A DNA stretch of 64,000 bases from Faecalibacterium sp. I4-1-79 (GTDB lineage: Bacteria; Bacillota; Clostridia; Oscillospirales; Ruminococcaceae): NCBI RefSeq assembly GCF_023347235.1, contig NZ_CP094467.1, positions 1,798,001 to 1,862,000 of the forward strand, read 5' to 3'. This document shows positions 1 through 64,000 of this stretch, piece after piece (the stretch's first letter is position 1; each line of letters opens with the position of its first letter). The translations under genes were made by a program, and so were the position numbers. Under the pieces are notes generated by a model. It was given only the letters and a program-made list of their open reading frames with translations, searched no databases and was not told where the DNA came from.

Positions 1-1081
<1,081 letters not shown>

Positions 1082-4000
1082 TCAGAAATCTACTTCGTCA
1101 GAAGCAGCCGGAGCCTCAGCACCGGAGTTATCATCCTCCAGCACAGAAGGATCATCGAAACCTGCATCGGCGTCCTTGATGTTATAATCGGTCAGTTCGC
1201 TCTCCTGCACCACAGTCTCGGTGCCGGCAACATCACGCATATCAAAGCCAGTCTCTTCATCGTCGAAGTTCTGGCGCATGTCGATCTCGTTGCCGTCCTT
1301 GTCCTGCACGATCACGTCCAGACCCAGAGACTGCAGTTCCTTCAACATAACGCGGAAGGACTCGGGGATGCCGGGCTGCGGGATGGGCTCGCCCTTGACG
1401 ATGGCCTCGTAGGTCTTGACACGGCCCTCCACGTCGTCAGACTTGACAGTCAGGATCTCCTGCAGGGTGTAAGCGGCACCGTAAGCCTCCAGTGCCCAGA
1501 CCTCCATCTCGCCGAAGCGCTGACCGCCGAACTGAGCCTTGCCGCCCAGAGGCTGCTGGGTAACCAGAGAGTAGGGGCCGGTGGAGCGGGCGTGGATCTT
1601 ATCATCAACCAGGTGATGCAGCTTGAGGTAGTACATATAACCAACGGTAACGCGGTTATCGAACTTTTCACCGGTACGGCCATCGTAAACGGTGGTCTTG
1701 CCGTCACGATCCAGCTCGATCTTGGAGAAGTCAATGATGTGACCCTTCTCGCCCATGATCTTGGGGAGCTTGGTGGGATATGCGGGAGCATTCTCGCCGT
1801 GCCACATCTCGCGGGCGGTATCAAAGGTATCGCCGATGTCGTTCTCACGAGCAGAGTCAAAGACGGGGGTCATGACCTTGATGCCGCAGGCCTTGGCAGC
1901 GTAGCCGAGGTTGACTTCCAGCACCTGACCGATGTTCATACGGGAAGGCACGCCCAGCGGGTTCAGCACGATGTCCAGCGGAGTGCCGTCGGGCAGGTAG
2001 GGCATATCCTCCTGCGGCAGGATGCGGGAAACGACACCCTTGTTGCCGTGACGGCCTGCCATCTTATCGCCGACGCTGATCTTACGCTTCTGGGCGATAT
2101 AGCAGCGGACGACCTCGCGCACACCGGGCTGCAGCTCATCGCTGTTCTCCGGGGTAAAGACCTTGACATCCACAATGATGCCGTATGCGCCGTGGGGCAC
2201 ACGCAGAGAGGTGTCGCGCACCTCGCGGGCCTTCTCGCCGAAGATGGCGCGCAGCAGGCGCTCCTCAGCGGTCAGCTCGGTCTCGCCCTTCGGGGTGACC
2301 TTACCAACCAGAATGTCGCCGCTCTTGACCTCGGCACCGATGCGGATGATGCCGCGCTCGTCCAGATCCTTCAGGGCATCCTCAGAAACGTTGGGGATGT
2401 CGCGGGTGATCTCCTCGGGTCCCAGCTTGGTATCGCGGCTCTCGGTCTCGTACTCCTCGATGTGGATGGAGGTGTACACGTCCTCACGCACGATCTTCTC
2501 GTTCAGCAGAACGGCGTCCTCGTAGTTGTAGCCCTCCCAGGTCATGAAGCCGATCAGGGCGTTCTTACCCAGAGAGATCTCACCGTTGCGCATTGCGGGG
2601 CCATCGGCCAGCACCTGACCGGCGGTGACGGTCTCGCCCACTTCCACGATGGGGCGCTGGTTGATACAGGTGCCTGCGTTGGAGCGGGCAAACTTGATCA
2701 GGGAGTAATCCTCCAGAGCACCCTGCTCGTTGCGCACGACAATGTGGTCAGCATCGACCTTCTCCACAATGCCGTTGCTCTTGGCCAGCACAGCGGTGCC
2801 GGAGTCGGTAGCAGCCTTGTACTCCATACCGGTAGCAACGATGGGCTGCTGGGTGACCATCAGAGGCACTGCCTGACGCTGCATGTTAGAACCCATCAGA
2901 GCACGGTTACAGTCGTCGTTCTCCAGGAAGGGAATGCAGGCGGTAGCAACAGAAACCATCATACGCGGAGAAACGTCCATGTAATCGACCTTCTCTGCGT
3001 CGATTTCCAAGATCTCGTCGCGGCGGCGGGCAGACACACGGGGACGGATGAAGTGCTTGCCTTCGTCCAGCGGCTCGTTGGCCTGTGCCACAACGTACTC
3101 GTCCTCCACATCGGCGGTCATATACTCCACCTCGTCGGTGACGACCTGCTCGATGAGGTTGTTGTTCTCGTCGTAGATCTTCTTGACCTTGCGGTAGGGA
3201 GCCTCCACGAAGCCGTACTCGTTGATCTTGGCGTAGGATGCCAGATAGGAGATCAGACCGATGTTGGGGCCTTCAGGGGTCTCGATGGGGCACATACGGC
3301 CATAGTGGCTGTAATGAACGTCGCGGACTTCGAAGCCTGCGCGGTCACGGCTCAGACCGCCGGGGCCCAGAGCAGACAGACGGCGCTTGTGGGTCAGCTC
3401 CGCCAGAGGGTTGTTCTGATCCATGAACTGAGACAGCGGAGAGGAGCCGAAGAACTCCTTGATAGCTGCCACCACAGGACGGATGTTGATCAGTGCCTGC
3501 GGAGTGATAACGCTCTGATCCTGGCTCTGCAGGGTCATGCGCTCACGGATGACACGCTCCATACGGGAGAAGCCGATGCGGAACTGGTTCTGCAGCAGCT
3601 CGCCCACGCTGCGGATACGGCGGTTGCCCAGATGGTCGATATCATCGGTGGTGCCGATGCCGTAGCCCAGATCGTTCAGATAGTTGATGGAAGACAGGAT
3701 GTCGTCGATGGTGACGGTACGGCCGATGAGCAGGTCGTGATCCTTCTTCAGGCTCTCCATGACCTCCTCAGCGCTGGAAGCGTTATCAAGGATCTTGCGC
3801 AGCTCCTTGAGGTTGCAGCGCTCGTTGATGCCGCACTCCTTGACATCCACACCCTTGAATGCGGGGTAGTAGTTGTCGATGATGGCCTGTGCGTCCACGC
3901 AGCCGTTGGTGATGACCTTGACCTTGTGGGGCTTATCCTTCATGGGATCATCGATCTTCAGCACCACCAGATCCACGCCGGCGGCATCGATCTGCTCAGC

Positions 4001-4945
4001 CAGCTTGCGGTCGATCTTCTTGTCAGCCTCGACGAGGATCTCGCCGGTGAAGGGATCCACCACGTTCTCTGCAGCCACATAGTTCATGATGCGGCGTGCC
4101 AGAGACAGCTTCTTGTTCATCTTGTAGCGACCGAAACGGGACAGGTCGTACCGGCGCGGATCGAAGAACAGCATATCGATCTGGCTGGTAGCGGACTCCA
4201 CCGTGGGAGGCTCGCCGGGGCGCAGCTTGCGGTAAACTTCCAGCAGACCTTCCTCACGGTTCTTGGTGGTATCCTTTTCCAGCGTAGCCAGAATGCGCTC
4301 GTCCTCGCCGAAGTAGTTCAGGATATCCTCGTTGGTGGACAGACCCAGCGCACGGCACAGCACCGTGACGGGCAGCTTACGGTTCTTGTCGATACGGACA
4401 TAGAACACGTTGGCGGCATCGGTCTCGTACTCCAGCCATGCACCGCGGTTGGGGTTCATGGTGGCGCTATACAGGTCGTTGCCGACTTTATCCTTAGCAT
4501 GGCCGTAGAACACACCGGGAGAGCGGACCAGCTGGCTGACGATCGCACGCTCAGCACCGTTGATGACAAAGGTGCCTGCGTCGGTCATCAGGGGGAAGTC
4601 GCCCATGAAGATCTCCTGATCCTTCACCTCGCCGGTCTCCTTGTTCAGCAGACGGGCGGTGACGCGCAGGGGGGCTGCATAGGTAACGTCGCGTTCCTTG
4701 CACTCCTTGATGCTGTACTTCGGCTCCTTATCCAGCCGGAAGTCCACAAAGCTCAGTGCCAGATTGCCGGTGTAGTCCTCAATGGTGCCGATATCGTGAA
4801 AGACCTCCTTCAGGCCTTCATCCAGAAACCACTGATACGAGTTCTTCTGCACCTCGATCAGGTTCGGCATACTGATGACTTCGTCGATGTGGGAGAAGCT
4901 CATGCGCTCGGTTTTGCCGAGCTTAACGGGCTTGACTTTCATCAT
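1082..4945 (-). CDS. rpoB: RNA polymerase beta subunit
   Basis: Encodes the 1,287-residue beta subunit of RNA polymerase. I chose the ATG at 4945 ([11 protein letters not shown]) because AAGGAG lies 11 bp upstream; a GTG at 4957 sits inside that ribosome site and is less likely. Diagnostic stretches include [11 protein letters not shown] near the N-terminus, the rifampicin-binding region ([25 protein letters not shown], split here: [17 protein letters not shown] then [13 protein letters not shown]), the GRHGNKG active-site motif and the C-terminal [19 protein letters not shown]. The rifampicin pocket residues D, H, R and S in this stretch look wild type. An acidic tail of about 60 residues follows the conserved end. 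The gene is not preceded by rplJ/rplL in this window; it starts from its own strong promoter at 5141-5169. Confidence 0.98.
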
Positions 4946-5140
4946 AAAATCAACCACTCCTTACTTTTATATTCTACGGGATGTCGTATACACGGGTCAA
5001 ATTTGAGCAGACACACATAATTCGACCCGCGTCCTGCGGAACGTTCCGGCGTTTTGCACAAACTTTTCGGGGCATCCCCTCAAGCGGCAGCCATCGCTGT
5101 TCCCTTTTTGGCGCACTAGTCCATTATGTGATACTAACGC

Positions 5141-5169
5141 AGTATACACCCAAAAACCCCTGTTGTCAA
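5141..5169 (-). promoter_or_regulatory. Strong sigma-A promoter of rpoBC
   Basis: On the minus strand TTGACA (5169-5164), a 17-bp spacer and TATACT (5146-5141) match the housekeeping consensus closely. The start point would be near 5134, leaving an untranslated leader of about 190 nt before rpoB. I see no recognisable L10(L12) binding leader in it. Confidence 0.85.
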
Positions 5170-5360
5170 GCCATTTTTCAGTTTTTTGCCGAAATAAATT
5201 TAATTTTCGTTTTGTTTTCGCACGCCCGGCAGCGTGTATCCGTTCATCTTCCAAGTACTTGATTTTTTTATTTTGCACGTTCCTGTTCATAAACTCCTTG
5301 TGCAATTTGTCTATCTTTACCCTTGTGCCCGGAAGTGTGACTTTTGCACTTTCCTACTGC

Positions 5361-5399
5361 AAAAAGAGACCGCCGCACAAAATGCCGTGCGGCAGTCTC
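5361..5399 (-). terminator. Terminator of the dnaG-rpoD operon
   Basis: Stem GAGAC.GCCGCAC / GTGCGGC.GTCTC with an 8-nt loop, followed on the minus strand by TTTTT. It closes the rpoD transcript 20 bp after the stop codon and separates it from the rpoB promoter. Confidence 0.85.
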
Positions 5400-5418
5400 G
5401 TCCTATCATATAGAATGC

Positions 5419-6501
5419 TCATTCGTCCAGATAATCCCGCAGCAGCTTTGCGCGGCTGGGGTGGCGCAGCTTGCGCAGCGCCTTTGCTTCGATCTGGCGC
5501 ACCCGCTCCCGGGTCACGTTGAACTCCTTGCCCAGTTCTTCCAGCGTGCGGGCACGGCCATCCTCCAGACCAAAGCGCAGGGTGATGACCCGCTCCTCCC
5601 TGGGGGTCAGGCTTTTGAGGACGTGCAGCAGCTCCCGCCGCAGCAGCTGACGCCCGGCTTCGTCTACCGGGACACCGGCATCCTCGTCCTGAATAAAGTC
5701 CTCCAGATGAGCGTCCTCTTCCTCCCCCACCGGCGTTTCCAGACTGATGGGCTCCTGCGACAGTTGCAGCAGCTCCCGCACCTTGTCCGGTTCCATATCC
5801 AGTGCGGCGGCGATCTCCTCCACGGTTGGTTCCCGCCCGTTTTTGTGCAACAGGTCACCCGCCGTTTTCTTGACCCGGTTGATGCTCTCTACCAGATGCA
5901 CCGGGATACGGATGGTGCGCCCCTGATCCGCAATGGCGCGGGTGATGGACTGGCGGATCCACCACGTTGCGTAGGTGGAGAATTTGAACCCCCGCTCCGG
6001 CTCAAACTTTTCCGCCGCCTTCATCAGGCCGAGGTTGCCCTCTTGAATCAAGTCCAAAAAAGGCAGTCCACGCCCGGCGTAGCGCTTGGCGACCGATACC
6101 ACCAGCCGCAGGTTTGCCTCGCTCAAAGCGCGGCGGGCATCTGCATCCCCTGCCCGGGCGGCCTTTGCCAGCGCCATCTCCTGCCCAGCGGTCAGCAGCG
6201 GCACCCGGCCGATCTCCTTTAAATAGGTCTTGACCGGATCATCCAGCGCCACACCCTCCGAGGAAAGCTCATTTTCCAGCCTGCCGATCTGGGCATCATC
6301 CAGCACAGGCAGCTCGGCAGGCTCCCCCTCTGCCAGATGGACGCCCCGCTGCTCCAGCGCCGCGTAAAGCTCGTCCAGCTGTGCAACATCGAAATCCGCT
6401 TCCTCCATGGCGCGGCTGATCTGCTCCGGGGTCAGGGTGTGACGGCGAGCCTTTGCGGCAAGGCTGCGGGCAAGTTCTTCCGTTTGCGACAATTTCTGCA
6501 T
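5419..6501 (-). CDS. rpoD: Primary sigma factor RpoD/SigA
   Basis: A 360-residue sigma-70 protein, the Firmicute SigA size without the large non-conserved insertion of enterobacterial RpoD. An N-terminal segment with region 1.1 character (residues 1-60) precedes region 1.2 ([16 protein letters not shown]), region 2 ([16 protein letters not shown], then [15 protein letters not shown] and [13 protein letters not shown] for -10 recognition and melting), region 3 and region 4 with the terminal helix-turn-helix ([20 protein letters not shown]). An AAAAGGAG ribosome site precedes the ATG at 6501. It follows dnaG by 48 bp, the classic dnaG-rpoD macromolecular synthesis order. Promoters found across this window (TTGaca-N17-TAtaaT) are those this protein should read. 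Confidence 0.97.
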
Positions 6502-6549
6502 GATTCCTGCTCCTTTTCTCTCCAGCTCCAGCCGGAGGGAAAACAGGGA

Positions 6550-8325
6550 TCAGTCTTGTTCGGGCAGCGCCCCCTGCTTTTTTTCGCGCATCGACTGAAG
6601 ATACTGTGTGATCTCATCGCCGGACATTGCAGCAGCTTTGCTTGCGACCGGCATTCCCCGGGCGATCCTGTCCAGATACAGATGGATATCCTCCGGGGTG
6701 CAGTTCACATCGCTGTATTGTGCCGCAAGTCGGCTCAGTTCATTCAATGCTTCTTCGCTTGCAAATGCCCGCAGTGCCGTCAGGCTGAGCTCCACGCCCT
6801 CCCGGCTGCAATTGAGCATTGCTTCGTATAATTCCTTCTGCTGCGGCTGGATGAATTGCTCCGCCGTTAGCTGCTGTTTGGCCAGTTCCAGATAGCGCGG
6901 CTCCCGCAGGATGGCTGCCAGCAGCCGCTGCTGGGCACTGGCGATGCCCAGCGCCTGACTGCCGCCTGCGCTGTATGGTACCTTGATCTGATCCATCTCA
7001 CCGGAGTGCAGGCGCTCGCGGTTTTTCTCCCGGCGGTACTTGCCGCCCGCCCGCTTTGCTGCGGTGCCCAGCTGCGCCAGAATAGCGGTTTTGGAGATGT
7101 TGGTCTCCTCTGCCAGCCGCCCGGCGTACACCTCCTGCTCGGTGGGGTTGGAGCGCTCTGCCAGCATTTCCACAGCATCCTTTATATATTGCAGACGCTG
7201 TGCGTCCTGTGAGAGATCATACTGATCCCGCAGGCGCTTGAGCCGGAAGTCCAGCGCATTGCCCACCCCATCCAGAAGTGCCTGAAAACGCTCCGGGCCG
7301 TATTTTTTGATGTATTCGTCCGGGTCCTTTGCACCGGGGATCTGCAAAACGCCCACCTTTACCGGGCTGTTGCGGAACAGCTCCAGCGAGCGCAGGGTTG
7401 CCTTCTGACCGGCCTCATCCGAGTCATAGCTCAGAATGACCTCGTCGGCATATTCGCTGATGATGCGCACCTGCCCGGGGGTCAGCGCGGTGCCACAGGC
7501 GCAGACGGCGGTATCAATGCCCGCCTGCTGCATACTGATGACGTCCATGTAACCCTCGCACAGCACGAACCGCCGGGAGGCGCTGCGCTTGGCGATCTGC
7601 ATGGCAAACACCGTCTCGGATTTGTGGTAGACCAGCGTTTCCGGGCTGTTGACGTATTTGGGCTTGGAGTCGTCCATCACGCGCCCACCAAAGGCTATGA
7701 TATTGCCGCGCAGATCAAAGATGGGCGTCATGACACGCTTCCAGAACAGGCAGTAGATGCGGCCGGACTGGCTACGCTTGAACAGACCGCTGGCGTCCAA
7801 CTCCTGCTGGTTGTAGCCCTTATCCCGCAGGTACTGGTACAGTGCCTGCCCGTCGTTGGGGGCATAGCCCAGCCCGAACCGGACGATGGTCTTATCGTCC
7901 AGCCCGCGCCGCCGCCAGTAGGCGCGCGCCTGCCGTGCCTCCTCCACGGTAGAGTTCAGGCAGGCGTGGAAAAAGCGGGCCGCCTCCTTGTTCATGGAAA
8001 GCACCCGACTGCGCAGACGGCCGGTCTTGTCGTCCTCCTGCGGCTCTGGCATACCGGCGCGGGAAGCCAGCATCTTGATGGCTTCGCCGCTGCTGATGTT
8101 GTTGATCTTTTTGACAAAGCTGATGGCATCTCCGGCTGCCTGACAGCCGAAGCAGTAAAAGCTTTGGGTGTCAGGGTACACATAGAAGGACGGCGTTTTT
8201 TCGCTGTGAAAGGGGCACAGACCGCCGTACAGACGTCCCTTGCGCTTGAGCTGCACATAGCTGCCCACCAGTTCCACGATGTCGGTGCGGCGGGTAAGCT
8301 CCTCGATGTATTCGTGTGGGATCAT
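6550..8325 (-). CDS. dnaG: DNA primase
   Basis: A 591-residue DnaG primase that makes RNA primers at the replication fork. In order: the zinc-binding domain with CPFHSEKTPSF and CFGC (residues about 38-62), the RNA polymerase core with the Toprim motifs LCEGYMDVISMQQAG and ILSYDSDEAGQKA, and a C-terminal helicase-binding domain. Length is usual for Firmicutes. It lies 25 bp after dgt and 48 bp before rpoD on the same strand, so it is very likely co-transcribed with both. Confidence 0.97.
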   Translation of the reverse strand: MIPHEYIEELTRRTDIVELVGSYVQLKRKGRLYGGLCPFHSEKTPSFYVYPDTQSFYCFGCQAAGDAISFVKKINNISSGEAIKMLASRAGMPEPQEDDKTGRLRSRVLSMNKEAARFFHACLNSTVEEARQARAYWRRRGLDDKTIVRFGLGYAPNDGQALYQYLRDKGYNQQELDASGLFKRSQSGRIYCLFWKRVMTPIFDLRGNIIAFGGRVMDDSKPKYVNSPETLVYHKSETVFAMQIAKRSASRRFVLCEGYMDVISMQQAGIDTAVCACGTALTPGQVRIISEYADEVILSYDSDEAGQKATLRSLELFRNSPVKVGVLQIPGAKDPDEYIKKYGPERFQALLDGVGNALDFRLKRLRDQYDLSQDAQRLQYIKDAVEMLAERSNPTEQEVYAGRLAEETNISKTAILAQLGTAAKRAGGKYRREKNRERLHSGEMDQIKVPYSAGGSQALGIASAQQRLLAAILREPRYLELAKQQLTAEQFIQPQQKELYEAMLNCSREGVELSLTALRAFASEEALNELSRLAAQYSDVNCTPEDIHLYLDRIARGMPVASKAAAMSGDEITQYLQSMREKKQGALPEQD

Positions 8326-8350
8326 GTTGATTTAAACGACCTCTCCAGTT

Positions 8351-9349
8351 TTAAAGGACGTGCCATTTTTGGGGCACGAACAGTTCTTCAAAGGTGCGGA
8401 TGGCAAACTCATCGCTCATACCGCTGATGTAGTCAGTGACGGCGCGCTCCCGCCCCTCCTGATAGGCCAGCTGCACATAAAAGTTGGACATCCGGTCCAC
8501 ATGGGTCAGGTAGTACTCGTACAGCTCCGCGATAAGCTTGTCTACTTTCTGCTCCTCGCGCTTGGCATTTTTGTCCACATACACGGTGGCGTACATGAAA
8601 TCCCGCAGGGCGAGAAACGCCTCGTATTCCTCCGTGCCCATGCGGACATCCCCCTCGCTGTGGGTGAGGATGCTGTTGATCATGGTGGTGATACGGGCGG
8701 ATTTGGTCTGTCCCAGCACCGCTGTGCAGTCCTTGGGCAGGGTGGCAGCGTCCAGCACACCGGCGCGCACGGCGTCCTCAATATCGTGGTTGACAAAGGC
8801 GATCTGATCTGCCAAGCGCACGATGCGCCCTTCCGGGGTAGCTGCCCATGTGCCCTTGGTGTGGGTGACGATGCCGTTGCGCACCTCCCATGTCAGGTTA
8901 AGCCCCTCGCCGTCCTTTTCCAGTCGATCCACTACACGCAGGCTCTGCATATAATGGTGGAAGCCGTCCGGGCAAAGATCGTTCAGCGCTTTTTCGCCTG
9001 CGTGACCAAAGGGAGTATGTCCCAGATCATGCGCAAGGCTGATGGCCTCGGTCAGATCCTCGTTCAGGCGCAGGCCCCGGGCGATGGTGCGGGCGATCTG
9101 CGAGACCTCCAGTGTATGGGTCAGCCGGGTGCGGTACAGGTCGCCCTCCGGCGAGAGGAACACCTGCGTTTTCTGCTTGAGACGCCGGAAGGCCTTGCAG
9201 TGCAGCACCCGGTCGCGGTCCCGCTGAAACACCGGGCGCAGCGGATCCTGCGGCTCCGGCACGACTCTGCCGCGGCTTGCATCGCTGAAGGTCACCCACG
9301 GTGCAAAGGTGAGGTGCTCGATCTCTTCGGTTCTCCGGCGCACATCCAT
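8351..9349 (-). CDS. dgt: Deoxyguanosinetriphosphate triphosphohydrolase-like protein
   Basis: A 332-residue HD-superfamily dNTP triphosphohydrolase that splits dNTPs into deoxynucleoside and triphosphate, thereby trimming dNTP pools. I start it at the ATG at 9349 (MDVRRRTEEIEH) because AAGGAGGATC lies directly upstream; the frame stays open further but without a ribosome site. The metal-binding HD signature is clear: RLTHTLEVSQIARTIARGL followed by SLAHDLGHTPFGHAGE, and later VRLADQIAFVNHDIEDA. It belongs to the shorter dGTPase-like subfamily. It is placed directly before dnaG, which fits a replication-linked operon. Confidence 0.93.
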   Translation of the reverse strand: MDVRRRTEEIEHLTFAPWVTFSDASRGRVVPEPQDPLRPVFQRDRDRVLHCKAFRRLKQKTQVFLSPEGDLYRTRLTHTLEVSQIARTIARGLRLNEDLTEAISLAHDLGHTPFGHAGEKALNDLCPDGFHHYMQSLRVVDRLEKDGEGLNLTWEVRNGIVTHTKGTWAATPEGRIVRLADQIAFVNHDIEDAVRAGVLDAATLPKDCTAVLGQTKSARITTMINSILTHSEGDVRMGTEEYEAFLALRDFMYATVYVDKNAKREEQKVDKLIAELYEYYLTHVDRMSNFYVQLAYQEGRERAVTDYISGMSDEFAIRTFEELFVPQKWHVL

Positions 9350-9492
9350 ACAGATCCTCCTTTTATTTTTCGGGCTTCTCCCCCTCCCCTCTGCACGCAG
9401 CCGATCCCAATTGCTGCGCTGCAGCAATTGTAGCACATCGGCAGTGTCGAAGGGGGAAGTTCGGTGTCGGTTTGCAAAAAGGACTTTGTTTT

Positions 9493-10113
9493 TTAAAATG
9501 GTGCGTAGAACGGGTCAGACACCGTTACCTGAGCGCCGCCCCGGGTCAGTTCTCGCAGCTGCTCCAGCAACGGCGCTTCGGTGTGCTCCGGCATCTGCCA
9601 GCGCAGGGTGACACGGTCTGCAAACTCCGGCGGTGCCTGTTTTGCCCCGGCGGCGTCAATGAGCAGAGATGCACGCTCGTAGAGGGCGTAGTCCACGGTG
9701 ACCTGCAGCTCCACCACGCTGCGCACCGTGACCACCTCGGCGTTTTCCAGCGCACGGGCAGTGGCGGTAGTGTAAGCGCGCACCAAGCCGCCGGTGCCCA
9801 GCAGCACCCCGCCAAAGTAGCGGGTGACCACCACGATCAGGTCTGTCAGGCCGCTGTGCTGCAACACTTCCAGTGCGGGCGTACCGGCGGTCTTTGCCGG
9901 CTCGCCGTCATCGGAATAGCGCTCGCGGTTGCCCGCCCGCAGGCGGTAGGCGTAAACATTGTGCCGCGCGGTGCGGTTGGCTGCCCGCACCTGCTCCAGA
10001 AAGGCCACAGCGGCTTCCTCACTGTCAGCAAAGGAAAGCTGTGCGATAAAGCGGCTCTTTTTCTCTTCGTATTCGCCGGTGGCCGTGCCCCGGACGGTGC
10101 GGTAATCCTCCAC
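9493..10113 (-). CDS. YigZ/IMPACT family protein
   Basis: A 206-residue protein with the IMPACT fold (UPF0029), whose molecular role is not settled; eukaryotic IMPACT acts on the translation-stress kinase pathway. I start it at GTG 10113 because AGGAGG lies 7 bp upstream; the longer open frame has no ribosome site. Conserved family stretches are KSRFIAQLSFADSEEAA, RHNVYAYRLR, RYSDDGEPAKTAGTPALEVL and VVVTRYFGGVLLGTGGLVRAY. A C-terminal ferredoxin-like DUF1949 domain follows. It may be transcribed with dgt, 143 bp downstream. Confidence 0.9.
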   Translation of the reverse strand: MEDYRTVRGTATGEYEEKKSRFIAQLSFADSEEAAVAFLEQVRAANRTARHNVYAYRLRAGNRERYSDDGEPAKTAGTPALEVLQHSGLTDLIVVVTRYFGGVLLGTGGLVRAYTTATARALENAEVVTVRSVVELQVTVDYALYERASLLIDAAGAKQAPPEFADRVTLRWQMPEHTEAPLLEQLRELTRGGAQVTVSDPFYAPF

Positions 10114-10167
10114 GTTAGATCCTCCTGATAATAACTCAGAATAAGTATAACACAAACAGGCGCAAAT

Positions 10168-10206
10168 AAAAAGACTGACGAAGCCTTGCGGCCCCGCCAG
10201 TCTTTT
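10168..10206 (-). terminator. Terminator of the CAP-domain gene
   Basis: On the minus strand AAAGACTG..GGGGC loops to GCTTCG.CAGTCTTT and runs into TTTTTATTT. It sits 20 bp after the stop of the CAP-domain gene. Confidence 0.8.
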
Positions 10207-10225
10207 ATAAGAAGAAAGCAGTTGA

Positions 10226-11164
10226 TCACTTGGTAAAGATCTGGATCCACTGATGACCCCAAGTGCTGTTGCTGTTATAGTAGTAGCCAACACTCATCTT
10301 GCGAGCCTCAGGGTTCAGGATGTTAGCGCGATGGCCTTCGGAGTTCATCCATGCGTTGACGACCTCTTCAGGAGAGACGCTGCCCCATGCGGCATTCTCG
10401 CCGGTGGGGGTATCGGTGACACCGTAGTCCTTCAGGACGGTAAAGCACTTGGAGCCATCAGGACGGACGTGGGAGTTCACAACGGCGATCTCCTCGGCGC
10501 GGGTCTGTGCAGCGGCGGTCAGGTCGTCATCGCCCATTTCCAGAGCAGTCAGACCGTACTTTGCGCGCTGAGCATTGACCAGATCCAAAACTTCCTGACG
10601 GTAATTTTCAGTGTGGGAATTTTCGGGGTAAGAGAAGATCAGCACCCAGTAGTTATTGTAGACGCCGCCTTCGTAGTGGCCAACGCTCACAGTAGTAGCA
10701 TCGGCGTTCAGGATACGCTCGCGGGTAAAATCGGTAGCCATCCACTGATCCATTGCGGCATCGGGGGTGGAGCAGCCGGCCATGTAGTTCTCGCCGATGG
10801 AAACATCGCTGATGCCGTTCTCTGCCAGAACGGTGAAATCGCGCTGACCGTTGGGACGAACGTAGGAGTAAGAAACTGCCAGCTCCTCGGCACGCTCCAT
10901 TGCAGCAGCGTTGTGGCTGCTGTCGCCCAGAGCAACGGGAGCCAGACCGGCCTGTGCGCGCTCGTTATTGACCAGAGTCAGGAAGCTGCGCTGGTAGGCG
11001 TCTTCCTCAAAGTAAGAGTTTTCTTCTTCCACAGATGCGGTAGCAGGAACGGCAGCCTGTGCGGCGTTTGCGGTGACGGGCTTGAAGCCTGCAAAGCCAA
11101 AAACCACAGCCAGCGTCATTGCAGCTGCTGCGATATTCTTTACGGTACTCATTGCACGCTTCAT
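10226..11164 (-). CDS. Secreted protein with two CAP/SCP domains
   Basis: A 312-residue exported protein. The ATG at 11164 (MKRAMSTVKNIAAAAMTL) has GGAGG 7 bp upstream and begins a signal peptide: basic start, hydrophobic stretch AAAAMTLAVVFGFAGF and a plausible cleavage site near TANAAQA. Two CAP domains follow (about residues 60-180 and 190-312), each with LVNxxRAxxGL, RAEELA, GEN and, in the second, GHRANILNPEARKMSVGYY. The second copy is the better conserved; the first has TDFTRERILNADA in place of the S-GHR-IL motif. CAP proteins in bacteria are extracellular and mostly uncharacterised. No anchor or LysM domain is visible, so it is probably released or bound loosely to the wall. Its promoter and a perfect palindrome lie upstream. 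Confidence 0.9.
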   Translation of the reverse strand: MKRAMSTVKNIAAAAMTLAVVFGFAGFKPVTANAAQAAVPATASVEEENSYFEEDAYQRSFLTLVNNERAQAGLAPVALGDSSHNAAAMERAEELAVSYSYVRPNGQRDFTVLAENGISDVSIGENYMAGCSTPDAAMDQWMATDFTRERILNADATTVSVGHYEGGVYNNYWVLIFSYPENSHTENYRQEVLDLVNAQRAKYGLTALEMGDDDLTAAAQTRAEEIAVVNSHVRPDGSKCFTVLKDYGVTDTPTGENAAWGSVSPEEVVNAWMNSEGHRANILNPEARKMSVGYYYNSNSTWGHQWIQIFTK

Positions 11165-11247
11165 AAGATTGCCTCCGGTCTGTTGCCTTATGCAGTGTGA
11201 TGTTGGATGCTGCAACTCATTTGCAACTCTGTCGTATCACATCCGCA

Positions 11248-11290
11248 ACTCTTGTGTCACAAGAGTATCACAAAACCATACAGACGTCAA
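11248..11290 (-). promoter_or_regulatory. Promoter of the CAP gene with overlapping palindromic operator
   Basis: Minus strand: TTGACG (11290-11285), 17-bp spacer, TACTCT (11267-11262). A perfect 9-bp inverted repeat, ACTCTTGTG T CACAAGAGT (11248-11266), overlaps the -10 box and start point, the place where a repressor would act. The 5' leader also carries the heptamer GCAACTC three times (about 11211, 11223, 11245). Confidence 0.65.
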
Positions 11291-11620
11291 GAGGTTCAGA
11301 GGCTGTTTTGAAGAAAAAATACAGATTTTTTTAAAAAATCCCGCCCTTTTATCGCAACTCAAGCGTAACAAACAGTCCGAAAACGTTACAGTTGTGTTGC
11401 GCTTCTCCCCAAAATCAGCCGAGTGCAACAGGTATCGCACACTTTTGGGGGCGTTCTGGTGCGTTCCAGTTTGCATATTATAGCATTTATATACATTTAT
11501 TTGCATATCATAGCTTTGTGTACGCTTTTGTGCCGCTTTGTTCTATTCCCTTCTCCGCTCCTTTCCCATGGAAAGCAAATTGGAGCTGCTGTGCAGTGTC
11601 CGGCACAACAGCTCCATCAT
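11291..11620 (-). other. Non-coding stretch with paired elements and a minus-strand -10 box
   Basis: No credible gene is seen. On the minus strand an extended -10 (TGC TATAAT, about 11477-11485) precedes sequence able to form two structures: CCCCAAAA..TTTTGGGG enclosing GTGC..GCAC (about 11411-11455), and CGCAAC..GTTGCG enclosing GTAAC..GTTAC (about 11353-11402). An imperfect direct repeat TTTGCATATyATAGC occurs at 11471 and 11501. An imperfect hairpin GGAGCTG.TGTGC / GCACA.CAGCTCC lies at 11582-11614. This could be a small RNA or the distal leader of the CAP gene. Confidence 0.35.
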
Positions 11621-11621
11621 T

Positions 11622-11669
11622 AAAAAACGCAAAAAGAGGCCGCTGCACAAAAATGTGCAACGACCTCTC
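11622..11669 (-). terminator. Terminator of the butyrate operon
   Basis: Minus strand: AGAGG.CG..GCACA loops to TGTGC..CG.CCTCT followed by TTTTTGCGTTTTTT. It lies 44 bp after etfA and ends the thl-to-etfA transcript. Confidence 0.85.
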
Positions 11670-11712
11670 ACAATTCAGGCTATGCTATTGAATGATGCTC
11701 AGGAACAGGCAA

Positions 11713-12807
11713 TCACAGAGCAGCCTTTGCTGCCTCGATCTGCTTGATGAGCTCGGGCACGACCTTGAACAGGTCGCCCACGATGCCGTAGTCTGCAACA
11801 CCGAAGATGGGAGCACCCTCGTTCTTGTTGACAGCGATGATGCACTCAGAATCCTGCATACCGGCGGTGTGCTGGATGGCACCGGAAATGCCCAGAGCCA
11901 CATAGATCTTGGGGTGCACGGTCTTACCGGTCTGACCGACCTGATGGTCAGCGGTCATCCAGCCTGCATCGGTGACGGCACGGGAAGCACCCACGACGCC
12001 GCCGCCCAGAGCGGCTGCCAGCTGCTCTGCCAGCTCGATGCCCTTGTTGACATCCTTGCTGATACCACGGCCAACGGAGACGATGACGTCTGCGCCGATC
12101 AGATCGACCAGCTTCTCAGCAGCCTTCTCCACGCTCAGCACTTCGGTCTTGATGTCCTCAGCGGTCAGGCTGAAGGCGGGCTTGAGGATCTGGCAGGCAT
12201 CAGCCTTGGCCTGATCGAAGGGAGCCTTCTTCATAACACCGGGACGCACGGTGGACATCTGGGGACGGAAGCGGGGGCAGATGATGGTAGCCATCAGATG
12301 GCCGCCGAATGCGGGACGGGTCATCTTCAGGTTGCGGTCTTCCATATCGAACTTCTGCTTGGACAGGTCGATGGTGGAGCTCTCCTTCAGGAAGTCGATG
12401 TACTTTGCAGTGTCGATATCCAGATGGGTAGCGTCGGCGGTCAGGCCGGTGTGCAGACGGGCTGCGCAGCGGGGGCCGAGGTCGCGGCCAATGTTGGTAG
12501 CGCCGATCAGCAGCACCTCAGGCTTGTACTCGTTGACCATATCGCACACGACCTTAGCGTATGCATCGGTGGTGTAATCCTTCAGCAGGGGGCTATCGCA
12601 CACCAGAACCTTGTCGGCACCGTAGCCGCCCAGTTCCTTGGCAATGCCATCAACGTTGTCGCCCAGCAGCAGGCCGGTGACTTCGCAGCCCAGCTCGTCG
12701 GCCAGCTTACGGGCCTCGCTAACCAGCTCGAAGTCAGTGGACATCAGTGCGCCCTGGCGCTGCTCGCAAAAGACCCATACGCCCTTGTATTCGTTAAAAT
12801 CAGCCAT
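11713..12807 (-). CDS. etfA: Electron transfer flavoprotein alpha subunit
   Basis: A 364-residue EtfA. With EtfB it forms the flavoprotein that works with butyryl-CoA dehydrogenase; in clostridia this complex couples crotonyl-CoA reduction to ferredoxin reduction by flavin-based electron bifurcation. The N-terminal adenine-nucleotide-hydrolase-like domain (GVWVFCEQRQGAL) is followed by the C-terminal FAD domain with GRGISK, VGASRAVTDAGW and VGQTGKTVHPKIYVALGISG. Last gene of the operon, 21 bp after etfB, and closed by a strong terminator. Assignment to the bifurcating type is inferred from operon context. Confidence 0.96.
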   Translation of the reverse strand: MADFNEYKGVWVFCEQRQGALMSTDFELVSEARKLADELGCEVTGLLLGDNVDGIAKELGGYGADKVLVCDSPLLKDYTTDAYAKVVCDMVNEYKPEVLLIGATNIGRDLGPRCAARLHTGLTADATHLDIDTAKYIDFLKESSTIDLSKQKFDMEDRNLKMTRPAFGGHLMATIICPRFRPQMSTVRPGVMKKAPFDQAKADACQILKPAFSLTAEDIKTEVLSVEKAAEKLVDLIGADVIVSVGRGISKDVNKGIELAEQLAAALGGGVVGASRAVTDAGWMTADHQVGQTGKTVHPKIYVALGISGAIQHTAGMQDSECIIAVNKNEGAPIFGVADYGIVGDLFKVVPELIKQIEAAKAAL

Positions 12808-12828
12808 TGTAATCCTATGCTCCTTTCA

Positions 12829-13623
12829 TCAGATCAGGTGCTTCTTGGCCAGGATGCCAGCCAGCTGGGCAGCAACATCGTTGCCCTGCAGCATGGTGCC
12901 TGCGCCCTTCTGCGGAGGAGTGAAGGACTTAAAGACGTTCGTCGGAGAACCCTTCAGGCCAATGGTGTCCACCTCGATCAGCGGATCGTCCTTCAGTGCG
13001 TTGTAATCAAACACTTCCATGGGCTTGTCGTAGCAGGTAAAGATGCCGTTCACGCTCATGTAGCGGGGGTCGTTCAGCTCCTTGATGCAGGTCAGCAGGC
13101 AGGGAGTCTGCACCTTGACCATCATGTAGCCGTCCTCCAGCATACGCTTCACGGTCAGGGTGTTGCCGTCCTTCTGGATGTCGGCAACGTAGGTGACCTG
13201 CGGCAGATGCAGCTTTTCAGCGATCTGGGGGCCGACCTGTGCGGTATCGCCATCGATTGCCTGACGGCCGCAGAACACAACGTCCTCGGGGCCAACGCCG
13301 ATCTTGTTGACGGCAGCAGCCAGAATCTGGCTGGTTGCAAAGGTATCGGAACCGCCGAACTCACGACCGGAAACCAGAACAGCCTTATCAGCGCCGCGGG
13401 CCAGCAGCTCACGCAGCATGCCCTCTGCCGGCGGGGGACCCATGGTGACAACAACGACCTCGCAGCCGGTGGCGTCCTTCAGTTTCAGGGCAGCCTCCAG
13501 AGCGTTCAGGTCATCGGGGTTGGTGATGGTTGCCATGGATGCACGATCCAAAGTGCCATCGGGCTTGACGGACACCTTGCCGGAGGTATCAGGAACCTGC
13601 TTTACACAAACAATTGCTTTCAT
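12829..13623 (-). CDS. etfB: Electron transfer flavoprotein beta subunit
   Basis: A 264-residue EtfB (MKAIVCVKQVPDTSGKV). The conserved nucleotide-binding segments VVTMGPP, GADKAVLVSGREFGGSDTFATSQ and the signature FCGRQAIDGDTAQVGPQIAEKL are present. It pairs with EtfA and carries the bifurcating flavin in homologous Clostridium and Acidaminococcus complexes. It sits between bcd (17 bp upstream) and etfA (21 bp downstream), so the three are made together. Confidence 0.96.
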   Translation of the reverse strand: MKAIVCVKQVPDTSGKVSVKPDGTLDRASMATITNPDDLNALEAALKLKDATGCEVVVVTMGPPPAEGMLRELLARGADKAVLVSGREFGGSDTFATSQILAAAVNKIGVGPEDVVFCGRQAIDGDTAQVGPQIAEKLHLPQVTYVADIQKDGNTLTVKRMLEDGYMMVKVQTPCLLTCIKELNDPRYMSVNGIFTCYDKPMEVFDYNALKDDPLIEVDTIGLKGSPTNVFKSFTPPQKGAGTMLQGNDVAAQLAGILAKKHLI

Positions 13624-13640
13624 TGTAACTCTTGCCTCCC

Positions 13641-14810
13641 TTACTTCAGCAGCGCGCCGGAAATGACCATCATCTGCACTTCGCTGGTGCCCTCGTAGAT
13701 CTCAGTGATCTTGGCATCACGCATCATGCGCTCGATGGGGTAGTCACGGGTGTAGCCGTAACCACCGAACAGCTGCAGGCAGCGGCGGGTCACATCGCTT
13801 GCGGTGCGGGCTGCGATCAGCTTAGCCTGTGCAGCCTCAACGCTGTAACGAACCTTTGCGCCATCCATAGCCTGCTGCTTCTTCAGGGCGGCAGCATAAA
13901 CCAGATACTTAGCAGCCTCAACACGAGCCTTCATCTCAGCCAGCTCGAACTGGGTGTTCTGGAAAGCAGCAATAGCACGGCCGAACTGCTTACGCTCCTT
14001 GACGTAAGCAATGGTCTCCTCCAGAGCGCCCTCGGCAATGCCCAGAGCCTGAGAAGCGATGCCGATACGGCCGCCGTCCAGCGTAGCCATAGCCAACTGG
14101 AAGCCCTTGCCGCGCACGCCCAGCATACGATCCTTCGGGATGCGGCAATCCTCAAAGATCAGCTCGCAGGTAGAAGAACCGCGGATACCCATCTTGTCCT
14201 CTGCCTTACCAACAGAGAAGCCCGGGTCGGTGCGCTCAACGATGAATGCAGAGCAGAGCTTAGTGGGACGGCCGCGCTTGTCCAGCACGTTATCGGTAAC
14301 GGCGATGACGATGAACACATCAGCAAAGCCGGCGTTGGTGATGAAGATCTTGGAGCCGTTCAGCACCCAGTAATCGCCATCTTCCTTGGCAATGGTCTGC
14401 TGGCCCTGTGCGTCAGTGCCAGCGCCCGGCTCGGTCAGGCCGAAAGCACCCAGCCACTCGCCGCTGCAGAGCTTCGGCAGGTACTTAGCCTTCTGCTCGG
14501 GGGTGCCGTTCTCGTAAATGGGAGCAGCGCACAGGCTGGTGTGAGCAGAGACGATGACACCGGTGGTGCCGCAGACCTTGCTCAGCTCCTCCACGGCCAT
14601 GACGTAGGACAGCACATCGCCGCCTGCACCGCCGACCTCAGTCGGGAAATAGATGCCCATCATGCCCAGCTTGCCCATCTTTTCGACGGTCTCCTTGGGG
14701 AAGTATTCCTCTGCGTCAACCTTCTTTGCCAGAGGCTTGACTTCGTTCTCAGCAAACTCGCGGTACATTTTCTGCACCATCTGCTGCTGCTTGGACAGAG
14801 TAAAATCCAT
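13641..14810 (-). CDS. bcd: Butyryl-CoA dehydrogenase
   Basis: A 389-residue short-chain acyl-CoA dehydrogenase reducing crotonyl-CoA to butyryl-CoA. Family signatures are GAFGLTEPGAGTDAQGQQT and QLFGGYGYTRDYPIERMMRDAKI, with the catalytic glutamate in ITEIYEGTSEVQ near the C-terminus. Length equals that of clostridial Bcd. Directly followed by etfB and etfA, its electron-transfer partners. A 106-bp gap with two small hairpins separates it from hbd. Confidence 0.96.
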   Translation of the reverse strand: MDFTLSKQQQMVQKMYREFAENEVKPLAKKVDAEEYFPKETVEKMGKLGMMGIYFPTEVGGAGGDVLSYVMAVEELSKVCGTTGVIVSAHTSLCAAPIYENGTPEQKAKYLPKLCSGEWLGAFGLTEPGAGTDAQGQQTIAKEDGDYWVLNGSKIFITNAGFADVFIVIAVTDNVLDKRGRPTKLCSAFIVERTDPGFSVGKAEDKMGIRGSSTCELIFEDCRIPKDRMLGVRGKGFQLAMATLDGGRIGIASQALGIAEGALEETIAYVKERKQFGRAIAAFQNTQFELAEMKARVEAAKYLVYAAALKKQQAMDGAKVRYSVEAAQAKLIAARTASDVTRRCLQLFGGYGYTRDYPIERMMRDAKITEIYEGTSEVQMMVISGALLK

Positions 14811-14916
14811 CGCTATATCCTCCTAACAGGTCTTTTTTCATTTACCGGAATAGCCCGGTGCAAACAAATTCCTCCCGACCGCTTTCCCCGCAGCCGGGAG
14901 AAATGTTTATCAGAAC
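14811..14916 (-). other. hbd-bcd intergenic hairpins
   Basis: The gap holds CTCCCG/CGGGAG (14872-14900) and ACCGG..CCGGT (about 14844-14860) stems but no T-run. They may shape mRNA decay inside the operon rather than terminate it. Confidence 0.35.
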
Positions 14917-15789
14917 TTACAGCTGGTCAACAGGGGTCTTGGTGCGGTCTGCGTTGTAAACGTAGAAGCCCTTACCGGTCTTGCAGCCCAGATTGCCGCC
15001 ACGCACCATCTTGCGGATCAGCGGGCAGGCACGGTACTTGCTGTCGCCGGTCTCGTTGTACAGCACGTCCATGATGGCCAGGCAGATGTCCAGACCGATG
15101 AAGTCGCCCAGTTCCAGGGGTCCCATGGGGTGGTTAGCGCCCAGCTTCATGGCAGTGTCGATGCCAGCGATATCGGAGACGCCCTCCATCTTAATGAAGG
15201 CAGCCTCGTTGATCATGGGGATCAGGATGCGGTTGACCACAAAGCCGGCAGCCTCGTTGACCTGAACGGGGCTCTTGCCGATGGCAACGGCGATCTCCTT
15301 GATCTTCTCAACGGTCTCAGCGGGGGTGTTGCAGCCGGCGATGACCTCGATCAGCTTCATGCGGTCTGCGGGGTTGAAGAAGTGCATACCGATCAGGGGA
15401 CGGGTCAGGCCCTTGCCGATCTCGGTGATGGACAGAGAAGAAGTGTTGGAAGCGAAGACGCACTCGGGCTTGCAGATCTTGTCCAGCTCGCCAAAGGTGG
15501 TCTGCTTGACCTTCATATCCTCGAAAGCAGCCTCAACGACCAGATCGCAGTCTGCGCACAGATCTTCCTTCAGGCCCGGGGTGATGGCTGCAACGATCGC
15601 GTCAACCTTCTCCTGAGTCATCTTTCCCTTAGCGACCAGCTTCTCGTAGCCCTTCTTGATCTTTGCCAGACCATTCTCGGCCCACTCCTGCTTGATGTCG
15701 CACAGAGCAACGGTGTTGCCCTCAACCTGTGCAAATGCCTTTGCGATGCCCTGACCCATAGTGCCAGCGCCGATAACACCGATCTTCAT
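14917..15789 (-). CDS. hbd: 3-hydroxybutyryl-CoA dehydrogenase
   Basis: A 290-residue NAD(P)-dependent dehydrogenase that reduces acetoacetyl-CoA to 3-hydroxybutyryl-CoA. The start at 15789 (MKIGVIGAGTMGQGIAKAFA) places the Rossmann GxGxMG motif at residues 7-12 with a GGAGAGATTT ribosome site upstream. Further motifs: ASNTSSLSITEI, GMHFFNPA with the catalytic histidine, and NEAAGFVVNRILIPMINEA. Second enzyme of the pathway, between crt and bcd in the operon. Confidence 0.96.
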   Translation of the reverse strand: MKIGVIGAGTMGQGIAKAFAQVEGNTVALCDIKQEWAENGLAKIKKGYEKLVAKGKMTQEKVDAIVAAITPGLKEDLCADCDLVVEAAFEDMKVKQTTFGELDKICKPECVFASNTSSLSITEIGKGLTRPLIGMHFFNPADRMKLIEVIAGCNTPAETVEKIKEIAVAIGKSPVQVNEAAGFVVNRILIPMINEAAFIKMEGVSDIAGIDTAMKLGANHPMGPLELGDFIGLDICLAIMDVLYNETGDSKYRACPLIRKMVRGGNLGCKTGKGFYVYNADRTKTPVDQL

Positions 15790-15828
15790 AGGAAATCTCT
15801 CCTTTAATATCAAAAATTATGTAATGGA

Positions 15829-16614
15829 TTAGTTGTTGGTGAACACTGCCTTGGGCTTCGGTTTCTCACGGGACAGGAAGCAGGCCATGCCCTCCTTCTG
15901 GTCGTGGGTCTCGAAGCAATCGCCGAACAGCTTCTCCTCGACCTCAACAGCCTTCTCGATGGGCAGGCTGATGCCGTCGTTCATTGCCTTCTTGCAGTTG
16001 CGCACAGCAATGGGAGCGTTCTTTGCGATCTTGCCGGCCAGCTTCAGGACATTCTCCATCAGCTCAGCCTGCGGATACACGGCGTTGACCAGACCGATGC
16101 GGTAAGCCTCGTCAGCCTTGATGTTCAGAGCAGAGTAGACCAGCTGCTTTGCCATGCCCATACCAACCAGACGAGCCAGACGCTGGGTGCCGCCGAAGCC
16201 CGGGGTGATGCCCAGACCGACTTCCGGCTGACCGAACACAGCGTTGTCAGAGCAGATGCGGAAATCGCAGCTCATAGCCAGCTCGTTGCCGCCGCCCAGT
16301 GCAAAGCCGTTGACGGCTGCGATGACGGGGATGGGGAAATGCTCGATCATCAGGAACACATCATTGCCCAGCTTGCCGAAGGCCTCGCCTTCTGCCTTGG
16401 TCATAGTGCTCATAGAACCGATATCAGCACCGGCAACAAAGCTCTTGTCGCCTTCGCCGGTCAGAACGATGCAGCGGACAGTCTCCTGATCGACTGCCTC
16501 AAAAGCAGCCTTCAGGTCAGCCAGAACCTCGGGGTTCAGGGCGTTCAGTGCCTTGGGACGGTCGATGGTAATGATCTCAACAGCGCCCTGCACCTCGGTT
16601 TTTACAAATGCCAT
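15829..16614 (-). CDS. crt: 3-hydroxybutyryl-CoA dehydratase (crotonase)
   Basis: A 261-residue enoyl-CoA hydratase/isomerase family protein dehydrating 3-hydroxybutyryl-CoA to crotonyl-CoA. The ATG at 16614 (MAFVKTEVQGAVEI) has GGAGG upstream. Oxyanion-hole and catalytic motifs are FVAGADIGSM, NGFALGGGNELAMSCD and FGQPEVGLGITPGFGGTQRL, with both catalytic glutamates (GGNEL and QPEVGLG) present. Lies 39 bp before hbd and 124 bp after thl; the latter gap has a large hairpin. Confidence 0.96.
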   Translation of the reverse strand: MAFVKTEVQGAVEIITIDRPKALNALNPEVLADLKAAFEAVDQETVRCIVLTGEGDKSFVAGADIGSMSTMTKAEGEAFGKLGNDVFLMIEHFPIPVIAAVNGFALGGGNELAMSCDFRICSDNAVFGQPEVGLGITPGFGGTQRLARLVGMGMAKQLVYSALNIKADEAYRIGLVNAVYPQAELMENVLKLAGKIAKNAPIAVRNCKKAMNDGISLPIEKAVEVEEKLFGDCFETHDQKEGMACFLSREKPKPKAVFTNN

Positions 16615-16661
16615 TGTGAAAACCTCCATTTCATACAGTTCAGTTTTTTTCAAAACAGCCC

Positions 16662-16703
16662 CCGGAACGCGGGAGGGCTCTCCGGTTCCCTCCGGCGCTC
16701 CGG
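16662..16703 (-). other. thl-crt intergenic hairpin
   Basis: An imperfect two-tier hairpin: CCGGA.CGC pairs with GCG.TCCGG and GGAGGG with CCCTCC inside it. No T-run follows. Candidate RNA processing or stability element between the first and second genes of the butyrate operon. Confidence 0.45.
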
Positions 16704-16738
16704 GTCTGTGGTTCAATCAGGATTCAGAGAAAAAGTGC

Positions 16739-17956
16739 TTAGTCCATCTCAACGATGGTAGCGCAGCCCATGCCGCCGCCGATGCACAGGGTAGCCAGAC
16801 CCTTGTGAGCACCACGGTGCTTCATAGCGTACAGCAGGGTGACCAGGATACGAGCACCGGAAGCGCCGACCGGGTGACCCAGAGCGATTGCGCCGCCGTT
16901 GACGTTCAGCTTGTCCTTATCAAAGCCCAGAGCCTCGCCGACAGCGATGGACTGTGCTGCGAATGCCTCGTTGGCCTCGACCAGATCCATATCGGCAACG
17001 GTCATGCCGGTCTTGGCCATGACCTTCTTGGTAGCAGCGATGGGGCCCAGACCCATGACCTCGGGCTCAACGCCTGCCAGAGCACCGGCGACCCAGGTTG
17101 CCAGAGGCTTCACGCCCAGCTCCTTAGCCTTCTCCTCGCTCATGACGACCAGAGCAGCAGCGCCGTCGTTGATGGCGGAAGAGTTACCAGCGGTGACGAT
17201 GCCGTCTTTGGTGAAGGCGGGCTTCAGCTTTGCCAGAACCTCGGGAGCGCTCAGACGGGGGCCCTCATCGGTATCGAACACGGTGTCGCCCTTCTTGCCC
17301 TTGATGACAACAGGAACGATCTCGTCCTTGAAGGCGCCGTCCTTGATGGCCTTGTCAGCCTTCAGCTGGCTGTTGTATGAGAACTCGTCCAGCATCTCGC
17401 GGGTGATGGGGCTGTAGCCGTACTTCTTCTGGTAGGTCTCGTTGGTGCAGACGTTCTCAGCGGTCATGCCCATGTGCTTGTTGAAGCCGCAGGCATCCCA
17501 CAGTGCATCGTTGACCATGGTATCCACGATCTCGCTCTTGCCCATGGGAGCACCCATGCGGTAGCCATAGCGAGCCTTCTGCAGTGCGAAGGGAGCCATA
17601 TCCATGTTCTCCATGCCGCCTGCAACAACGATATCAGCATCGCCTGCCTCGATCATCTGAGCAGCCATGTTCACGCAGTTCAGACCGGAGCCGCAGACCA
17701 CGTTGACGGTGACGGCGGGAGTCTCGATGGGCAGGCCAGCCTTCAGGGCAGCCTGACGAGCGACGTTCTGGCCCAGACCAGCCTGAATGACGCAGCCCAT
17801 GTAAACATGATCGACCTGCTCGGGCTTGACGTTTGCACGGTTCAGAGCCTCCTTGATGACGATGGAGCCCAGCTCAGTAGCGGGAACGTTGGCCAGAGTG
17901 CCACCGAACTTGCCGATAGCGGTGCGGCATGCAGATGCGATAACGATCTTTTTCAT
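16739..17956 (-). CDS. thl: Acetyl-CoA acetyltransferase (thiolase)
   Basis: A 405-residue biosynthetic thiolase condensing two acetyl-CoA to acetoacetyl-CoA, the entry to butyrate synthesis. All catalytic residues are visible: Cys88 in VNVVCGSG, histidine in [11 protein letters not shown] and the second cysteine in CIGGGMGC. The [10 protein letters not shown] motif is also present. It is the first gene of the thl-crt-hbd-bcd-etfB-etfA operon and lies 81 bp after coaD on the same strand. Confidence 0.96.
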
Positions 17957-17983
17957 GTGAATAGCCTCCTGAATTGTGTATGT

Positions 17984-18012
17984 GTGTTACTTATCGGTTA
18001 CCCATTTATCAA
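17984..18012 (-). promoter_or_regulatory. Possible promoter of the butyrate operon
   Basis: Minus strand: TTGATA (18012-18007), 17-bp spacer, TAACAC (17989-17984), 28 bp before the thl start. The -35 box is good, the -10 poor. A weak stem AAAATGCC/GGCGTTTT (about 18012-18032) just upstream could end coaD transcripts. Confidence 0.45.
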
Positions 18013-18037
18013 AACGCCCTGCGGCATTTTTGCGGTA

Positions 18038-18538
18038 TCAGGTCTCTTCCCTCTTCCGGAGCTGTGCGTATTTTTCGTTGACGGCCTTTTCCACATTGGG
18101 TGTGACGAACTTGCTGATGTCACTGCCGTAATATGCTGCTTCCTTTACGATGGTGGAGGAAAGATAACTCCACTTGATGCTGGTGGCAAGAAACATGGTC
18201 TCGATGCCGGGCATCAGTGCGTGGTTGGTCTGCGCGAGCTGAATCTCGTTTTCAAAGTCCGTTACCGCCCGCAGCCCGCGCACCATCACGGATGCGTGAC
18301 GCTTTTTTGCGAACTCCACGGTCAGGCCGTCGAAGCCTTCCACGGTCACGTTGGGGATGTTCTTGCAGCATTCCTGCAGCATAGCCACCCGTTCCTCCAC
18401 TGTGAACAGCGGATGCTTGGCGCTGTTGATCAGCACCGCCACGATGAGGTGGTCGTTGATCTTTGCTGCGCGCTTGATGATATCAAGGTGTCCCTTGGTG
18501 ACCGGATCGAACGACCCGGGATAAACTGCTGTTGCCAT
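18038..18538 (-). CDS. coaD: Pantetheine-phosphate adenylyltransferase
   Basis: A 166-residue PPAT, the fourth step of coenzyme A synthesis (4'-phosphopantetheine + ATP to dephospho-CoA). The nucleotidyltransferase motifs [16 protein letters not shown] (T/HxGH) and [15 protein letters not shown], plus the C-terminal [16 protein letters not shown], are intact. Its position directly upstream of the CoA-thioester operon and next to a CoA-transferase gene is suggestive of co-selection with CoA demand, although coaD is a housekeeping gene. Confidence 0.95.
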
Positions 18539-18591
18539 CGGTCAGTGTCCTCCTTGTGCGCTGTAATTACTAAGCGCGATGTGGTTCTGCC

Positions 18592-18620
18592 ATGATAGCA
18601 CTTTCCAGCCTTGGGTGCAA
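18592..18620 (-). promoter_or_regulatory. Promoter of coaD
   Basis: Minus strand: TTGCAC (18620-18615), 17-bp spacer, extended -10 TGC TATCAT (18597-18592). It lies 53 bp before the coaD ATG. Confidence 0.7.
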
Positions 18621-19040
18621 CCTGTAACTGCTGCGGTGCGTTTTATCGTTAAATTTTAAACGAATCATTCCGCACTGCTCCGCAGTTGCTTCCCACGCTA
18701 TTAGTAAAGCACATCGTCAAAATTTTATCAAGTCTTTTTCTCAACTTTTTTGTTTTTTGCGTACCAAACAATCCCCACATAAAGCCAAGAAAACTGTTCA
18801 TTATGCTATACTGGCTGTTTTTTGGCCAAAACTATTGATTCTACACTTTGTTAATGTTATAACTAAGTTGAACTGTTCTGCGCAGAGCGGAGCACACACT
18901 GCTGCCTTGTTTATAAGGTTACCATACAGATGTGGCAAAACGGTGTGCATTCCGCAAAACAGGCGTAAAACAGCTGCATAATTTGTCCGCACAGAATTGT
19001 TTACAATTCTTTTATGTATTTTAAGAGAGGATGGTTTATA
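18621..19040 (+). promoter_or_regulatory. coaD/but intergenic region with palindromes
   Basis: Non-coding region between the divergent coaD and CoA-transferase genes. Seen in it: a long imperfect hairpin around 18624-18700 (AACTGC..GTGCG / CGCAC..GCAGTT) enclosing CGTT.AAATTT.AACG; an extended -10 TGC TATACT at 18807-18812 that could start the but transcript; a perfect palindrome TTTTGGCCAAAA (18820-18831) just after it; and an inverted repeat AGAATTGT TT ACAATTCT (18993-19010) 30 bp before the but start. These look like operators, but the regulator is unknown. Confidence 0.5.
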
Positions 19041-20387
19041 ATGGATTACAAGGAACTGTACGCACAGAAGCTTATGACTGCTGCGCAGGCTGCCGCTCTG
19101 GTCAAAAGCGGCGACTGGGTGGACTACGGCTGGGCTGTGAACACCCCTGTGGCCGTGGACGCCGAGCTGGCAAAGCGTCTGCCGGAACTGGAAGGGGTCA
19201 ACTTCCGGGGCGGCATCCTGATGTGGGTGCCGGAGATCTTCCAGATCGACGACCCCGCTGCCCACATGACCTGGAACAGCTGGCACATGGGCGGCATTGA
19301 GCGCAAGGCCATTGCGCAGGGTTTCGCCTTCTACTCCCCCATCCGCTACTCTGAGCTGCCCCGCTACTACCGCGAGAGCAGCGACCCCGTGGATGTGGCA
19401 GTATTTCAGGTGACCCCCATGGACGAGCACGGCTACTTCAACTTCGGTCCCAGCGCTTCGCATCTGGGTGCTGTGTGCGAAAAGGCCAAGAAGATCATCG
19501 TAGAGGTCAACACCAATATGCCGCGCTGCCTTGGCGGCATGGAGAACTGCGTACACGTTTCTCAGGTAAGCGGCATTGTGGAGGGCGCAAATCCCCCCAT
19601 CGGCCAGATGGCAGCTGCCGGTGCCGCTACCGAGGTTGACCTGAAGGTAGCCAACCTCATTGTGCCGCAGATTCCCAACGGTGCCTGCCTGCAGCTGGGC
19701 ATCGGCGGTATGCCCAACGCCATCGGCGGGCTGATCGCACAGAGCGATCTGAAGGATCTGGGCGTGCACACCGAAATGTATGTGGATGCCTTTGTGGATA
19801 TTGCCAAAGCCGGCAAGATCAACGGCAGCCGCAAGCAGTTGGACAAGGGCCGTCAGGTCTACGCCTTTGGTGCCGGCACCCAGAAGATGTACGATTACCT
19901 GAACGATAACCCGGAGTGTATGTCTGCCCCGGTGGACTACACCAACGACATCCGCAGCATTTCCGCACTGGACAACTTTATTTCCATCAACAATGCCGTG
20001 GATATCGACCTGTATGGTCAGGTGAACGCCGAGAGCGCCGGTGTGAAGCACATTTCCGGCGCAGGCGGTCAGCTGGACTTCGTGCTGGGCGCATACCTTT
20101 CCAAGGGTGGCAAGAGCTTTATCTGCCTGTCCTCCACCTTCTTTAATAAAAAGACCGGCCAGCTGGAAAGCCGCATCCGTCCCACGCTGGAGAATGGCAG
20201 CATCGTTACCGACACCCGCGCCAACGTGCACTATCTGTGCACCGAGTATGGTTGCGTGAACCTGAAGGGCCTGACCTCTTGGGAAAAGGCCGAGGCTCTG
20301 ATCAGCGTGGCACACCCGGACTTCCGCGAGGAGCTGATCCGCGAGGCTGAAAAGCTGCACATCTGGCGCAGAAGCAACAAAATTTAA
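19041..20387 (+). CDS. but: Butyryl-CoA:acetate CoA-transferase
   Basis: A 448-residue CoA-transferase that moves CoA from butyryl-CoA to acetate, releasing butyrate and regenerating acetyl-CoA; this is the main final step of butyrate formation in the gut. The ATG at 19041 ([18 protein letters not shown]) has GAGAGG 10 bp upstream. Recognisable are [14 protein letters not shown], the [10 protein letters not shown] loop near residue 225 and [11 protein letters not shown], where the CoA-linked catalytic glutamate is expected. Length matches the gut Firmicute enzymes. The 4-hydroxybutyrate CoA-transferase family is the main alternative, but genomic context favours but. It is transcribed away from the butyrate operon. 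Confidence 0.92.
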
Positions 20388-20435
20388 TAAGCGCTGTGGG
20401 TATTCCCGCTGCCCGCAGCAGGAATGGAGTTTGTC

Positions 20436-21698
20436 ATGATGGACAAAAAGCCGCACATCAAACCGTATCTCTATGGGATGCTCGCAGGGTTTGGTGCCAT
20501 TGCACTGAGCATCATCTTCTTTTTCCTTATTTACCGCTTTGACGGCTTCGGCTCAGCTATCTCTACCCTGACCGGCATCCTGATGCCCTTTATCTACGGT
20601 GCCGTCATTGCCTATCTGCTTAAGCCGGTGTGCAACAGCATCGAAGGCTTTCTGCGCCGGTTCATCCCGGAAAAGATGAACGGTCTGATCAACGCGCTGT
20701 CCGTGGCGCTTACCATCCTGTTCGGGCTTTTGCTGGTGTATGCACTGGTCATGATGATCGTGCCGCAGCTCATTACCAGCGTGACTACCCTGTACTACAC
20801 CGCGCAGGCCAACATTACAAAGTTCATGAACTGGGCAAACCATCTGGAGTTTATTGAAAAGAACGAACAGATCACGGAGCTGCTCAATTCAGCCTACGCT
20901 GCTCTGAACACCAATCTGGACACATGGAACACATGGCTCAAGAACACCCTGCTGCCCTCCATGCAGAACATCCTGAGCGGCGCAGCCATTGGTGTGCTGA
21001 ACGTGGTGACGGTGGCCAAAAACCTGATCATCGGCATCATCGTGGCAGTGTATATGCTGGCCAGCCGCAAGCGGTTCGTGCAGCAGGGCAAGCTGGTGCT
21101 GCACAGCATCGTCCGCCCCCGCTGGGCGCAGCTGATCACCGAGGAAGTGAAGTACGCGGACAAAATGTTCGGCGGTTTCATCAACGGCAAGATCATGGAC
21201 TCTGCCATCATCGGCGTGCTGTGTTATATCGGCTGCCTGATCTTCAAGTTCCCCAGTGCGCTGCTGGTGTCGGTGATCATCGGTGTGACCAACGTGATTC
21301 CCTTCTTCGGCCCCTTCATCGGTGCTATCCCCGCCACGCTGCTCATCCTCATCCAGAGCCCCATCAAGGCGCTGTGGTTCGTGCTGTTCGTGCTGGTTTT
21401 GCAACAGCTGGACGGCAACATCATCGGGCCCAAAATTCTGGGCAACACCACCGGCCTTTCCAGCTTCTGGGTACTGTTCGCCATTCTGCTGTTTGGTGGC
21501 CTGTGGGGCTTTGTGGGCATGATCGTGGGTGTGCCGCTGTTCGCCGTCATCTATGATGTCATCAAAAAGCTGGTCATCCACGGCTTGCAGCGCAATCAGG
21601 AGCTGACCCTGCTGAACAGCTATCACGACCAGTTCGGCGACCCCGCAGACGATGCAACTGCACAGCCCGCTGCACCGCAGTCTGCTGAAAACCAGTAA
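20436..21698 (+). CDS. AI-2E family membrane protein
   Basis: A 420-residue protein of the AI-2E (UPF0118) family. I start at ATG 20436 because GGAG lies 6 bp upstream; an earlier ATG at 20424 has no usable ribosome site. About eight membrane segments are seen, beginning YGMLAGFGAIALSIIFFFLI, with the family pattern LMPFIYGAVIAYLLKP near the start, a large extracytoplasmic loop (about 100-180) and the C-terminal block NVIPFFGPFIGAIPA, QQLDGNIIGPKILG and GMIVGVPLFAVIYD. Members include TqsA-like exporters and Na+/H+ antiporters; the substrate here cannot be told. It has its own terminator at 21709. Confidence 0.88.
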   Translation: MMDKKPHIKPYLYGMLAGFGAIALSIIFFFLIYRFDGFGSAISTLTGILMPFIYGAVIAYLLKPVCNSIEGFLRRFIPEKMNGLINALSVALTILFGLLLVYALVMMIVPQLITSVTTLYYTAQANITKFMNWANHLEFIEKNEQITELLNSAYAALNTNLDTWNTWLKNTLLPSMQNILSGAAIGVLNVVTVAKNLIIGIIVAVYMLASRKRFVQQGKLVLHSIVRPRWAQLITEEVKYADKMFGGFINGKIMDSAIIGVLCYIGCLIFKFPSALLVSVIIGVTNVIPFFGPFIGAIPATLLILIQSPIKALWFVLFVLVLQQLDGNIIGPKILGNTTGLSSFWVLFAILLFGGLWGFVGMIVGVPLFAVIYDVIKKLVIHGLQRNQELTLLNSYHDQFGDPADDATAQPAAPQSAENQ

Positions 21699-21708
21699 AC
21701 CTTCCCTG

Positions 21709-21746
21709 CCCCGCATCAGAGCACTTCCGATGCGGGGCATTTTTTA
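21709..21746 (+). terminator. Terminator after the AI-2E family gene
   Basis: Perfect 9-bp stem CCCCGCATC / GATGCGGGG, then CATTTTTT. Confidence 0.9.
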
Positions 21747-21789
21747 GCCATGCCGTATCATAAGAACGTATATAAAGGAGAACGATTTA

Positions 21790-21945
21790 ATGGGTATTAA
21801 AATGATGTTATTGGGTATCGCTGTTATTCTGGCTGGGATTGCCTTATCTATAAGTAATATTTTTGCTTTTGTTGGTGGAGCCGCAGGTCTTTTAATCACA
21901 ATTGCTGGTATGTTTATACAGAACAAAAACACAACCGAGAAATAA
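21790..21945 (+). CDS. Small membrane protein, 51 residues
   Basis: Not a recognised family. ATG at 21790 with AAAGGAG 9 bp upstream; sequence begins MGIKMMLLGIAVILAGIALS. Two short hydrophobic segments (about 5-20 and 25-42) are joined by SNIFAFVGGAAG, ending in a polar QNKNTTEK tail. Codon use is AT-rich (TTA, ATT, AAT), unlike the GC-rich neighbours. It is paired with the next small gene and sits between two terminators, so the two form a unit of their own. Confidence 0.7.
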   Translation: MGIKMMLLGIAVILAGIALSISNIFAFVGGAAGLLITIAGMFIQNKNTTEK

Positions 21946-21963
21946 TTCACGGAGGTACGGCAA

Positions 21964-22140
21964 ATGACTTACACAATCGCGATCATTTCTACTTTAGCGG
22001 CATGGTTCGTTGGCCTGTTTGCAGACGTAAATATTGATTTTGGAGACCCACAAGGATTTTTAGCTCTCAGAGTGCTGTTTCCTGTTTTAGCTATGGGAAT
22101 TTGTATTCTAAAGGCAATTAAAGAACGCGATAAGAAATAA
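21964..22140 (+). CDS. Small membrane protein, 58 residues
   Basis: Not a recognised family. ATG at 21964 with GGAGG 8 bp upstream; begins MTYTIAIISTLAAWFVGLFA. Two membrane segments (about 4-21 and 36-52) flank a polar DVNIDFGDPQG link, and the tail is basic (KAIKERDKK). AT-rich like the gene before it, 18 bp upstream. Could be a phage- or plasmid-derived two-gene unit; this is inference from base composition only. Confidence 0.7.
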   Translation: MTYTIAIISTLAAWFVGLFADVNIDFGDPQGFLALRVLFPVLAMGICILKAIKERDKK

Positions 22141-22161
22141 ATAGCCGCCAACATGCACAGC

Positions 22162-22214
22162 AAAACCCCCGCCTTATGTTCCGGGCAGGAACACAGGGCG
22201 GGGGTCGTTTTATT
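22162..22214 (+). terminator. Bidirectional terminator
   Basis: CCCCCGCC / GGCGGGGG with an inner GTTCC..GGAAC-type stem, T-rich on both strands (TCGTTTTATT on plus, TTTTGC on minus). It serves the small membrane genes and the convergent radical SAM gene. Confidence 0.85.
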
Positions 22215-22234
22215 GTTTTAAATCAGGCTTCGGT

Positions 22235-23665
22235 TCAGTCCTGCGGCTGAGAGGGCTTCCAGTCCTTATAGTTTTCGTACCGGCTCTCGCGGACCTTGTG
22301 GTGAGACCAGATCTCGTCAGCGGTGGGCTGCCAATCGGCGGCGTAAGCCTTGCACTTCTCGCACAGGTGCTCGACGCTTTCCGGGGACTGCAGGTCGGTG
22401 CTGTGGGCACCGGTCTCGTGCACCATCTTTTCCAGCAGCTCGGGGTTTTCCAGCATCGGGCAGGGACGCAGATGGTTCTTATTGAAGGGCTGGCCGTTGT
22501 GGTAAGCCATGAACAGCGGGCTGTGCAGAATTTCCAGAATAGACTGGTCGTGGATATTGGCGTTGGAGTAGTGGATGAACACGCAGGGCTCGGCGTCACC
22601 GGCAGAGTTGATGTGGAAGTAGTTGCGACCGCCGGCGATGCAGCCGCCCACGAACTCGCCGTCGTTCTGGAAGTCCATGGGGTAGAACGGGATATCGCAC
22701 TCGGAAGAGCGCAGATAGCGGATACGGTCGATCATATACTTGCGCTGTTCCGGGGTGGGCATCAGCTCCGGGGCGGCCTCGTTGCCCACAGGCATATAGT
22801 GGAAGTAGAAGCCGAAGTGTGCACCCTTCTCGCACAGGAACCGCATGAACGCGTCGTTGGTGACAGCGTCGATGTTCTGGCGGGTGTAGCAGATGGAGGT
22901 GCCGAAGAGGATGCCGTACTTCTTGAGCAGATCCATGGCGTGCATCACAGCGGCATAGTGGCCTTCGCCACGGCGGGCATCGTTGGTCTCCGGGGTGCCC
23001 TCGATGGACAGCATAAAGGCGATATTGCCCAGACGCTGCACTTCTTCACAGAAGGGCTCGTCGATGAGGGTGGAGTTGGTGTAGATGGCAAACTGCACAT
23101 CGTTGTGCTTTTCGGCCAGCTTGAGCACATCCTTCTTGCGCACCAGCGGCTCGCCGCCGGTCAGCATATACAGGTACACGCCCAGTTCCTTGCCCTGCGT
23201 GACGATCTTGTCCATATCCTCAAAGCTGAGGTTGTTCTTGTTGCCGTACTCGCCTGCCCAGCAGCCCACGCAGTGCATATTGCAGGCAGAGGTGGGGTCG
23301 AACAAAATCAGCCAAGGGATGTTGCACTGGTATTTGACGCGGTTCTCGCGGATCATCTTAGTGCCGCGGAAGAAGGCTTCGTAGCCCAGATTCAGCGCAG
23401 TGGTGCGCGCCACGTGGGGGTCGGTCTGATCCAGCACGCAGTTGATGAGCTTCGTCCACTTGCTGTTAGGGTCGGTCAGCACCTTTTTGGCGTTCTCGTA
23501 GGTCTCGTCGCTGAAGCCGCTGCCGTAGAACTGCTTTGCAGCATCTACCAGCTGGCACATTGTTTTTTCACGGTCTTGCTCGGCGCGAGAAAGCGCCACG
23601 TCCACTATTTTACCAAGCGCAGCACGCTGCATCTTGTGAGTCAGATTATCAAGAGATGTATTCAT
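22235..23665 (-). CDS. Radical SAM protein of unknown substrate
   Basis: A 476-residue radical S-adenosylmethionine enzyme. The [4Fe-4S] cluster motif CNMHCVGC (Cys128, Cys132, Cys135) opens the barrel, followed by YLYMLTGGEPLVRKKD (the GGEP SAM-binding motif) and a C-terminal cysteine-bearing extension (GGCIAGGRN, EPCVFIHYSN, RPCPMLENPE and CEKCKAY) that looks SPASM-like and may hold auxiliary clusters. About 110 residues precede the barrel. GGGAGG precedes the ATG. No peptide substrate gene, transporter or obvious partner is adjacent, so the reaction cannot be assigned. A TetR-type regulator gene lies upstream on the same strand with a terminator between them. Confidence 0.85.
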   Translation of the reverse strand: MNTSLDNLTHKMQRAALGKIVDVALSRAEQDREKTMCQLVDAAKQFYGSGFSDETYENAKKVLTDPNSKWTKLINCVLDQTDPHVARTTALNLGYEAFFRGTKMIRENRVKYQCNIPWLILFDPTSACNMHCVGCWAGEYGNKNNLSFEDMDKIVTQGKELGVYLYMLTGGEPLVRKKDVLKLAEKHNDVQFAIYTNSTLIDEPFCEEVQRLGNIAFMLSIEGTPETNDARRGEGHYAAVMHAMDLLKKYGILFGTSICYTRQNIDAVTNDAFMRFLCEKGAHFGFYFHYMPVGNEAAPELMPTPEQRKYMIDRIRYLRSSECDIPFYPMDFQNDGEFVGGCIAGGRNYFHINSAGDAEPCVFIHYSNANIHDQSILEILHSPLFMAYHNGQPFNKNHLRPCPMLENPELLEKMVHETGAHSTDLQSPESVEHLCEKCKAYAADWQPTADEIWSHHKVRESRYENYKDWKPSQPQD

Positions 23666-23750
23666 AGCTTTTTCCTCCCGAAATAATTCCTTTGGAAATT
23701 CTTATTTTGCCTGACCACATCCTACCACTTTGCGTGTTTTTGTGCCATAA

Positions 23751-23790
23751 ACAGAAAATACGCCGTGATAGAAAACCCATCACGGCGTAT
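23751..23790 (-). terminator. Terminator of the TetR-type gene
   Basis: Perfect 12-bp stem ATACGCCGTGAT / ATCACGGCGTAT with TTTTC on the minus strand. Confidence 0.8.
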
Positions 23791-23833
23791 CCTTTGATAA
23801 AATTTTATTGAAGCCGCACAGCCACAAAGCACA

Positions 23834-24409
23834 TCATTCCTCTATTTTCAAGCTGCCGCTGCTCAGGCGGCACAGTGCACGGCGGAAATCCCCGTGGATC
23901 ATGGTGCTCACGCGCTCCACCATCTGCTTGGGGTCGCCTTTCATATCCCGGCGGGTCCATTCCAGCGTCATACCCACCAGTGCATACTTGTAAAAATCGA
24001 CAACAAACTGCTTATCTGCATCCTGCACGGTGATATCGTGGCATTCACGGTCTGCAAAATCCTTCAGGATGGTGTCCAGCAATCTATAAAGGTACTGCTC
24101 CACCTGTTCCCTGCCCACCGAGCGGTAAACGTTGAGCACAAGGGTCTTGTTGTCCTGCAGCTGGTGTAGGACGTCCAGATAGGCTTCGCTCCATGTACCA
24201 AAGCCCCGGCGGCCTTCCATCGCCTTTGCGGCATCCTCCGCTAAGATCCAGTCCACCAGATCGTAAATGTCCTTGAAATGGTAATAAAAGGTCATGCGGT
24301 TGACCCCGCAATCCTCGGTGATATCGTTGATCGTGATCTTGTTCAGGGGCTTTTCCAGCAGCAGCTTCTTCAAAGATGCCTCCAGTGCCCGTTTTGTCGT
24401 TTGTGACAC
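23834..24409 (-). CDS. TetR/AcrR-type transcriptional regulator
   Basis: A 191-residue regulator starting at GTG 24409 (reads SQTTKRALEASLKKLLLE after the start), with AAGGA about 10 bp upstream. The N-terminal helix-turn-helix is clear: ITINDITEDCGVNRMTFYYHFKDIYDLVDWI. The C-terminal half resembles the all-helical TetR_C_8 ligand domain common in Firmicutes. Target unknown; the divergent proC operon and the downstream radical SAM gene are candidates by position only. Confidence 0.85.
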   Translation of the reverse strand: MSQTTKRALEASLKKLLLEKPLNKITINDITEDCGVNRMTFYYHFKDIYDLVDWILAEDAAKAMEGRRGFGTWSEAYLDVLHQLQDNKTLVLNVYRSVGREQVEQYLYRLLDTILKDFADRECHDITVQDADKQFVVDFYKYALVGMTLEWTRRDMKGDPKQMVERVSTMIHGDFRRALCRLSSGSLKIEE

Positions 24410-24595
24410 AAAAACCCATCCTTTCCCGGCAGACTCCTCTGCCGTTTCCGTGAAATATACCCCATAATTTATTTTACCGCAAAATACGACCTTATTTCAA
24501 GTAAAGATTTTACCTTTTTATGAAATTTGTGTGTGCGCTGCCCGCCGCGAAGGTGCTGTTTTTACATTATATCCGCCCAAAATAAGACAAAAGTC

Positions 24596-24624
24596 TTGAT
24601 TTTCTCCCAGCGGTTGCTTAGAAT
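24596..24624 (+). promoter_or_regulatory. Promoter of the proline operon
   Basis: TTGATT (24596-24601), 17-bp spacer, TAGAAT (24619-24624), 54 bp before the proC ATG. No T-box or terminator is seen in the short leader. Confidence 0.75.
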
Positions 24625-24678
24625 GAATAAGAAGCAGAATTTTATGCAGTGCATACCTGCCGAGGGAGGGTTATTATT

Positions 24679-25485
24679 ATGATGAAAACCATTGGGTTTT
24701 TAGGCTGTGGAAACATGGGCGGTGCTATTGCACGCGCTGTGTGCAAGGCTACCGAGCCTGAGAATGTATTTCTGGCTAACCGCACGGCGGCCAAGGCCGA
24801 AACACTTGCCGCAGAGCTAGGCTGTCAGACGGCTACCAACGCCGAGGTGGCCGGTGACTGCGACCTGATCTTTTTGGCGGTGAAACCCCAGATGATGGAG
24901 GCCATGCTGGAGCCGCTGCGGTTCATCCTTGCCGAGCGCACTAAGCGGTTCGTGCTGTGCACCATGGCCGCCGGCCTGCCGGTGGCACGCATTCAGGAGA
25001 TGGCGGGCGGCGACTACCCTGTCATCCGCATCATGCCCAACACCCCGGCATCGGTGGGCGAAGGCATGATCCAATATTGCTCTGCCAACGTGACCGCCGA
25101 GGAGGAGGCCGCATTCTGTCAGCTGATGGCTCCCGCCGGGCGTCTGGACGCCGTAGCCGAGGGCATGATCGATGCCGCAAGCTGCGTTTCCGGCTGCGGC
25201 CCGGCATGGGTGTACCAGTTTATTGAAGCGCTGGCCGATGGCGGCGTGGCCTGCGGCCTGCCCCGGGCAAAGGCACAGGAGTACGCCGCACAGATGGTGC
25301 TGGGCAGCGCAAAGCTGGTGCTGGAAAGCGGCAAGCACCCCGGTGCGCTGAAGGACGCTGTGTGCAGCCCCGGCGGCAGCACCATTCAGGGCGTGCGGGT
25401 ATTGGAAGAACATGGGCTGCGCGGTGCGGTGATGGATGCCGTGCTGGCCGCTTACGACAAAACAAAGGAAATGGGAAAGGGTTAA
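24679..25485 (+). CDS. proC: Pyrroline-5-carboxylate reductase
   Basis: A 268-residue enzyme that makes proline from pyrroline-5-carboxylate with NAD(P)H. The ATG at 24679 has GAGGGAGGG 8 bp upstream. N-terminal Rossmann motif IGFLGCGNMGGAIARA, RIMPNTPASVGEGM in the middle, and the C-terminal signature DAVCSPGGSTIQGVRVLEEHG are all present. First gene of proC-proB-proA; the next start is 7 bp after its stop. Confidence 0.95.
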   Translation: MMKTIGFLGCGNMGGAIARAVCKATEPENVFLANRTAAKAETLAAELGCQTATNAEVAGDCDLIFLAVKPQMMEAMLEPLRFILAERTKRFVLCTMAAGLPVARIQEMAGGDYPVIRIMPNTPASVGEGMIQYCSANVTAEEEAAFCQLMAPAGRLDAVAEGMIDAASCVSGCGPAWVYQFIEALADGGVACGLPRAKAQEYAAQMVLGSAKLVLESGKHPGALKDAVCSPGGSTIQGVRVLEEHGLRGAVMDAVLAAYDKTKEMGKG

Positions 25486-25492
25486 AGGAATC

Positions 25493-26290
25493 ATGCGCAT
25501 CGTTGTGAAAGTAGGCACCTCCACATTGGCATACCCCACCGGGCGGCTGAACATCCGCCATGCAGAGGAACTGGTCAAGGTATTGAGCGATTTAAAGAAC
25601 GAAGGACACGAGGTCATTCTGGTGTCCTCCGGCGCTATTGGCATGGGCGTAGGCAAGCTTTCACTGCCCGCACGCCCCAAGGATACCACCACCAAGCAGG
25701 CCTGCGCCGCCGTGGGGCAGTGCGAGCTGATGTACACCTACGACCGGCTGTTCAGTGCCTACGATCACACGGTAGCGCAGATTCTGCTTACCGGCGTGGA
25801 CGTGGAGCACACCGAGCGCCGGGTGAACATCCAGAACACGCTGACCCGCCTGCTGGAGCTGGGTGCACTGCCCATCATCAATGAAAACGACAGCGTTGCC
25901 ACTGATGAGATCACCTCCATTGGCGACAATGACACGCTGGCTGCTATTGTGGCCTGCTGCTGCAAGGCCGATTTGCTGGTGCTGCTGAGCGACATTGACG
26001 GCCTGTACACTGCCAACCCCCACACCCACCCGGATGCGGCGCTCATCCCACTGGTGGAGGAGATCACCCCGGAGGTGATGGCACTGGCAGACGGTGCCGG
26101 CTCGGCACTGGGCACCGGCGGCATGGCCACCAAACTGCGGGCTGCCCGCATGGTGACCGGCAGCGGCGCGGATATGGTGATTGCCAACGGCGCACACCCG
26201 GAGCTGCTGTATGATATCGCTGCGGGCAAGCCCATCGGCACCCGCTTTGCCGGGCATAAGCAGCCCGCACTGTCCACACAGGAGGTTTGA
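25493..26290 (+). CDS. proB: Glutamate 5-kinase (catalytic domain only)
   Basis: A 265-residue amino-acid kinase, first step of proline synthesis (glutamate to glutamyl-5-phosphate). Motifs: VVKVGTSTL at the start, VSSGAIGMGVGKL, PIINENDSVATDEI and DIDGLYTANP, and GTGGMATKLRAARM. It lacks the roughly 100-residue C-terminal PUA domain found in the 367-residue E. coli enzyme, a form known among bacteria. It is followed after 3 bp by proA, its partner enzyme. Confidence 0.94.
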   Translation: MRIVVKVGTSTLAYPTGRLNIRHAEELVKVLSDLKNEGHEVILVSSGAIGMGVGKLSLPARPKDTTTKQACAAVGQCELMYTYDRLFSAYDHTVAQILLTGVDVEHTERRVNIQNTLTRLLELGALPIINENDSVATDEITSIGDNDTLAAIVACCCKADLLVLLSDIDGLYTANPHTHPDAALIPLVEEITPEVMALADGAGSALGTGGMATKLRAARMVTGSGADMVIANGAHPELLYDIAAGKPIGTRFAGHKQPALSTQEV

Positions 26291-26293
26291 GCT

Positions 26294-27556
26294 ATGACCA
26301 CACAGGAGATTCTGGAAGCCGCCCGCGGGGCAAAGGCTGCGTTGGCACTGGCTGACGGCGCTGCCCGCGCACAGGCACTACACAGTATGGCTGCGCAGCT
26401 GTGCAGCCCGGCAAGCATGACTGCCATCCTTTCCGCCAACGCCGACGATATGGCCGCCGCAAAGGGACATATCAGCGAGGTGATGCTGGATCGTCTTGCC
26501 CTGACCGAGGAGCGTATCCGCGCCATGGCAAAGGGCATTGAAGAGGTTGCCGCCCTGCCCGACCCGGTGGGCCGGGTGCTGAAGCGTGTAGAGCGCCCCA
26601 ACGGGCTGGTGATCGAAAAGACCGCCGTGCCCATGGGTGTGATCGCCATCATCTACGAGAGCCGCCCCAACGTGACCAGCGATGCCGCCGCCCTTGCCAT
26701 CAAGAGCGGCAACGCCTGCATCCTGCGCTGCGGCAAGGAGGCATGGCGCAGCGCCAATGCCATTGTGCAGGCACTGCGCCATGGGCTGCGGGAGAACGGC
26801 CTGCCGGAAAATGCGGTCTGCCTGATCGAGGACACCACTCACGCCTCTGCCAACGCCCTGATGACCGCCGTGGGCTATGTGGATCTGCTGATCCCCCGGG
26901 GCGGCGCAGGGCTGATCCGCGCCTGCGTGGAGAACGCCAAGGTGCCCTGCATCCAGACCGGTACCGGCATCTGCCACATTTTTGTGGACGATACCGCCGA
27001 TCAGGCCAAGGCGCTGGATATTATTGAAAACGCCAAGGCCAGCCGCCCCAGCGTGTGCAACGCCGAGGAAGTGTGCCTTGTGCACTCTGCCATTGCGCAG
27101 GAGTTTCTGCCTAAGCTCGCACAGCGTCTTGGCCCCGACCGCGTGGCTGCGGGCAAGCTGCCGGTAGAACTGCGGCTGGACGCACGCGCCGCCGCCATCA
27201 TTCCCGGCACACCTGCCGGTCCTGCGGACTTTGACACCGAGTTTCTGGACTATATCCTTGCCGTCAAGGTAGTGGACAGCGTAGACGAAGCCATTGCCCA
27301 CATCGCACAGCACTCCACCGGTCACAGCGAGGCCATCCTGACCCGGACGCAGGCAGACGCCGACCGGTTCACCGCTGCGGTGGACAGCGCCGCTGTGTAT
27401 GTGAACTGCTCCACCCGCTTTACGGACGGCGGCGAGTTTGGTCTGGGCTGCGAGATGGGTATTTCTACCCAGAAGCTGCACGCCCGGGGTCCCATGGGGC
27501 TGGAGGAGCTTTGCAGCTACAAGTACATCATCCACGGTGACGGGCAGATCCGGTGA
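26294..27556 (+). CDS. proA: Gamma-glutamyl phosphate reductase
   Basis: A 420-residue aldehyde-dehydrogenase-fold enzyme reducing glutamyl-5-phosphate to glutamate semialdehyde. The catalytic cysteine is Cys255 in [11 protein letters not shown]. Other family stretches are [26 protein letters not shown] and the C-terminal [29 protein letters not shown] (written here across its two halves: [12 protein letters not shown] and [14 protein letters not shown]). Last gene of the operon, ended by a terminator at 27602. Confidence 0.95.
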
Positions 27557-27601
27557 TCTCCCCTGCCCTACCATCGCTTTTGAATCGTTTCTTATAAAAC
27601 G

Positions 27602-27645
27602 AAAGGCTTCAGAAATGTCTGCGGGCATTCCTGAGGCCTTTTTTC
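27602..27645 (+). terminator. Terminator of the proline operon
   Basis: AAAGGC.TCAG.AATG pairs with CATT.CTGAGGCCTTT and runs into TTTTTT. Confidence 0.85.
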
Positions 27646-27979
27646 ATAGGAAGAGCCTAGAGACAGGCGAAATCTGCAATTTTGCGTTTTATAAGCAAAT
27701 ATTTTTATGCAGAAGAACTGCCGCTCTCATGCTGCACCGCAAGCTTTTGATAGCTGAAAAAAATTTCCTGTACAGGCCGATGCAAGCTGCTTTGGCCTGT
27801 ATTTTTGTTTTATCGGGATGGACTGTATTTCGATTCAAGTGAGAAAAGTGAAAAATATTTCACTTTTCCTAGAAAATGGATTCTCTTGGATGGTGGTATG
27901 TATCCAAGAATTCGCCGTTTCTCACAATGTAAAAGTAGTACTTTTATGTTTTTATAGGTTAAAAAAGCAAAATTTTCTC
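27646..27979 (+). other. AT-rich intergenic stretch with three inverted repeats
   Basis: No gene is seen. It holds a second terminator-like stem TACAGGCC / GGCCTGTA followed by T5 (27771-27806), a 10-bp perfect stem AAAAGTGAAA / TTTCACTTTT (27844-27867), and an inverted repeat TTGGAT..ATCCAA (about 27886-27909). The first suggests an unannotated short transcript begins between 27646 and 27770, but I could not find a convincing promoter. Confidence 0.4.
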
Positions 27980-28008
27980 TTGACAGAGCGTTTTCTATGC
28001 GGTAAAAC
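27980..28008 (+). promoter_or_regulatory. Promoter of the MGS-fold gene
   Basis: TTGACA (27980-27985), 17-bp spacer, TAAAAC (28003-28008), giving a leader of about 100 nt. Confidence 0.7.
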
Positions 28009-28113
28009 TATATTGTAAGATTTGATATCGATTTCATCTCCGTTTCACAGGATTTCAAAATTCGTACATCATAACTGGTACATTGTAAAAATAAGTAAAG
28101 GAGAGAGCATCTT

Positions 28114-28554
28114 ATGACGATCGCAATTCTTGCCCACGATTCCCGCAAAGAACTGGCCCTGCAATTCTGTACCGCTTACAGTGCCATCCTTTCCCGCAAT
28201 AATGTTATCGCCACCGGTACCACCGGCCGGATGCTTGCGCAGACCACCGGTCTGCCGGTGCACTGCTACCTCTCCGGTAAACTGGGCGGTGTGCAGCAGA
28301 TCACTTCCCGCGTTGCCTGCGATGAAGTGGATCTGGTGCTGTTCTTCCGCGACCCGCTGAAGGCCGATGCCGCCAGCCTGACCGAGCAGAATCTGCTGCG
28401 CCTGTGCGATATGCACAGCGTACCCATTGCTACCAACATTGCTACCGCAGAGGTGCTGCTGCGTGGTCTGGATCAGGGAGATCTGGACTACCGCGAGGGG
28501 ATGCACCCGGCCTTGATCGAGCCGATCCCCGTGGTGCAGGCTCGTGCCGTGTAA
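28114..28554 (+). CDS. MGS-fold protein, probably not a methylglyoxal synthase
   Basis: A 146-residue protein of the methylglyoxal synthase fold. GGAGAGAG precedes the ATG. The phosphate pocket of E. coli MgsA is kept: HD at 8-9, Lys12, TGTTG (34-38) and SG (54-55). The catalytic base is not: the family motif GGDQQ reads GGVQQ here, so Asp71 of E. coli aligns with Val60, and His98 and Asp101 align with Ala87 and Thr90. Asp91 is kept (FFRDPL). By automatic annotation it would be called mgsA; by residues it is more likely a ligand-binding or altered-activity relative. It stands alone with its own promoter and terminator. Confidence 0.8.
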   Translation: MTIAILAHDSRKELALQFCTAYSAILSRNNVIATGTTGRMLAQTTGLPVHCYLSGKLGGVQQITSRVACDEVDLVLFFRDPLKADAASLTEQNLLRLCDMHSVPIATNIATAEVLLRGLDQGDLDYREGMHPALIEPIPVVQARAV

Positions 28555-28590
28555 GCGTTTAATTTTGTGTGTTACTTTGTGTATAGAGGG

Positions 28591-28634
28591 AAAAAAGGAG
28601 CTATCGCAGCGTGTTGTGCGATAGCTCCTTTTTG
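28591..28634 (+). terminator. Bidirectional terminator
   Basis: Perfect 12-bp stem GGAGCTATCGCA / TGCGATAGCTCC with A5/T5 flanks; serves the MGS-fold gene and the convergent PLP-enzyme gene. Confidence 0.9.
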
Positions 28635-28664
28635 TTTGCGTGTTATTTGCCCGCCGGGCAAACA

Positions 28665-29933
28665 TTACTCCTTAAAATATGCTTTCTGGATAGCCAGCAG
28701 CACACCGGCGCGGCTGGCGGCAAAGTTCAAGCCGCCCTGCAGATAACAGGTGTAGGGGGCGCGCAGAGGGCCGTCGCAGGAAAGCTCGATGGTGCTGCCC
28801 TGCGTAAAGCTGCCGCTGGCCATGACTACCTCGTCGGTATAGCCCGGCTCCGGACTGGGTTCCGGGGCGGCGTAGCTGTCCACCGGGCTGGCGGCCTGAA
28901 TGCCCTGACAGAACCCAATGAGCGCCTCTGCCGTGCCGGCATCAAAGCAGGTAACGATATCGTTGTGATCCTCGCAGTAACGAGGAATGGGCTTTTTGCC
29001 CAGCAGCTCCAGCATACACTGGGCGTAGATAGCGGTCTTGATGGCCTCGCACACCACGCCGGGAGCGTAATAGAAGCCCAGATACATATCCCGGGGGGTC
29101 TCCAGCGTGCAGCCCAGCTCCTTGCCAAGGCCGGGGGCGTTCAGGCGGTAAGCGCACAGTTCCACCAGATCCTTGCGGCCCACGATGTAGCCGCCGGTGG
29201 GAGCAATGCCGCCGCCGGGGTTTTTGATCAGGCTGCCCACTGCGATATCCGCGCCCACCTGACAGGGCTCCTGCGTCTGGGTGAACTCGCCGTAGCAGTT
29301 ATCCACAAAGATGATGATCTCCGGGTTTGCGGCGCGGGCGGTATCCGCAATTTTGCGGATGGTGTCCAGATCAAAGGCATTTCGCTGTAAATAGCCGCGG
29401 CTGCGCTGGATATGGCACACCTTTGCGCCGGGGGCTTTCTGGGCGATCAGGTCGTAATCCGGGGTGAAGTCGGCCTTGAGGGGGGCTTCGTCATAGTTTA
29501 CGCCGTAGTCCATCAGGGTGCCGGTACCCTTGCCCTTGCCGTCCAGACCGATGACGCCCTCCAGTGTATCATAGGGGCGGCCGGTAGCGGCCAGCAGGGT
29601 GTCCCCTGCCCGCAGCAGACCGAACAGCGCCACCGCCAGCGTGTGGGTGCCGCTCTGGAACTGGCTGCGCACCAGCGCATCCTCTGCGCCCATGACCTGT
29701 GCAAAGATCTGCTCCAGCTTGGCGCGGCCGGTATCCCACAGGCCGTAGCCGGTGGTGCCCAGCATATCGGTGGAGGACATCTGGGTATCGGCAAAGGCCT
29801 TGAGCATCTTCAGCTGGTTGAAATCCCGGATCTCCTCCATCTGGCGGAAGTAGGGCTGGCACAGCTCCATGGCCTTTTCGTCCAGCGCCAGCACCTCGGG
29901 CTTATAATCAAAAAAGTGGTTCAGAATCGACAT
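28665..29933 (-). CDS. PLP-dependent protein of the YnbB / methionine gamma-lyase family
   Basis: A 422-residue aminotransferase-fold protein of the family once labelled aluminium resistance protein (YnbB in Bacillus). Signatures: YGLWDTGRAKLEQIFAQV, RSQFQSGTHTLAVALFG, the PLP aspartate region IIIFVDNCYGEF and the PLP lysine in GSLIKNPGGGIAPTGGYI. The family is related to methionine gamma-lyase; substrate is not proven. The gene is 54 bp downstream of the murD-GNAT pair on the same strand and may be read through from it. Confidence 0.88.
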   Translation of the reverse strand: MSILNHFFDYKPEVLALDEKAMELCQPYFRQMEEIRDFNQLKMLKAFADTQMSSTDMLGTTGYGLWDTGRAKLEQIFAQVMGAEDALVRSQFQSGTHTLAVALFGLLRAGDTLLAATGRPYDTLEGVIGLDGKGKGTGTLMDYGVNYDEAPLKADFTPDYDLIAQKAPGAKVCHIQRSRGYLQRNAFDLDTIRKIADTARAANPEIIIFVDNCYGEFTQTQEPCQVGADIAVGSLIKNPGGGIAPTGGYIVGRKDLVELCAYRLNAPGLGKELGCTLETPRDMYLGFYYAPGVVCEAIKTAIYAQCMLELLGKKPIPRYCEDHNDIVTCFDAGTAEALIGFCQGIQAASPVDSYAAPEPSPEPGYTDEVVMASGSFTQGSTIELSCDGPLRAPYTCYLQGGLNFAASRAGVLLAIQKAYFKE

Positions 29934-29987
29934 TATAACGTGATAGTTCCTTCCTGTTATTATTGGCTATTTTGCGCAAAAACTTTA

Positions 29988-30749
29988 TTATTTCTCGGGC
30001 ACATAGCTGGCGTACTCGCCCTGCTTTGCAAAGCCGAGGCGAGTGTAAAACCGCACCCGCTCCGGCGCGCAGAGGAACACCGGGCGCAGACCCTCGGCGG
30101 CAAGGCTGTTTGCCATTTCCACAATGAGCCGCCCGCCGATGCCCTTGCCCCGCAGCGGCTCTGCGGTCTGCCCGCAGGCCATGTAGGCTTGCCCGTTGCA
30201 CAGGGCATAAGCGCCCACGGTGCAAACGACTGTACTCCCCTGCTCCAGCGTCCATGCCACTGCCCTGTCCCGGGTGCGCTTGGTGCACAGCTCTGAGTAA
30301 AAGTCTGCCTGCCGGGCGGAGTATGCGGGGTAAAGCGCCGCTGCCACCCGGGCGGCGGGTGCTTCCCGGCAGAGGGTCAGCTGCGTCCACAAAGCCTCGT
30401 CCACGGCGGGCAGGGGCAGCGGCTTACCCTGCGGCAAACCGAACACGGTCAGCGTTTCCGCCTTGTGCCAGCCGTCCGGCGGCGGGCAAACGGATTCGTC
30501 CAAAATGGCGCTCTCGCACCCGCAGAAGGACAGAAACCCGGCCAGTTCTGCGGGGTTTGCGTGCCCGGCCAGCCACGCTGTACTGCCAGAAAGTTCCAGT
30601 GCCAGCGTGGGGCCCGCGTAGAACCGCCACGGCTGACTTTTGCGAAAAAGCGCACAGTCCAGCGGCAGCAGAGCGTCCAGCACCGGCAGACCCCGGCAGG
30701 CATTCGCGAACCGGGTACGGCGCTTTGCATCCTTTACCTGTGCAATCAC
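29988..30749 (-). CDS. GNAT family N-acetyltransferase
   Basis: A 253-residue protein whose C-terminal 120 residues form a GNAT domain; the acetyl-CoA site reads QTAEPLRGKGIGGRLIVEMAN (motif A, QxxxRGKGIG). The first 120 residues are a less conserved domain seen in two-domain GNATs. Its ATG overlaps the murD stop by 4 bp, so translation is coupled to murD. Substrate unknown. Confidence 0.82.
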   Translation of the reverse strand: MIAQVKDAKRRTRFANACRGLPVLDALLPLDCALFRKSQPWRFYAGPTLALELSGSTAWLAGHANPAELAGFLSFCGCESAILDESVCPPPDGWHKAETLTVFGLPQGKPLPLPAVDEALWTQLTLCREAPAARVAAALYPAYSARQADFYSELCTKRTRDRAVAWTLEQGSTVVCTVGAYALCNGQAYMACGQTAEPLRGKGIGGRLIVEMANSLAAEGLRPVFLCAPERVRFYTRLGFAKQGEYASYVPEK

Positions 30750-32149
30750 TTGAGCGCGTTGACGATTTTTTTGAACTCGCGGCCGCGCACCTCAAAGTTG
30801 GGGTACAGGTCAAAAGAAGCACTTGCCGGGGACAGGATGATGATATCGCCGGGCTTTGCGGCGGCACGTGCCAGTTCTACGGCGTGCTGCATATTGTCTG
30901 CGTGCTGAATGGGCAGAGCGGCTTCGTCAAAGCCGGAGCACTCCCGTACAGCCTGCTCGATGCGGGGGCCAGTCGCGCCCATCAGCACCAGATTTTTGAC
31001 GTGGGCGATGATCTCCGGTGCCAGCGGCTCGTAGGGGATGTGCTTATCGTAGCCGCCCGCGATGAGGATGACCTTCCGGTCAAAGCTGCGCAGACCGGCA
31101 ATGGTGCGGGTGGGGCTGGTGCCGATGGAATCGTTATAGTACAGCACGCCGTCCAGAGTACGCACCGGCTCAATGCGGTGCTCCACGCCGGTGAAGGTGC
31201 TGCCCACCTGACGGATAGCTTCTACGGGCACCTCGCCCCACACGGCAGCGGCAGCAGCCAGCAGGTTCTCGATGTTGTGCAGGCCGCGCAGCTTGACATC
31301 CTTCTGGGCAAGGAAGGGGGTCACAACGCCATCCTCGGCCATGCAGAGCATGCCGTCCTCCTTGCGCAGGAAAGCACCGTTGTCGGTATCGTGCAGGCGG
31401 GTGAACCACACCTGCTTGCCCTTGCAGTCTGCCTGCATGGAGCGGCTGATCTCGTTCTCATAGCCCAGCACGGCGCGGCAAGGCTGCTTCTGGTACAGCA
31501 GGATATTGCGCTTGGCATCAATGTATTCCTGCATATCCTTGTGGTGATCCAGATGGTTCGGGGTCACGTTGGTGACCACGGCGATGTTGGGGCTGGCGTG
31601 CATACTGATCAGCTGGAAGCTGGAAAGTTCCACCACAGCTACATCCTCCGGGGACACCTCCGGCAGCATGGGCAGCAGGGCTGCGCCGATGTTGCCGCCC
31701 AGATGCACCTTGCGGCCTGCGGCCTCGTAGAACTTGGAGATAAGGGTTGTGGTGGTGGTCTTGCCGTCCGAGCCAGTCACGGCCACGATCTCGCAGGGGC
31801 AGAAATCGAAGAACAGTTCCACCTCACTGGTGACCATAGTGCCGGCGGCCATGGCATCCTGCAGGGGCTTTTCAAAATAACCCACAAAGCCCGGTGTGCG
31901 CATGATGATATCCTGTCCCTTGAAGCCATCCAGATAGTTTTCGCCAAGGCTCAGGTCGATGCCCAGCTCCCGGATTGTGGCGGCGTAATCGCCAAAGTCC
32001 TCCACGCTCTTTTTCTGGTCGCACAGGGTCACATGAGCGCCCAGCTCCACAAACTCCTTAATAAGGGTCTTGTGGCTGACGCCCGCGCCGATAAAGGCGA
32101 CCTTTTTGCCCTGAATAAGCTGGGCAAGCTTCTGCTGATCTTTCTGCAT
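30746..32149 (-). CDS. murD: UDP-N-acetylmuramoyl-L-alanine--D-glutamate ligase
   Basis: A 467-residue Mur ligase adding D-glutamate to the peptidoglycan precursor in the cytoplasm. The ATG at 32149 (MQKDQQKLAQLIQGKKVAFI) has GAGGAGG 10 bp upstream. The ATP loop is VTGSDGKTTTTTLI, followed by SSFQLISMHASPNIAVVTN and NHLDHHKDMQEYI, and the C-terminal domain has YYNDSIGTSPTRT. It is here away from the usual dcw cluster, paired with a GNAT gene. Confidence 0.93.
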   Translation of the reverse strand: MQKDQQKLAQLIQGKKVAFIGAGVSHKTLIKEFVELGAHVTLCDQKKSVEDFGDYAATIRELGIDLSLGENYLDGFKGQDIIMRTPGFVGYFEKPLQDAMAAGTMVTSEVELFFDFCPCEIVAVTGSDGKTTTTTLISKFYEAAGRKVHLGGNIGAALLPMLPEVSPEDVAVVELSSFQLISMHASPNIAVVTNVTPNHLDHHKDMQEYIDAKRNILLYQKQPCRAVLGYENEISRSMQADCKGKQVWFTRLHDTDNGAFLRKEDGMLCMAEDGVVTPFLAQKDVKLRGLHNIENLLAAAAAVWGEVPVEAIRQVGSTFTGVEHRIEPVRTLDGVLYYNDSIGTSPTRTIAGLRSFDRKVILIAGGYDKHIPYEPLAPEIIAHVKNLVLMGATGPRIEQAVRECSGFDEAALPIQHADNMQHAVELARAAAKPGDIIILSPASASFDLYPNFEVRGREFKKIVNALK

Positions 32150-32309
32150 AAAAACAGTTCCTCCTCTAATAGGATCATGGTATAACACCGCGCCGCACGG
32201 GCAGCGCGGGGATCACTTTGCTGTACCATTATAGTCCATTTGCGCGCAATTGGCAACGGAAAACCGCACAGTCTGCTTCAAAAAGCCCGGTAAATTCACA
32301 AAAAGGCAA

Positions 32310-32338
32310 TTGTTTTTTCTGCTACTTTCTGCTACACT
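32310..32338 (+). promoter_or_regulatory. Promoter of the solute-binding lipoprotein gene
   Basis: TTGTTT (32310-32315), 17-bp spacer ending TGC, TACACT (32333-32338). Confidence 0.65.
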
Positions 32339-32376
32339 TGTCGTTGCAGAGCGTTTTTTGCCGTTTCTGCGCGAAG

Positions 32377-33972
32377 ATGAACGGAATGAGGTTATTCTTT
32401 TTGAAACGATGGTTACGTTTTACCGCAGCGGTGCTGGCTGCTGCGTTTCTTTTTGCCCTGACCGGCTGTGGCAGCTCCACAAACTCTGCCAGCTTTACAT
32501 GGTTCGTGGACAGCATCCCCGCAAATCTGGACCCGCAGGTGGCTTCCGGTGCGTCGGATGTCATCGCCTGTGAGAACCTGTACGGCACGCTGGTGCGCAA
32601 GAATCCAGACGGCGAACTTGTGCCGGGCCTCTGCGAGAAGTGGACGGTCTCCCCGGACGGGCTGACCTACACCTTTACCCTGAAGGACGGCTTGACCTAT
32701 GCAGCCGCCAAGGGTGCCGCCACAGAGTACGACATTACCGCCGAGGACTTTGTGTTTGCCTTCCGGCGCATTTTCCGCGCCGATACCGCCTCGCCTTATG
32801 CGGTGGAGTTTTCCGCCATCCAGAACAGCGCCGCCGTGCAAGCGGGACTGGCGGACGAAAGCAGTCTGGGCGTTTCGGCCAATGGGGCGCTGACGTTGGT
32901 GTTCCGGTTGAGTGAACGGGACGATAACTTCTTAGCAAAGCTGGCATTGCCCGGTGCAGCCCCCTGCGACGAGGCCTTTTTTGAGAGCACCCGGGGTACC
33001 TACGGACTGACTGCCAAGACTACGCTTGCAAGCGGCAGCTTTTACCTGTATAACTGGACGGCAAACGGTCTGTTTTTACGCCGCACCGTGGAAAGCCCGC
33101 TGGTCGGCAGTCTGCGTCTGGTGCAGGACACCAGCGGCAGCGGCAAAAGTGCAGCTCAGCTTCTTGCCGACGGCAAATGCTCGGCAGCGCTGGACGAGAG
33201 CGGCGAAGCCACCAGCTTACAGACGGTAAGCTATTCCGACACCACATGGGCTCTGCTCTTCAACGCGGCAGAGGGTTCGGTGTTCCAGAACCAGCAGCTG
33301 CGGCAGGCGCTGGCCGGTATTGCCCGGGAAAACGCCGCCGTGCCCTCCGGCGGCCTGTATGCCGCCGCAAAGGGACTTGTACCGGAGGGGCTGACCGTAG
33401 ACGGGCTGGACTACCGCGATGCTGCCGGTGACCCCCTGCCCACCATCTCTGAACCTAAGGCTTTGTATCTGGCTGCGCGGCAGGGCATGGCTACCTCGGA
33501 TTTTTCCGGTGTGACCCTGCTGCTGCCCAAGAACGCCGGGCTGGGCGAACTGGCCGACCAGATCAACAGCGCATGGCAGAAGGAGTGTTCCCTGTTCTTC
33601 TCGGTGGAAGAGGTGGAACAGGACGAGTTTGACGCCCGCATTGCCGCCGGGAAATACACCATTGCCCTTGCGCCCATCCGTGCGGAGGGCGGCAGCGTGT
33701 ACCAGATGCTGCAGCAATTCACCGCTGAGGGCGGCAGCCTGACCGGCTACGCCGATCCTGTATACGCTGACCGGCTGGCACTGAGCGCCCAACAGACCGG
33801 CAAAGCCCGCTGTGCCCTGCTGGCGCAGTGCGAACAGCAGCTGCTGGAAAGCTGCACCGTGGTGCCCCTGATGGCGCAGCAGAAGCGTCTACTGCTGGCG
33901 AACGGCGTGCGCGACTTGGTATTCGACCCATTTTTCCCGGTGCTGGATCTGACATGGGCCAAAATGAGTTGA
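32377..33972 (+). CDS. Extracellular solute-binding lipoprotein (peptide/nickel, SBP family 5)
   Basis: A roughly 531-residue lipoprotein. The start may be ATG 32377 or 32386; neither has a good ribosome site, and both give a basic start (LFFLKRWLR), a hydrophobic stretch and the lipobox ALTGC. The mature part shows family-5 features: WFVDSIPANLDPQVASGAS, ENLYGTLVRKNPDGELVPGL, KWTVSPDGLTYTFTLKDGL and DFVFAFRRIFRADTASPY. Family 5 proteins deliver oligopeptides or nickel to Opp/Nik-type ABC importers. No permease or ATPase genes are next to it, so it is an orphan receptor that may use a transporter coded elsewhere. Confidence 0.87.
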   Translation: MNGMRLFFLKRWLRFTAAVLAAAFLFALTGCGSSTNSASFTWFVDSIPANLDPQVASGASDVIACENLYGTLVRKNPDGELVPGLCEKWTVSPDGLTYTFTLKDGLTYAAAKGAATEYDITAEDFVFAFRRIFRADTASPYAVEFSAIQNSAAVQAGLADESSLGVSANGALTLVFRLSERDDNFLAKLALPGAAPCDEAFFESTRGTYGLTAKTTLASGSFYLYNWTANGLFLRRTVESPLVGSLRLVQDTSGSGKSAAQLLADGKCSAALDESGEATSLQTVSYSDTTWALLFNAAEGSVFQNQQLRQALAGIARENAAVPSGGLYAAAKGLVPEGLTVDGLDYRDAAGDPLPTISEPKALYLAARQGMATSDFSGVTLLLPKNAGLGELADQINSAWQKECSLFFSVEEVEQDEFDARIAAGKYTIALAPIRAEGGSVYQMLQQFTAEGGSLTGYADPVYADRLALSAQQTGKARCALLAQCEQQLLESCTVVPLMAQQKRLLLANGVRDLVFDPFFPVLDLTWAKMS

Positions 33973-33996
33973 CCGCAAATTTCGTGCGGAAAAGCC

Positions 33997-34025
33997 TTGA
34001 CATTCCTGCCCTGCTTTGTTACAAT
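33997..34025 (+). promoter_or_regulatory. Promoter of tRNA-Gly
   Basis: TTGACA (33997-34002), 17-bp spacer, TACAAT (34020-34025), near-consensus, 12 bp before the mature tRNA 5' end. Confidence 0.85.
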
Positions 34026-34037
34026 AATGGAGCACTT

Positions 34038-34113
34038 GCAGGGTTAGCTCATCCGGTAGAGCGACTGCTTCCCAAGCAGTAGGCGGCGGGTTCGAGTCCC
34101 GTATCCTGCTCCA
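34038..34113 (+). tRNA. tRNA-Gly (anticodon CCC)
   Basis: A 76-nt tRNA with encoded CCA. Acceptor GCAGGGT/ATCCTGC (one G-U pair), D arm AGCTC..GAGC, anticodon arm ACTGC TTCCCAA GCAGT with anticodon CCC, T arm GCGGG TTCGAGT CCCGT, discriminator T. It reads GGG codons. Single-gene transcript with its own promoter and terminator. Confidence 0.95.
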
Positions 34114-34120
34114 AAATATA

Positions 34121-34161
34121 GCGGTGAAACGTTCAGAATCTGTTCGTTTCACCGTTTTTTT
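34121..34161 (+). terminator. Terminator of tRNA-Gly
   Basis: Perfect 10-bp stem CGGTGAAACG / CGTTTCACCG and T7. Confidence 0.92.
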
Positions 34162-34169
34162 GTTTCATC

Positions 34170-34198
34170 TTGCTTCCGTTCGCAAATCATGCTATACT
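34170..34198 (+). promoter_or_regulatory. Promoter of tandem small RNA 1
   Basis: TTGCTT (34170-34175), 17-bp spacer ending TGC (extended -10), TATACT (34193-34198). Predicted start near 34205. Confidence 0.75.
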
Positions 34199-34204
34199 CC
34201 TATC

Positions 34205-34275
34205 AACAGAAATGCCCGGGCGTTTATCGCCCTCCTCGGTCTTGAAGACCGTGACAGCGCATTTCTGCTTTTTTA
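34205..34275 (+). ncRNA. Tandem tRNA-like small RNA, unit 1
   Basis: Predicted 70-nt RNA. A perfect 9-bp closing stem CAGAAATGC (34207-34215) / GCATTTCTG (34259-34267) encloses two hairpins: GGGCG TTTAT CGCCC (34218-34232) and CGGTC TTGAA GACCG (34237-34251). T6 at 34269-34274 follows the closing stem, so that stem is also the terminator. The second hairpin resembles the anticodon arm of bacterial tRNA-Ser(UGA), and the layout mimics a tRNA that has acceptor, D and anticodon arms but no T arm or CCA. Function unknown. No reading frame with a ribosome site fits inside. Confidence 0.6.
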
Positions 34276-34304
34276 TTGCCTTTGGTAGCAGCTTGTGTTA
34301 TGAT
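34276..34304 (+). promoter_or_regulatory. Promoter of tandem small RNA 2
   Basis: TTGCCT (34276-34281), 17-bp spacer, TATGAT (34299-34304). It begins right after the T-run of unit 1. Confidence 0.7.
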
Positions 34305-34311
34305 AAAAAGT

Positions 34312-34376
34312 AGAAAGCAGCTTAGGGGCGTTACTGCCCTGCTCGGTCTTGAATACCGTGGTAAGGCTGCTTTTAT
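34312..34376 (+). ncRNA. Tandem tRNA-like small RNA, unit 2
   Basis: Predicted 65-nt RNA with the same plan as unit 1. Closing stem AAAGCAGC (34314-34321) / GCTGCTTT (34366-34373) is perfect but differs in sequence from unit 1, so base pairing rather than sequence is kept. Inside: GGGC GTTACT GCCC (34326-34339) and CGGT CTTGAAT ACCG (34344-34358). The segment between the stems is conserved with unit 1 (GCCCT.CTCGGTCTTGAA, then ACCGTG). The closing stem ends in a T-rich tail (TTTTATTTTT). Confidence 0.6.
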
Positions 34377-34382
34377 TTTTGC

Positions 34383-34411
34383 TTGCTTTTAACGGCAGAC
34401 CATGCTATAAC
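34383..34411 (+). promoter_or_regulatory. Promoter of tandem small RNA 3
   Basis: TTGCTT (34383-34388), 17-bp spacer ending TGC, TATAAC (34406-34411). Same architecture and phase as the two preceding units. Confidence 0.65.
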
Positions 34412-34417
34412 TTTGAG

Positions 34418-34489
34418 CAGAGATTTTCCGGCTGTCTACTCCTTGAATCTTCAGATTCTACGTGGGTTTCGCCGGAGGCTTTATTTTTT
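34418..34489 (+). ncRNA. Tandem small RNA, unit 3 (diverged)
   Basis: Predicted 70-nt RNA. Closing stem TCCGGC (34427-34432) / GCCGGA (34471-34476), inner hairpin ACTC..GAATC TTCA GATTC..GGGT (34438-34467), then GGCTTTATTTTTT. It lacks the first inner hairpin and the tRNA-Ser-like loop of units 1 and 2, but promoter, length and terminator style match. It converges on the flavodiiron protein gene, whose terminator begins 6 bp downstream. Confidence 0.45.
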
Positions 34490-34494
34490 GCTGC

Positions 34495-34536
34495 AAAAAA
34501 CACTCCCGGGCTTTCCAAAAAAGCCCGGGAGTGTTT
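34495..34536 (-). terminator. Terminator of the flavodiiron protein gene
   Basis: Perfect stem of about 17 bp, AAACACTCCCGGGCTTT on plus pairing with AAAGCCCGGGAGTGTTT, with TTTTTT on the minus strand. Confidence 0.92.
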
Positions 34537-34560
34537 GCGTTCAACTGATTTTATATCGTG

Positions 34561-35742
34561 TTACTTTGCCACAAGTTCGGCGGCAAGGGCGTCCATCTGT
34601 GCCTCGGCAGCGGCGTTGGCGGCAGAGCGGATGGTGACCACGTTCTCGCAGAGGGTGATGTTCTTCATGCTCTCCAGCTCTGCACGCATAAGCTTTGCAG
34701 CCATGGGTGCCCAAGTGCCGTTTTCCATCAGGCCGACGGTGCGGTTCTGGAAGTTCTTGGTCTTGAGGTGGGTCAGCAGATTCTCCATCGGCGGGAAGAG
34801 GAAACCATCGTAGGTGGCGCAAGCCAGCACGATCTTGCCGCAGCGGAAAGCCTCGGTGACAGCATAGGACACATCGGTACGGGTCAGATCCATCTCCACC
34901 ACCTTTGCGCCCTGTGCGCGCAGCTTTTCGGCCATGGTATGGGCGGCGGCGCGGGTGTGGCCGTGGATGGAGGCGCTGGCCACCAGGATCTTTTCCGGCT
35001 CCTCTGCCTTATAGCTGGACCAGAGATCGTAGTAGTTCAGGTACTTGCCCAGATCGCCGGTAAGCACCGGGCCGTGCAGCGGGCAGATAGTCTTGATGTC
35101 CAGTGCCGCAGCCTTTTTGAGCAATGCCTGCACCTGCGGGCCGTACTTGCCCACAATGTTCAGGTAGTAGCGGCGGGCTTCGCTGGCCCAGTCGGCGTTT
35201 TCGTCAAACTTTGCCACGGCACCAAAGCGGCCAAAGCCATCGGCAGAGAACAGTACCTTCTCGCTGCTCTCATAGCTGACCATGACCTCCGGCCAGTGCA
35301 CCATGGGAGCAAACACAAAGGTGAGGGTGTGGGTGCCAAGGCTCAGGCTCTCGCCGTCCTTCACCACCACGCGGCGCTCCAAGGCAATGGCATCTGCGCC
35401 AAAGAACTGCTCCATATACTGGAAGGTCTTGGCGTTGCCAACCACCTGCATCTCAGGGTAAAGGGCTGCCAGCTTTGCCACGTTGGCACCGTGGTCCGGC
35501 TCCATGTGGGAGACTACCAGATAGGCGGGCTTGCGGCCGCCCAGTGCCTCGGCAAGGTTTTCCAGCCAAGGCTCGGTAGCGCGGGCGTCCACCGTGTCCA
35601 GAATGGTGGTCTTTTCGTCCAGAATGACATAGGAATTATAGCTGACCCCGGTGGGCACCGGATACTGACTCTCGAACAGGTCGATGGTGGTATCGTCCAC
35701 GCCCACACCAAGGATGGCTTCACTGATTTTTTTCATGCTCAT
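34561..35742 (-). CDS. Flavodiiron protein (A-type flavoprotein, FprA-like)
   Basis: A 393-residue protein with an N-terminal metallo-beta-lactamase-like diiron domain and a C-terminal flavodoxin domain. The diiron ligands HxExDH are His79, Glu81, Asp83, His84 (VVSHMEPDHG), with further ligands in MVHWPEVM, SADGFG and PLHGPVL. The FMN loop is ASIHGHTRAAA. Such proteins reduce O2 to water or NO to N2O with electrons from rubredoxin or F420, protecting anaerobes. Faecalibacterium-type cells are very oxygen-sensitive, so O2 reduction is the likely role. AGGAG lies 10 bp before the ATG at 35742. No rubredoxin gene is adjacent. Confidence 0.92.
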   Translation of the reverse strand: MSMKKISEAILGVGVDDTTIDLFESQYPVPTGVSYNSYVILDEKTTILDTVDARATEPWLENLAEALGGRKPAYLVVSHMEPDHGANVAKLAALYPEMQVVGNAKTFQYMEQFFGADAIALERRVVVKDGESLSLGTHTLTFVFAPMVHWPEVMVSYESSEKVLFSADGFGRFGAVAKFDENADWASEARRYYLNIVGKYGPQVQALLKKAAALDIKTICPLHGPVLTGDLGKYLNYYDLWSSYKAEEPEKILVASASIHGHTRAAAHTMAEKLRAQGAKVVEMDLTRTDVSYAVTEAFRCGKIVLACATYDGFLFPPMENLLTHLKTKNFQNRTVGLMENGTWAPMAAKLMRAELESMKNITLCENVVTIRSAANAAAEAQMDALAAELVAK

Positions 35743-35864
35743 ACCGTTCAGACTCCTTTTGGGTTTATCTTGTGCCGTAAATTGGCAAATATTTCTGAGA
35801 ACAATTCCTATTGTAGCACATCGTCAGAAATTTCGCAAGGGATAATGCGGGGAGCTTCTGCGCA

Positions 35865-37202
35865 TCAAAGCTCTTCCCCGCTCTCCGGCAGACGTGCCGT
35901 TACCGGTCTGCCCGGCTCGGTGTCCAGCTCCAGCAGGGTGGCGGCGGTGTTCTCGTCCAGCGTCTGCACCGCACGCAGCTTGCGGCTGATGGCACGGCTG
36001 CGCACCCCGATGAGGTTATCCAGTTCTTCGTCGGTCTGGCGCAGACGCTGCTGCATCTTGGAAAGCCCCTGCCCGAACTTATCGAACTCGGTCTTGACTG
36101 CGCCAAGCAGCTGCCACACCTCGCCGGAGCGCTTCTGGATGGCAAGGGTCTTGAAGCCCATTTGCAGGCTGTTGAGCAATGCTGCCATGGTGCTGGGACC
36201 GGCCACGTTCACCTGATAATCCCGCTGCAAAACCTCCAGCAGCCCGGCGTTCACCACCTCGGCGTACAGCCCCTCAAAGGGCAGAAACAGGATGCCGAAG
36301 GCTGTGGTATAGGGCGGCTCCACATATTTTTCCCGGATGTCCTTTGCCTCGCTGCGCAGCACCAGTTCCAGCGCGTGGCGGGCGTTTTCCACTGCCTGTG
36401 CATCGCCGGAAGCCTGTGCGTCCTGCAAGTGGGCGTAGGTGTCGCCGGGGAATTTGGAGTCGATGGGCAGCCAGACGCTGTTGCCGTCCACGCCGGGCAT
36501 ACGGATGGCGTACTCCACCCGCAGGGTGCTGCCGGGGATGGTGGCCACGTTGGTGTCGTACTGCTCCGGTGCAAGGATCTCTTCCAGAATCGCGCCCAGC
36601 TGGATCTCGCCCAGAATGCCGCGGGTCTTAACGCCGGAAAGCACCTGCTTCAGCCCGCCCACATCGGCGGCAAGGCTCTGCATCTCGCCCAAGCCCTTGT
36701 ACACCTGCTCCAGCTGGTCGTTGACCGCCTTGAAGCTTTCGGTCACCCGCTTTTGCAGTGCGTCCTGCAATTGCTCGTCCACGGTGTGGCGTATCTCATC
36801 CAGTTTCTGGGCATTCTGTGCCTGCATGGCGGCAAGGCCGTCTGCCAGTGCTTTGCGCATCTCCTCCAGCTTGCGGGCGTTGGAGGCTTCCAGTCCCTGC
36901 AGCCGTTGCTCCATGGTCTGCTGCTGGGTGTTCTGCCCTGCCGTCAGGGTGCTGCTCATACCCTGCACTGCGGTTTGCAGGGTATCGCTGATGTGCGCCA
37001 TCGCGGCCAGATTCTGCTGTGCCTGCTGCGCCTGCTTTTCTTCCAACACCCGCGCCTGTGCTTCCAACTGCTGGCGCAGCCACTCTTTCAGAGCTTCGTC
37101 ATCCTGCCGGGCGGTGGGCTTGCCGGTGCGGTACAGCAAAAGCGCCTGCAACAGGCAGATGGCCACCAGCAAAAGCGTATACAGTCCTGCCAAAAATCCC
37201 AT
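35865..37202 (-). CDS. rmuC: DNA recombination protein RmuC
   Basis: A 445-residue RmuC family protein: one N-terminal membrane helix (residues about 3-24, GFLAGLYTLLLVAICLLQAL), a long coiled coil rich in Q, A and E (about 30-170) and the nuclease-like RmuC domain (GILGEIQLGAILEEIL, VWLPIDSKFPGDTYAHL, FLPFEGLYAEVV). The start at 37202 is preceded by AAAGGAGAATGTCT; an ATG 6 bp earlier is too near the ribosome site. RmuC limits inversions at repeats in E. coli; mechanism unclear. Confidence 0.92.
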   Translation of the reverse strand: MGFLAGLYTLLLVAICLLQALLLYRTGKPTARQDDEALKEWLRQQLEAQARVLEEKQAQQAQQNLAAMAHISDTLQTAVQGMSSTLTAGQNTQQQTMEQRLQGLEASNARKLEEMRKALADGLAAMQAQNAQKLDEIRHTVDEQLQDALQKRVTESFKAVNDQLEQVYKGLGEMQSLAADVGGLKQVLSGVKTRGILGEIQLGAILEEILAPEQYDTNVATIPGSTLRVEYAIRMPGVDGNSVWLPIDSKFPGDTYAHLQDAQASGDAQAVENARHALELVLRSEAKDIREKYVEPPYTTAFGILFLPFEGLYAEVVNAGLLEVLQRDYQVNVAGPSTMAALLNSLQMGFKTLAIQKRSGEVWQLLGAVKTEFDKFGQGLSKMQQRLRQTDEELDNLIGVRSRAISRKLRAVQTLDENTAATLLELDTEPGRPVTARLPESGEEL

Positions 37203-37221
37203 AGACATTCTCCTTTAACTC

Positions 37222-37257
37222 AAAAATCCGGGTCTTGCGGTAATGGCAGACCCGGAT
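37222..37257 (-). terminator. Terminator of the transglutaminase-like gene
   Basis: Perfect 10-bp stem ATCCGGGTCT / AGACCCGGAT with T5 on the minus strand, between the transglutaminase-like gene and rmuC. Confidence 0.88.
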
Positions 37258-37261
37258 CTGT

Positions 37262-38725
37262 TTATACTTCCTGATGCTTTACGATTTCGTGTGTAGTCTC
37301 CACCTGCTGGCCGTACAGACCCACGCCGTCTACCTCTATCTCGCCTACCTGATTATCACAGGGGTCGGCGCGGAAGGAACACATGGGCGGGTCGAAGGGA
37401 GCGCAGATGTCACTGTTGGCCACCATGCGGTCGGTGTCCAGATTGCCGAAGTAGTGCAGGCGCATCTTCTCGTTGCCCGCACGCGCCATAGACGCACCGG
37501 CAGAGCAATCGGCGTACATCCAGCCCTTGGGCGCGATGTAGAACATTGCCCAGTCGTGGCAGCCGGCTGTCTCCGGCCGTGCCACCATGCCGCTCTGCCA
37601 CTTTGCCGGGATGCCTGCAATGCGGCAAAGAGTGATAAAGGTAGCGGCCATCACGCCGCAATCGCCCCGGCGGCTGCGGGCGCAGTTATCAGTGATGTTC
37701 TCGTGCACAAAATACATGGGCTGGAAGTGGTAGTGCACGTTCAGGGTGACAAAATCATAAATGCGCTTTGCCTTCTGCACTGGGTCGGTGATACCCTCGG
37801 TCAGCTGCGCAGCCAGTGCCTTCATATAGGGGGTAAAGGCGATGTGGGGCAGCTGCTCTGCGGTGTCAAAATCCGGCTGCACCGGGTCGGCCTGTATTTC
37901 CAGCGGGGCAGCGTAGTGTGCAGTGCTGCGGTAGCTGTACTGTGCCCCAAAGCGGCAGTTCTCGGCAAGGTCTGCCTCCCAGTACGCGGTGCGCTGGGGT
38001 GCGGTTTCCGGCGCAATATAAGTGGGCTGGGTGGTAAAGCTGTCCAGCGTGATATTGCTCTGTGCCGGGCAGGCAGCGGGCAGCGGCAGCCATACCTTGA
38101 CGTGCACGGTGTTTCTGCCCTCAGCCTTTGCGGCGGCAAGGGCATGGGCAAACACCTCGTCCGTCATGCCGATACTGGTGCGCATGGTGATGTCTGCGCT
38201 GACTGCGCCGGTGCGCACCATCTGGTCGTGCTGGGGCTCAAAACGATCCCAGCTGCGCTCCGGGACGGGCGGGTCCAGCTGACGGGCAGCAAGGTCGGGA
38301 TGGGTAGCCACCAGCGTTTCGGCGGCGCGGTAGATATAGCGCTTCTTCCCCTCCACAAAGCGCCAATCCATCTGCCCGGCAGCATCCAGCGCGGCGAACT
38401 CCTCGGCGGTAAAGTCTCGCAGGGTGGCTTGCAGCTGGTTCAGCAGCTGCTCGGCGGTGAGTGTGTAGTCCTGCGGCAGACGGCGCAAAATCTCCCGGTG
38501 CGCCAGCAGACCCTGCCGCCACACATCCACGCCGTGAGGAGTGGGGTTTACGGGCAGCGCACCCTGCGGGTGCAGGGGCTGGTTCTGGCTGGCGGTCCAG
38601 TCCTCGGCCAGACAGGCGTCGATGCGCGCAATGGCGGCATCGTAGTAGCCTGCCTCCTTCAGGCGGCGGATGTCGTCCGGCAGCTCCATGTTCAGGTATG
38701 CAAAACAAGTATTCTGATCCATCAT
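37262..38725 (-). CDS. Transglutaminase-like cysteine hydrolase
   Basis: A 487-residue protein with a C-terminal transglutaminase-like domain. The catalytic triad is visible: Cys in RRGDCGVMAATFITLCR, His in GCHDWAMFYIA and Asp in YADCSAG. The upstream half (1-290) is rich in tryptophan and proline and has no signature I can name. No signal peptide is seen, so it is probably cytoplasmic. AAAGGAG lies 6 bp before the ATG at 38725. Bacterial members act as proteases or amidases; the substrate here is unknown. Confidence 0.8.
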   Translation of the reverse strand: MMDQNTCFAYLNMELPDDIRRLKEAGYYDAAIARIDACLAEDWTASQNQPLHPQGALPVNPTPHGVDVWRQGLLAHREILRRLPQDYTLTAEQLLNQLQATLRDFTAEEFAALDAAGQMDWRFVEGKKRYIYRAAETLVATHPDLAARQLDPPVPERSWDRFEPQHDQMVRTGAVSADITMRTSIGMTDEVFAHALAAAKAEGRNTVHVKVWLPLPAACPAQSNITLDSFTTQPTYIAPETAPQRTAYWEADLAENCRFGAQYSYRSTAHYAAPLEIQADPVQPDFDTAEQLPHIAFTPYMKALAAQLTEGITDPVQKAKRIYDFVTLNVHYHFQPMYFVHENITDNCARSRRGDCGVMAATFITLCRIAGIPAKWQSGMVARPETAGCHDWAMFYIAPKGWMYADCSAGASMARAGNEKMRLHYFGNLDTDRMVANSDICAPFDPPMCSFRADPCDNQVGEIEVDGVGLYGQQVETTHEIVKHQEV

Positions 38726-38748
38726 GCTCTACTCCTTTTTATTTATGG

Positions 38749-39816
38749 TCAAGCAGCGGTCTGCTGCTCCCAGAAAGCTACGGCTTCCGTCAGCCAGCCC
38801 TCGGCATCAGTGTTATCGCCTACCCCGATGCAATGGGGTGCAGACTCAAACACCTTTACAACATAAGGCACCTTATGGGCTTCCAGCGCCGCTTGCAGCG
38901 CCGGACCCTGCACCTGATTGATCATCCAGGGCAGCACCTTGTCATCCTTCCCGTACCAGAAAAATACCGGCGGATAATCATCCGTGATAAGATCTGCCAC
39001 ACTGGAGCAGTAATAGTGCCACCCATAGTTGCCGGTATCCATAAACGCCTGATACGCGATCTTTACCTCTGAAAAGTTCACAACTGAATAACCCAGCAGC
39101 AATGCGCCGGGTCTTGCAACGCCGTAATGGCCGTAGCCGCGCTCCTTGTTCGCAAACACACCCGCAAGCTGACCACCGGAGGAGTAACCCATCAGCGCAT
39201 AGTCCTGCGTATGGATGGAAAGCTCCTCGTCAAGGCTCGTCACCAGCTGCACCGCCCGTGCCAGATCCTGAAGCGGGGCGTTATCGCCCAGATCCAAGAA
39301 GGTGCGGTAGCGCAGCACGAACACAGCATAGCCCAATTTATGCAGCTCGTAGGCGGTGGAGCCGCCCTCGCCCATCTCTGAGGTTATGGTCAGGGCGTTG
39401 CCAGGGATCACGATAGCCGTTTTGGCGTTGGGCGTCTCTGCCGGGTAATAAAACAGCTGCACACAGCCCAGACTGGAATTCTGTTCGATCTCCTCCGGGG
39501 TGTAGACCTGATAGGTGACCTTGACGCCCTTGTTATAGTTATCAATGATAAGGTTTAGTGCAGCAATGCCGGATTCCCGGTCAGTGTCGCCAAAATAATC
39601 GTGCAGGGTCTTGTTTTTCCAGCGTGCCACCATCAGCGGCGTCATCTCGCGGCAATATGTATAATAGCCGGTCCCTTGGATCGCCGGGTTCGCGCGCAGC
39701 TGTGCCATCGTAGTTTCTGCGGTGACATGGGGTGCGATCTCTGCGCCAAAGGCAGGCAGCACCGCGCAAAGCACAAGCCATACCATACACAGCAGCACAT
39801 GTACAGTTTTCTTCAT
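38749..39816 (-). CDS. Exported alpha/beta hydrolase
   Basis: A 355-residue secreted hydrolase. The ATG at 39816 (MKKTVHVLLCMVWLVLCAVL) has GGAGG upstream and starts a signal peptide with a cleavage site near PAFGAE. The esterase nucleophile elbow is MGYSSGGQLAG, the acid lies in WYGKDDKVLP and the histidine in SAPHCIGVGD. It resembles acetyl-esterase/BD-FAE type enzymes acting on acylated sugars, but the substrate cannot be set. Its promoter (complement 39877-39904) is divergent from the following GNAT gene. Confidence 0.82.
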   Translation of the reverse strand: MKKTVHVLLCMVWLVLCAVLPAFGAEIAPHVTAETTMAQLRANPAIQGTGYYTYCREMTPLMVARWKNKTLHDYFGDTDRESGIAALNLIIDNYNKGVKVTYQVYTPEEIEQNSSLGCVQLFYYPAETPNAKTAIVIPGNALTITSEMGEGGSTAYELHKLGYAVFVLRYRTFLDLGDNAPLQDLARAVQLVTSLDEELSIHTQDYALMGYSSGGQLAGVFANKERGYGHYGVARPGALLLGYSVVNFSEVKIAYQAFMDTGNYGWHYYCSSVADLITDDYPPVFFWYGKDDKVLPWMINQVQGPALQAALEAHKVPYVVKVFESAPHCIGVGDNTDAEGWLTEAVAFWEQQTAA

Positions 39817-39876
39817 ACATCCTCCATGGGAGACAGCACGCCCCTGCACTGCCCCGCTCCGTATTCTTGTTCCCTT

Positions 39877-39904
39877 ATTGTATCACAAACGAGGGGGATG
39901 TCAA
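39877..39904 (-). promoter_or_regulatory. Promoter of the exported hydrolase gene
   Basis: Minus strand: TTGACA (39904-39899), 16-bp spacer, TACAAT (39882-39877). Confidence 0.75.
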
Positions 39905-39928
39905 AGCAATTTCTGTGCAGTCCGCTTC

Positions 39929-39957
39929 TTGTACCGCCCGGCAAATTCTGCTATACT
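39929..39957 (+). promoter_or_regulatory. Promoter of the GNAT gene
   Basis: TTGTAC (39929-39934), 17-bp spacer ending TGC, TATACT (39952-39957). Confidence 0.75.
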
Positions 39958-40018
39958 GAAACCTATCCGGGAGTGGAAAGAGAGTGTGGGCATTTTTCGG
40001 CCCGCCGAGGATGAAAGT

Positions 40019-40537
40019 ATGGATAAGATCATCATCCGGCCTATGACGCCGGAGGACTGGGGCGCAGTCTCCAGAATCTATGTTGAGGGCATCGCTACGG
40101 AATACGCAACCTTCCAGACCGAATGCCCGCCCTATACCGCGTGGGACGCTTCCCACACAAAGGAGTGCCGTCTGGTCATTCTTTCCGGCGGGGTTCTGGC
40201 AGGGTGGTGTGCCTTGCACCGGGTAGACCCCCGCTGGTGCTACCGGGGCGTGGCCGAGGTGAGCATCTATGTGGGTGAGCAGTTTCGGGGGCACGGACTG
40301 GGCTTCCGGCTGTTGAGCGCCCTGTGCGCCGCTGCCGAAAAGGCCGGGTACTGGACACTGCAATCCACCGTTTTGCAGGATAACGCTGCCAGCCGCGCCC
40401 TGCATGCCAAGTGCGGCTTCCGGCTGGTAGGACGCCGGGAGCGCATTGCACGGGACTGCCACGGCCGCTGGCTGGATACCTACCTAATGGAGCGCCGCGC
40501 CGCCGCAGACGAACCGGAGGGGTTCAAAAAGCTGTGA
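40019..40537 (+). CDS. GNAT N-acetyltransferase of the phosphinothricin type
   Basis: A 172-residue acetyltransferase. The ATG at 40019 (MDKIIIRPMTPEDWGAVSRI) has GAGG 8 bp upstream. The acetyl-CoA loop is QFRGHGLGFRLLSAL and the ending LHAKCGFRLVGRRERIARD is typical of the PAT/YncA (MnaT) group, which acetylate phosphinothricin, methionine sulfone or related amino acids. Single gene with its own promoter. Confidence 0.87.
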   Translation: MDKIIIRPMTPEDWGAVSRIYVEGIATEYATFQTECPPYTAWDASHTKECRLVILSGGVLAGWCALHRVDPRWCYRGVAEVSIYVGEQFRGHGLGFRLLSALCAAAEKAGYWTLQSTVLQDNAASRALHAKCGFRLVGRRERIARDCHGRWLDTYLMERRAAADEPEGFKKL

Positions 40538-40559
40538 CTCGCCGCTTGGCGCAGGCTAA

Positions 40560-40659
40560 CGATTGGATATGGTCTCCGCTTACGCTCTGGCCATTTTCAG
40601 CAGAATTTTTATTTGTAGACCGGGAAAATCCGTGGATTTTCCCGGTCTACCTCTTCACG
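40560..40659 (-). repeat. Dispersed palindromic intergenic repeat, copy C
   Basis: Minus orientation. Begins CGTGAA, then a perfect 17-bp hairpin GTAGACCGGGAAAATCC / GATTTTCCCGGTCTAC-type (40616-40651) with a 3-nt loop, then an A-rich link, CTGAAAATGGCC, AGAGCGTAAGCGGAG, ACCAT and CCAATCG. The flanking blocks match copies A and B; the hairpin sequence differs. No T-run follows the stem, so it is not a normal terminator. Confidence 0.7.
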
Positions 40660-40671
40660 AAGTAGGAGCAC

Positions 40672-40714
40672 AAAGCAGAAGGAGCCGCTGCACTTTTTGG
40701 TGCAGCGGCTCCTG
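40672..40714 (-). terminator. Hairpin after the HD-domain gene
   Basis: Perfect 14-bp stem AGGAGCCGCTGCAC / GTGCAGCGGCTCCT; the tail on the minus strand (TTCTGCTTTG) is only partly T-rich, so termination efficiency is uncertain. Confidence 0.65.
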
Positions 40715-40734
40715 TTATTTGCGATGATCCGGTT

Positions 40735-41259
40735 TTACCACTCGTCGTATTCGCCGTTGGCGTTTTTGGCGGCAGCCACGCGGCTGCGCTTGAACATGCT
40801 TTCCACCACGGCGCAGTACTTATCGGCAAGGCAGACGATGATGGCCTCGCGGCAGCTGGGCACATGACGGAAGGTCAGCGGCCACATGTGGCTGGAAATG
40901 ATGCTCTGTTCCTTTTTGGTGATATGGAACACCTGTTCTGCATTGACGCAGGCACGGCTCGGGTGGGAGAATCCGTGCATCTCGAACAGGCGGTGGATAC
41001 CATGGAAGGTACCTTTTTTATGCCAGTCGTACAGATAAAAATCGTGCAGGAAAGCACCGACAGCCAGCGAGGTCTCATCTGCACCCAAATGCAGCCGATG
41101 GTTCAGCCACCAGCTGACCAGCACCACATTCTTGCAGTGCTGATAGGTGGTAACGTCCCCATGCTGGATGAACTCCCGCATCTGCTGCACCTTGGGGTTT
41201 TGATCGTATTTTTCCAGAATGGCATAAAGCTGTTCGCGTTCCGTAACAGAAAGCTGCAT
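40735..41259 (-). CDS. HD-domain phosphohydrolase
   Basis: A 174-residue protein with a single HD domain: histidine in TYQHCKNVVLVSWWL, the HD pair in GAFLHDFYLYDWH, a later ISSHMWPL and the aspartate in VCLADKYCAVVES. Such small HD proteins hydrolyse nucleotide or phosphate esters; the substrate is unknown. The ATG at 41259 is preceded by AAAGGA at 10 bp. Confidence 0.85.
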   Translation of the reverse strand: MQLSVTEREQLYAILEKYDQNPKVQQMREFIQHGDVTTYQHCKNVVLVSWWLNHRLHLGADETSLAVGAFLHDFYLYDWHKKGTFHGIHRLFEMHGFSHPSRACVNAEQVFHITKKEQSIISSHMWPLTFRHVPSCREAIIVCLADKYCAVVESMFKRSRVAAAKNANGEYDEW

Positions 41260-41299
41260 GAGCAAAATTTCCTTTCAACTCAATACGTTAACGTTTGTT

Positions 41300-41740
41300 T
41301 CAGGAGCGGAGCTGCACCGGGTTGGAATTGCCAAAATTTTCGGCCTCGGACGGGTTTGTCCGCTTGAGGGACAGATCCACCAGATACTGCTTACCGTCAC
41401 CCAGCTCTTCCAGCTGAGCAAGCTTTGCATTGGCAGAAGCCTCGTCCGGGTACCACTGGATGAGGAAGAAGTTTTCCGCTTCCACCCCGTAGTACAGCCA
41501 GAAGCCGTCCGCGCGCAGCAGATCGTCCAGATGATTCACCTCTTCGCCATCCGGCAGGCCAAGGCCTTCCTCTGCGTAGAGGTTTTCCGGCTCTACCTGC
41601 AGCATCTCAATAACCTGAATGGAGCTTTGCAGGTATTCGTCCTGCGAGGTGCTCTTATCGGAGCGCTCCCAGCCGGTGAGAAATGCCTGCATAAGCAGGT
41701 CGCGCACCTTGATGCGCGGCAGTGTGGGATCCATAACCAT
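41300..41740 (-). CDS. Hypothetical protein, 146 residues
   Basis: Not recognised. A soluble acidic protein (begins MVMDPTLPRIKVRDLLMQAF) with WERSDKSTSQDEYLQSS and FWLYYGVEAENFFLIQWYPDE. AAGGA precedes the ATG at 41740. No signal peptide or membrane segment. It lies 40 bp upstream of the HD-domain gene on the same strand and may be co-transcribed. Confidence 0.7.
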   Translation of the reverse strand: MVMDPTLPRIKVRDLLMQAFLTGWERSDKSTSQDEYLQSSIQVIEMLQVEPENLYAEEGLGLPDGEEVNHLDDLLRADGFWLYYGVEAENFFLIQWYPDEASANAKLAQLEELGDGKQYLVDLSLKRTNPSEAENFGNSNPVQLRS

Positions 41741-41878
41741 TTTTGTTTCCTTCTTTCGTGGTTTTATCCCCGTTGGACAGTATACGGCATACGCCTGTGC
41801 AAGTCAACGGTTTATTTGTGAATTTTTTGTAGGTACGGCCAAAATTTACACACGCTTTTCCTGTTTCAGTCGGTTATC

Positions 41879-42655
41879 TCAGGCGTGAAAGGAAAAGGTA
41901 TCGTTCAGCCACTCCACCGCAAGCTTGACCCAGCGGTGGCGGTGGGTGCTGTCGGCGTCCACCTCCGGGGTGGAGATACTGGTGCCGTGGCAGCCCTTTT
42001 CAAACAGGTGCACTTCGCATGGCACGCCTGCCTTGTGCAGGGCGCTGAGCAGCAGCAAGGCGTTTTCCACCGGGACAGTTTCGTCCTCCATGGTATGCCA
42101 GACGAATACCGGTGGTGTGGCGGGGGTGATCTTATCCTCCAGCGTAAAGCGCTGGTGGGCGGCAACATCCTGCGTGCCTGTCAGCTGCACAAAGCTGTCC
42201 CTGTGGGCGTATTCTCCGGCGGTGACCACCGGGTAGGCCAGCAGCAGGGCGTTGGGCCGCGGCTGGTCTGCCATGCCGGGGATATCCCACACTGCACCGG
42301 ACAGTGCCAGATGCCCGCCGGCAGAAAAGCCGCACAAAGCGATCTGATCCGGCAAAATATTCCACTGTTCTGCGTGCTGCCGCACAAGGCCGATGGCCTG
42401 TGCCAGCTGCCGCATGGGCAGCGCATCCCGGGCGCTCTCCCTTACTGCGTAGTGCAGTACCGCCGTGTGGTAGCCAGCTGCCGCAAATTGCAGCGCTACG
42501 GGGTCGCCCTCCCGGGGGCTGACGTGGGTATAGCCGCCGCCGGGCACCACCAGCACCAGCGGGCGCTGCCGGAAATGCGGCATGGCCTCCACGCTCTCCC
42601 GCAGGTAGAGCGTCAGCGTACCGCCGCCAGTCAATTCCAGTTGTTCAAGTTGCAT
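41879..42655 (-). CDS. Alpha/beta hydrolase (acetyl esterase type)
   Basis: A 258-residue cytoplasmic esterase. Oxyanion HGGGY-type loop VVPGGGYTHVSPREGDP, nucleophile elbow CGFSAGGHLALSGA, acid in HTMEDETVPVENA and histidine in FEKGCHGTS. This pattern is that of BD-FAE / acetyl-xylan-esterase-like enzymes that deacetylate imported sugars. Its ATG directly follows the stop of the upstream C_GCAxxG_C_C gene, so the two are translationally linked. Confidence 0.87.
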   Translation of the reverse strand: MQLEQLELTGGGTLTLYLRESVEAMPHFRQRPLVLVVPGGGYTHVSPREGDPVALQFAAAGYHTAVLHYAVRESARDALPMRQLAQAIGLVRQHAEQWNILPDQIALCGFSAGGHLALSGAVWDIPGMADQPRPNALLLAYPVVTAGEYAHRDSFVQLTGTQDVAAHQRFTLEDKITPATPPVFVWHTMEDETVPVENALLLLSALHKAGVPCEVHLFEKGCHGTSISTPEVDADSTHRHRWVKLAVEWLNDTFSFHA

Positions 42656-43147
42656 TTACACTTCCTCCTTATAAAAGCCGTGCCGTCCCTCCGGGTGCGC
42701 CGCAATAAATTCTGTGCACAGGTCTGCGCACAGGCGGCATAATTCCGGGCAGGGGCGCTTTTTATAGTAATCTGCGGTGCGGTCCTCTGCCGCCGTGCCT
42801 CCGGCAGGGGCAACACCCGCCTTTGCCAGCAGTTCCCGGCAGATGATGCTGCCGCCGCCGTTGCGGCTGCGGTACTGCTCTGCCGCCTGCTGCACCAGCG
42901 CGTACATCCGGGATTTATCCTTGGGGTCGGCGGGGTCGGCATAGACCATGCTCAGCACGGTCACCACACCGCAGAACGCCCCGCACACCTCCCGCATCCG
43001 GCCAATACCCGCGCCAAAGCCTGCGGAAAGGCGCAGCGCCGTTTCTTCGGTCAGGCCAAGCTGGGGTGCAAACGCCGCCACCACGCTCTGACTGCAATTA
43101 TAGCCCTTTAAGAACCATGCATAGGCGGCATCGCCCTGTTTTGACAT
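42656..43147 (-). CDS. C_GCAxxG_C_C family redox-type protein
   Basis: A 163-residue cysteine-rich protein. The ATG at 43147 (MSKQGDAAYAWFLKGYNCSQ) is preceded by AAGGATGTGAG. The family pattern is seen: GYNCSQSVVAAFAP, GFGAGIGRMREVCGAFCG, then ICRELL and RPCPELCRLCADLC near the end. Members are thought to be redox-active or electron-carrying, on the basis of the conserved cysteines. First gene of a pair with the esterase. Confidence 0.85.
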   Translation of the reverse strand: MSKQGDAAYAWFLKGYNCSQSVVAAFAPQLGLTEETALRLSAGFGAGIGRMREVCGAFCGVVTVLSMVYADPADPKDKSRMYALVQQAAEQYRSRNGGGSIICRELLAKAGVAPAGGTAAEDRTADYYKKRPCPELCRLCADLCTEFIAAHPEGRHGFYKEEV

Positions 43148-43314
43148 TTTCTCACATCCTTCCGGCATACTCGCTCCATTATAGCACAGTCTGCGCAAAA
43201 GTGGGAAAGCTTTTCCGAAAAAATTTCGTTCTTTATATAACAAACGATCCCGGAACGCCGTTTCGTGCACCGGGGCAGCAAATCTTTTACTTTTTTAACT
43301 TTTTATGAAAAGCC

Positions 43315-43343
43315 TTGATTTTCCCTGCAAGTCGTTGTATATT
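43315..43343 (+). promoter_or_regulatory. Promoter of htpG
   Basis: TTGATT (43315-43320), 17-bp spacer, TATATT (43338-43343). The -10 box overlaps the left arm of the CIRCE operator. Confidence 0.85.
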
Positions 43344-43368
43344 AGCACTCAGAAGTTATGAGTGCTAA
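43342..43368 (+). promoter_or_regulatory. CIRCE operator (HrcA site) of htpG
   Basis: Perfect consensus TTAGCACTC-N9-GAGTGCTAA. HrcA bound here would block the start point, so htpG should be in the HrcA heat-shock regulon. Confidence 0.95.
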
Positions 43369-43428
43369 GTATCCCGGCAGTTTACCGGGTACGGCGCACC
43401 AAATATGTGATAAAAGAGGTTTTGTATT

Positions 43429-45357
43429 ATGGCCAAGAAAGAATTTCAGGCAGAGAGCAAAAAACTGATGGACATGATGATCAACTCCATCTATACCAAT
43501 AAAGAGATCTTCCTGCGGGAACTGATTTCCAATGCTTCGGACGCCATCGACAAGCTGTACTATAAGAGCCTGACCGACACCTCCGTGGGCATGAACAAGG
43601 GCGATTTCCGCATCCTCATTACCCGCGATAAGGAAAACCGCATCCTGACCGTAGAGGATAACGGCATCGGTATGACCAAGGAAGAACTGGAGCAGAATCT
43701 GGGCACCATCGCACACTCCGGTTCTCTGGATTTCAAGAAGGACAACAAGGACGAGAACATTGATATCATCGGTCAGTTCGGCGTGGGCTTCTACTCCGCC
43801 TTTATGGTGGCCGATAAGCTGACCGTTATCTCCAAGGCTTATGGCTCGGACGAGGCATGGCAGTGGGAGTCCTCCGGTGTGGACGGCTACGAGATGACCC
43901 CCGCCCAGAAGGATACCGTGGGCACCCAGATCATTCTGCACATCAAGCCGGATACCGACACTGAGAAATACGACAACTTCCTGGACGAATACGGCATTGT
44001 GGCCATTGTGAAGAAGTACAGCGACTATGTGCGCTACCCCATCCAGATGGAGCGCGAAAAGAGCCGTCAGAAGCCGGAACCGGACCCCAAGCCCGAGGAC
44101 TACAAGCCGGAGTGGGAGACCTACACCGAGTTGGAGACCCTGAACAGCATGATTCCCATCTGGAAGAAGCAGAAGAGTGAAGTGACCGACGAGGAGTACA
44201 ACAACTTCTACAAGGACAAGTTCGGCGATTATGCCGACCCCGCCCGGGTCATCGTGAGCCGCACCGAGGGTACTGCCAACTACAATGCTCTGCTGTTCGT
44301 GCCCAGCCACCGTCCCTACGACTTCTACACCAAGGACTACGAGAAGGGTCTGGCACTGTACGCTTCCGGTGTGCTCATTATGGAAAAGTGCGCTGACCTG
44401 CTGCCGGATTACTTCAGCTTTGTAAAGGGCATTGTGGACAGTCAGGATCTGAGCCTGAACATCAGCCGTGAGATGCTGCAGAAGGACAGCCAGCTGAAGC
44501 TGATCCACAACGCACTGGAAAAGAAGATCAAGAACGAGCTGCACGCCATGCTGAACAATGACCGTGCAAAGTATGAGGAGTTCTGGAAGGAGTTCGGCCG
44601 TCAGATCAAGTTTGGTGCTTATTCTGATTACGGTATGCACGCCGAGCTGCTGCGCGACCTGCTGCTGTTCTGGTCTGCCAAGGAGCAGAAGATGGTCACC
44701 CTGCAGGAGTACATCGACAAGATGCCCGCAGAGCAGAAGTACATCTACTTTGCCGCAGGCGACTCCACCGACCGTCTGGCAAAGCTGCCCTCCGCAGAGC
44801 TGGTGCTGGACAAGGGCTTTGACGTGCTGCTGCTGACCGAGGATGTGGATGAGTTCTGCCTGCAGATCCTGCACAGCTATCCCCGCAAGGATGCCGAGGG
44901 CAAGGACGGCACCGTGGAGTTCAAGAACGTGAACAGCGGTGATCTGGGTCTGGAATCCGAGGAGGAGAAGAAAGCCGCCGAGGATGCCACCGCCGAGAAC
45001 AAGGCACTGTTCGATGCCATGAAGGACGCTTTGAACGGCAAGGTGAAGGAGGTCAAGGTCTCCACCCGTCTGAAGGATCACCCCGTCTGCCTGAGCTCTG
45101 ACGGCCCGCTGTCCATTGAGATGGAGAAGGTTCTGTCCAAGCAGCCCGGCAGCGAGGGCGTGAAGAGCGACAAGGTGCTGGAGCTGAACGTAAACCACCC
45201 CGTGTTTGCTGCCCTGAAGGCCGCGCAGGAGGCTGGCGACACCGAGAAGCTGAACAAGTACAGTGCCCTGCTGTACGCACAGGCACAGCTGATCGAGGGT
45301 CTGCCCGTGGATGACCCCGCCGCTTATGCCGAGGCCGTTTGCAGCCTGATGAAGTAA
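43429..45357 (+). CDS. htpG: Molecular chaperone HtpG (Hsp90)
   Basis: A 642-residue bacterial Hsp90. The N-terminal ATPase shows ELISNASDAIDKL, VEDNGIGM, GTIAHSGSLDF and IGQFGVGFYSAFMV; the middle domain has YKALLFVPSH-like YNALLFVPSHRPYDFY and the C-terminal dimer domain follows. A charged insert (KPEPDPKPEDYKPEWE, about 208-223) links the N and middle domains. Regulated by CIRCE, unlike Bacillus subtilis htpG, which is not under HrcA. Ends at a terminator. Confidence 0.97.
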   Translation: MAKKEFQAESKKLMDMMINSIYTNKEIFLRELISNASDAIDKLYYKSLTDTSVGMNKGDFRILITRDKENRILTVEDNGIGMTKEELEQNLGTIAHSGSLDFKKDNKDENIDIIGQFGVGFYSAFMVADKLTVISKAYGSDEAWQWESSGVDGYEMTPAQKDTVGTQIILHIKPDTDTEKYDNFLDEYGIVAIVKKYSDYVRYPIQMEREKSRQKPEPDPKPEDYKPEWETYTELETLNSMIPIWKKQKSEVTDEEYNNFYKDKFGDYADPARVIVSRTEGTANYNALLFVPSHRPYDFYTKDYEKGLALYASGVLIMEKCADLLPDYFSFVKGIVDSQDLSLNISREMLQKDSQLKLIHNALEKKIKNELHAMLNNDRAKYEEFWKEFGRQIKFGAYSDYGMHAELLRDLLLFWSAKEQKMVTLQEYIDKMPAEQKYIYFAAGDSTDRLAKLPSAELVLDKGFDVLLLTEDVDEFCLQILHSYPRKDAEGKDGTVEFKNVNSGDLGLESEEEKKAAEDATAENKALFDAMKDALNGKVKEVKVSTRLKDHPVCLSSDGPLSIEMEKVLSKQPGSEGVKSDKVLELNVNHPVFAALKAAQEAGDTEKLNKYSALLYAQAQLIEGLPVDDPAAYAEAVCSLMK

Positions 45358-45365
45358 GTTTTCAG

Positions 45366-45401
45366 GAAGAGGCCGCTGTGTTTTGCGCAGTGGCTTCTTT
45401 T
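45366..45401 (+). terminator. Terminator of htpG
   Basis: GAAGAGGCCGCTG / CAGTGGCTTCTTT stem and TTTTG. Confidence 0.85.
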
Positions 45402-45484
45402 GTTGCTGATGATTTTTATCGCAATTTTCAAAAACATTGCCTATCGAAACGGCATATTTGCGATATGCAGTTTGCGGATGTTGC

Positions 45485-45514
45485 TTGTGCATTAAAAACG
45501 CAAACTGCTATAAT
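45485..45514 (+). promoter_or_regulatory. Possible promoter of a small RNA
   Basis: TTGTGC (45485-45490), 18-bp spacer ending TGC, TATAAT (45509-45514). The next gene starts 140 bp later and has a better-placed second promoter. Confidence 0.5.
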
Positions 45515-45520
45515 TTTGCG

Positions 45521-45630
45521 CTTGTCGCGGTCTGCGAACCACTCCAAGCACATTCACAGGAACAGAAATACCCCCTTAACAAAAAGGCCGCGCTCCGCTA
45601 TAATAGAGTGGAACGTGGTCTTTTATTTTT
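45521..45630 (+). ncRNA. Candidate small RNA ending in a promoter-containing hairpin
   Basis: From the promoter at 45485 a transcript of about 110 nt would run to the stem AAAAGGCCGCG (45582-45592) / CGTGGTCTTTT (45614-45624, with two G-U pairs), which encloses CCGCT..AGTGG and is followed by ATTTTT. The same hairpin DNA carries the -10 box of the downstream gene. No ORF with a ribosome site lies inside. Confidence 0.35.
45576..45604 (+). promoter_or_regulatory. Promoter of the XpaC-like gene
   Basis: TTAACA (45576-45581), 17-bp spacer, TATAAT (45599-45604). Spacer and -10 lie inside the terminator-like hairpin 45582-45624. Confidence 0.75.
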
Positions 45631-45657
45631 ATCTTTCTGTGAAAGGAAATTTATTTC

Positions 45658-46764
45658 ATGGAGCCGAGAAAACACTATTTTGCAAAGATCCCCACCATTG
45701 CCATCTTTATCGTGATGGCGATGTCCGGGCCGTTGGGGGTGCTGTTGTTTATCCTGAAAGGCATCGACCAGAAGGTGCAGAAGGAAGAACAGGAAGCTGC
45801 CCGTGCCCGGGGTGACTACCGCCCCGCCCCAAATCCCGCACCCATGCCTAAAACGCCGCCTTTCCCCGGGCAGGATGTTCCCACAGCAGAGCAGAAAAGC
45901 GCAAAGCAATGGCATAAAAATATTGCCGCCCTCTGCACCATTATGGGTGCTGTGTTTCTGTTTTCCGGTGTGATGGATGCGGTGGATATCATCGGTGCAT
46001 GGCAGATTCTGCCCGACCCCGGGGAGCTGTTTTCCGATATCGTCATGGCCATTGGCGGCGGCGGCGCGCTGCTGACCGGTCTGCGGATGAACCGCACCCG
46101 CAAGCTGGAGCAGCTGCTGGATAAGGTTGTGGGCGAGCGCGATAATATCCCCCTGCCGGAACTGTTTGCCGCCGCCGGGGTGGACGCTGCCCGGGGACGC
46201 GCTGCCGTAAAAAGCGCCATCGAGCACGGATACTTTGGCGCGGATGCCTACATTGACAACCGCACCGACACGCTGGTGGTGCGGGGCGCAGCACCCCAGC
46301 CGAAAAAGCCCGCACCTGCTCCGGCGCCCAAACCCCAGCCCGCCGCAGAGGACGAGTACGCCGCCCTGCTGCGCCAGCTGCAGGAGGTGAACGATGCCAT
46401 CCCCGACCCGGTGATGAGCCAGAAGATCTCCCGGCTGGAAGAGGTCAGCGGGCGTATCTTTGCGCTGGCGCAGAAGGACCCGGAGAAAAAGGCGCAGCTG
46501 CAAAAGTTTATGAACTACTATCTGCCTACCGCCCTCAAGCTGCTGAACACCTACGCCAGCCTTTCCGGGCAGGCAGTGGAGGGCACGAACATCACCGAGG
46601 CCAAGCACAGCATTGAACGCAGCATGGACCTGCTGGTGACCGCCTTTGAAAACCAGCTGGACAAGCTGTTCCAAGCCGACGCGCTGGACGTGAACGCCGA
46701 CATTGCCGCACTGGAAGGAATGCTGAACCTTGACGGCCTAACCGGCAGCGAATTTACCCGCTGA
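45658..46764 (+). CDS. XpaC-like membrane protein
   Basis: A 368-residue protein with two or three N-terminal membrane segments (IPTIAIFIVMAMSGPLGVLL; NIAALCTIMGAVFLFSGVM; IVMAIGGGGALLTGL), a proline-rich linker (residues about 50-70 and 215-230, AP and KP repeats) and a C-terminal helical domain (YLPTALKLLNTYASLSGQ, SMDLLVTAFENQLDKLF) matching the XpaC / 5-bromo-4-chloroindolyl phosphate hydrolysis family. In Bacillus, xpaC sits beside the tellurite-resistance-like yceH/telA genes; no such partner is present here. Function unknown. Confidence 0.78.
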   Translation: MEPRKHYFAKIPTIAIFIVMAMSGPLGVLLFILKGIDQKVQKEEQEAARARGDYRPAPNPAPMPKTPPFPGQDVPTAEQKSAKQWHKNIAALCTIMGAVFLFSGVMDAVDIIGAWQILPDPGELFSDIVMAIGGGGALLTGLRMNRTRKLEQLLDKVVGERDNIPLPELFAAAGVDAARGRAAVKSAIEHGYFGADAYIDNRTDTLVVRGAAPQPKKPAPAPAPKPQPAAEDEYAALLRQLQEVNDAIPDPVMSQKISRLEEVSGRIFALAQKDPEKKAQLQKFMNYYLPTALKLLNTYASLSGQAVEGTNITEAKHSIERSMDLLVTAFENQLDKLFQADALDVNADIAALEGMLNLDGLTGSEFTR

Positions 46765-46769
46765 ACCAC

Positions 46770-46811
46770 ACCCCCGCACCCGATGGCTGCATCGGTGCGG
46801 GGGTATTTTTT
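46770..46811 (+). terminator. Terminator of the XpaC-like gene
   Basis: CCCCCGCACC.GATG / CATC.GGTGCGGGGG stem and ATTTTTT. Confidence 0.88.
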
Positions 46812-47093
46812 GTGCAAAGTGCAATTTTCCATCCCGTCTTTTTTGGGCGCTGCGCTCAAAATTCCGGGATTTGTGTGCATTTATGCCAAGCATTTTGATT
46901 TGCCCGAAAAACTTTTATTTTATTTGTTCGACAGCAGTCGATTGGGCTGCACAGACGCTTTTTGCAACTTTTCATCGAGATGCAACAATAACACATGGTT
47001 TTTTGCGCTGCATTTGACTATTATAGAAGCAGTTACGGCAGCTGCGAACGGCTGCATCGACTTTTCCGATCATAATAGTAGGAGGAAATTTCC
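46812..47093 (+). other. Upstream region of galK
   Basis: Non-coding, AT-rich. A possible weak promoter (TATTAT near 47017) and an inverted repeat TTGCA..TGCAA (about 46963-46986) are the only signals; neither is strong. AGGAGG lies 8 bp before galK. Confidence 0.3.
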
Positions 47094-48380
47094 ATGATGA
47101 AGTCCATTTCCACCTGGAAGCAGGAACTGACCGAGGGCGCACACGCTGCGCGTCTGGCTGCGCTGTACTGCTGCGCCCCCGACGAGACCCCTGCACAGGC
47201 AGCCCGTTATACGGCTGTTCTGGACGGGTTAGAGACCACCTTCGGCGCACACACCGAGGCCGGTCTGTATAGTGCCCCCGGCCGCACCGAGATCGGCGGC
47301 AACCACACCGACCACCAGCATGGCCGTGTACTGGCTGGCAGCGTGAACATTGACATGATCGCTGCTGCCGCCCCCAACAGCCTGAACCAGCTGCGCGTGC
47401 AGAGCGAGGGGTACGACCTTTGCGTCATCGACCTTGACGACCTGACTGCCCGCAAGGAGGAGGAGAACACCACTGCTTCCCTACTGCGCGGCGAGTGTGA
47501 GGCTTTCCGTCAGCGTGGCGCAAAGCTGTCCGGTCTGGACGTGTACATTTCCTCTAACGTGCCCAAGGGCAGCGGCGTTTCTTCCTCTGCCGCCTTTGAG
47601 GTGCTGGTCGGTGTGATTTTGAACGACTGCTTCATGGATGAAAAAGTCTCCCCCATTGCCATTGCACAGATCGGCCAGTGGGCTGAAAATGTCTACTTTG
47701 GCAAGCCCTGCGGCCTGATGGATCAGATGGCCTCCAGCGTGGGCAACATTATCACCATCGACTTTGCCGACAAGGCAAACCCAGACGTGGAGCCGGTGCA
47801 GGTGGACTTTTCCAAGGCAGGTCTGGCACTGTGCATTCTGGACTCCGGTGCAGACCACGCCGACCTGACCGACGAGTACGCCGCCATCCCCAACGAGTGC
47901 CGCGCTGTGGCCGCTGTGTGCGGCGGCGAGGTGCTGCGGGACGTGCCCTTTGAGACCTTCCTTACAAATATCCCGGCCTGCCGCAAGCAGTGCGGCGACC
48001 GCGCTGTGCTGCGCGCTTTCCACTTCTACGCCGATAATGACCGCGTGCCCCAGCAGGTAGCTGCCCTGCGCGAGGGCGACTTTGATGCCTTTTTGCAGAT
48101 GGTGACCGCCTCCGGCGACAGCAGCTGGGAGTATCTGCAGAACGTCATCCCCGCCGGTTACAAGGAGCATCAGGAGGTGGCTGTGACCATCGCCGCTGCC
48201 AAGCATTATCTGGGCGGCAAGGGCGCTGTGCGCGTGCACGGTGGCGGTTTTGCCGGTACGGTGCAGGCCTTTGTGCCGGTGGAGATGCTGGCGGACTTTA
48301 AGGCAAACATGGAAAAGATCCTCGGCGCTGGCCGCTGCCATGTGCTGAGCATTCGTCCTGAGGGAGGTGCTGTGCTGTGA
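47094..48380 (+). CDS. galK: Galactokinase
   Basis: A 428-residue GHMP kinase phosphorylating galactose to galactose-1-phosphate (Leloir pathway). Galactose signature APGRTEIGGNHTDHQHGRVL, ATP loop VPKGSGVSSSAAFEVLVG and the C-terminal GAVRVHGGGFAGTVQAFVP are present. AGGAGG is 8 bp before the ATG. Its stop overlaps the galT start by 4 bp, so the two are coupled. Longer than E. coli GalK by about 45 residues, as in other Firmicutes of this group. Confidence 0.95.
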   Translation: MMKSISTWKQELTEGAHAARLAALYCCAPDETPAQAARYTAVLDGLETTFGAHTEAGLYSAPGRTEIGGNHTDHQHGRVLAGSVNIDMIAAAAPNSLNQLRVQSEGYDLCVIDLDDLTARKEEENTTASLLRGECEAFRQRGAKLSGLDVYISSNVPKGSGVSSSAAFEVLVGVILNDCFMDEKVSPIAIAQIGQWAENVYFGKPCGLMDQMASSVGNIITIDFADKANPDVEPVQVDFSKAGLALCILDSGADHADLTDEYAAIPNECRAVAAVCGGEVLRDVPFETFLTNIPACRKQCGDRAVLRAFHFYADNDRVPQQVAALREGDFDAFLQMVTASGDSSWEYLQNVIPAGYKEHQEVAVTIAAAKHYLGGKGAVRVHGGGFAGTVQAFVPVEMLADFKANMEKILGAGRCHVLSIRPEGGAVL

Positions 48381-49876
48381 TCTCCACCGCCATCCAGCAG
48401 CTCGTGAACTACGGGCTGGACACCGGGCTCATCTTGCCCGATGACGAGATCTATATCCGCAACCAGCTGCTGATGACCATGCAGCTGGACGACTTTACCG
48501 CCCCGGAGGGCGAAGCGTGCTACACCGACTTGGAAAGCATTCTCAAGGCTCTGGTGGACGATGCCGTTGCCCGCGGCGTGTGCGAGGATAATTCCACCGC
48601 ACGCGATCTGTTCGACACCAAGCTGATGGGCGTGCTGACCCCGCGCCCCAGCATCGTGCGCGCAAACTTTGAGGAGCGGTACGAAAGCGAGGGTCCGCAG
48701 GCTGCCACCGACTGGTTCTACAAGTTCAGTCAGGATACCGACTACATCCGCCGCTACCGTATCAAGCGCGATCTGAAGTGGGTCACCAAGACCGCATACG
48801 GCGATCTGGACATTACCATCAACCTGTCCAAGCCGGAAAAAGACCCCAAGGCCATTGCCGCCGCAAAGCTTGCCCCCCAGAGCGCTTACCCCAAGTGCCA
48901 GCTGTGTGCGGAGAACGAGGGCTACGCAGGCCGCATGAACCACCCTGCGCGCGAAAACCACCGCATCATCCCGCTGACCATCAACGACAGCGCGTGGAAT
49001 TTGCAGTACAGCCCCTACGTTTACTACAACGAGCACTGCATCGTGTTCAATAACCAGCATACCCCCATGAAGATCGAGCGGGCGACCTTCCGCAAGCTGC
49101 TGGATTTTGTAGGTCTGTTCCCCCACTACTTTGTGGGCAGCAACGCCGACCTGCCCATCGTGGGCGGCAGCATCCTGAGCCACGACCATTTCCAGGGTGG
49201 TCACTACGAATTTGCCATGGCTAAAGCCCCCATTGAAAAGGCTTGGGTATTCCCCGGCTTTGAGGATGTGGAGGCCGGCATCGTGCACTGGCCCATGAGC
49301 TGCATCCGCCTGACCTGCGCGGACGATGCACGCCTTGTAGAACTGGCTGATAAGCTGCTGACTGCATGGCGCGACTACACCGACGAGAGCTGCTTTATCT
49401 TTGCCGAGACCGACGGCGAGCCCCACAACACCATCACCCCCATTGCCCGGATGCGGGACGGCAAGTATCAGCTGGATCTGGTGCTGCGCAACAACATCAC
49501 CACCCCGGAGCATCCGCTGGGCGTGTACCACCCCCATGCCAAGCTGCACCACATCAAAAAGGAGAACATCGGCCTGATCGAGGTGATGGGGCTGGCTGTG
49601 CTGCCCAGCCGCCTGAAGCAGGAACTGTTTGACCTTGCCGATGTGCTGGTGGCACACCTGCCCACCGCAGAGTACCCCGAAGCCCTGCAAAAGCATGCCG
49701 AGTGGGCGGAAGAGATCCTTGCAAAACACCCGGAACTGAACGCCAACAACGTCCACACCATTCTGCAGGACGAGGTTGGTCATGTGTTTGCACAGGTGCT
49801 GGCCGATGCCGGTGTGTACAAGCTGGATGAAGCAGGCCGCGCCGGTTTTGTCCGCTTCCTTGAAAGCGTAAAATAA
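48377..49876 (+). CDS. galT: UTP--hexose-1-phosphate uridylyltransferase, class II GalT
   Basis: A 499-residue class II galactose-1-phosphate uridylyltransferase, the Firmicute type, exchanging galactose-1-phosphate with UDP-glucose. The active-site histidine motif is SHDHFQGGHYEFAM at about residue 268. Class-specific stretches are MGVLTPRPSIV and YNEHCIVFNNQHTPMKI. No galE is next to it. Terminated at 49891. Confidence 0.95.
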   Translation: MISTAIQQLVNYGLDTGLILPDDEIYIRNQLLMTMQLDDFTAPEGEACYTDLESILKALVDDAVARGVCEDNSTARDLFDTKLMGVLTPRPSIVRANFEERYESEGPQAATDWFYKFSQDTDYIRRYRIKRDLKWVTKTAYGDLDITINLSKPEKDPKAIAAAKLAPQSAYPKCQLCAENEGYAGRMNHPARENHRIIPLTINDSAWNLQYSPYVYYNEHCIVFNNQHTPMKIERATFRKLLDFVGLFPHYFVGSNADLPIVGGSILSHDHFQGGHYEFAMAKAPIEKAWVFPGFEDVEAGIVHWPMSCIRLTCADDARLVELADKLLTAWRDYTDESCFIFAETDGEPHNTITPIARMRDGKYQLDLVLRNNITTPEHPLGVYHPHAKLHHIKKENIGLIEVMGLAVLPSRLKQELFDLADVLVAHLPTAEYPEALQKHAEWAEEILAKHPELNANNVHTILQDEVGHVFAQVLADAGVYKLDEAGRAGFVRFLESVK

Positions 49877-49890
49877 ACCATAACTCCCCG

Positions 49891-49927
49891 AGGCTGTTGC
49901 ACATATCATGGCGCAACAGCCTTTTTT
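49891..49927 (+). terminator. Terminator of galKT
   Basis: GGCTGTTGC / GCAACAGCC stem and T6. Confidence 0.9.
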
Positions 49928-49965
49928 AGAACACAGCATCGAACAAAAGCACTTTTCCTTTACTC

Positions 49966-50075
49966 TTTCCCCTGTGAAAAAATCAATGGGAAAATCCGCA
50001 GATTTTCCCATTGATAAATTAAAATATTCATTCCACTGAAAATGGCCAAAGCAGCGCGGCGGCCATTCAAAATCG
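49966..50075 (+). repeat. Dispersed palindromic intergenic repeat, copy A
   Basis: Begins CCTGTGAAAA, then a perfect 15-bp hairpin ATCAATGGGAAAATC / GATTTTCCCATTGAT (loop CGCA, about 49982-50015), then an A/T-rich link, CTGAAAATGGCCAAAGC, AGCGCGGCGG, CCATTC and AAAATCG. It ends 25 bp before the cutC start. Confidence 0.75.
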
Positions 50076-50099
50076 TTTTTTGTAGATGGAGGTATCGCT

Positions 50100-50867
50100 A
50101 TGCACTGCACTTTGGAAGTATGCGTAGACAGCACCGCCAGTGCGCTGGCGGCAAAACGCGGCGGCGCTGACCGGTTAGAGCTGTGCGCCGACCTTATTAT
50201 CGGCGGCACCACCCCTTCCCCTGCCCTGCTGCGTCAGGTCAAGGCTGAGACCGGTCTGCCGGTGCGGGCGCTTATCCGTCCCCGCTTCGGCGATTTCTGC
50301 TACGACCGCTACGAGCTGGCACAGATGGCCGAATGCGCCGCCGAGCTGGTAGCCGCCGGTGCCGACGGCATCGTGACCGGCGTGCTGACCCCGGCGGGGG
50401 CGCTGGACACCGATGCTCTGCGCCCTATCTACGCCGCAGCCCGGCAGGCGGCAGAAAAAGCACACCGCACCGTGGACTGCACCCTGCACCGCGCCTTTGA
50501 TGTTTGCTGCGACCCCTTTGCTGCGCTGGAGGCTGCAAAGCAGCTGGGCCTTGCTACTATCCTGACCAGCGGACAGGCCGCAAGCGCCCCGCAGGGTGCT
50601 GCCCTGCTGCGGCAGCTGGTGGAAGCTGCCGGGCAGGAAGTGGAAATATTGGTAGGCGCAGGCGTATCTGCTGCCAACATCCCCGCCCTTGCCGCCCAGA
50701 CTGGTGCCCGGGCGTTCCATCTTTCCGGCAAGCAGGTGCTGGACAGCCGCATGACCTTCCGGCGGCAGGGCGTCCCCATGGGTCTGCCGGGCTTTTCGGA
50801 GTTTGAGATTTGGCAAACCAGCGAAGCAAATATCCGCGCCGCCCGTACCGCATTGGATGCGCTATAA
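50100..50867 (+). CDS. cutC: CutC family protein
   Basis: A 255-residue TIM-barrel protein of the CutC family, named for copper homeostasis in E. coli although the role is disputed. Motifs: LEVCVDSTASALAAKRGGAD, RLELCADLIIGGTTPS, ALIRPRFGDFCYD, LHRAFDV and ILTSGQAA. GGAGGT lies before the ATG at 50100. It is flanked on both sides by direct copies (A and B) of the intergenic repeat, an arrangement like that of a gene in a repeat-bounded cassette. Confidence 0.9.
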   Translation: MHCTLEVCVDSTASALAAKRGGADRLELCADLIIGGTTPSPALLRQVKAETGLPVRALIRPRFGDFCYDRYELAQMAECAAELVAAGADGIVTGVLTPAGALDTDALRPIYAAARQAAEKAHRTVDCTLHRAFDVCCDPFAALEAAKQLGLATILTSGQAASAPQGAALLRQLVEAAGQEVEILVGAGVSAANIPALAAQTGARAFHLSGKQVLDSRMTFRRQGVPMGLPGFSEFEIWQTSEANIRAARTALDAL

Positions 50868-50920
50868 CTGCAAAACAAAAAGCTTCACTGCTCTGCCGAC
50901 AGTGGCTGTTTTCCATTACG

Positions 50921-51034
50921 TTTCCTCCCGTGAAAATGCAAAATCGGGCAGGCCGCGGCCTGCCCGATTTTGCTCTATTCAAATGAGTTTTCCGCTGAAT
51001 ATGTCCAAAGCAAAGCGGAGGGCATCCCAAATCG
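50921..51034 (+). repeat. Dispersed palindromic intergenic repeat, copy B
   Basis: TTTCCTCCCGTGAAAAT, then a fully palindromic 36-bp hairpin with arms GCAAAATCGGGCAGGCCG (50938-50973), then CTATTCAAATGAG, CCGCTGAATATGTCCAAAGC, AAAGCGGAGG, GCATCC and CAAATCG. Same orientation as copy A. Confidence 0.75.
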
Positions 51035-51041
51035 TCCCACC

Positions 51042-52634
51042 TCAGTGCAGGGTGGCAAACCGGGCTGCGCCGCGGGTGCACAGCCAGCGGTGCAGCAGTA
51101 AATCCAGCCCCAGCAGCACAGCCAAACAAACAGTCTGTGCGGCCAGCGGCGACACAGCGTAGTCCAGTAAGATCAGGGGCAAAAACAGCACCCCGCCCGC
51201 CAGCAGCCACCCGCCGAACATCGCCAGCATACTGGCGGCGCTCCGCTTGACCACGGCGGCTTCGCTGACCCAATGGAGGTTGGGCAGGCACAACCCCAAA
51301 GCAAGCCCCAGCTGCGCCGTCAGCCACACAAAGGCTGCCAGCACAGCCAGCATCGGTAGCCCCTGTCCTGCCGGAATGCGCAGCGCCGCCATGGCACACC
51401 CGGCACACAGCCACGCCGCCGGCAGCGTGAGCAGTAATTGCAGCTCCACCTTTGCCCGCAGCACCTGCTGCGGAGTCACCGGCAGGCTTTGCAACAGCCA
51501 AAGGGTGCCACCCTCCAGCGACACCGAGGGCGCTGTGATAAAGTTCATGGCGGCTATGGTGCACACCATCCCACACACCAGCATGGGCAGGCTCTCCGGC
51601 AGGTAAGCAGCAGTAAAGGCACGCAGGTCTGCGGCCTTCCACAGCGCTGCTGCGCCCAGCACTGGCAACAGCAGACTGCTCAGTGCGCAGTTGAGCAGCC
51701 ACATGGGGCAAGCGCCCAGATGCAGCAGTTCCCGCCGCAGCAATGCCCGGCGCGGGGGCTGCTTTTTTTGCGCTTTTGCGCGGTATTCCGCTTTGGTTCT
51801 GCCCGGTTCAAAGGTCAAAAGCCGCAGATAGGGCTTTGCCAGCGCCTTACCGCACAGCGCCATACAGGCCGCAGCCAGCGCTAGAAACAGCAGCAGCGCC
51901 GGGACGTTGCCCACTGCCGCCAGACCCAGCAGACGCAGCGGCGCGGCGGCACAACCGGCCGCTGCGCCCGCCTGTACGGCATCCAGCGCAAGGGCATCCA
52001 CTGCGTTGCTAACCCATTGGAACACTGCATAGTAGACCGCCAGAAACAGCAGCGTGCCCACCACGGTGACAAGGCTTTTGTGCCGGGCACGGCGGTTGAG
52101 CAGCGCCACCGCCCAGCCCAGCAGAACGGCCAGCACCATGGAGACCCCCGCCAGCGCCAGTGCCACCGGCAGCGCTGCCAGCAGGGCTCCGCCGGGACAG
52201 GGTGCTGCCAGTGCATAGCAGACCACCGAGGGCACCCACGCCAGCAGCAGATAAATCAGCCCGGTCAGATACACCCCGCCGCAGCGCACCGCAAAAATAG
52301 CGCCCGGCGGGATGGGCAGTGCCAGCAGCTGCTGGTTATCCCGGCAGCGGAACAAATGCCCGTAGCTGGTAAAAGCGCTGGCCAGCACACTGACCGTCAG
52401 CGCCGAAAGCTCCATCAGCACAAAATAGAGCCAGTCCAGCCCCTGCGGCACCAGCGTTACCGCCAGCGGCAGCGCCATTGAGCCAAAGCTGAGCATGACC
52501 AGCAGAATCAGCACCGCAAACAGCAATGCATACCCGAATGCTCCTGCCCGGGAGCGCCGCTTGCCCGTTTTGCTGCTGCGCACAAAGGCCGCCCCCAGTT
52601 CCAGAAGCTGTTTTTTGAGCAATGCACGGATCAT
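51042..52634 (-). CDS. ABC exporter permease
   Basis: A 530-residue membrane protein with about 12 hydrophobic segments (first LLFAVLILLVMLSFGSMALP), of the large ABC-2-like permease type common in Firmicutes. A basic cytosolic loop (KAEYRAKAQKKQPPRRALLRR, about 290-310) lies mid-protein. The ATG at 52634 overlaps the stop of the ATPase gene by 4 bp, so they form one transporter. Substrate unknown. Confidence 0.82.
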   Translation of the reverse strand: MIRALLKKQLLELGAAFVRSSKTGKRRSRAGAFGYALLFAVLILLVMLSFGSMALPLAVTLVPQGLDWLYFVLMELSALTVSVLASAFTSYGHLFRCRDNQQLLALPIPPGAIFAVRCGGVYLTGLIYLLLAWVPSVVCYALAAPCPGGALLAALPVALALAGVSMVLAVLLGWAVALLNRRARHKSLVTVVGTLLFLAVYYAVFQWVSNAVDALALDAVQAGAAAGCAAAPLRLLGLAAVGNVPALLLFLALAAACMALCGKALAKPYLRLLTFEPGRTKAEYRAKAQKKQPPRRALLRRELLHLGACPMWLLNCALSSLLLPVLGAAALWKAADLRAFTAAYLPESLPMLVCGMVCTIAAMNFITAPSVSLEGGTLWLLQSLPVTPQQVLRAKVELQLLLTLPAAWLCAGCAMAALRIPAGQGLPMLAVLAAFVWLTAQLGLALGLCLPNLHWVSEAAVVKRSAASMLAMFGGWLLAGGVLFLPLILLDYAVSPLAAQTVCLAVLLGLDLLLHRWLCTRGAARFATLH

Positions 52635-53350
52635 AATGCTCCCCCCGTATCCTCCAGCTCCAGAAATACCTCTTCCAGCGTGTCGTCGCCGCGCACCTGC
52701 TCCATGGCTCCCTCGCGCACCAGCTGGCCTTTGCGCAGAATAGCCACCCGGTCGCAGAGCTTTTCGGCCACTTCCAAAACATGGGTGGAGAAGAAGATCG
52801 CGCCGCCCTGCGCACAAAAAGCTTTCATCTGGGTCTTGAGCTGATGGGAGGCCAGCGGGTCCAGCCCGACAAAAGGCTCGTCCATTAAAATCAGCTTTGG
52901 CTCGTGCAGCAGCGCCGCAATGATGGCAAGCTTCTGCTTCATGCCGTGGGAGTATGCCCCGATGGACTGCGCAAGGTCCTGCGTCAGGCCAAAGGCATCG
53001 CCGTACTGCCGGATACGCTGCACCCGCTGTGCGGCGCTTACGCCAAAGATATCCGCGATAAAATTAAGGTACTGGATGCCGGTCATATACTCGTACAGCT
53101 GCGGGTCATCCGGCAGGTAGGCCAAGCGGCGCTTGCATTCCAGCGGGTCATCCCGCACAGAAATACCGTCCACGTAAACCTCGCCGGCGTCGAACTGCTG
53201 GATGCCGCAGCAGCATTTTAAGGTAGTGGTCTTGCCCGCACCGTTGTGGCCGATAAAAGCGCACAGCTCCCCCGGTCGGATATGCAGGCAAAGGTCCTGC
53301 ACGGCAGGTTTGCCGCCGTAGGTTTTGGTCAGATGTTCTATCTTTAACAT
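52631..53350 (-). CDS. ABC transporter ATP-binding protein
   Basis: A 239-residue ABC ATPase. Walker A AFIGHNGAGKTTTLK, signature YSHGMKQKLAIIAALLH (SHGMKQK in place of SGGQ, frequent in drug/antibiotic and ABC-2 exporters), Walker B LILMDEPFVGLDP and switch histidine STHVLEVAEKL. The start at 53350 has AGGGGG upstream. Coupled to the permease gene; the pair resembles bacteriocin/antibiotic-type efflux or Na+ exporters, substrate unknown. Confidence 0.9.
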   Translation of the reverse strand: MLKIEHLTKTYGGKPAVQDLCLHIRPGELCAFIGHNGAGKTTTLKCCCGIQQFDAGEVYVDGISVRDDPLECKRRLAYLPDDPQLYEYMTGIQYLNFIADIFGVSAAQRVQRIRQYGDAFGLTQDLAQSIGAYSHGMKQKLAIIAALLHEPKLILMDEPFVGLDPLASHQLKTQMKAFCAQGGAIFFSTHVLEVAEKLCDRVAILRKGQLVREGAMEQVRGDDTLEEVFLELEDTGGAL

Positions 53351-53430
53351 GAGCTGCCCCCTTGCTTTCAGTTTTGAGCCAAGTATACACCTTCCGGCGG
53401 GGGGAAGGTCAAGCATTTCTCCGGTTTTTC

Positions 53431-53459
53431 TTGCGTTTTGTAAGGGGCTGTGCTATACT
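53431..53459 (+). promoter_or_regulatory. Promoter of the cobalamin operon
   Basis: TTGCGT (53431-53436), 17-bp spacer ending TGC, TATACT (53454-53459); start near 53466, just before the riboswitch. Confidence 0.8.
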
Positions 53460-53474
53460 TTTTGTCGAACTGAA

Positions 53475-53690
53475 CAGAAAACAACAGGTGCGTTCCGTCA
53501 CTTTGCCCCATCGGGCGGCGGCAGGAACGTTAAAAGGGAAGCGGGTGCAAATCCCGCACGATCTCGTCACTGTGATAAGGGAGTCCACTGTCAGGGTGCT
53601 TTTGCACCGGTCACTGAGCCATCCGGCTTGGGAAGGCGGCAGCGGGCGTTGAGCTTTGAGTCAGGAAACCTGCCTGCTGTTGGTACCGGG
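53475..53690 (+). promoter_or_regulatory. Cobalamin riboswitch
   Basis: AdoCbl-class features in order: ACAGGTGCG at the 5' side, GGGAAGCGGGTGCAAATCCC and CGTCACTGTGA in the core, CACTGAGCC and GGGAAGGC, and the B12 box AGTCAGGAAACCTGCCT (53659-53675). It controls the cbiK-to-cbiE operon through the following terminator. Confidence 0.95.
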
Positions 53691-53743
53691 GCTTTGCCGC
53701 CCCAGATCACGAGGAATTGGTTGTACCAAAAAGCCTGTAAGAT

Positions 53744-53793
53744 ACGGGGCCTTTTTGCTTTGCCATTTCGCAAGCAAAAGGCCCCGTTTTTTG
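53744..53793 (+). terminator. Riboswitch-controlled terminator
   Basis: Stem ACGGGGCCTTTT.GCTT / AAGCAAAAGGCCCCGT and T6. With B12 bound, transcription should stop here, 70 bp before cbiK. Confidence 0.9.
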
Positions 53794-53861
53794 TAGGTTC
53801 TCTTTCCTGTACCCTTCTGTTCGGCGCCGTATTTCACCCACATCAGGAAAGGAAAAGCAAG

Positions 53862-55097
53862 ATGAAAAAACGCAACATCCGCAAAACGGCGGCCGCTCTG
53901 ACCGCTCTGGCTCTGTGCGCCGGTGTACTGACCGGCTGCGGCGGGGCTACTTCCAGCACGGCTTCCTCTGTTGCTGCCAGTTCTGCCGCCAGCAGCGAGG
54001 CTTCCGGCGCAGACGCTGACGCACTGGCTGCACAGAACGTGGCAGACCTGATCGATGCCATCTATGTGCAGCAGCGCACCGACGACACCGATGCCCAGTG
54101 TGAAGCCGCAAAGTCTGCATGGGACGCCCTGACCGATGCCCAGAAGGAGCTGGTGGAGGGCGAGAACGCTGACCCCGACTACTTCGGCCGCGACACCGGC
54201 GATGCCTCCAAGGACGATGCCCGCAACGCCGATGACATTGGCGAAAACGAGCTGCTGGTGGTGTCCTTCGGCACCTCCTTCAATGACAGCCGCGCTGCCG
54301 ATATCAAGGGCATTGAGGACGCCTTGCAGGCCGCTTACCCCGACTGGAGCGTGCGCCGCGCCTTTACCGCACAGATCATCATCAACCATGTGCAGGCACG
54401 CGACGGCGAGAAGATCGACAATATGCAGCAGGCACTGGATCGCGCTGTGACAAACGGCGTGAAGAACCTGATCGTGCAGCCCACCCATCTGATGCACGGT
54501 GCCGAGTATGACGAGATGAACGAGATGCTGGACCAGTACCGCGACAAGTTTGAGAGCGTTGCTGTGGCCGAGCCCCTGCTGGGCGAGGTGGGCGCAGATG
54601 CTTCCGTCATCAATGCGGATAAGGAAGCTGTTGCCAAGGCCGTTACCGCTGCCGCTGTGAAGGACGCCGGTTACGACAGCGCCGCTGCTGCCGCTGCAGA
54701 TAAGACTGCTTTCGTCTTTATGGGTCACGGTACTTCCCACACTGCCAAGGTGAGCTACAGCCAGATGCAGACCACCATGCAGACCTTAGGCTACGACAAC
54801 GTGTTCATTGGCACGGTGGAGGGCGAGCCTGAGGAGACCTCCTGCGAGGCCATCATCGAGGCTGTAAAGGCTGCCGGTTACACCAAAGTCATCCTGCGCC
54901 CGCTGATGGTGGTGGCAGGCGACCACGCCAACAACGACATGGCCGGTGAGGACGCCGACAGCTGGCTGAGCCAGTTTACCGCCGCAGGCTGCTTTGAGAA
55001 TGTGGACTGCCAGATCTCCGGTCTGGGCCGCATTGCGGACATCCAGCAGCTGTACATTGCACATACCAAGGCCGCTATGGATCTTCTGAACGGCTAA
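53862..55097 (+). CDS. cbiK: CbiK-type cobaltochelatase, predicted lipoprotein
   Basis: A 411-residue protein. The first 25 residues form a lipoprotein signal peptide (KKRNIRKTAAALTALALCAG, lipobox VLTGC), then a serine/alanine-rich spacer and about 85 residues of acidic linker, then a CbiK domain from about residue 125: ELLVVSFGTSFNDSRAADI, QPTHLMHGAEYDEM, FVFMGHGTSHTA and RPLMVVAGDHANNDMAG. Histidines in THLMHG and GHG match the metal-binding histidines of CbiK. The enzyme inserts Co2+ into sirohydrochlorin (anaerobic B12 route). Salmonella CbiK is cytoplasmic; here it should sit on the outer face of the membrane, as reported for a periplasmic Desulfovibrio form. First gene under the B12 riboswitch. 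Confidence 0.9.
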   Translation: MKKRNIRKTAAALTALALCAGVLTGCGGATSSTASSVAASSAASSEASGADADALAAQNVADLIDAIYVQQRTDDTDAQCEAAKSAWDALTDAQKELVEGENADPDYFGRDTGDASKDDARNADDIGENELLVVSFGTSFNDSRAADIKGIEDALQAAYPDWSVRRAFTAQIIINHVQARDGEKIDNMQQALDRAVTNGVKNLIVQPTHLMHGAEYDEMNEMLDQYRDKFESVAVAEPLLGEVGADASVINADKEAVAKAVTAAAVKDAGYDSAAAAAADKTAFVFMGHGTSHTAKVSYSQMQTTMQTLGYDNVFIGTVEGEPEETSCEAIIEAVKAAGYTKVILRPLMVVAGDHANNDMAGEDADSWLSQFTAAGCFENVDCQISGLGRIADIQQLYIAHTKAAMDLLNG

Positions 55098-55104
55098 TGG
55101 CTTC

Positions 55105-55151
55105 AGAAGCCCTCTCCGGCGCTGCCAAGCATACGGAGAGGGCTTCTTTTA
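55105..55151 (+). terminator. Terminator-like stem after cbiK
   Basis: Perfect 14-bp stem AGAAGCCCTCTCCG / CGGAGAGGGCTTCT and TTTTAT. It lies inside the cobalamin gene set, so it either attenuates the downstream genes or a second promoter restarts transcription (a poor -10, TATGAT near 55219, is the only candidate). Confidence 0.8.
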
Positions 55152-55241
55152 TGGGCGCGTTCCCCGCGCGAGGAGAACATGCCCCCTACCCCGGAAAGCC
55201 AAATTCCGGGTCAAAATTTATGATACTGAGGTATTTATTTT

Positions 55242-56090
55242 ATGCGCTGCAAACAGTTTATTACCGTTTCTCTGGCCGGCGTGGTGCTGGCTGCTTCTCT
55301 GGCAGGCTGCGGCGGGACTGCTGCTCCCGCTTCTTCCGCTGCGGCAAGCTCTGAAGCGGCTTCCTCCGTGGTGGCTTCCTCTTCTGTGGCCGAAACCGCT
55401 CTGCCGGACGGCGTGTACACCGCTGATTTCGAGACCGACAGCAGTATGTTCCACACAAGCGAAGCCTGCAACGGCAAGGGCACGCTGACCGTGGAAAACG
55501 GCGTGATGACCTTCCATGTCAGTCTGGCCTCCAAAAAGATCGTGAACCTCTACCCCGGTCTTGCCGCCGATGCCGAGGCCAACAAGACCGCATGGCTCAT
55601 CCCCACCGTGGACACCGTTACCTACGCGGATGGCACCACCGAAGAAGTGTACGGATACGACATCCCGGTGGAAGCACTGGACACCGACTTCCAGCTGGCA
55701 TTGCTGGGCACCAAGGGCAAGTGGTATGACCATATCGTCAGCGTGCGCAACGCCGAGCCCAAGACCGAGCAGGCCGCCGAGACCCCCGCAGACGGCGCAT
55801 ACACCGCTGCCGTAGTGCTGGAGGGCGGCTCCGGCCGCGCCACCGTGGAAAGCCCCGCTGCCCTGACCGTGGCAGATGGCAAGATGACCGCTACCATCGT
55901 GTGGAGCAGCCCCAACTACGACTACATGATCGTGGATGGTGAGAAGTATCTGCCCACCAACACCGAGGGCAACTCCACCTTTGAGATCCCGGTAGCCGCT
56001 CTGGGCACCCCGCTGACTGTTACCGCCGACACCGTTGCCATGAGCAAGCCCCACGAGATCGAATACACCCTGACCTTTACCTTGGAGTAA
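55242..56090 (+). CDS. Lipoprotein with two NEAT-like domains
   Basis: A 282-residue lipoprotein (lipobox LAGC at about 20-23, then a serine/alanine spacer). Two related beta-rich repeats follow: one from LPDGVYTADFETDSSMFH (residues about 49-150) and one from PADGAYTAAVVLEGGSG (about 180-282), each with a LTVxxGxMT strand. The second contains SSPNYDYMIVDGEKYLP and ends SKPHEIEYTLTF. This resembles the iron-transport-associated (NEAT-like) domains of Firmicutes that bind haem. In this operon a corrinoid or tetrapyrrole ligand is more likely; the usual haem tyrosine pair is not clearly present. It precedes the importer genes by 6 bp. Confidence 0.75.
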   Translation: MRCKQFITVSLAGVVLAASLAGCGGTAAPASSAAASSEAASSVVASSSVAETALPDGVYTADFETDSSMFHTSEACNGKGTLTVENGVMTFHVSLASKKIVNLYPGLAADAEANKTAWLIPTVDTVTYADGTTEEVYGYDIPVEALDTDFQLALLGTKGKWYDHIVSVRNAEPKTEQAAETPADGAYTAAVVLEGGSGRATVESPAALTVADGKMTATIVWSSPNYDYMIVDGEKYLPTNTEGNSTFEIPVAALGTPLTVTADTVAMSKPHEIEYTLTFTLE

Positions 56091-56096
56091 CCTTCC

Positions 56097-57239
56097 ATGA
56101 AGCTGACCCGCGCACAATTTTTAAAGGCTCTGCCCGCCGCCGCGCTGCTGCTTGCAGGCTGCACTGCCGCACCCACCGCACCTGCCGATACGGACGAGCT
56201 TGTGTTTGACCACGCCTACCCGCTGGACTATGCCACCCAGTTTACCGCCGACTGCTACGCAGACGGCTCTACCCTGCTGACCATCCCGGACGCACAGGAA
56301 AAGTTTCTTATCCGGCCGGAGGGCGCTGCCACTCTGCGCACCGTACCCGAGGGCGTGACTGTTTTGCAGCAGCCGGTGCAGAACATCTATCTGGTGTCCA
56401 CCTCTGCCATGGACTTATTTCTCCATCTGGACGCGCTGGACAGCATTGCCCTTTCCGGCACCCGCGCCGAGGGCTGGTATCTGGACGAGGCAAAGCAGGC
56501 CATGCAGGCCGGGCGCATTGCCTACGCGGGCAAGTACAGCGCCCCGGACTACGAACGCATCCTGACCGCAGAATGCGGCCTTGCGGTGGAAAACACCATG
56601 ATCTACCACACCCCGGAAGTGAAGGAGCAGCTGGAGCGGTTCAGCATTCCGGTGCTGGTAGAGCGTTCCAGCTACGAGAGCAGCCCGCTGGCGCGGATGG
56701 AGTGGATCAAGCTGTATGGCATTTTGCTGGGCAAAGAAGCCCTTGCCGAGGAGGTGTTCGCCCGGCAGGCACAGCGCATTGCACCACTGCTAAAGCAGCC
56801 CTCCACCGGCAAACGCTGCGCGTTTTTCTCCATTACATCAAGCGGCCTTGCCACTGTGCGAAAAAGCGGAGACTATGTGGCGCAGATGATCGGCATGGCC
56901 GGGGGCGAATATGTTTTTGCCCACCTTGCCGACAGCGGCAACAGCCTTTCTACTATGAATATCCCACTGGAAGATCTTTACGCCGGGGTCAAGGATGCCG
57001 ATGTGCTCATTTATAACGGCACCATCGAGGGCACCATCTCCACCAAGGAAGAGTTGCTTGCCCGCTGCGCGCTGCTGGCAGAGTGCAAGGCGGTGCAAAG
57101 CGGTGATATCTGGTGCACCACGCCCAGCTTTTTCCAGCAGAGCATGGCGCTGGCAGATTTTATGCTGGATCTCCATGCCGTTTTTACCGGGGAAACTGCC
57201 AGCCCCGACACCCTGCATTTTTTGACCAGGATCATCTAA
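56097..57239 (+). CDS. Substrate-binding lipoprotein of a cobalamin/tetrapyrrole ABC importer
   Basis: A 380-residue BtuF/FhuD-type (PF01497) binding protein: signal peptide KALPAAALLLAGC with lipobox LLAGC, then a two-lobed fold with the long helix region, e.g. DLFLHLDALDSIALSGTRAEG, SIPVLVERSSYES and the C-terminal DADVLIYNGTIEGT. GGAG is 9 bp upstream of the ATG. It is followed by permease and ATPase genes at 10 bp and -4 bp. The ligand may be cobalamin, a corrinoid or a tetrapyrrole precursor; context with an external CbiK favours the last. Confidence 0.85.
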   Translation: MKLTRAQFLKALPAAALLLAGCTAAPTAPADTDELVFDHAYPLDYATQFTADCYADGSTLLTIPDAQEKFLIRPEGAATLRTVPEGVTVLQQPVQNIYLVSTSAMDLFLHLDALDSIALSGTRAEGWYLDEAKQAMQAGRIAYAGKYSAPDYERILTAECGLAVENTMIYHTPEVKEQLERFSIPVLVERSSYESSPLARMEWIKLYGILLGKEALAEEVFARQAQRIAPLLKQPSTGKRCAFFSITSSGLATVRKSGDYVAQMIGMAGGEYVFAHLADSGNSLSTMNIPLEDLYAGVKDADVLIYNGTIEGTISTKEELLARCALLAECKAVQSGDIWCTTPSFFQQSMALADFMLDLHAVFTGETASPDTLHFLTRII

Positions 57240-57249
57240 GGAGCCGCTT

Positions 57250-58266
57250 ATGACCAGCCGCAAACGCCTTGTTTTTTCCTATTGCTGCCTTGCCCTGCTG
57301 CTGGCGGTGCTGTTTGCCGTGAGCCTGTTCTGGGGCAGCGTTGCGCTTACCCCGCAGGCCGTGCTTGCAGCCCTGACCGGAAGCGGACAGGACGCGCTGA
57401 GCGTAGGCATTATCACACAGCTGCGCCTGCCCCGCGCGGTGATGGCCGCGTTGCTGGGCGCTGCGCTCTCGGCGGCGGGCTATCTGTTGCAGACCTTTTT
57501 TGCCAACCCCATTGCCGGCCCCTTTGTGATGGGCATTTCCAGCGGGGCTAAGCTGGCGGTGGCGCTGGTGATGGTGCTGTTTTTGAACTACGGCCTGCTG
57601 ACAAGCTCTGCCGTGCTCATCCTTGCAGCCTTTGCGGGTGCTATGGCGGCTATGGCCTTTGTGCTGGCTGCTGCCCGCCGGGTGCAGCGCATGAGCATCC
57701 TTGTAATATGCGGCGTGATGATCGGTTACATCTGCTCTGCCATCACCGAGTTTGTGGTGGCCTTTGCGCAGGACAGCAGCATCGTCAACCTGCACAACTG
57801 GTCGCAGGGCAGCTTTTCCGGCATGACGTGGAGCAATGTGCGCACGGCGGCGCTGGTGGTGCTGCCCGCACTGGCAGCGGCTTTCTGCCTTGCAAAGCCC
57901 ATGGCCGCTTACCAGATGGGTGAAGCCTACGCCCGGAGCGTGGGCGTGGATGTGCGGCGGTTCTCCCGGCTTTTGGTGCTGCTTTCCAGCCTGCTGGCCG
58001 CCTGCGTTACCGCCTTTGCGGGGCCCATCTCCTTTGTGGGCATCGCGGTGCCGCACCTTGTCAAGCAGCTGCTGGGCAGCGCCCGCCCGCTGTATGTGCT
58101 GCCGGGTTGCTGTCTGGGCGGGGCGGCGTTCTGCCTGCTGTGTGATTTAATTGCCCGCAGCCTGTTTGCGCCCATGGAGCTTTCCATCAGCGCGGTCACC
58201 GCTGTATTCGGTGCACCGGTGGTCATTGGGCTGCTGCTGCGCCGCAACCGGGAGGATGTGCGATGA
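57250..58266 (+). CDS. FecCD/BtuC-type importer permease
   Basis: A 338-residue permease with 9-10 membrane segments. Family signatures: LRLPRAVMAALLGAALSAAG, LQTFFANPIAGPFVMGISSGA, MTWSNVRTAALVVLPALA and the coupling-helix region FAGPISFVGIAVPHLVKQLLG. AAGGAG is 6 bp before the ATG at 57250. The stop overlaps the ATPase-CbiD start by 4 bp. Type II (B12/siderophore/haem) importer. Confidence 0.9.
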   Translation: MTSRKRLVFSYCCLALLLAVLFAVSLFWGSVALTPQAVLAALTGSGQDALSVGIITQLRLPRAVMAALLGAALSAAGYLLQTFFANPIAGPFVMGISSGAKLAVALVMVLFLNYGLLTSSAVLILAAFAGAMAAMAFVLAAARRVQRMSILVICGVMIGYICSAITEFVVAFAQDSSIVNLHNWSQGSFSGMTWSNVRTAALVVLPALAAAFCLAKPMAAYQMGEAYARSVGVDVRRFSRLLVLLSSLLAACVTAFAGPISFVGIAVPHLVKQLLGSARPLYVLPGCCLGGAAFCLLCDLIARSLFAPMELSISAVTAVFGAPVVIGLLLRRNREDVR

Positions 58267-60176
58267 AGTACTCTGTTGAAACCAACTCCCTTGCCATCGG
58301 CTACGGCAAAGCTGCCCTTGCGCGGGATATCGCGCTGGGCGCTGCCAAGGGGCAGGTGCTGGCACTCATTGGCCCGAACGGCGCGGGCAAATCCACCCTG
58401 CTCAAAACCTTGGCGGGGCAGCTGGCCCCTTTGGGCGGCGCGGTGCTGCTGGACGGGCAGGAGCTTGCCCGCATCCCCGGCAACGCCCGGGCACAAAAGC
58501 TGGCGCTGATGCTGCCCCACACCCGCCGCACCGAGTTGACCACCTGCTTTGAGTTTGCAGCGGCAGGGCGCATTCCCTATACCGGGCGGCTGGGCATCCT
58601 TTCTGCCGAGGACAAAAAACAGGTGCAGAATGCGCTGGAGCTGGTGGGCGCGGCGCATCTGGCTGACCGGGACTTCAACTGTGTCAGCGATGGGCAGCGG
58701 CAGCGCATTCTGCTGGCGCGGGCAGTCTGTCAGCAGCCGCAGGTGCTTCTGCTGGACGAGCCCACGTCATTTTTAGATGTAAAAGGCAAGATAGAGCTGC
58801 TGACCATTCTACAAAAACTGGCGCATGAGCAACTGCTTGCGGTCATTGTCACCCTGCACGAGCTGGACATGGCGCAGAAGATTGCGGACGCGGTGGTCTG
58901 CGTTTCGCCGCATGGCGTCTCTGCCCCCATGTCCCCGGAGCAGGCCTTTGCCCGGGAAAATATCAAAGCACTTTACGGCCTGACCGAGGAACAGTACAGC
59001 GCTGTTTTTGACCCGCCAAAGCCGGAAAAGCCGCAATTTGAGCACTATGTGCGCAGCGGGCAGAAGCTGCTGCGCTGCGGCTACACCACCGGCACCTGTG
59101 CGGCGCTGGCTGCTGCCGGGGCTGCTCGTCTGCTGCTGACCGGCACTGCGCCGAAAACCGTCGCCCTACGCACGCCCAAGGGCATTGTGGTGGAGGTTGC
59201 CCCCCTGTTCTGCCGCGCTGCTGCCGAGGGTGCGGAATGCGCCATTGAAAAGGACGGCGGTGACGACGTGGACGTGACCACCGGTCTGCCGGTGACTGCC
59301 ACGGTGACGCTGCTCCCCGGCACACCCGAGGTGCGCATTACAGGTGGCGCAGGGGTTGGCCGGGTGACAAAGCCCGGGCTGGACCAGCCGGTCGGACAAG
59401 CCGCCATCAACCATGTGCCCCGGCAGATGATCACCGAGGCGCTGCGCCGGGAGGCGGAAACAGCCTGTTACCCCGGCGGTTTTGCCGTGACTATCTCCAT
59501 CCCCGGCGGCGAGGAGGTGGCCCGACGCACCTTCAACCCCCATATCGGGGTAGAGGGCGGGCTGTCGGTGCTGGGCACCAGCGGCATTGTAGAACCCATG
59601 AGCCAGCAAGCCATTCTGGACACCATCCAGCTGGAGATGAATCAGGCGGCACTGCGGGCAAAAAGCCACCGACGGCTCATCCTTGCCCCGGGCAACTACG
59701 GGCTGGACTATCTGCACGAAACATATCCGCAGTTTGCCGCTATCCCGGTGGTCAAAACGTCCAACTTTATCGGAGATACGCTGGATATGGCAGCAGCAGC
59801 GCACTTTGAACAGGTACTGCTGGTGGGGCATATCGGTAAGCTGTGCAAGCTGGCGGGCGGCATTATGAACACCCACTCCCACACGGCAGACTGCCGCACG
59901 GAGTTGTTCTGCACCCACGCCGCCCTGTGCGGTGCTGACCGGGAAGTGTGCACCGCGCTGTACAATGCCGCCACCACGGATGCCTGTCTGGAGATTCTGG
60001 ACACTGCCGGACTGCGGGAGCCGGTGCTACAAAGCCTGCTTGCCGCCATCCAGCTGCATCTTGACCGCCGCGCGGGCGGGGCGTTCCGGGTGGGCGCGGT
60101 GCTGTTTTCAAACCAGCACGGCCCGCTGGGACAGACCGAAACTGCCGCCCGCCTGCTGAACGAATGGAAGGAGTAA
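58263..60176 (+). CDS. Importer ATPase fused to cobalt-precorrin-5B C1-methyltransferase CbiD
   Basis: A 637-residue two-domain protein. Residues 1-255 are a BtuD/FecE-type ABC ATPase: Walker A ALIGPNGAGKSTLLK (about 33-47), signature VSDGQRQRILLARA, Walker B VLLLDEPTSFLDV and the switch histidine in VTLHELDM. After a short linker (about 256-265) comes a complete CbiD from residue 266: LLRCGYTTGTCAALAAAGAA (GYTTGT at 273-278), GAGVGRVTKPGL, NPHIGVEGGLSVLGTSGIVEP and VGHIGKLCKLAGGIMNTHSH. CbiD methylates C1 of the corrin ring. The reading frame is continuous with no stop or internal start signal at the join. The fusion ties the importer directly to the corrin pathway. Confidence 0.92.
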   Translation: MKYSVETNSLAIGYGKAALARDIALGAAKGQVLALIGPNGAGKSTLLKTLAGQLAPLGGAVLLDGQELARIPGNARAQKLALMLPHTRRTELTTCFEFAAAGRIPYTGRLGILSAEDKKQVQNALELVGAAHLADRDFNCVSDGQRQRILLARAVCQQPQVLLLDEPTSFLDVKGKIELLTILQKLAHEQLLAVIVTLHELDMAQKIADAVVCVSPHGVSAPMSPEQAFARENIKALYGLTEEQYSAVFDPPKPEKPQFEHYVRSGQKLLRCGYTTGTCAALAAAGAARLLLTGTAPKTVALRTPKGIVVEVAPLFCRAAAEGAECAIEKDGGDDVDVTTGLPVTATVTLLPGTPEVRITGGAGVGRVTKPGLDQPVGQAAINHVPRQMITEALRREAETACYPGGFAVTISIPGGEEVARRTFNPHIGVEGGLSVLGTSGIVEPMSQQAILDTIQLEMNQAALRAKSHRRLILAPGNYGLDYLHETYPQFAAIPVVKTSNFIGDTLDMAAAAHFEQVLLVGHIGKLCKLAGGIMNTHSHTADCRTELFCTHAALCGADREVCTALYNAATTDACLEILDTAGLREPVLQSLLAAIQLHLDRRAGGAFRVGAVLFSNQHGPLGQTETAARLLNEWKE

Positions 60177-60181
60177 CGCAC

Positions 60182-60940
60182 ATGGTACATTTTGTAGGTG
60201 CCGGGCCCGGCGCACCGGATCTTATCACCCAGCGCGGTGCAGCATTTTTACAGGCCGCAGACTGCATTATTTATGCAGGCAGTCTGGTCAACCCGGCGCT
60301 TCTGGGGCTGGCAAAGCCGGGATGTGCTATCTATAACAGCGCCGAGATGACGCTGGAGCAGGTACTGGACGTGATGCATCGGATGGAGAACGCAGGCAAA
60401 ACCACCGTGCGTCTGCACACCGGCGACCCCTGCCTGTACGGTGCCATCCGGGAGCAGATGGATGCACTGGACGCAGACGGCATTTGTTACGATGATACCC
60501 CCGGTGTTTCCAGCTTTTGCGGCGCTGCCGCCGCGCTGAACGCCGAGTATACTTTACCCACGGTCAGCCAGACGGTCATTATCACCCGCATGGAAGGGCG
60601 TACCCCTGTGCCGGAGCGGGAAAGGCTGGCAAGCCTTGCCGCCCACGGCGCGACCATGGTGATCTTCCTGTCCATCGGGCTGATCGATAAGGTGCAGACG
60701 GCGCTTTTGCAGGGTGCGTACACACCGGACACCCCCGCTGCCGTAGTGTACAAGGCCAGCTGGCCGGAAGAAAAAATCGTGCGGTGCACAGTTGGTTCTT
60801 TGGCCGAGAGCACCCGTGCAGCGGGCATTACCAAAACGGCGCTTATCGTGGTAGGGGATTTTCTCGGCAAGCAGTACGAGCGCAGCAAGCTGTACGATCC
60901 CGCCTTTACCACCGAGTTCCGCAAGGGAGAACCGGTATGA
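60182..60940 (+). CDS. cbiF: Cobalt-precorrin-4 C11-methyltransferase
   Basis: A 252-residue tetrapyrrole methylase. The ATG at 60182 (MVHFVGAGPGAPDLITQRGA) has AAGGAG 8 bp upstream. SAM-binding motifs GAGPGAPDL at the start and GDPCLYGAIREQM, then DDTPGVSSFCGAAAAL, TVIITRMEGRTPVPERE and WPEEKIVRCTVGSL identify CbiF/CobM. It adds the C11 methyl group. Overlaps cbiG by 4 bp. Confidence 0.94.
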   Translation: MVHFVGAGPGAPDLITQRGAAFLQAADCIIYAGSLVNPALLGLAKPGCAIYNSAEMTLEQVLDVMHRMENAGKTTVRLHTGDPCLYGAIREQMDALDADGICYDDTPGVSSFCGAAAALNAEYTLPTVSQTVIITRMEGRTPVPERERLASLAAHGATMVIFLSIGLIDKVQTALLQGAYTPDTPAAVVYKASWPEEKIVRCTVGSLAESTRAAGITKTALIVVGDFLGKQYERSKLYDPAFTTEFRKGEPV

Positions 60941-61935
60941 CCCGCGCCTATCTTGCCTTTACGGAGACCGGCCTTGCGCTGGCAAAACGCCTTGCCGTCA
61001 GCCTGCCCGGCAGCGTTGCCCGGTGCGGACAGAACGGTATATCGCTGGCAGAATGGACAAGTTCACAGTTTGTGCAGTCGGATGCGCTGATATTTGTAGG
61101 GGCTGTGGGCATTGCGGTGCGGGCTATCGCGCCCCACTGCAAGAGCAAGACCACCGACCCGGCTGTGGTGGTGGTGGACGAATGCGGGCGCTTTGCCGTG
61201 CCCATTTTGTCCGGGCATCTGGGCGGTGCAAACGATCTTGCGCGGGCCATTGCCGCTGTATGCGGAGCCGTGCCGGTGATCACCACCGCCACCGATGCCC
61301 ACGGCATTTTTGCGGTGGACGAGTGGGCAAAACACCAAAACTGCATGGTACTGGAGCCGGAACGCATCAAGCTGGTCAGCAGCAAATTACTGGCCGGGCA
61401 ACCGGTCTATTACCGGGCTGATTTCCCGGTAACAGGCACCGTGCCCGCAGGGTTATTCCCCACTGATACCCCGGAAAAAGCCGACTTTGCACTCACCCTT
61501 TGCCCCACCGGGCAGGCACTGCATCTTGTGCCGCGCATCGGGGTGCTGGGCATCGGCTGCAAGCGGGGCACAAGCGCTGAAACGCTGGAAGCTGCTTTTG
61601 CCGCTTTCTGCGCCCGGCACGGCTTTGCTGCGCAGGCAGTTACCGCCGCTGCAAGCATCGACCTGAAACAAAATGAACCGGGCTTGCTGGCCTTTTGTCT
61701 GGCGCACGGCTGGCCGGTGCGGTTTTACTCTGCCGCGCAGCTGCGCAGCGCGCCCGGACAGTTCACCCCCTCCACTTTTGTACAAAGTGTGACCGGAGTG
61801 GATAACGTCTGCGAGCGGGCGGCAGTGCTGGACGCAGGCGGCAACTTATTTTACCCGAAATTTGCCTGCAACGGCGTGACCTTTGCGCTGGCGTGCAGGC
61901 CCTTTGCCCCGGACTGGAGGTGGCAGAATGCTTGA
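60937..61935 (+). CDS. cbiG: Cobalt-precorrin-5A hydrolase
   Basis: A 332-residue CbiG that opens the lactone ring of cobalt-precorrin-5A with loss of acetaldehyde. ATG at 60937 overlaps the cbiF stop (ATGA). Motifs: FVGAVGIAVRAIAPH, DPAVVVVDECGRFAVPILSG (first half) and HLGGANDLAR, then the C-terminal domain GIGCKRGTSAETLEAAF, SIDLKQNEPGL and SVTGVDNVCERAA. Complete, both domains present. Confidence 0.93.
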   Translation: MTRAYLAFTETGLALAKRLAVSLPGSVARCGQNGISLAEWTSSQFVQSDALIFVGAVGIAVRAIAPHCKSKTTDPAVVVVDECGRFAVPILSGHLGGANDLARAIAAVCGAVPVITTATDAHGIFAVDEWAKHQNCMVLEPERIKLVSSKLLAGQPVYYRADFPVTGTVPAGLFPTDTPEKADFALTLCPTGQALHLVPRIGVLGIGCKRGTSAETLEAAFAAFCARHGFAAQAVTAAASIDLKQNEPGLLAFCLAHGWPVRFYSAAQLRSAPGQFTPSTFVQSVTGVDNVCERAAVLDAGGNLFYPKFACNGVTFALACRPFAPDWRWQNA

Positions 61936-62695
61936 CGTGATGGATATTGACATTGACCGTCCCGAGAAGATAGTCTATGTCGTGGGGCTTGGCCCCGGCG
62001 ATCCTTTTTATATGACCCAGCAGGCTGCAAACACGCTGGAAAGCGTTGACGCGATTTGTGGATACAAGGTCTATCTTGACCTCATCCGCAATGAATTTCC
62101 CTGCGAGGAATACTATGCCACCGGCATGACGCAGGAGCTTGACCGCTGCCGCTGGGCACTGGAAAAGGCACGCACCGGCAAGCGGGTGGCGCTGGTCTGC
62201 TCCGGCGATGCCGGGGTGTACGGCATGGCAAGCCCCCTGCTGGAACTTGCCCCGGACTACCCGGATGTTGCCGTGGAAGTTGTGCCCGGGCTGACCGCTG
62301 CCCTCAGCGGCGGGGCAGTGCTGGGCGCACCGCTGGCGCACGATTTCTGCGTCATTTCCCTTTCCGATCGGCTGACCCCGTGGGAAATCATTGAGAAGCG
62401 GCTGGCCTGCGCCGCTATGGGGGATTTCTGCGTTGCGCTGTATAATCCCTCCTCCAAGGGCAGACCGGACTATCTGGCAAAGGCGGTGCGCATTCTGCTG
62501 AAAAACGGCAAAAGCGCCGATACCGTCTGCGGCATCGTGCGCAACATTGGCCGGGAGGGTCAGACCGCCCGCGTTCTGACCCTTGCCCAGCTGGAAAACA
62601 CTGCGGTGGATATGTTTACCACCGTGTACATCGGCAACGCCGCCACAAAACAGCTGGGCGACAGAATGGTCACGCCACGGGGGTACCACAGATGA
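61928..62695 (+). CDS. cbiH: Cobalt-factor III / precorrin-3B C17-methyltransferase
   Basis: A 255-residue tetrapyrrole methylase that drives ring contraction by C17 methylation. The ATG at 61928 lies within the end of cbiG (8-bp overlap); a second ATG at 61940 is possible. Motifs: VYVVGLGPGDPFYMTQQA, CSGDAGVYGMASPLLEL, VVPGLTAALSGGAVLGAP, DFCVISLSDRLTPWEII and ALYNPSSKGRPDYL. Ends overlapping cbiJ by 4 bp. Confidence 0.94.
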   Translation: MLDVMDIDIDRPEKIVYVVGLGPGDPFYMTQQAANTLESVDAICGYKVYLDLIRNEFPCEEYYATGMTQELDRCRWALEKARTGKRVALVCSGDAGVYGMASPLLELAPDYPDVAVEVVPGLTAALSGGAVLGAPLAHDFCVISLSDRLTPWEIIEKRLACAAMGDFCVALYNPSSKGRPDYLAKAVRILLKNGKSADTVCGIVRNIGREGQTARVLTLAQLENTAVDMFTTVYIGNAATKQLGDRMVTPRGYHR

Positions 62696-63429
62696 AGGCG
62701 GTGGTTTTCAGCGGCACGACCGAGGGGCGGGTGTTCTCCCGGCAGCTGGCGGCGCTGGGAGCGGAGGTTCTGGTCAGTGTCGCCACCCCGCTGGGTGCAG
62801 AGGAACAGGGCGAAGCAGACGGCATTACAGTGCACTGCGGTCGGCTGACTACCGAGGAAATGACCGCCCTTTTGCAGGGCACTGCCCTGTGCGTGGACGC
62901 CACCCACCCCTATGCGGTGGACGCCACTAAAAACATCCGGGCAGCGTGTGCCGCTGTCGGGGTGGAGTACCACCGGCTGCTGCGGGAAGAAAGCCCGCTG
63001 CCTGCCGGGAGCATGGTGTTTGCCACCGCCGCCCACGCCGCCGCGTTTCTGGCCGGATGCAGTGGCAATGTGCTGCTGACCACCGGTGCAAAAGAGCTTG
63101 CCGCTTTTGCAGCGCTCGGCCCGGAGCGGCTGTTTCCCCGGGTGCTGCCCACGCGGGAGGGCATTGCCGCCTGCGAGGCCGCCGGTATCCCGCATAAAAA
63201 CATCATTGCCATGCAGGGGCCATTCACCTATGCGCTGAACTGCGCTCTGATGAAGCAATTCTCCATCCGGTATCTGGTCACGAAGGACGGCGGTGCTGTG
63301 GGCGGCTTTGCCGAAAAGGCACAGGCCGCGCAGGACACCGGTGCACAGCTGATCGTGGTGCGCCGCCCGGCTGAAAACGGACAAACTGCTGCACAAATTC
63401 TGACACGCTGCAAGGAGGTTCTGGTATGA
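62692..63429 (+). CDS. cbiJ: Cobalt-precorrin-6A reductase
   Basis: A 245-residue CbiJ/CobK reductase using NAD(P)H. N-terminal VVFSGTTEGRVFSRQLA, DATHPYAVDATKNIRAA, YHRLLREESP and the C-terminal MQGPFTYALNCALMKQF and LVTKDGGAVGGFAEKAQAA match the family. Overlaps cbiH and cbiE by 4 bp each. Confidence 0.92.
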   Translation: MKAVVFSGTTEGRVFSRQLAALGAEVLVSVATPLGAEEQGEADGITVHCGRLTTEEMTALLQGTALCVDATHPYAVDATKNIRAACAAVGVEYHRLLREESPLPAGSMVFATAAHAAAFLAGCSGNVLLTTGAKELAAFAALGPERLFPRVLPTREGIAACEAAGIPHKNIIAMQGPFTYALNCALMKQFSIRYLVTKDGGAVGGFAEKAQAAQDTGAQLIVVRRPAENGQTAAQILTRCKEVLV

Positions 63430-64000
63430 TCTCTCTCATCGGAATGGGCTCTGGCTGCCCGGAAAGCCTGACCGTGCAAGGGCTGGACGCACTGCAAAGC
63501 GCAGGGCTGATTCTTGGAGCAAAGCGCCTGTTGGAGCATCTGCCGGCGGGGTGCACTGACAACTGCAAAGCCGTGTATAAGCCGGAGGAAATCCTTGTGT
63601 GTCTTGCCGCACAGCCGGACACCGACACCGCTGTTTTGTACAGCGGCGACACCGGGTTTTACTCCGGTGCGGCAAAGCTGCTGCCCCTGCTGCGGACCAT
63701 GGGATACTCTGTCCGGGTGCTGCCCGGGCTTTCCAGTGTGCAGCTTTTAGCCGCCGCTGTGGGACGCCCTTGGCAGGACTGGAAGCTGGTATCTGCCCAT
63801 GGCCGTGTCTGCGACCCGGCAGCCGAAGTTTTGTCGCATCCACAGGTATTTTTTCTTACCGGCGGCGGGGACTCCCCTGCCACCCTTTGCGCCAAACTGA
63901 CCGCCGCCGGGCTGGGCGCTGCTCACGCCCTTGTGGGTGAAAACCTTGGCACTCCGGCAGAAGCCATCCGCTTTGGCCTTGCCCGGGAACTGGCAGAGCA
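63426..64000 (+). CDS. cbiE: Cobalt-precorrin-7 C5-methyltransferase (cut by window edge)
   Basis: The ATG at 63426 (MISLIGMGSGCPESLTVQGL) overlaps the cbiJ stop. About 191 codons are present and the frame is open to the end of the window. Motifs [50 protein letters not shown] and FFLTGGGDSPATL identify CbiE/CobL N-terminal domain, which methylates C5. Whether CbiT is fused or separate cannot be seen here. Confidence 0.92.
   Translation, partial: MISLIGMGSGCPESLTVQGLDALQSAGLILGAKRLLEHLPAGCTDNCKAVYKPEEILVCLAAQPDTDTAVLYSGDTGFYSGAAKLLPLLRTMGYSVRVLPGLSSVQLLAAAVGRPWQDWKLVSAHGRVCDPAAEVLSHPQVFFLTGGGDSPATLCAKLTAAGLGAAHALVGENLGTPAEAIRFGLARELAE

Follow-up and report, generated by a model that had tools for sequence, protein, structure and literature searches.

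What is encoded by the short tandem units that separate tRNA-Gly(CCC) from a convergent gene in Faecalibacterium sp. I4-1-79, and what might the encoded RNAs be for? The window, meaning the whole 64,000-nucleotide stretch of DNA analysed, carries three such units on the + strand with a period of about 107 bp. To their left lies tRNA-Gly(CCC) (34038..34113, + strand), called by ARAGORN and scoring 62.7 bits with the Rfam tRNA model, and to their right a minus-strand gene (34561..35742) that we take to be an fprA-like flavodiiron protein gene, with relatives present in 31/31 genus genomes. A perfect 17-bp inverted repeat in the gap between the array and this gene (34498..34536), also present at the empty site of related genomes, is probably the terminator of the fprA-like gene.

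Each unit consists of a promoter with a 17-bp spacer and an extended -10 motif (TGN, 5′ of the hexamer), followed by an RNA whose terminal stem runs into a T-run. The promoter of unit 1 (34170..34198; TTGCTT, TATACT, TGC) would start transcription at about 34205, and the RNA (34207..34277) is closed by a 9-bp terminal stem (34207-34215/34259-34267) enclosing the hairpins GGGCG-CGCCC (34218-34232) and CGGT-CTTGAAG-ACCG (34237-34251), with a T-run at 34268-34277. Unit 2 has its promoter at 34276..34304 (TTGCCT, TATGAT, TGT) and its RNA at 34313..34381, with the terminal stem GAAAGCAGC/GCTGCTTTT (34313-34321/34366-34374), hairpins at 34326-34339 and 34344-34358, and a T-run ending at 34381. The promoter of unit 3 lies at 34383..34411 (TTGCTT, TATAAC, TGC) and its RNA at 34421..34490, where the terminal stem (34425-34432/34471-34478) surrounds the core CTACTCCTTGAATCTTCAGATTCTACGTGGG (34436-34466), which contains a GAATC-TTCA-GATTC hairpin, and leads into a T-run at 34479-34490. 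All of these features are on the + strand. Against TTGACA/TATAAT the promoters score, counted by eye, 8, 9, and 8 of 12 in units 1, 2, and 3, and a loose scan requiring at least 9/12 therefore detects unit 2 alone in the window.

The original prediction of three separately driven promoter-RNA-terminator units is confirmed by this anatomy, although the three are not alike. Units 1 and 2 are homologous, sharing a 60-nt repeat with 72% identity at a spacing of 107, and both follow a plan of a terminal stem plus two hairpins, termed type A (71.1 and 77.8 bits with model R2, in which both units are included). Unit 3 follows a distinct plan, a terminal stem plus one interrupted hairpin, termed type B (80.7 bits with model R1, in which unit 3 is included), so the array reads A, A, B. 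Units 1 and 2 fold better than shuffled sequences (z -4.97 and -2.74, respectively), with 0/200 shuffles equally good in either case, and unit 3 does so only slightly (z -1.46; 17/200).

The array belongs to no family in the collections searched. ARAGORN called tRNA-Gly(CCC) as the sole tRNA in the window and none of the array units, and Rfam 15 gave no match to the array at gathering score, the tRNA model RF00005 included, so the proposed tRNA-like plan is not supported. The sub-threshold matches look like chance; the strongest are one to a terminator (34493-34538) and one to tRNA-Sec on the minus strand, at 18.7 bits against a cut-off of 47. Elsewhere in the window, Rfam places a cobalamin riboswitch at 53472-53691 (98.9 bits). 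Rfam also matched nothing in 16 phage-module loci of the kind described below, except one tRNA in L142, and nothing in L184 or L185. No description of such RNAs was found in the openly accessible published literature, including the available portions of PMC5512222, PMC5576092, and PMC11980606, and the words 'antisense' and 'promoter' are both absent from the main texts of PMC5576092 and PMC5512222. The class thus appears to be undescribed so far, as had been suspected.

Within the genus the array is solitary. It was found by blastn once in its own genome and in 0/30 other genus genomes, and where the gap between tRNA-Gly and fprA is visible (L003, L006, L007, and L008), the array is missing and about 100 unrelated bases stand in its place; judged from these sites, the array is an insertion. 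The roughly 100 bp at the empty site in L006-L008 contain a TTGACA-like box of their own and no matching unit. Model searches of 197 family and 31 genus genomes, of the kind that had been proposed, turned up no further convincing A or B copy among the hits inspected. In the family set, R2 scored in four further genomes (22-24.3 bits) and R1 in two (24.9-30.5 bits), and inspection of these six weak loci showed no array-like context; in the genus set, each model scored in four further genomes (R2, 19.4-22.7 bits; R1, 21.4-26.5 bits). Scans of GTDB contigs returned 0 matches to the B pattern and four to the A pattern, in records titled as proteobacteria. A plasmid search gave one 27-base match, judged to be no relative.

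The only relatives of types A and B that were found come from contigs labelled as phage: L004, found by blastn in phage records, and L035-L038, found by pattern scans of IMG/VR. The IMG/VR scan for the A pattern returned 59 stretches, 56 of which were rejected by eye as having no flanking hairpin, leaving L036-L038 as real. In L004 and L036-L038 (L036 and L127 are paired handles) a single promoter serves an A unit and the B unit behind it, L035/L126 carries two B units, and a third type, C, is added in L037/L038 and occurs also in L096. In every phage A/B copy the RNA strand is opposite a large open frame (3,212 codons in L036; 3,396 in L037), placing the units antisense in linkers of polyvalent proteins of about 3,200 residues. 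The linker that holds the A/B units directly follows an LPD3 module in L004, L126, and L127, with LPD3 passing the Pfam cut-off in L126 and L127, and a MuF_C module with its C unit in L037/L038. Type B of the window shares identical runs of 17-18 nt with the phage copies. The same A+B linker joins different modules in L036 and L037, as if modules had been swapped beside the RNA units.

Comparison of copies indicates that types A, B, and C have each kept their pairing through compensatory changes, which bears out the earlier claim of preserved pairing in units 1 and 2. In type A (four sequences), 64/64 cells are paired, in a table that includes placeholder Ns, and both sides changed in 5/16 pairs (9 cells), with slid controls at 37-60% paired. 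In type B (five sequences), 98.9% of 90 cells are paired and both sides changed in 4/18 pairs (7 cells), with slid controls at 26-64%. The terminal stems of A and B copies diverge in sequence while keeping their pairing. Type C (L121, L122, L140, and L144) has both sides changed in 11/26 pairs and 93.3% of cells paired, with slid controls at 29-45%; in type D, which is encountered below, covariation is no greater than in shuffles.

Antisense units extend well beyond the A/B relatives, to the ends of MuF_C and LPD3 modules in general. The MuF_C set was drawn from IMG/VR, one phage record, 16/295 genomes of the order, and 7/391 of the class (one shared), and the LPD3 set from 12/295 genomes of the order; the order and class are presumably Oscillospirales and Clostridia. 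Both strands were scanned for a promoter matching at least 9/12, a spacer of 16-18, a stem of 12 or more pairs between the ends, and a T-run. An antisense unit lies at the module end in 21/24 MuF_C instances and a sense unit in 0/24. When the 21 units were compared with synonymous-codon shuffles, 0/200 were as good in 17 and 1-3/200 in the remaining four, an excess at the codon level. The three instances with no detected unit are L132, L133, and L136, and in L132 a type-D model gives two antisense matches. Class-level MuF_C loci carry an antisense unit in 6/6 cases, five of them shuffle-tested (0-5/100 as good). Among LPD3 loci, 10/13 have a unit at the module end (0-4/100 shuffles as good in those 10); L152 and L153 have none there, and L156 was not counted because its hits precede the LPD3 module and its module end is weak, with 18/100 shuffles as good. 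No homologue of A or B was found at the other LPD3 or MuF_C loci.

Under strict settings, 47 loci with some overlap among them (201,708 bp per strand) gave 45 antisense matches, 41 of them distinct, and 0 sense matches, with a spacer of 17 in all 41; the same settings gave 0 matches on 371,916 bp of background strands. The window units and the A/B copies in L004, L114, and L126 fail these settings because their -35 elements are weak, weaker in A/B than in the MuF_C copies. From these sequences, MuF_C and LPD3 modules appear typically to end with an antisense sigma70 promoter, a 17-bp spacer, a stem-closed RNA of 60-75 nt, and a T-run. In L149, L158, L161, L162, L124, L125, L135, and L138 the large ORF holds extra antisense units at a distance from the queried domain, which makes it probable that further kinds of module have RNAs of this sort. 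Off the known modules, a promoter-like site lies on the + strand of L183 at about 3079-3200, and the RNA after it would fold into a two-part hairpin of very high stability (-40.0 kcal/mol).

RNAs linked to MuF_C have a conserved 7-nt inner hairpin loop, AAUUGGA, closed by a CG, GC, or UA pair; in a hand-picked list covering part of the loci, the pattern is present in 20/22 embedded and 6/7 stand-alone copies. This hairpin RNA also lies antisense at the MuF_C end of the E. coli K-12 phage L165 (42.5 bits, weak promoter), and the O157:H7 prophage L186 has a version that, by eye, is diverged yet paired (17 bits, weak promoter), with no ncRNA in its annotation. A 211-bp stretch of L165 matches 431/5,426 E. 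coli genomes, and in 9 the match spans 80% or more of the stretch, counts that refer to the gene region and not to the RNA. Similar stems occur in Pasteurella phage L164 and Acinetobacter plasmid L166. According to the available portion of PMC5512222, MuF_C is a PBECR-type (BECR) domain that is predicted to be a metal-independent RNase and is believed to travel in the virion and be injected, and LPD3 has no assigned function. The AlphaFold model of MuF_C has a pLDDT of 54, and that of LPD3 (pLDDT 69) gave no significant PDB match, the best VIA-align Z being 3.4; PADLOC gave no family for three modules.

The units also recur away from any module. The type-D model, run on 396 family genomes, found 11 places in 10 genomes at an E-value of 1e-4 or better. 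Seven of these are antisense to a full or partial MuF_C frame (L167-L170 and L175-L177; L168 is on a short contig), and four, in 4/396 genomes, are stand-alone: L178, whose three units follow in tandem at 142-bp intervals, every promoter scoring 12/12; L179, a single unit in the same genus as L178, with flanking ORFs similar by eye; L171/L184, with four tandem units of different types spaced 107-127 bp apart; and L180, a single unit. The 4.1-kb contig L184 holds, at 980-1560, a collection-like set of four stand-alone units of at least three RNA types. The MuF_C profile found no domain in the stand-alone stretches, the best match being a C-terminal echo (E 0.012) at the very position of the RNA. 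The genome of the window likewise has no MuF_C or LPD3 match, and a search of the 31 genus genomes for A5 (LPD3-type), run with no positive control, found nothing. Stand-alone copies elsewhere, and the lack of either module in its own genome, make the window array one case of a recurrent situation in which the RNAs are kept without the module.

These sequences very probably represent an undescribed class of structured RNAs nested antisense in phage protein modules, and the earlier idea that they form a family of regulators, each expressed independently, is judged right, with transcription itself inferred. The most likely role, at about even odds, is that the RNAs serve immunity, as antitoxins against injected phage modules, with the window carrying an orphan immunity array. 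The host RNA polymerase would read the antisense promoter from a prophage or a chromosomal array, independent of the phage late genes, and lysogens would therefore hold the RNA before a module is injected. Each RNA may then neutralise its cognate module in trans by binding it or occupying its active site, and the window array would be a set of stand-alone immunity RNAs retained without the toxin gene. The fuller proposal, in which modules each carry a nested antisense antidote RNA and bacteria, that of the window included, collect copies in tandem arrays as RNA-only immunity, is offered tentatively. The persistence of stand-alone arrays and the preserved folding favour a trans-acting structured RNA, though they are no proof of one. 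Against this reading, no activity is known for LPD3, the neighbour of A/B in three contigs; the A and B copies themselves fail the strict scan, type D has no excess of covariation, and A/B homologues were not found at other LPD3 or MuF_C loci; 3/13 LPD3 loci and 3/24 MuF_C instances have no detected unit; and an antisense RNA could merely repress the module mRNA.

That last possibility, antisense silencing, is the main rival to neutralisation of the module, although it appears unlikely. The RNAs would pair with module mRNA in cis, in the manner of type I systems, and orphan arrays would silence incoming mRNAs in trans. By its position, a phage RNA is fully complementary to the module mRNA, and the 17-18 nt runs identical between window type B and the phage copies fit such pairing. 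Terminal stems that drift while keeping their pairing erode complementarity to phage mRNA; this is not decisive, because the terminal stem also serves termination. An RNA directed against mRNA would also fail to stop a ready-made injected protein.

An improbable reading is that the RNA is the cofactor, guide, or substrate of the module, for example by binding to the predicted RNase and guiding or priming it. The AAUUGGA loop with covarying closing pairs in both embedded and stand-alone MuF_C-type copies would suit it, whereas stand-alone arrays with no detected module gene would not. It is less probable still that the elements act mainly as DNA, as recombination joints for module exchange with an incidental promoter. 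The linker that L036 and L037 share between differing neighbour modules, and the replacement of about 100 bp by the array at the tRNA-Gly site, point that way, but joints would not explain the 17-bp spacer in 41/41 distinct strict hits, the near-consensus hexamers, the T-runs, or the antisense-only orientation.

Two further readings deserve very little weight. The original prediction likened the type A arm CGGTCTTGAAnACCG to the anticodon arm of tRNA-Ser(UGA) and proposed a decoy for a tRNA-Ser-binding factor; the loop yUUGARn on a CGGU/ACCG stem is kept in 4/4 type A copies, but the units are not called as tRNAs by ARAGORN or Rfam, the CTTGAA arm is absent from unit 3 and from types B, C, and D, and type A has its relatives among phage-module antisense RNAs, which makes a decoy scarcely credible. 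An RNA anti-CRISPR (Racr), that is, a solitary CRISPR-repeat mimic, would agree with a small RNA gene that phages carry under a promoter of its own and with the suggestion, in the available portion of PMC5512222, that PBECR domains target CRISPR RNAs, but is highly doubtful. Searches with models R1 and R2 found nothing repeat-like elsewhere in the genome of the window.

Should the proposed immunity role be correct, effector and immunity would travel as one cassette, with the antidote RNA on the opposite strand of the module, and the survival of lysogens exposed to injected RNases would be explained without a protein immunity gene. Bacteria would then possess immunity arrays made of RNA alone, which searches for defence proteins would overlook. 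Several dozen RNA/module pairs, some in E. coli K-12 phages, are open to direct test.

Polymorphic toxin systems include orphan immunity genes that form tandem collections without the toxin. The array resembles these in carrying tandem determinants without a toxin and differs in that the determinants are RNAs. The embedded RNAs lie within genes for MuF polymorphic toxins and polyvalent proteins, as presented in the available portions of PMC5576092 and PMC5512222. Racr, as described in the available portion of PMC10651486, is likewise a small phage-encoded RNA gene in phage-host conflict, whereas the RNAs reported here have no detected repeat mimicry and lie antisense inside protein modules. 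The window array shares with the phage-module antisense RNAs all three features of the class, namely antisense relatives, a promoter, stem, and T-run, and compensatory changes.

Like type I toxin-antitoxin systems, the phage copies set a toxin-like gene on mobile elements opposite a short, overlapping antisense RNA that has a promoter and a terminator of its own, an overlap confined to them since the window has no antisense module gene. Unlike in type I systems, the protein is no small hydrophobic peptide but a module within ORFs that reach about 3,400 residues, the RNA structure is conserved, and stand-alone arrays exist without the gene. The type III antitoxins ToxI, CptI, and TenpI are structured RNAs paired with an RNase and encoded as a repeat array upstream of the toxin. 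Here too a structured RNA is paired with a predicted RNase, but it lies antisense at the end of a coding module, as a single unit with its own promoter and not as an upstream co-transcribed repeat array. The anatomy thus recalls type I antitoxins and the proposed action type III, while each comparison fails in one defining feature.
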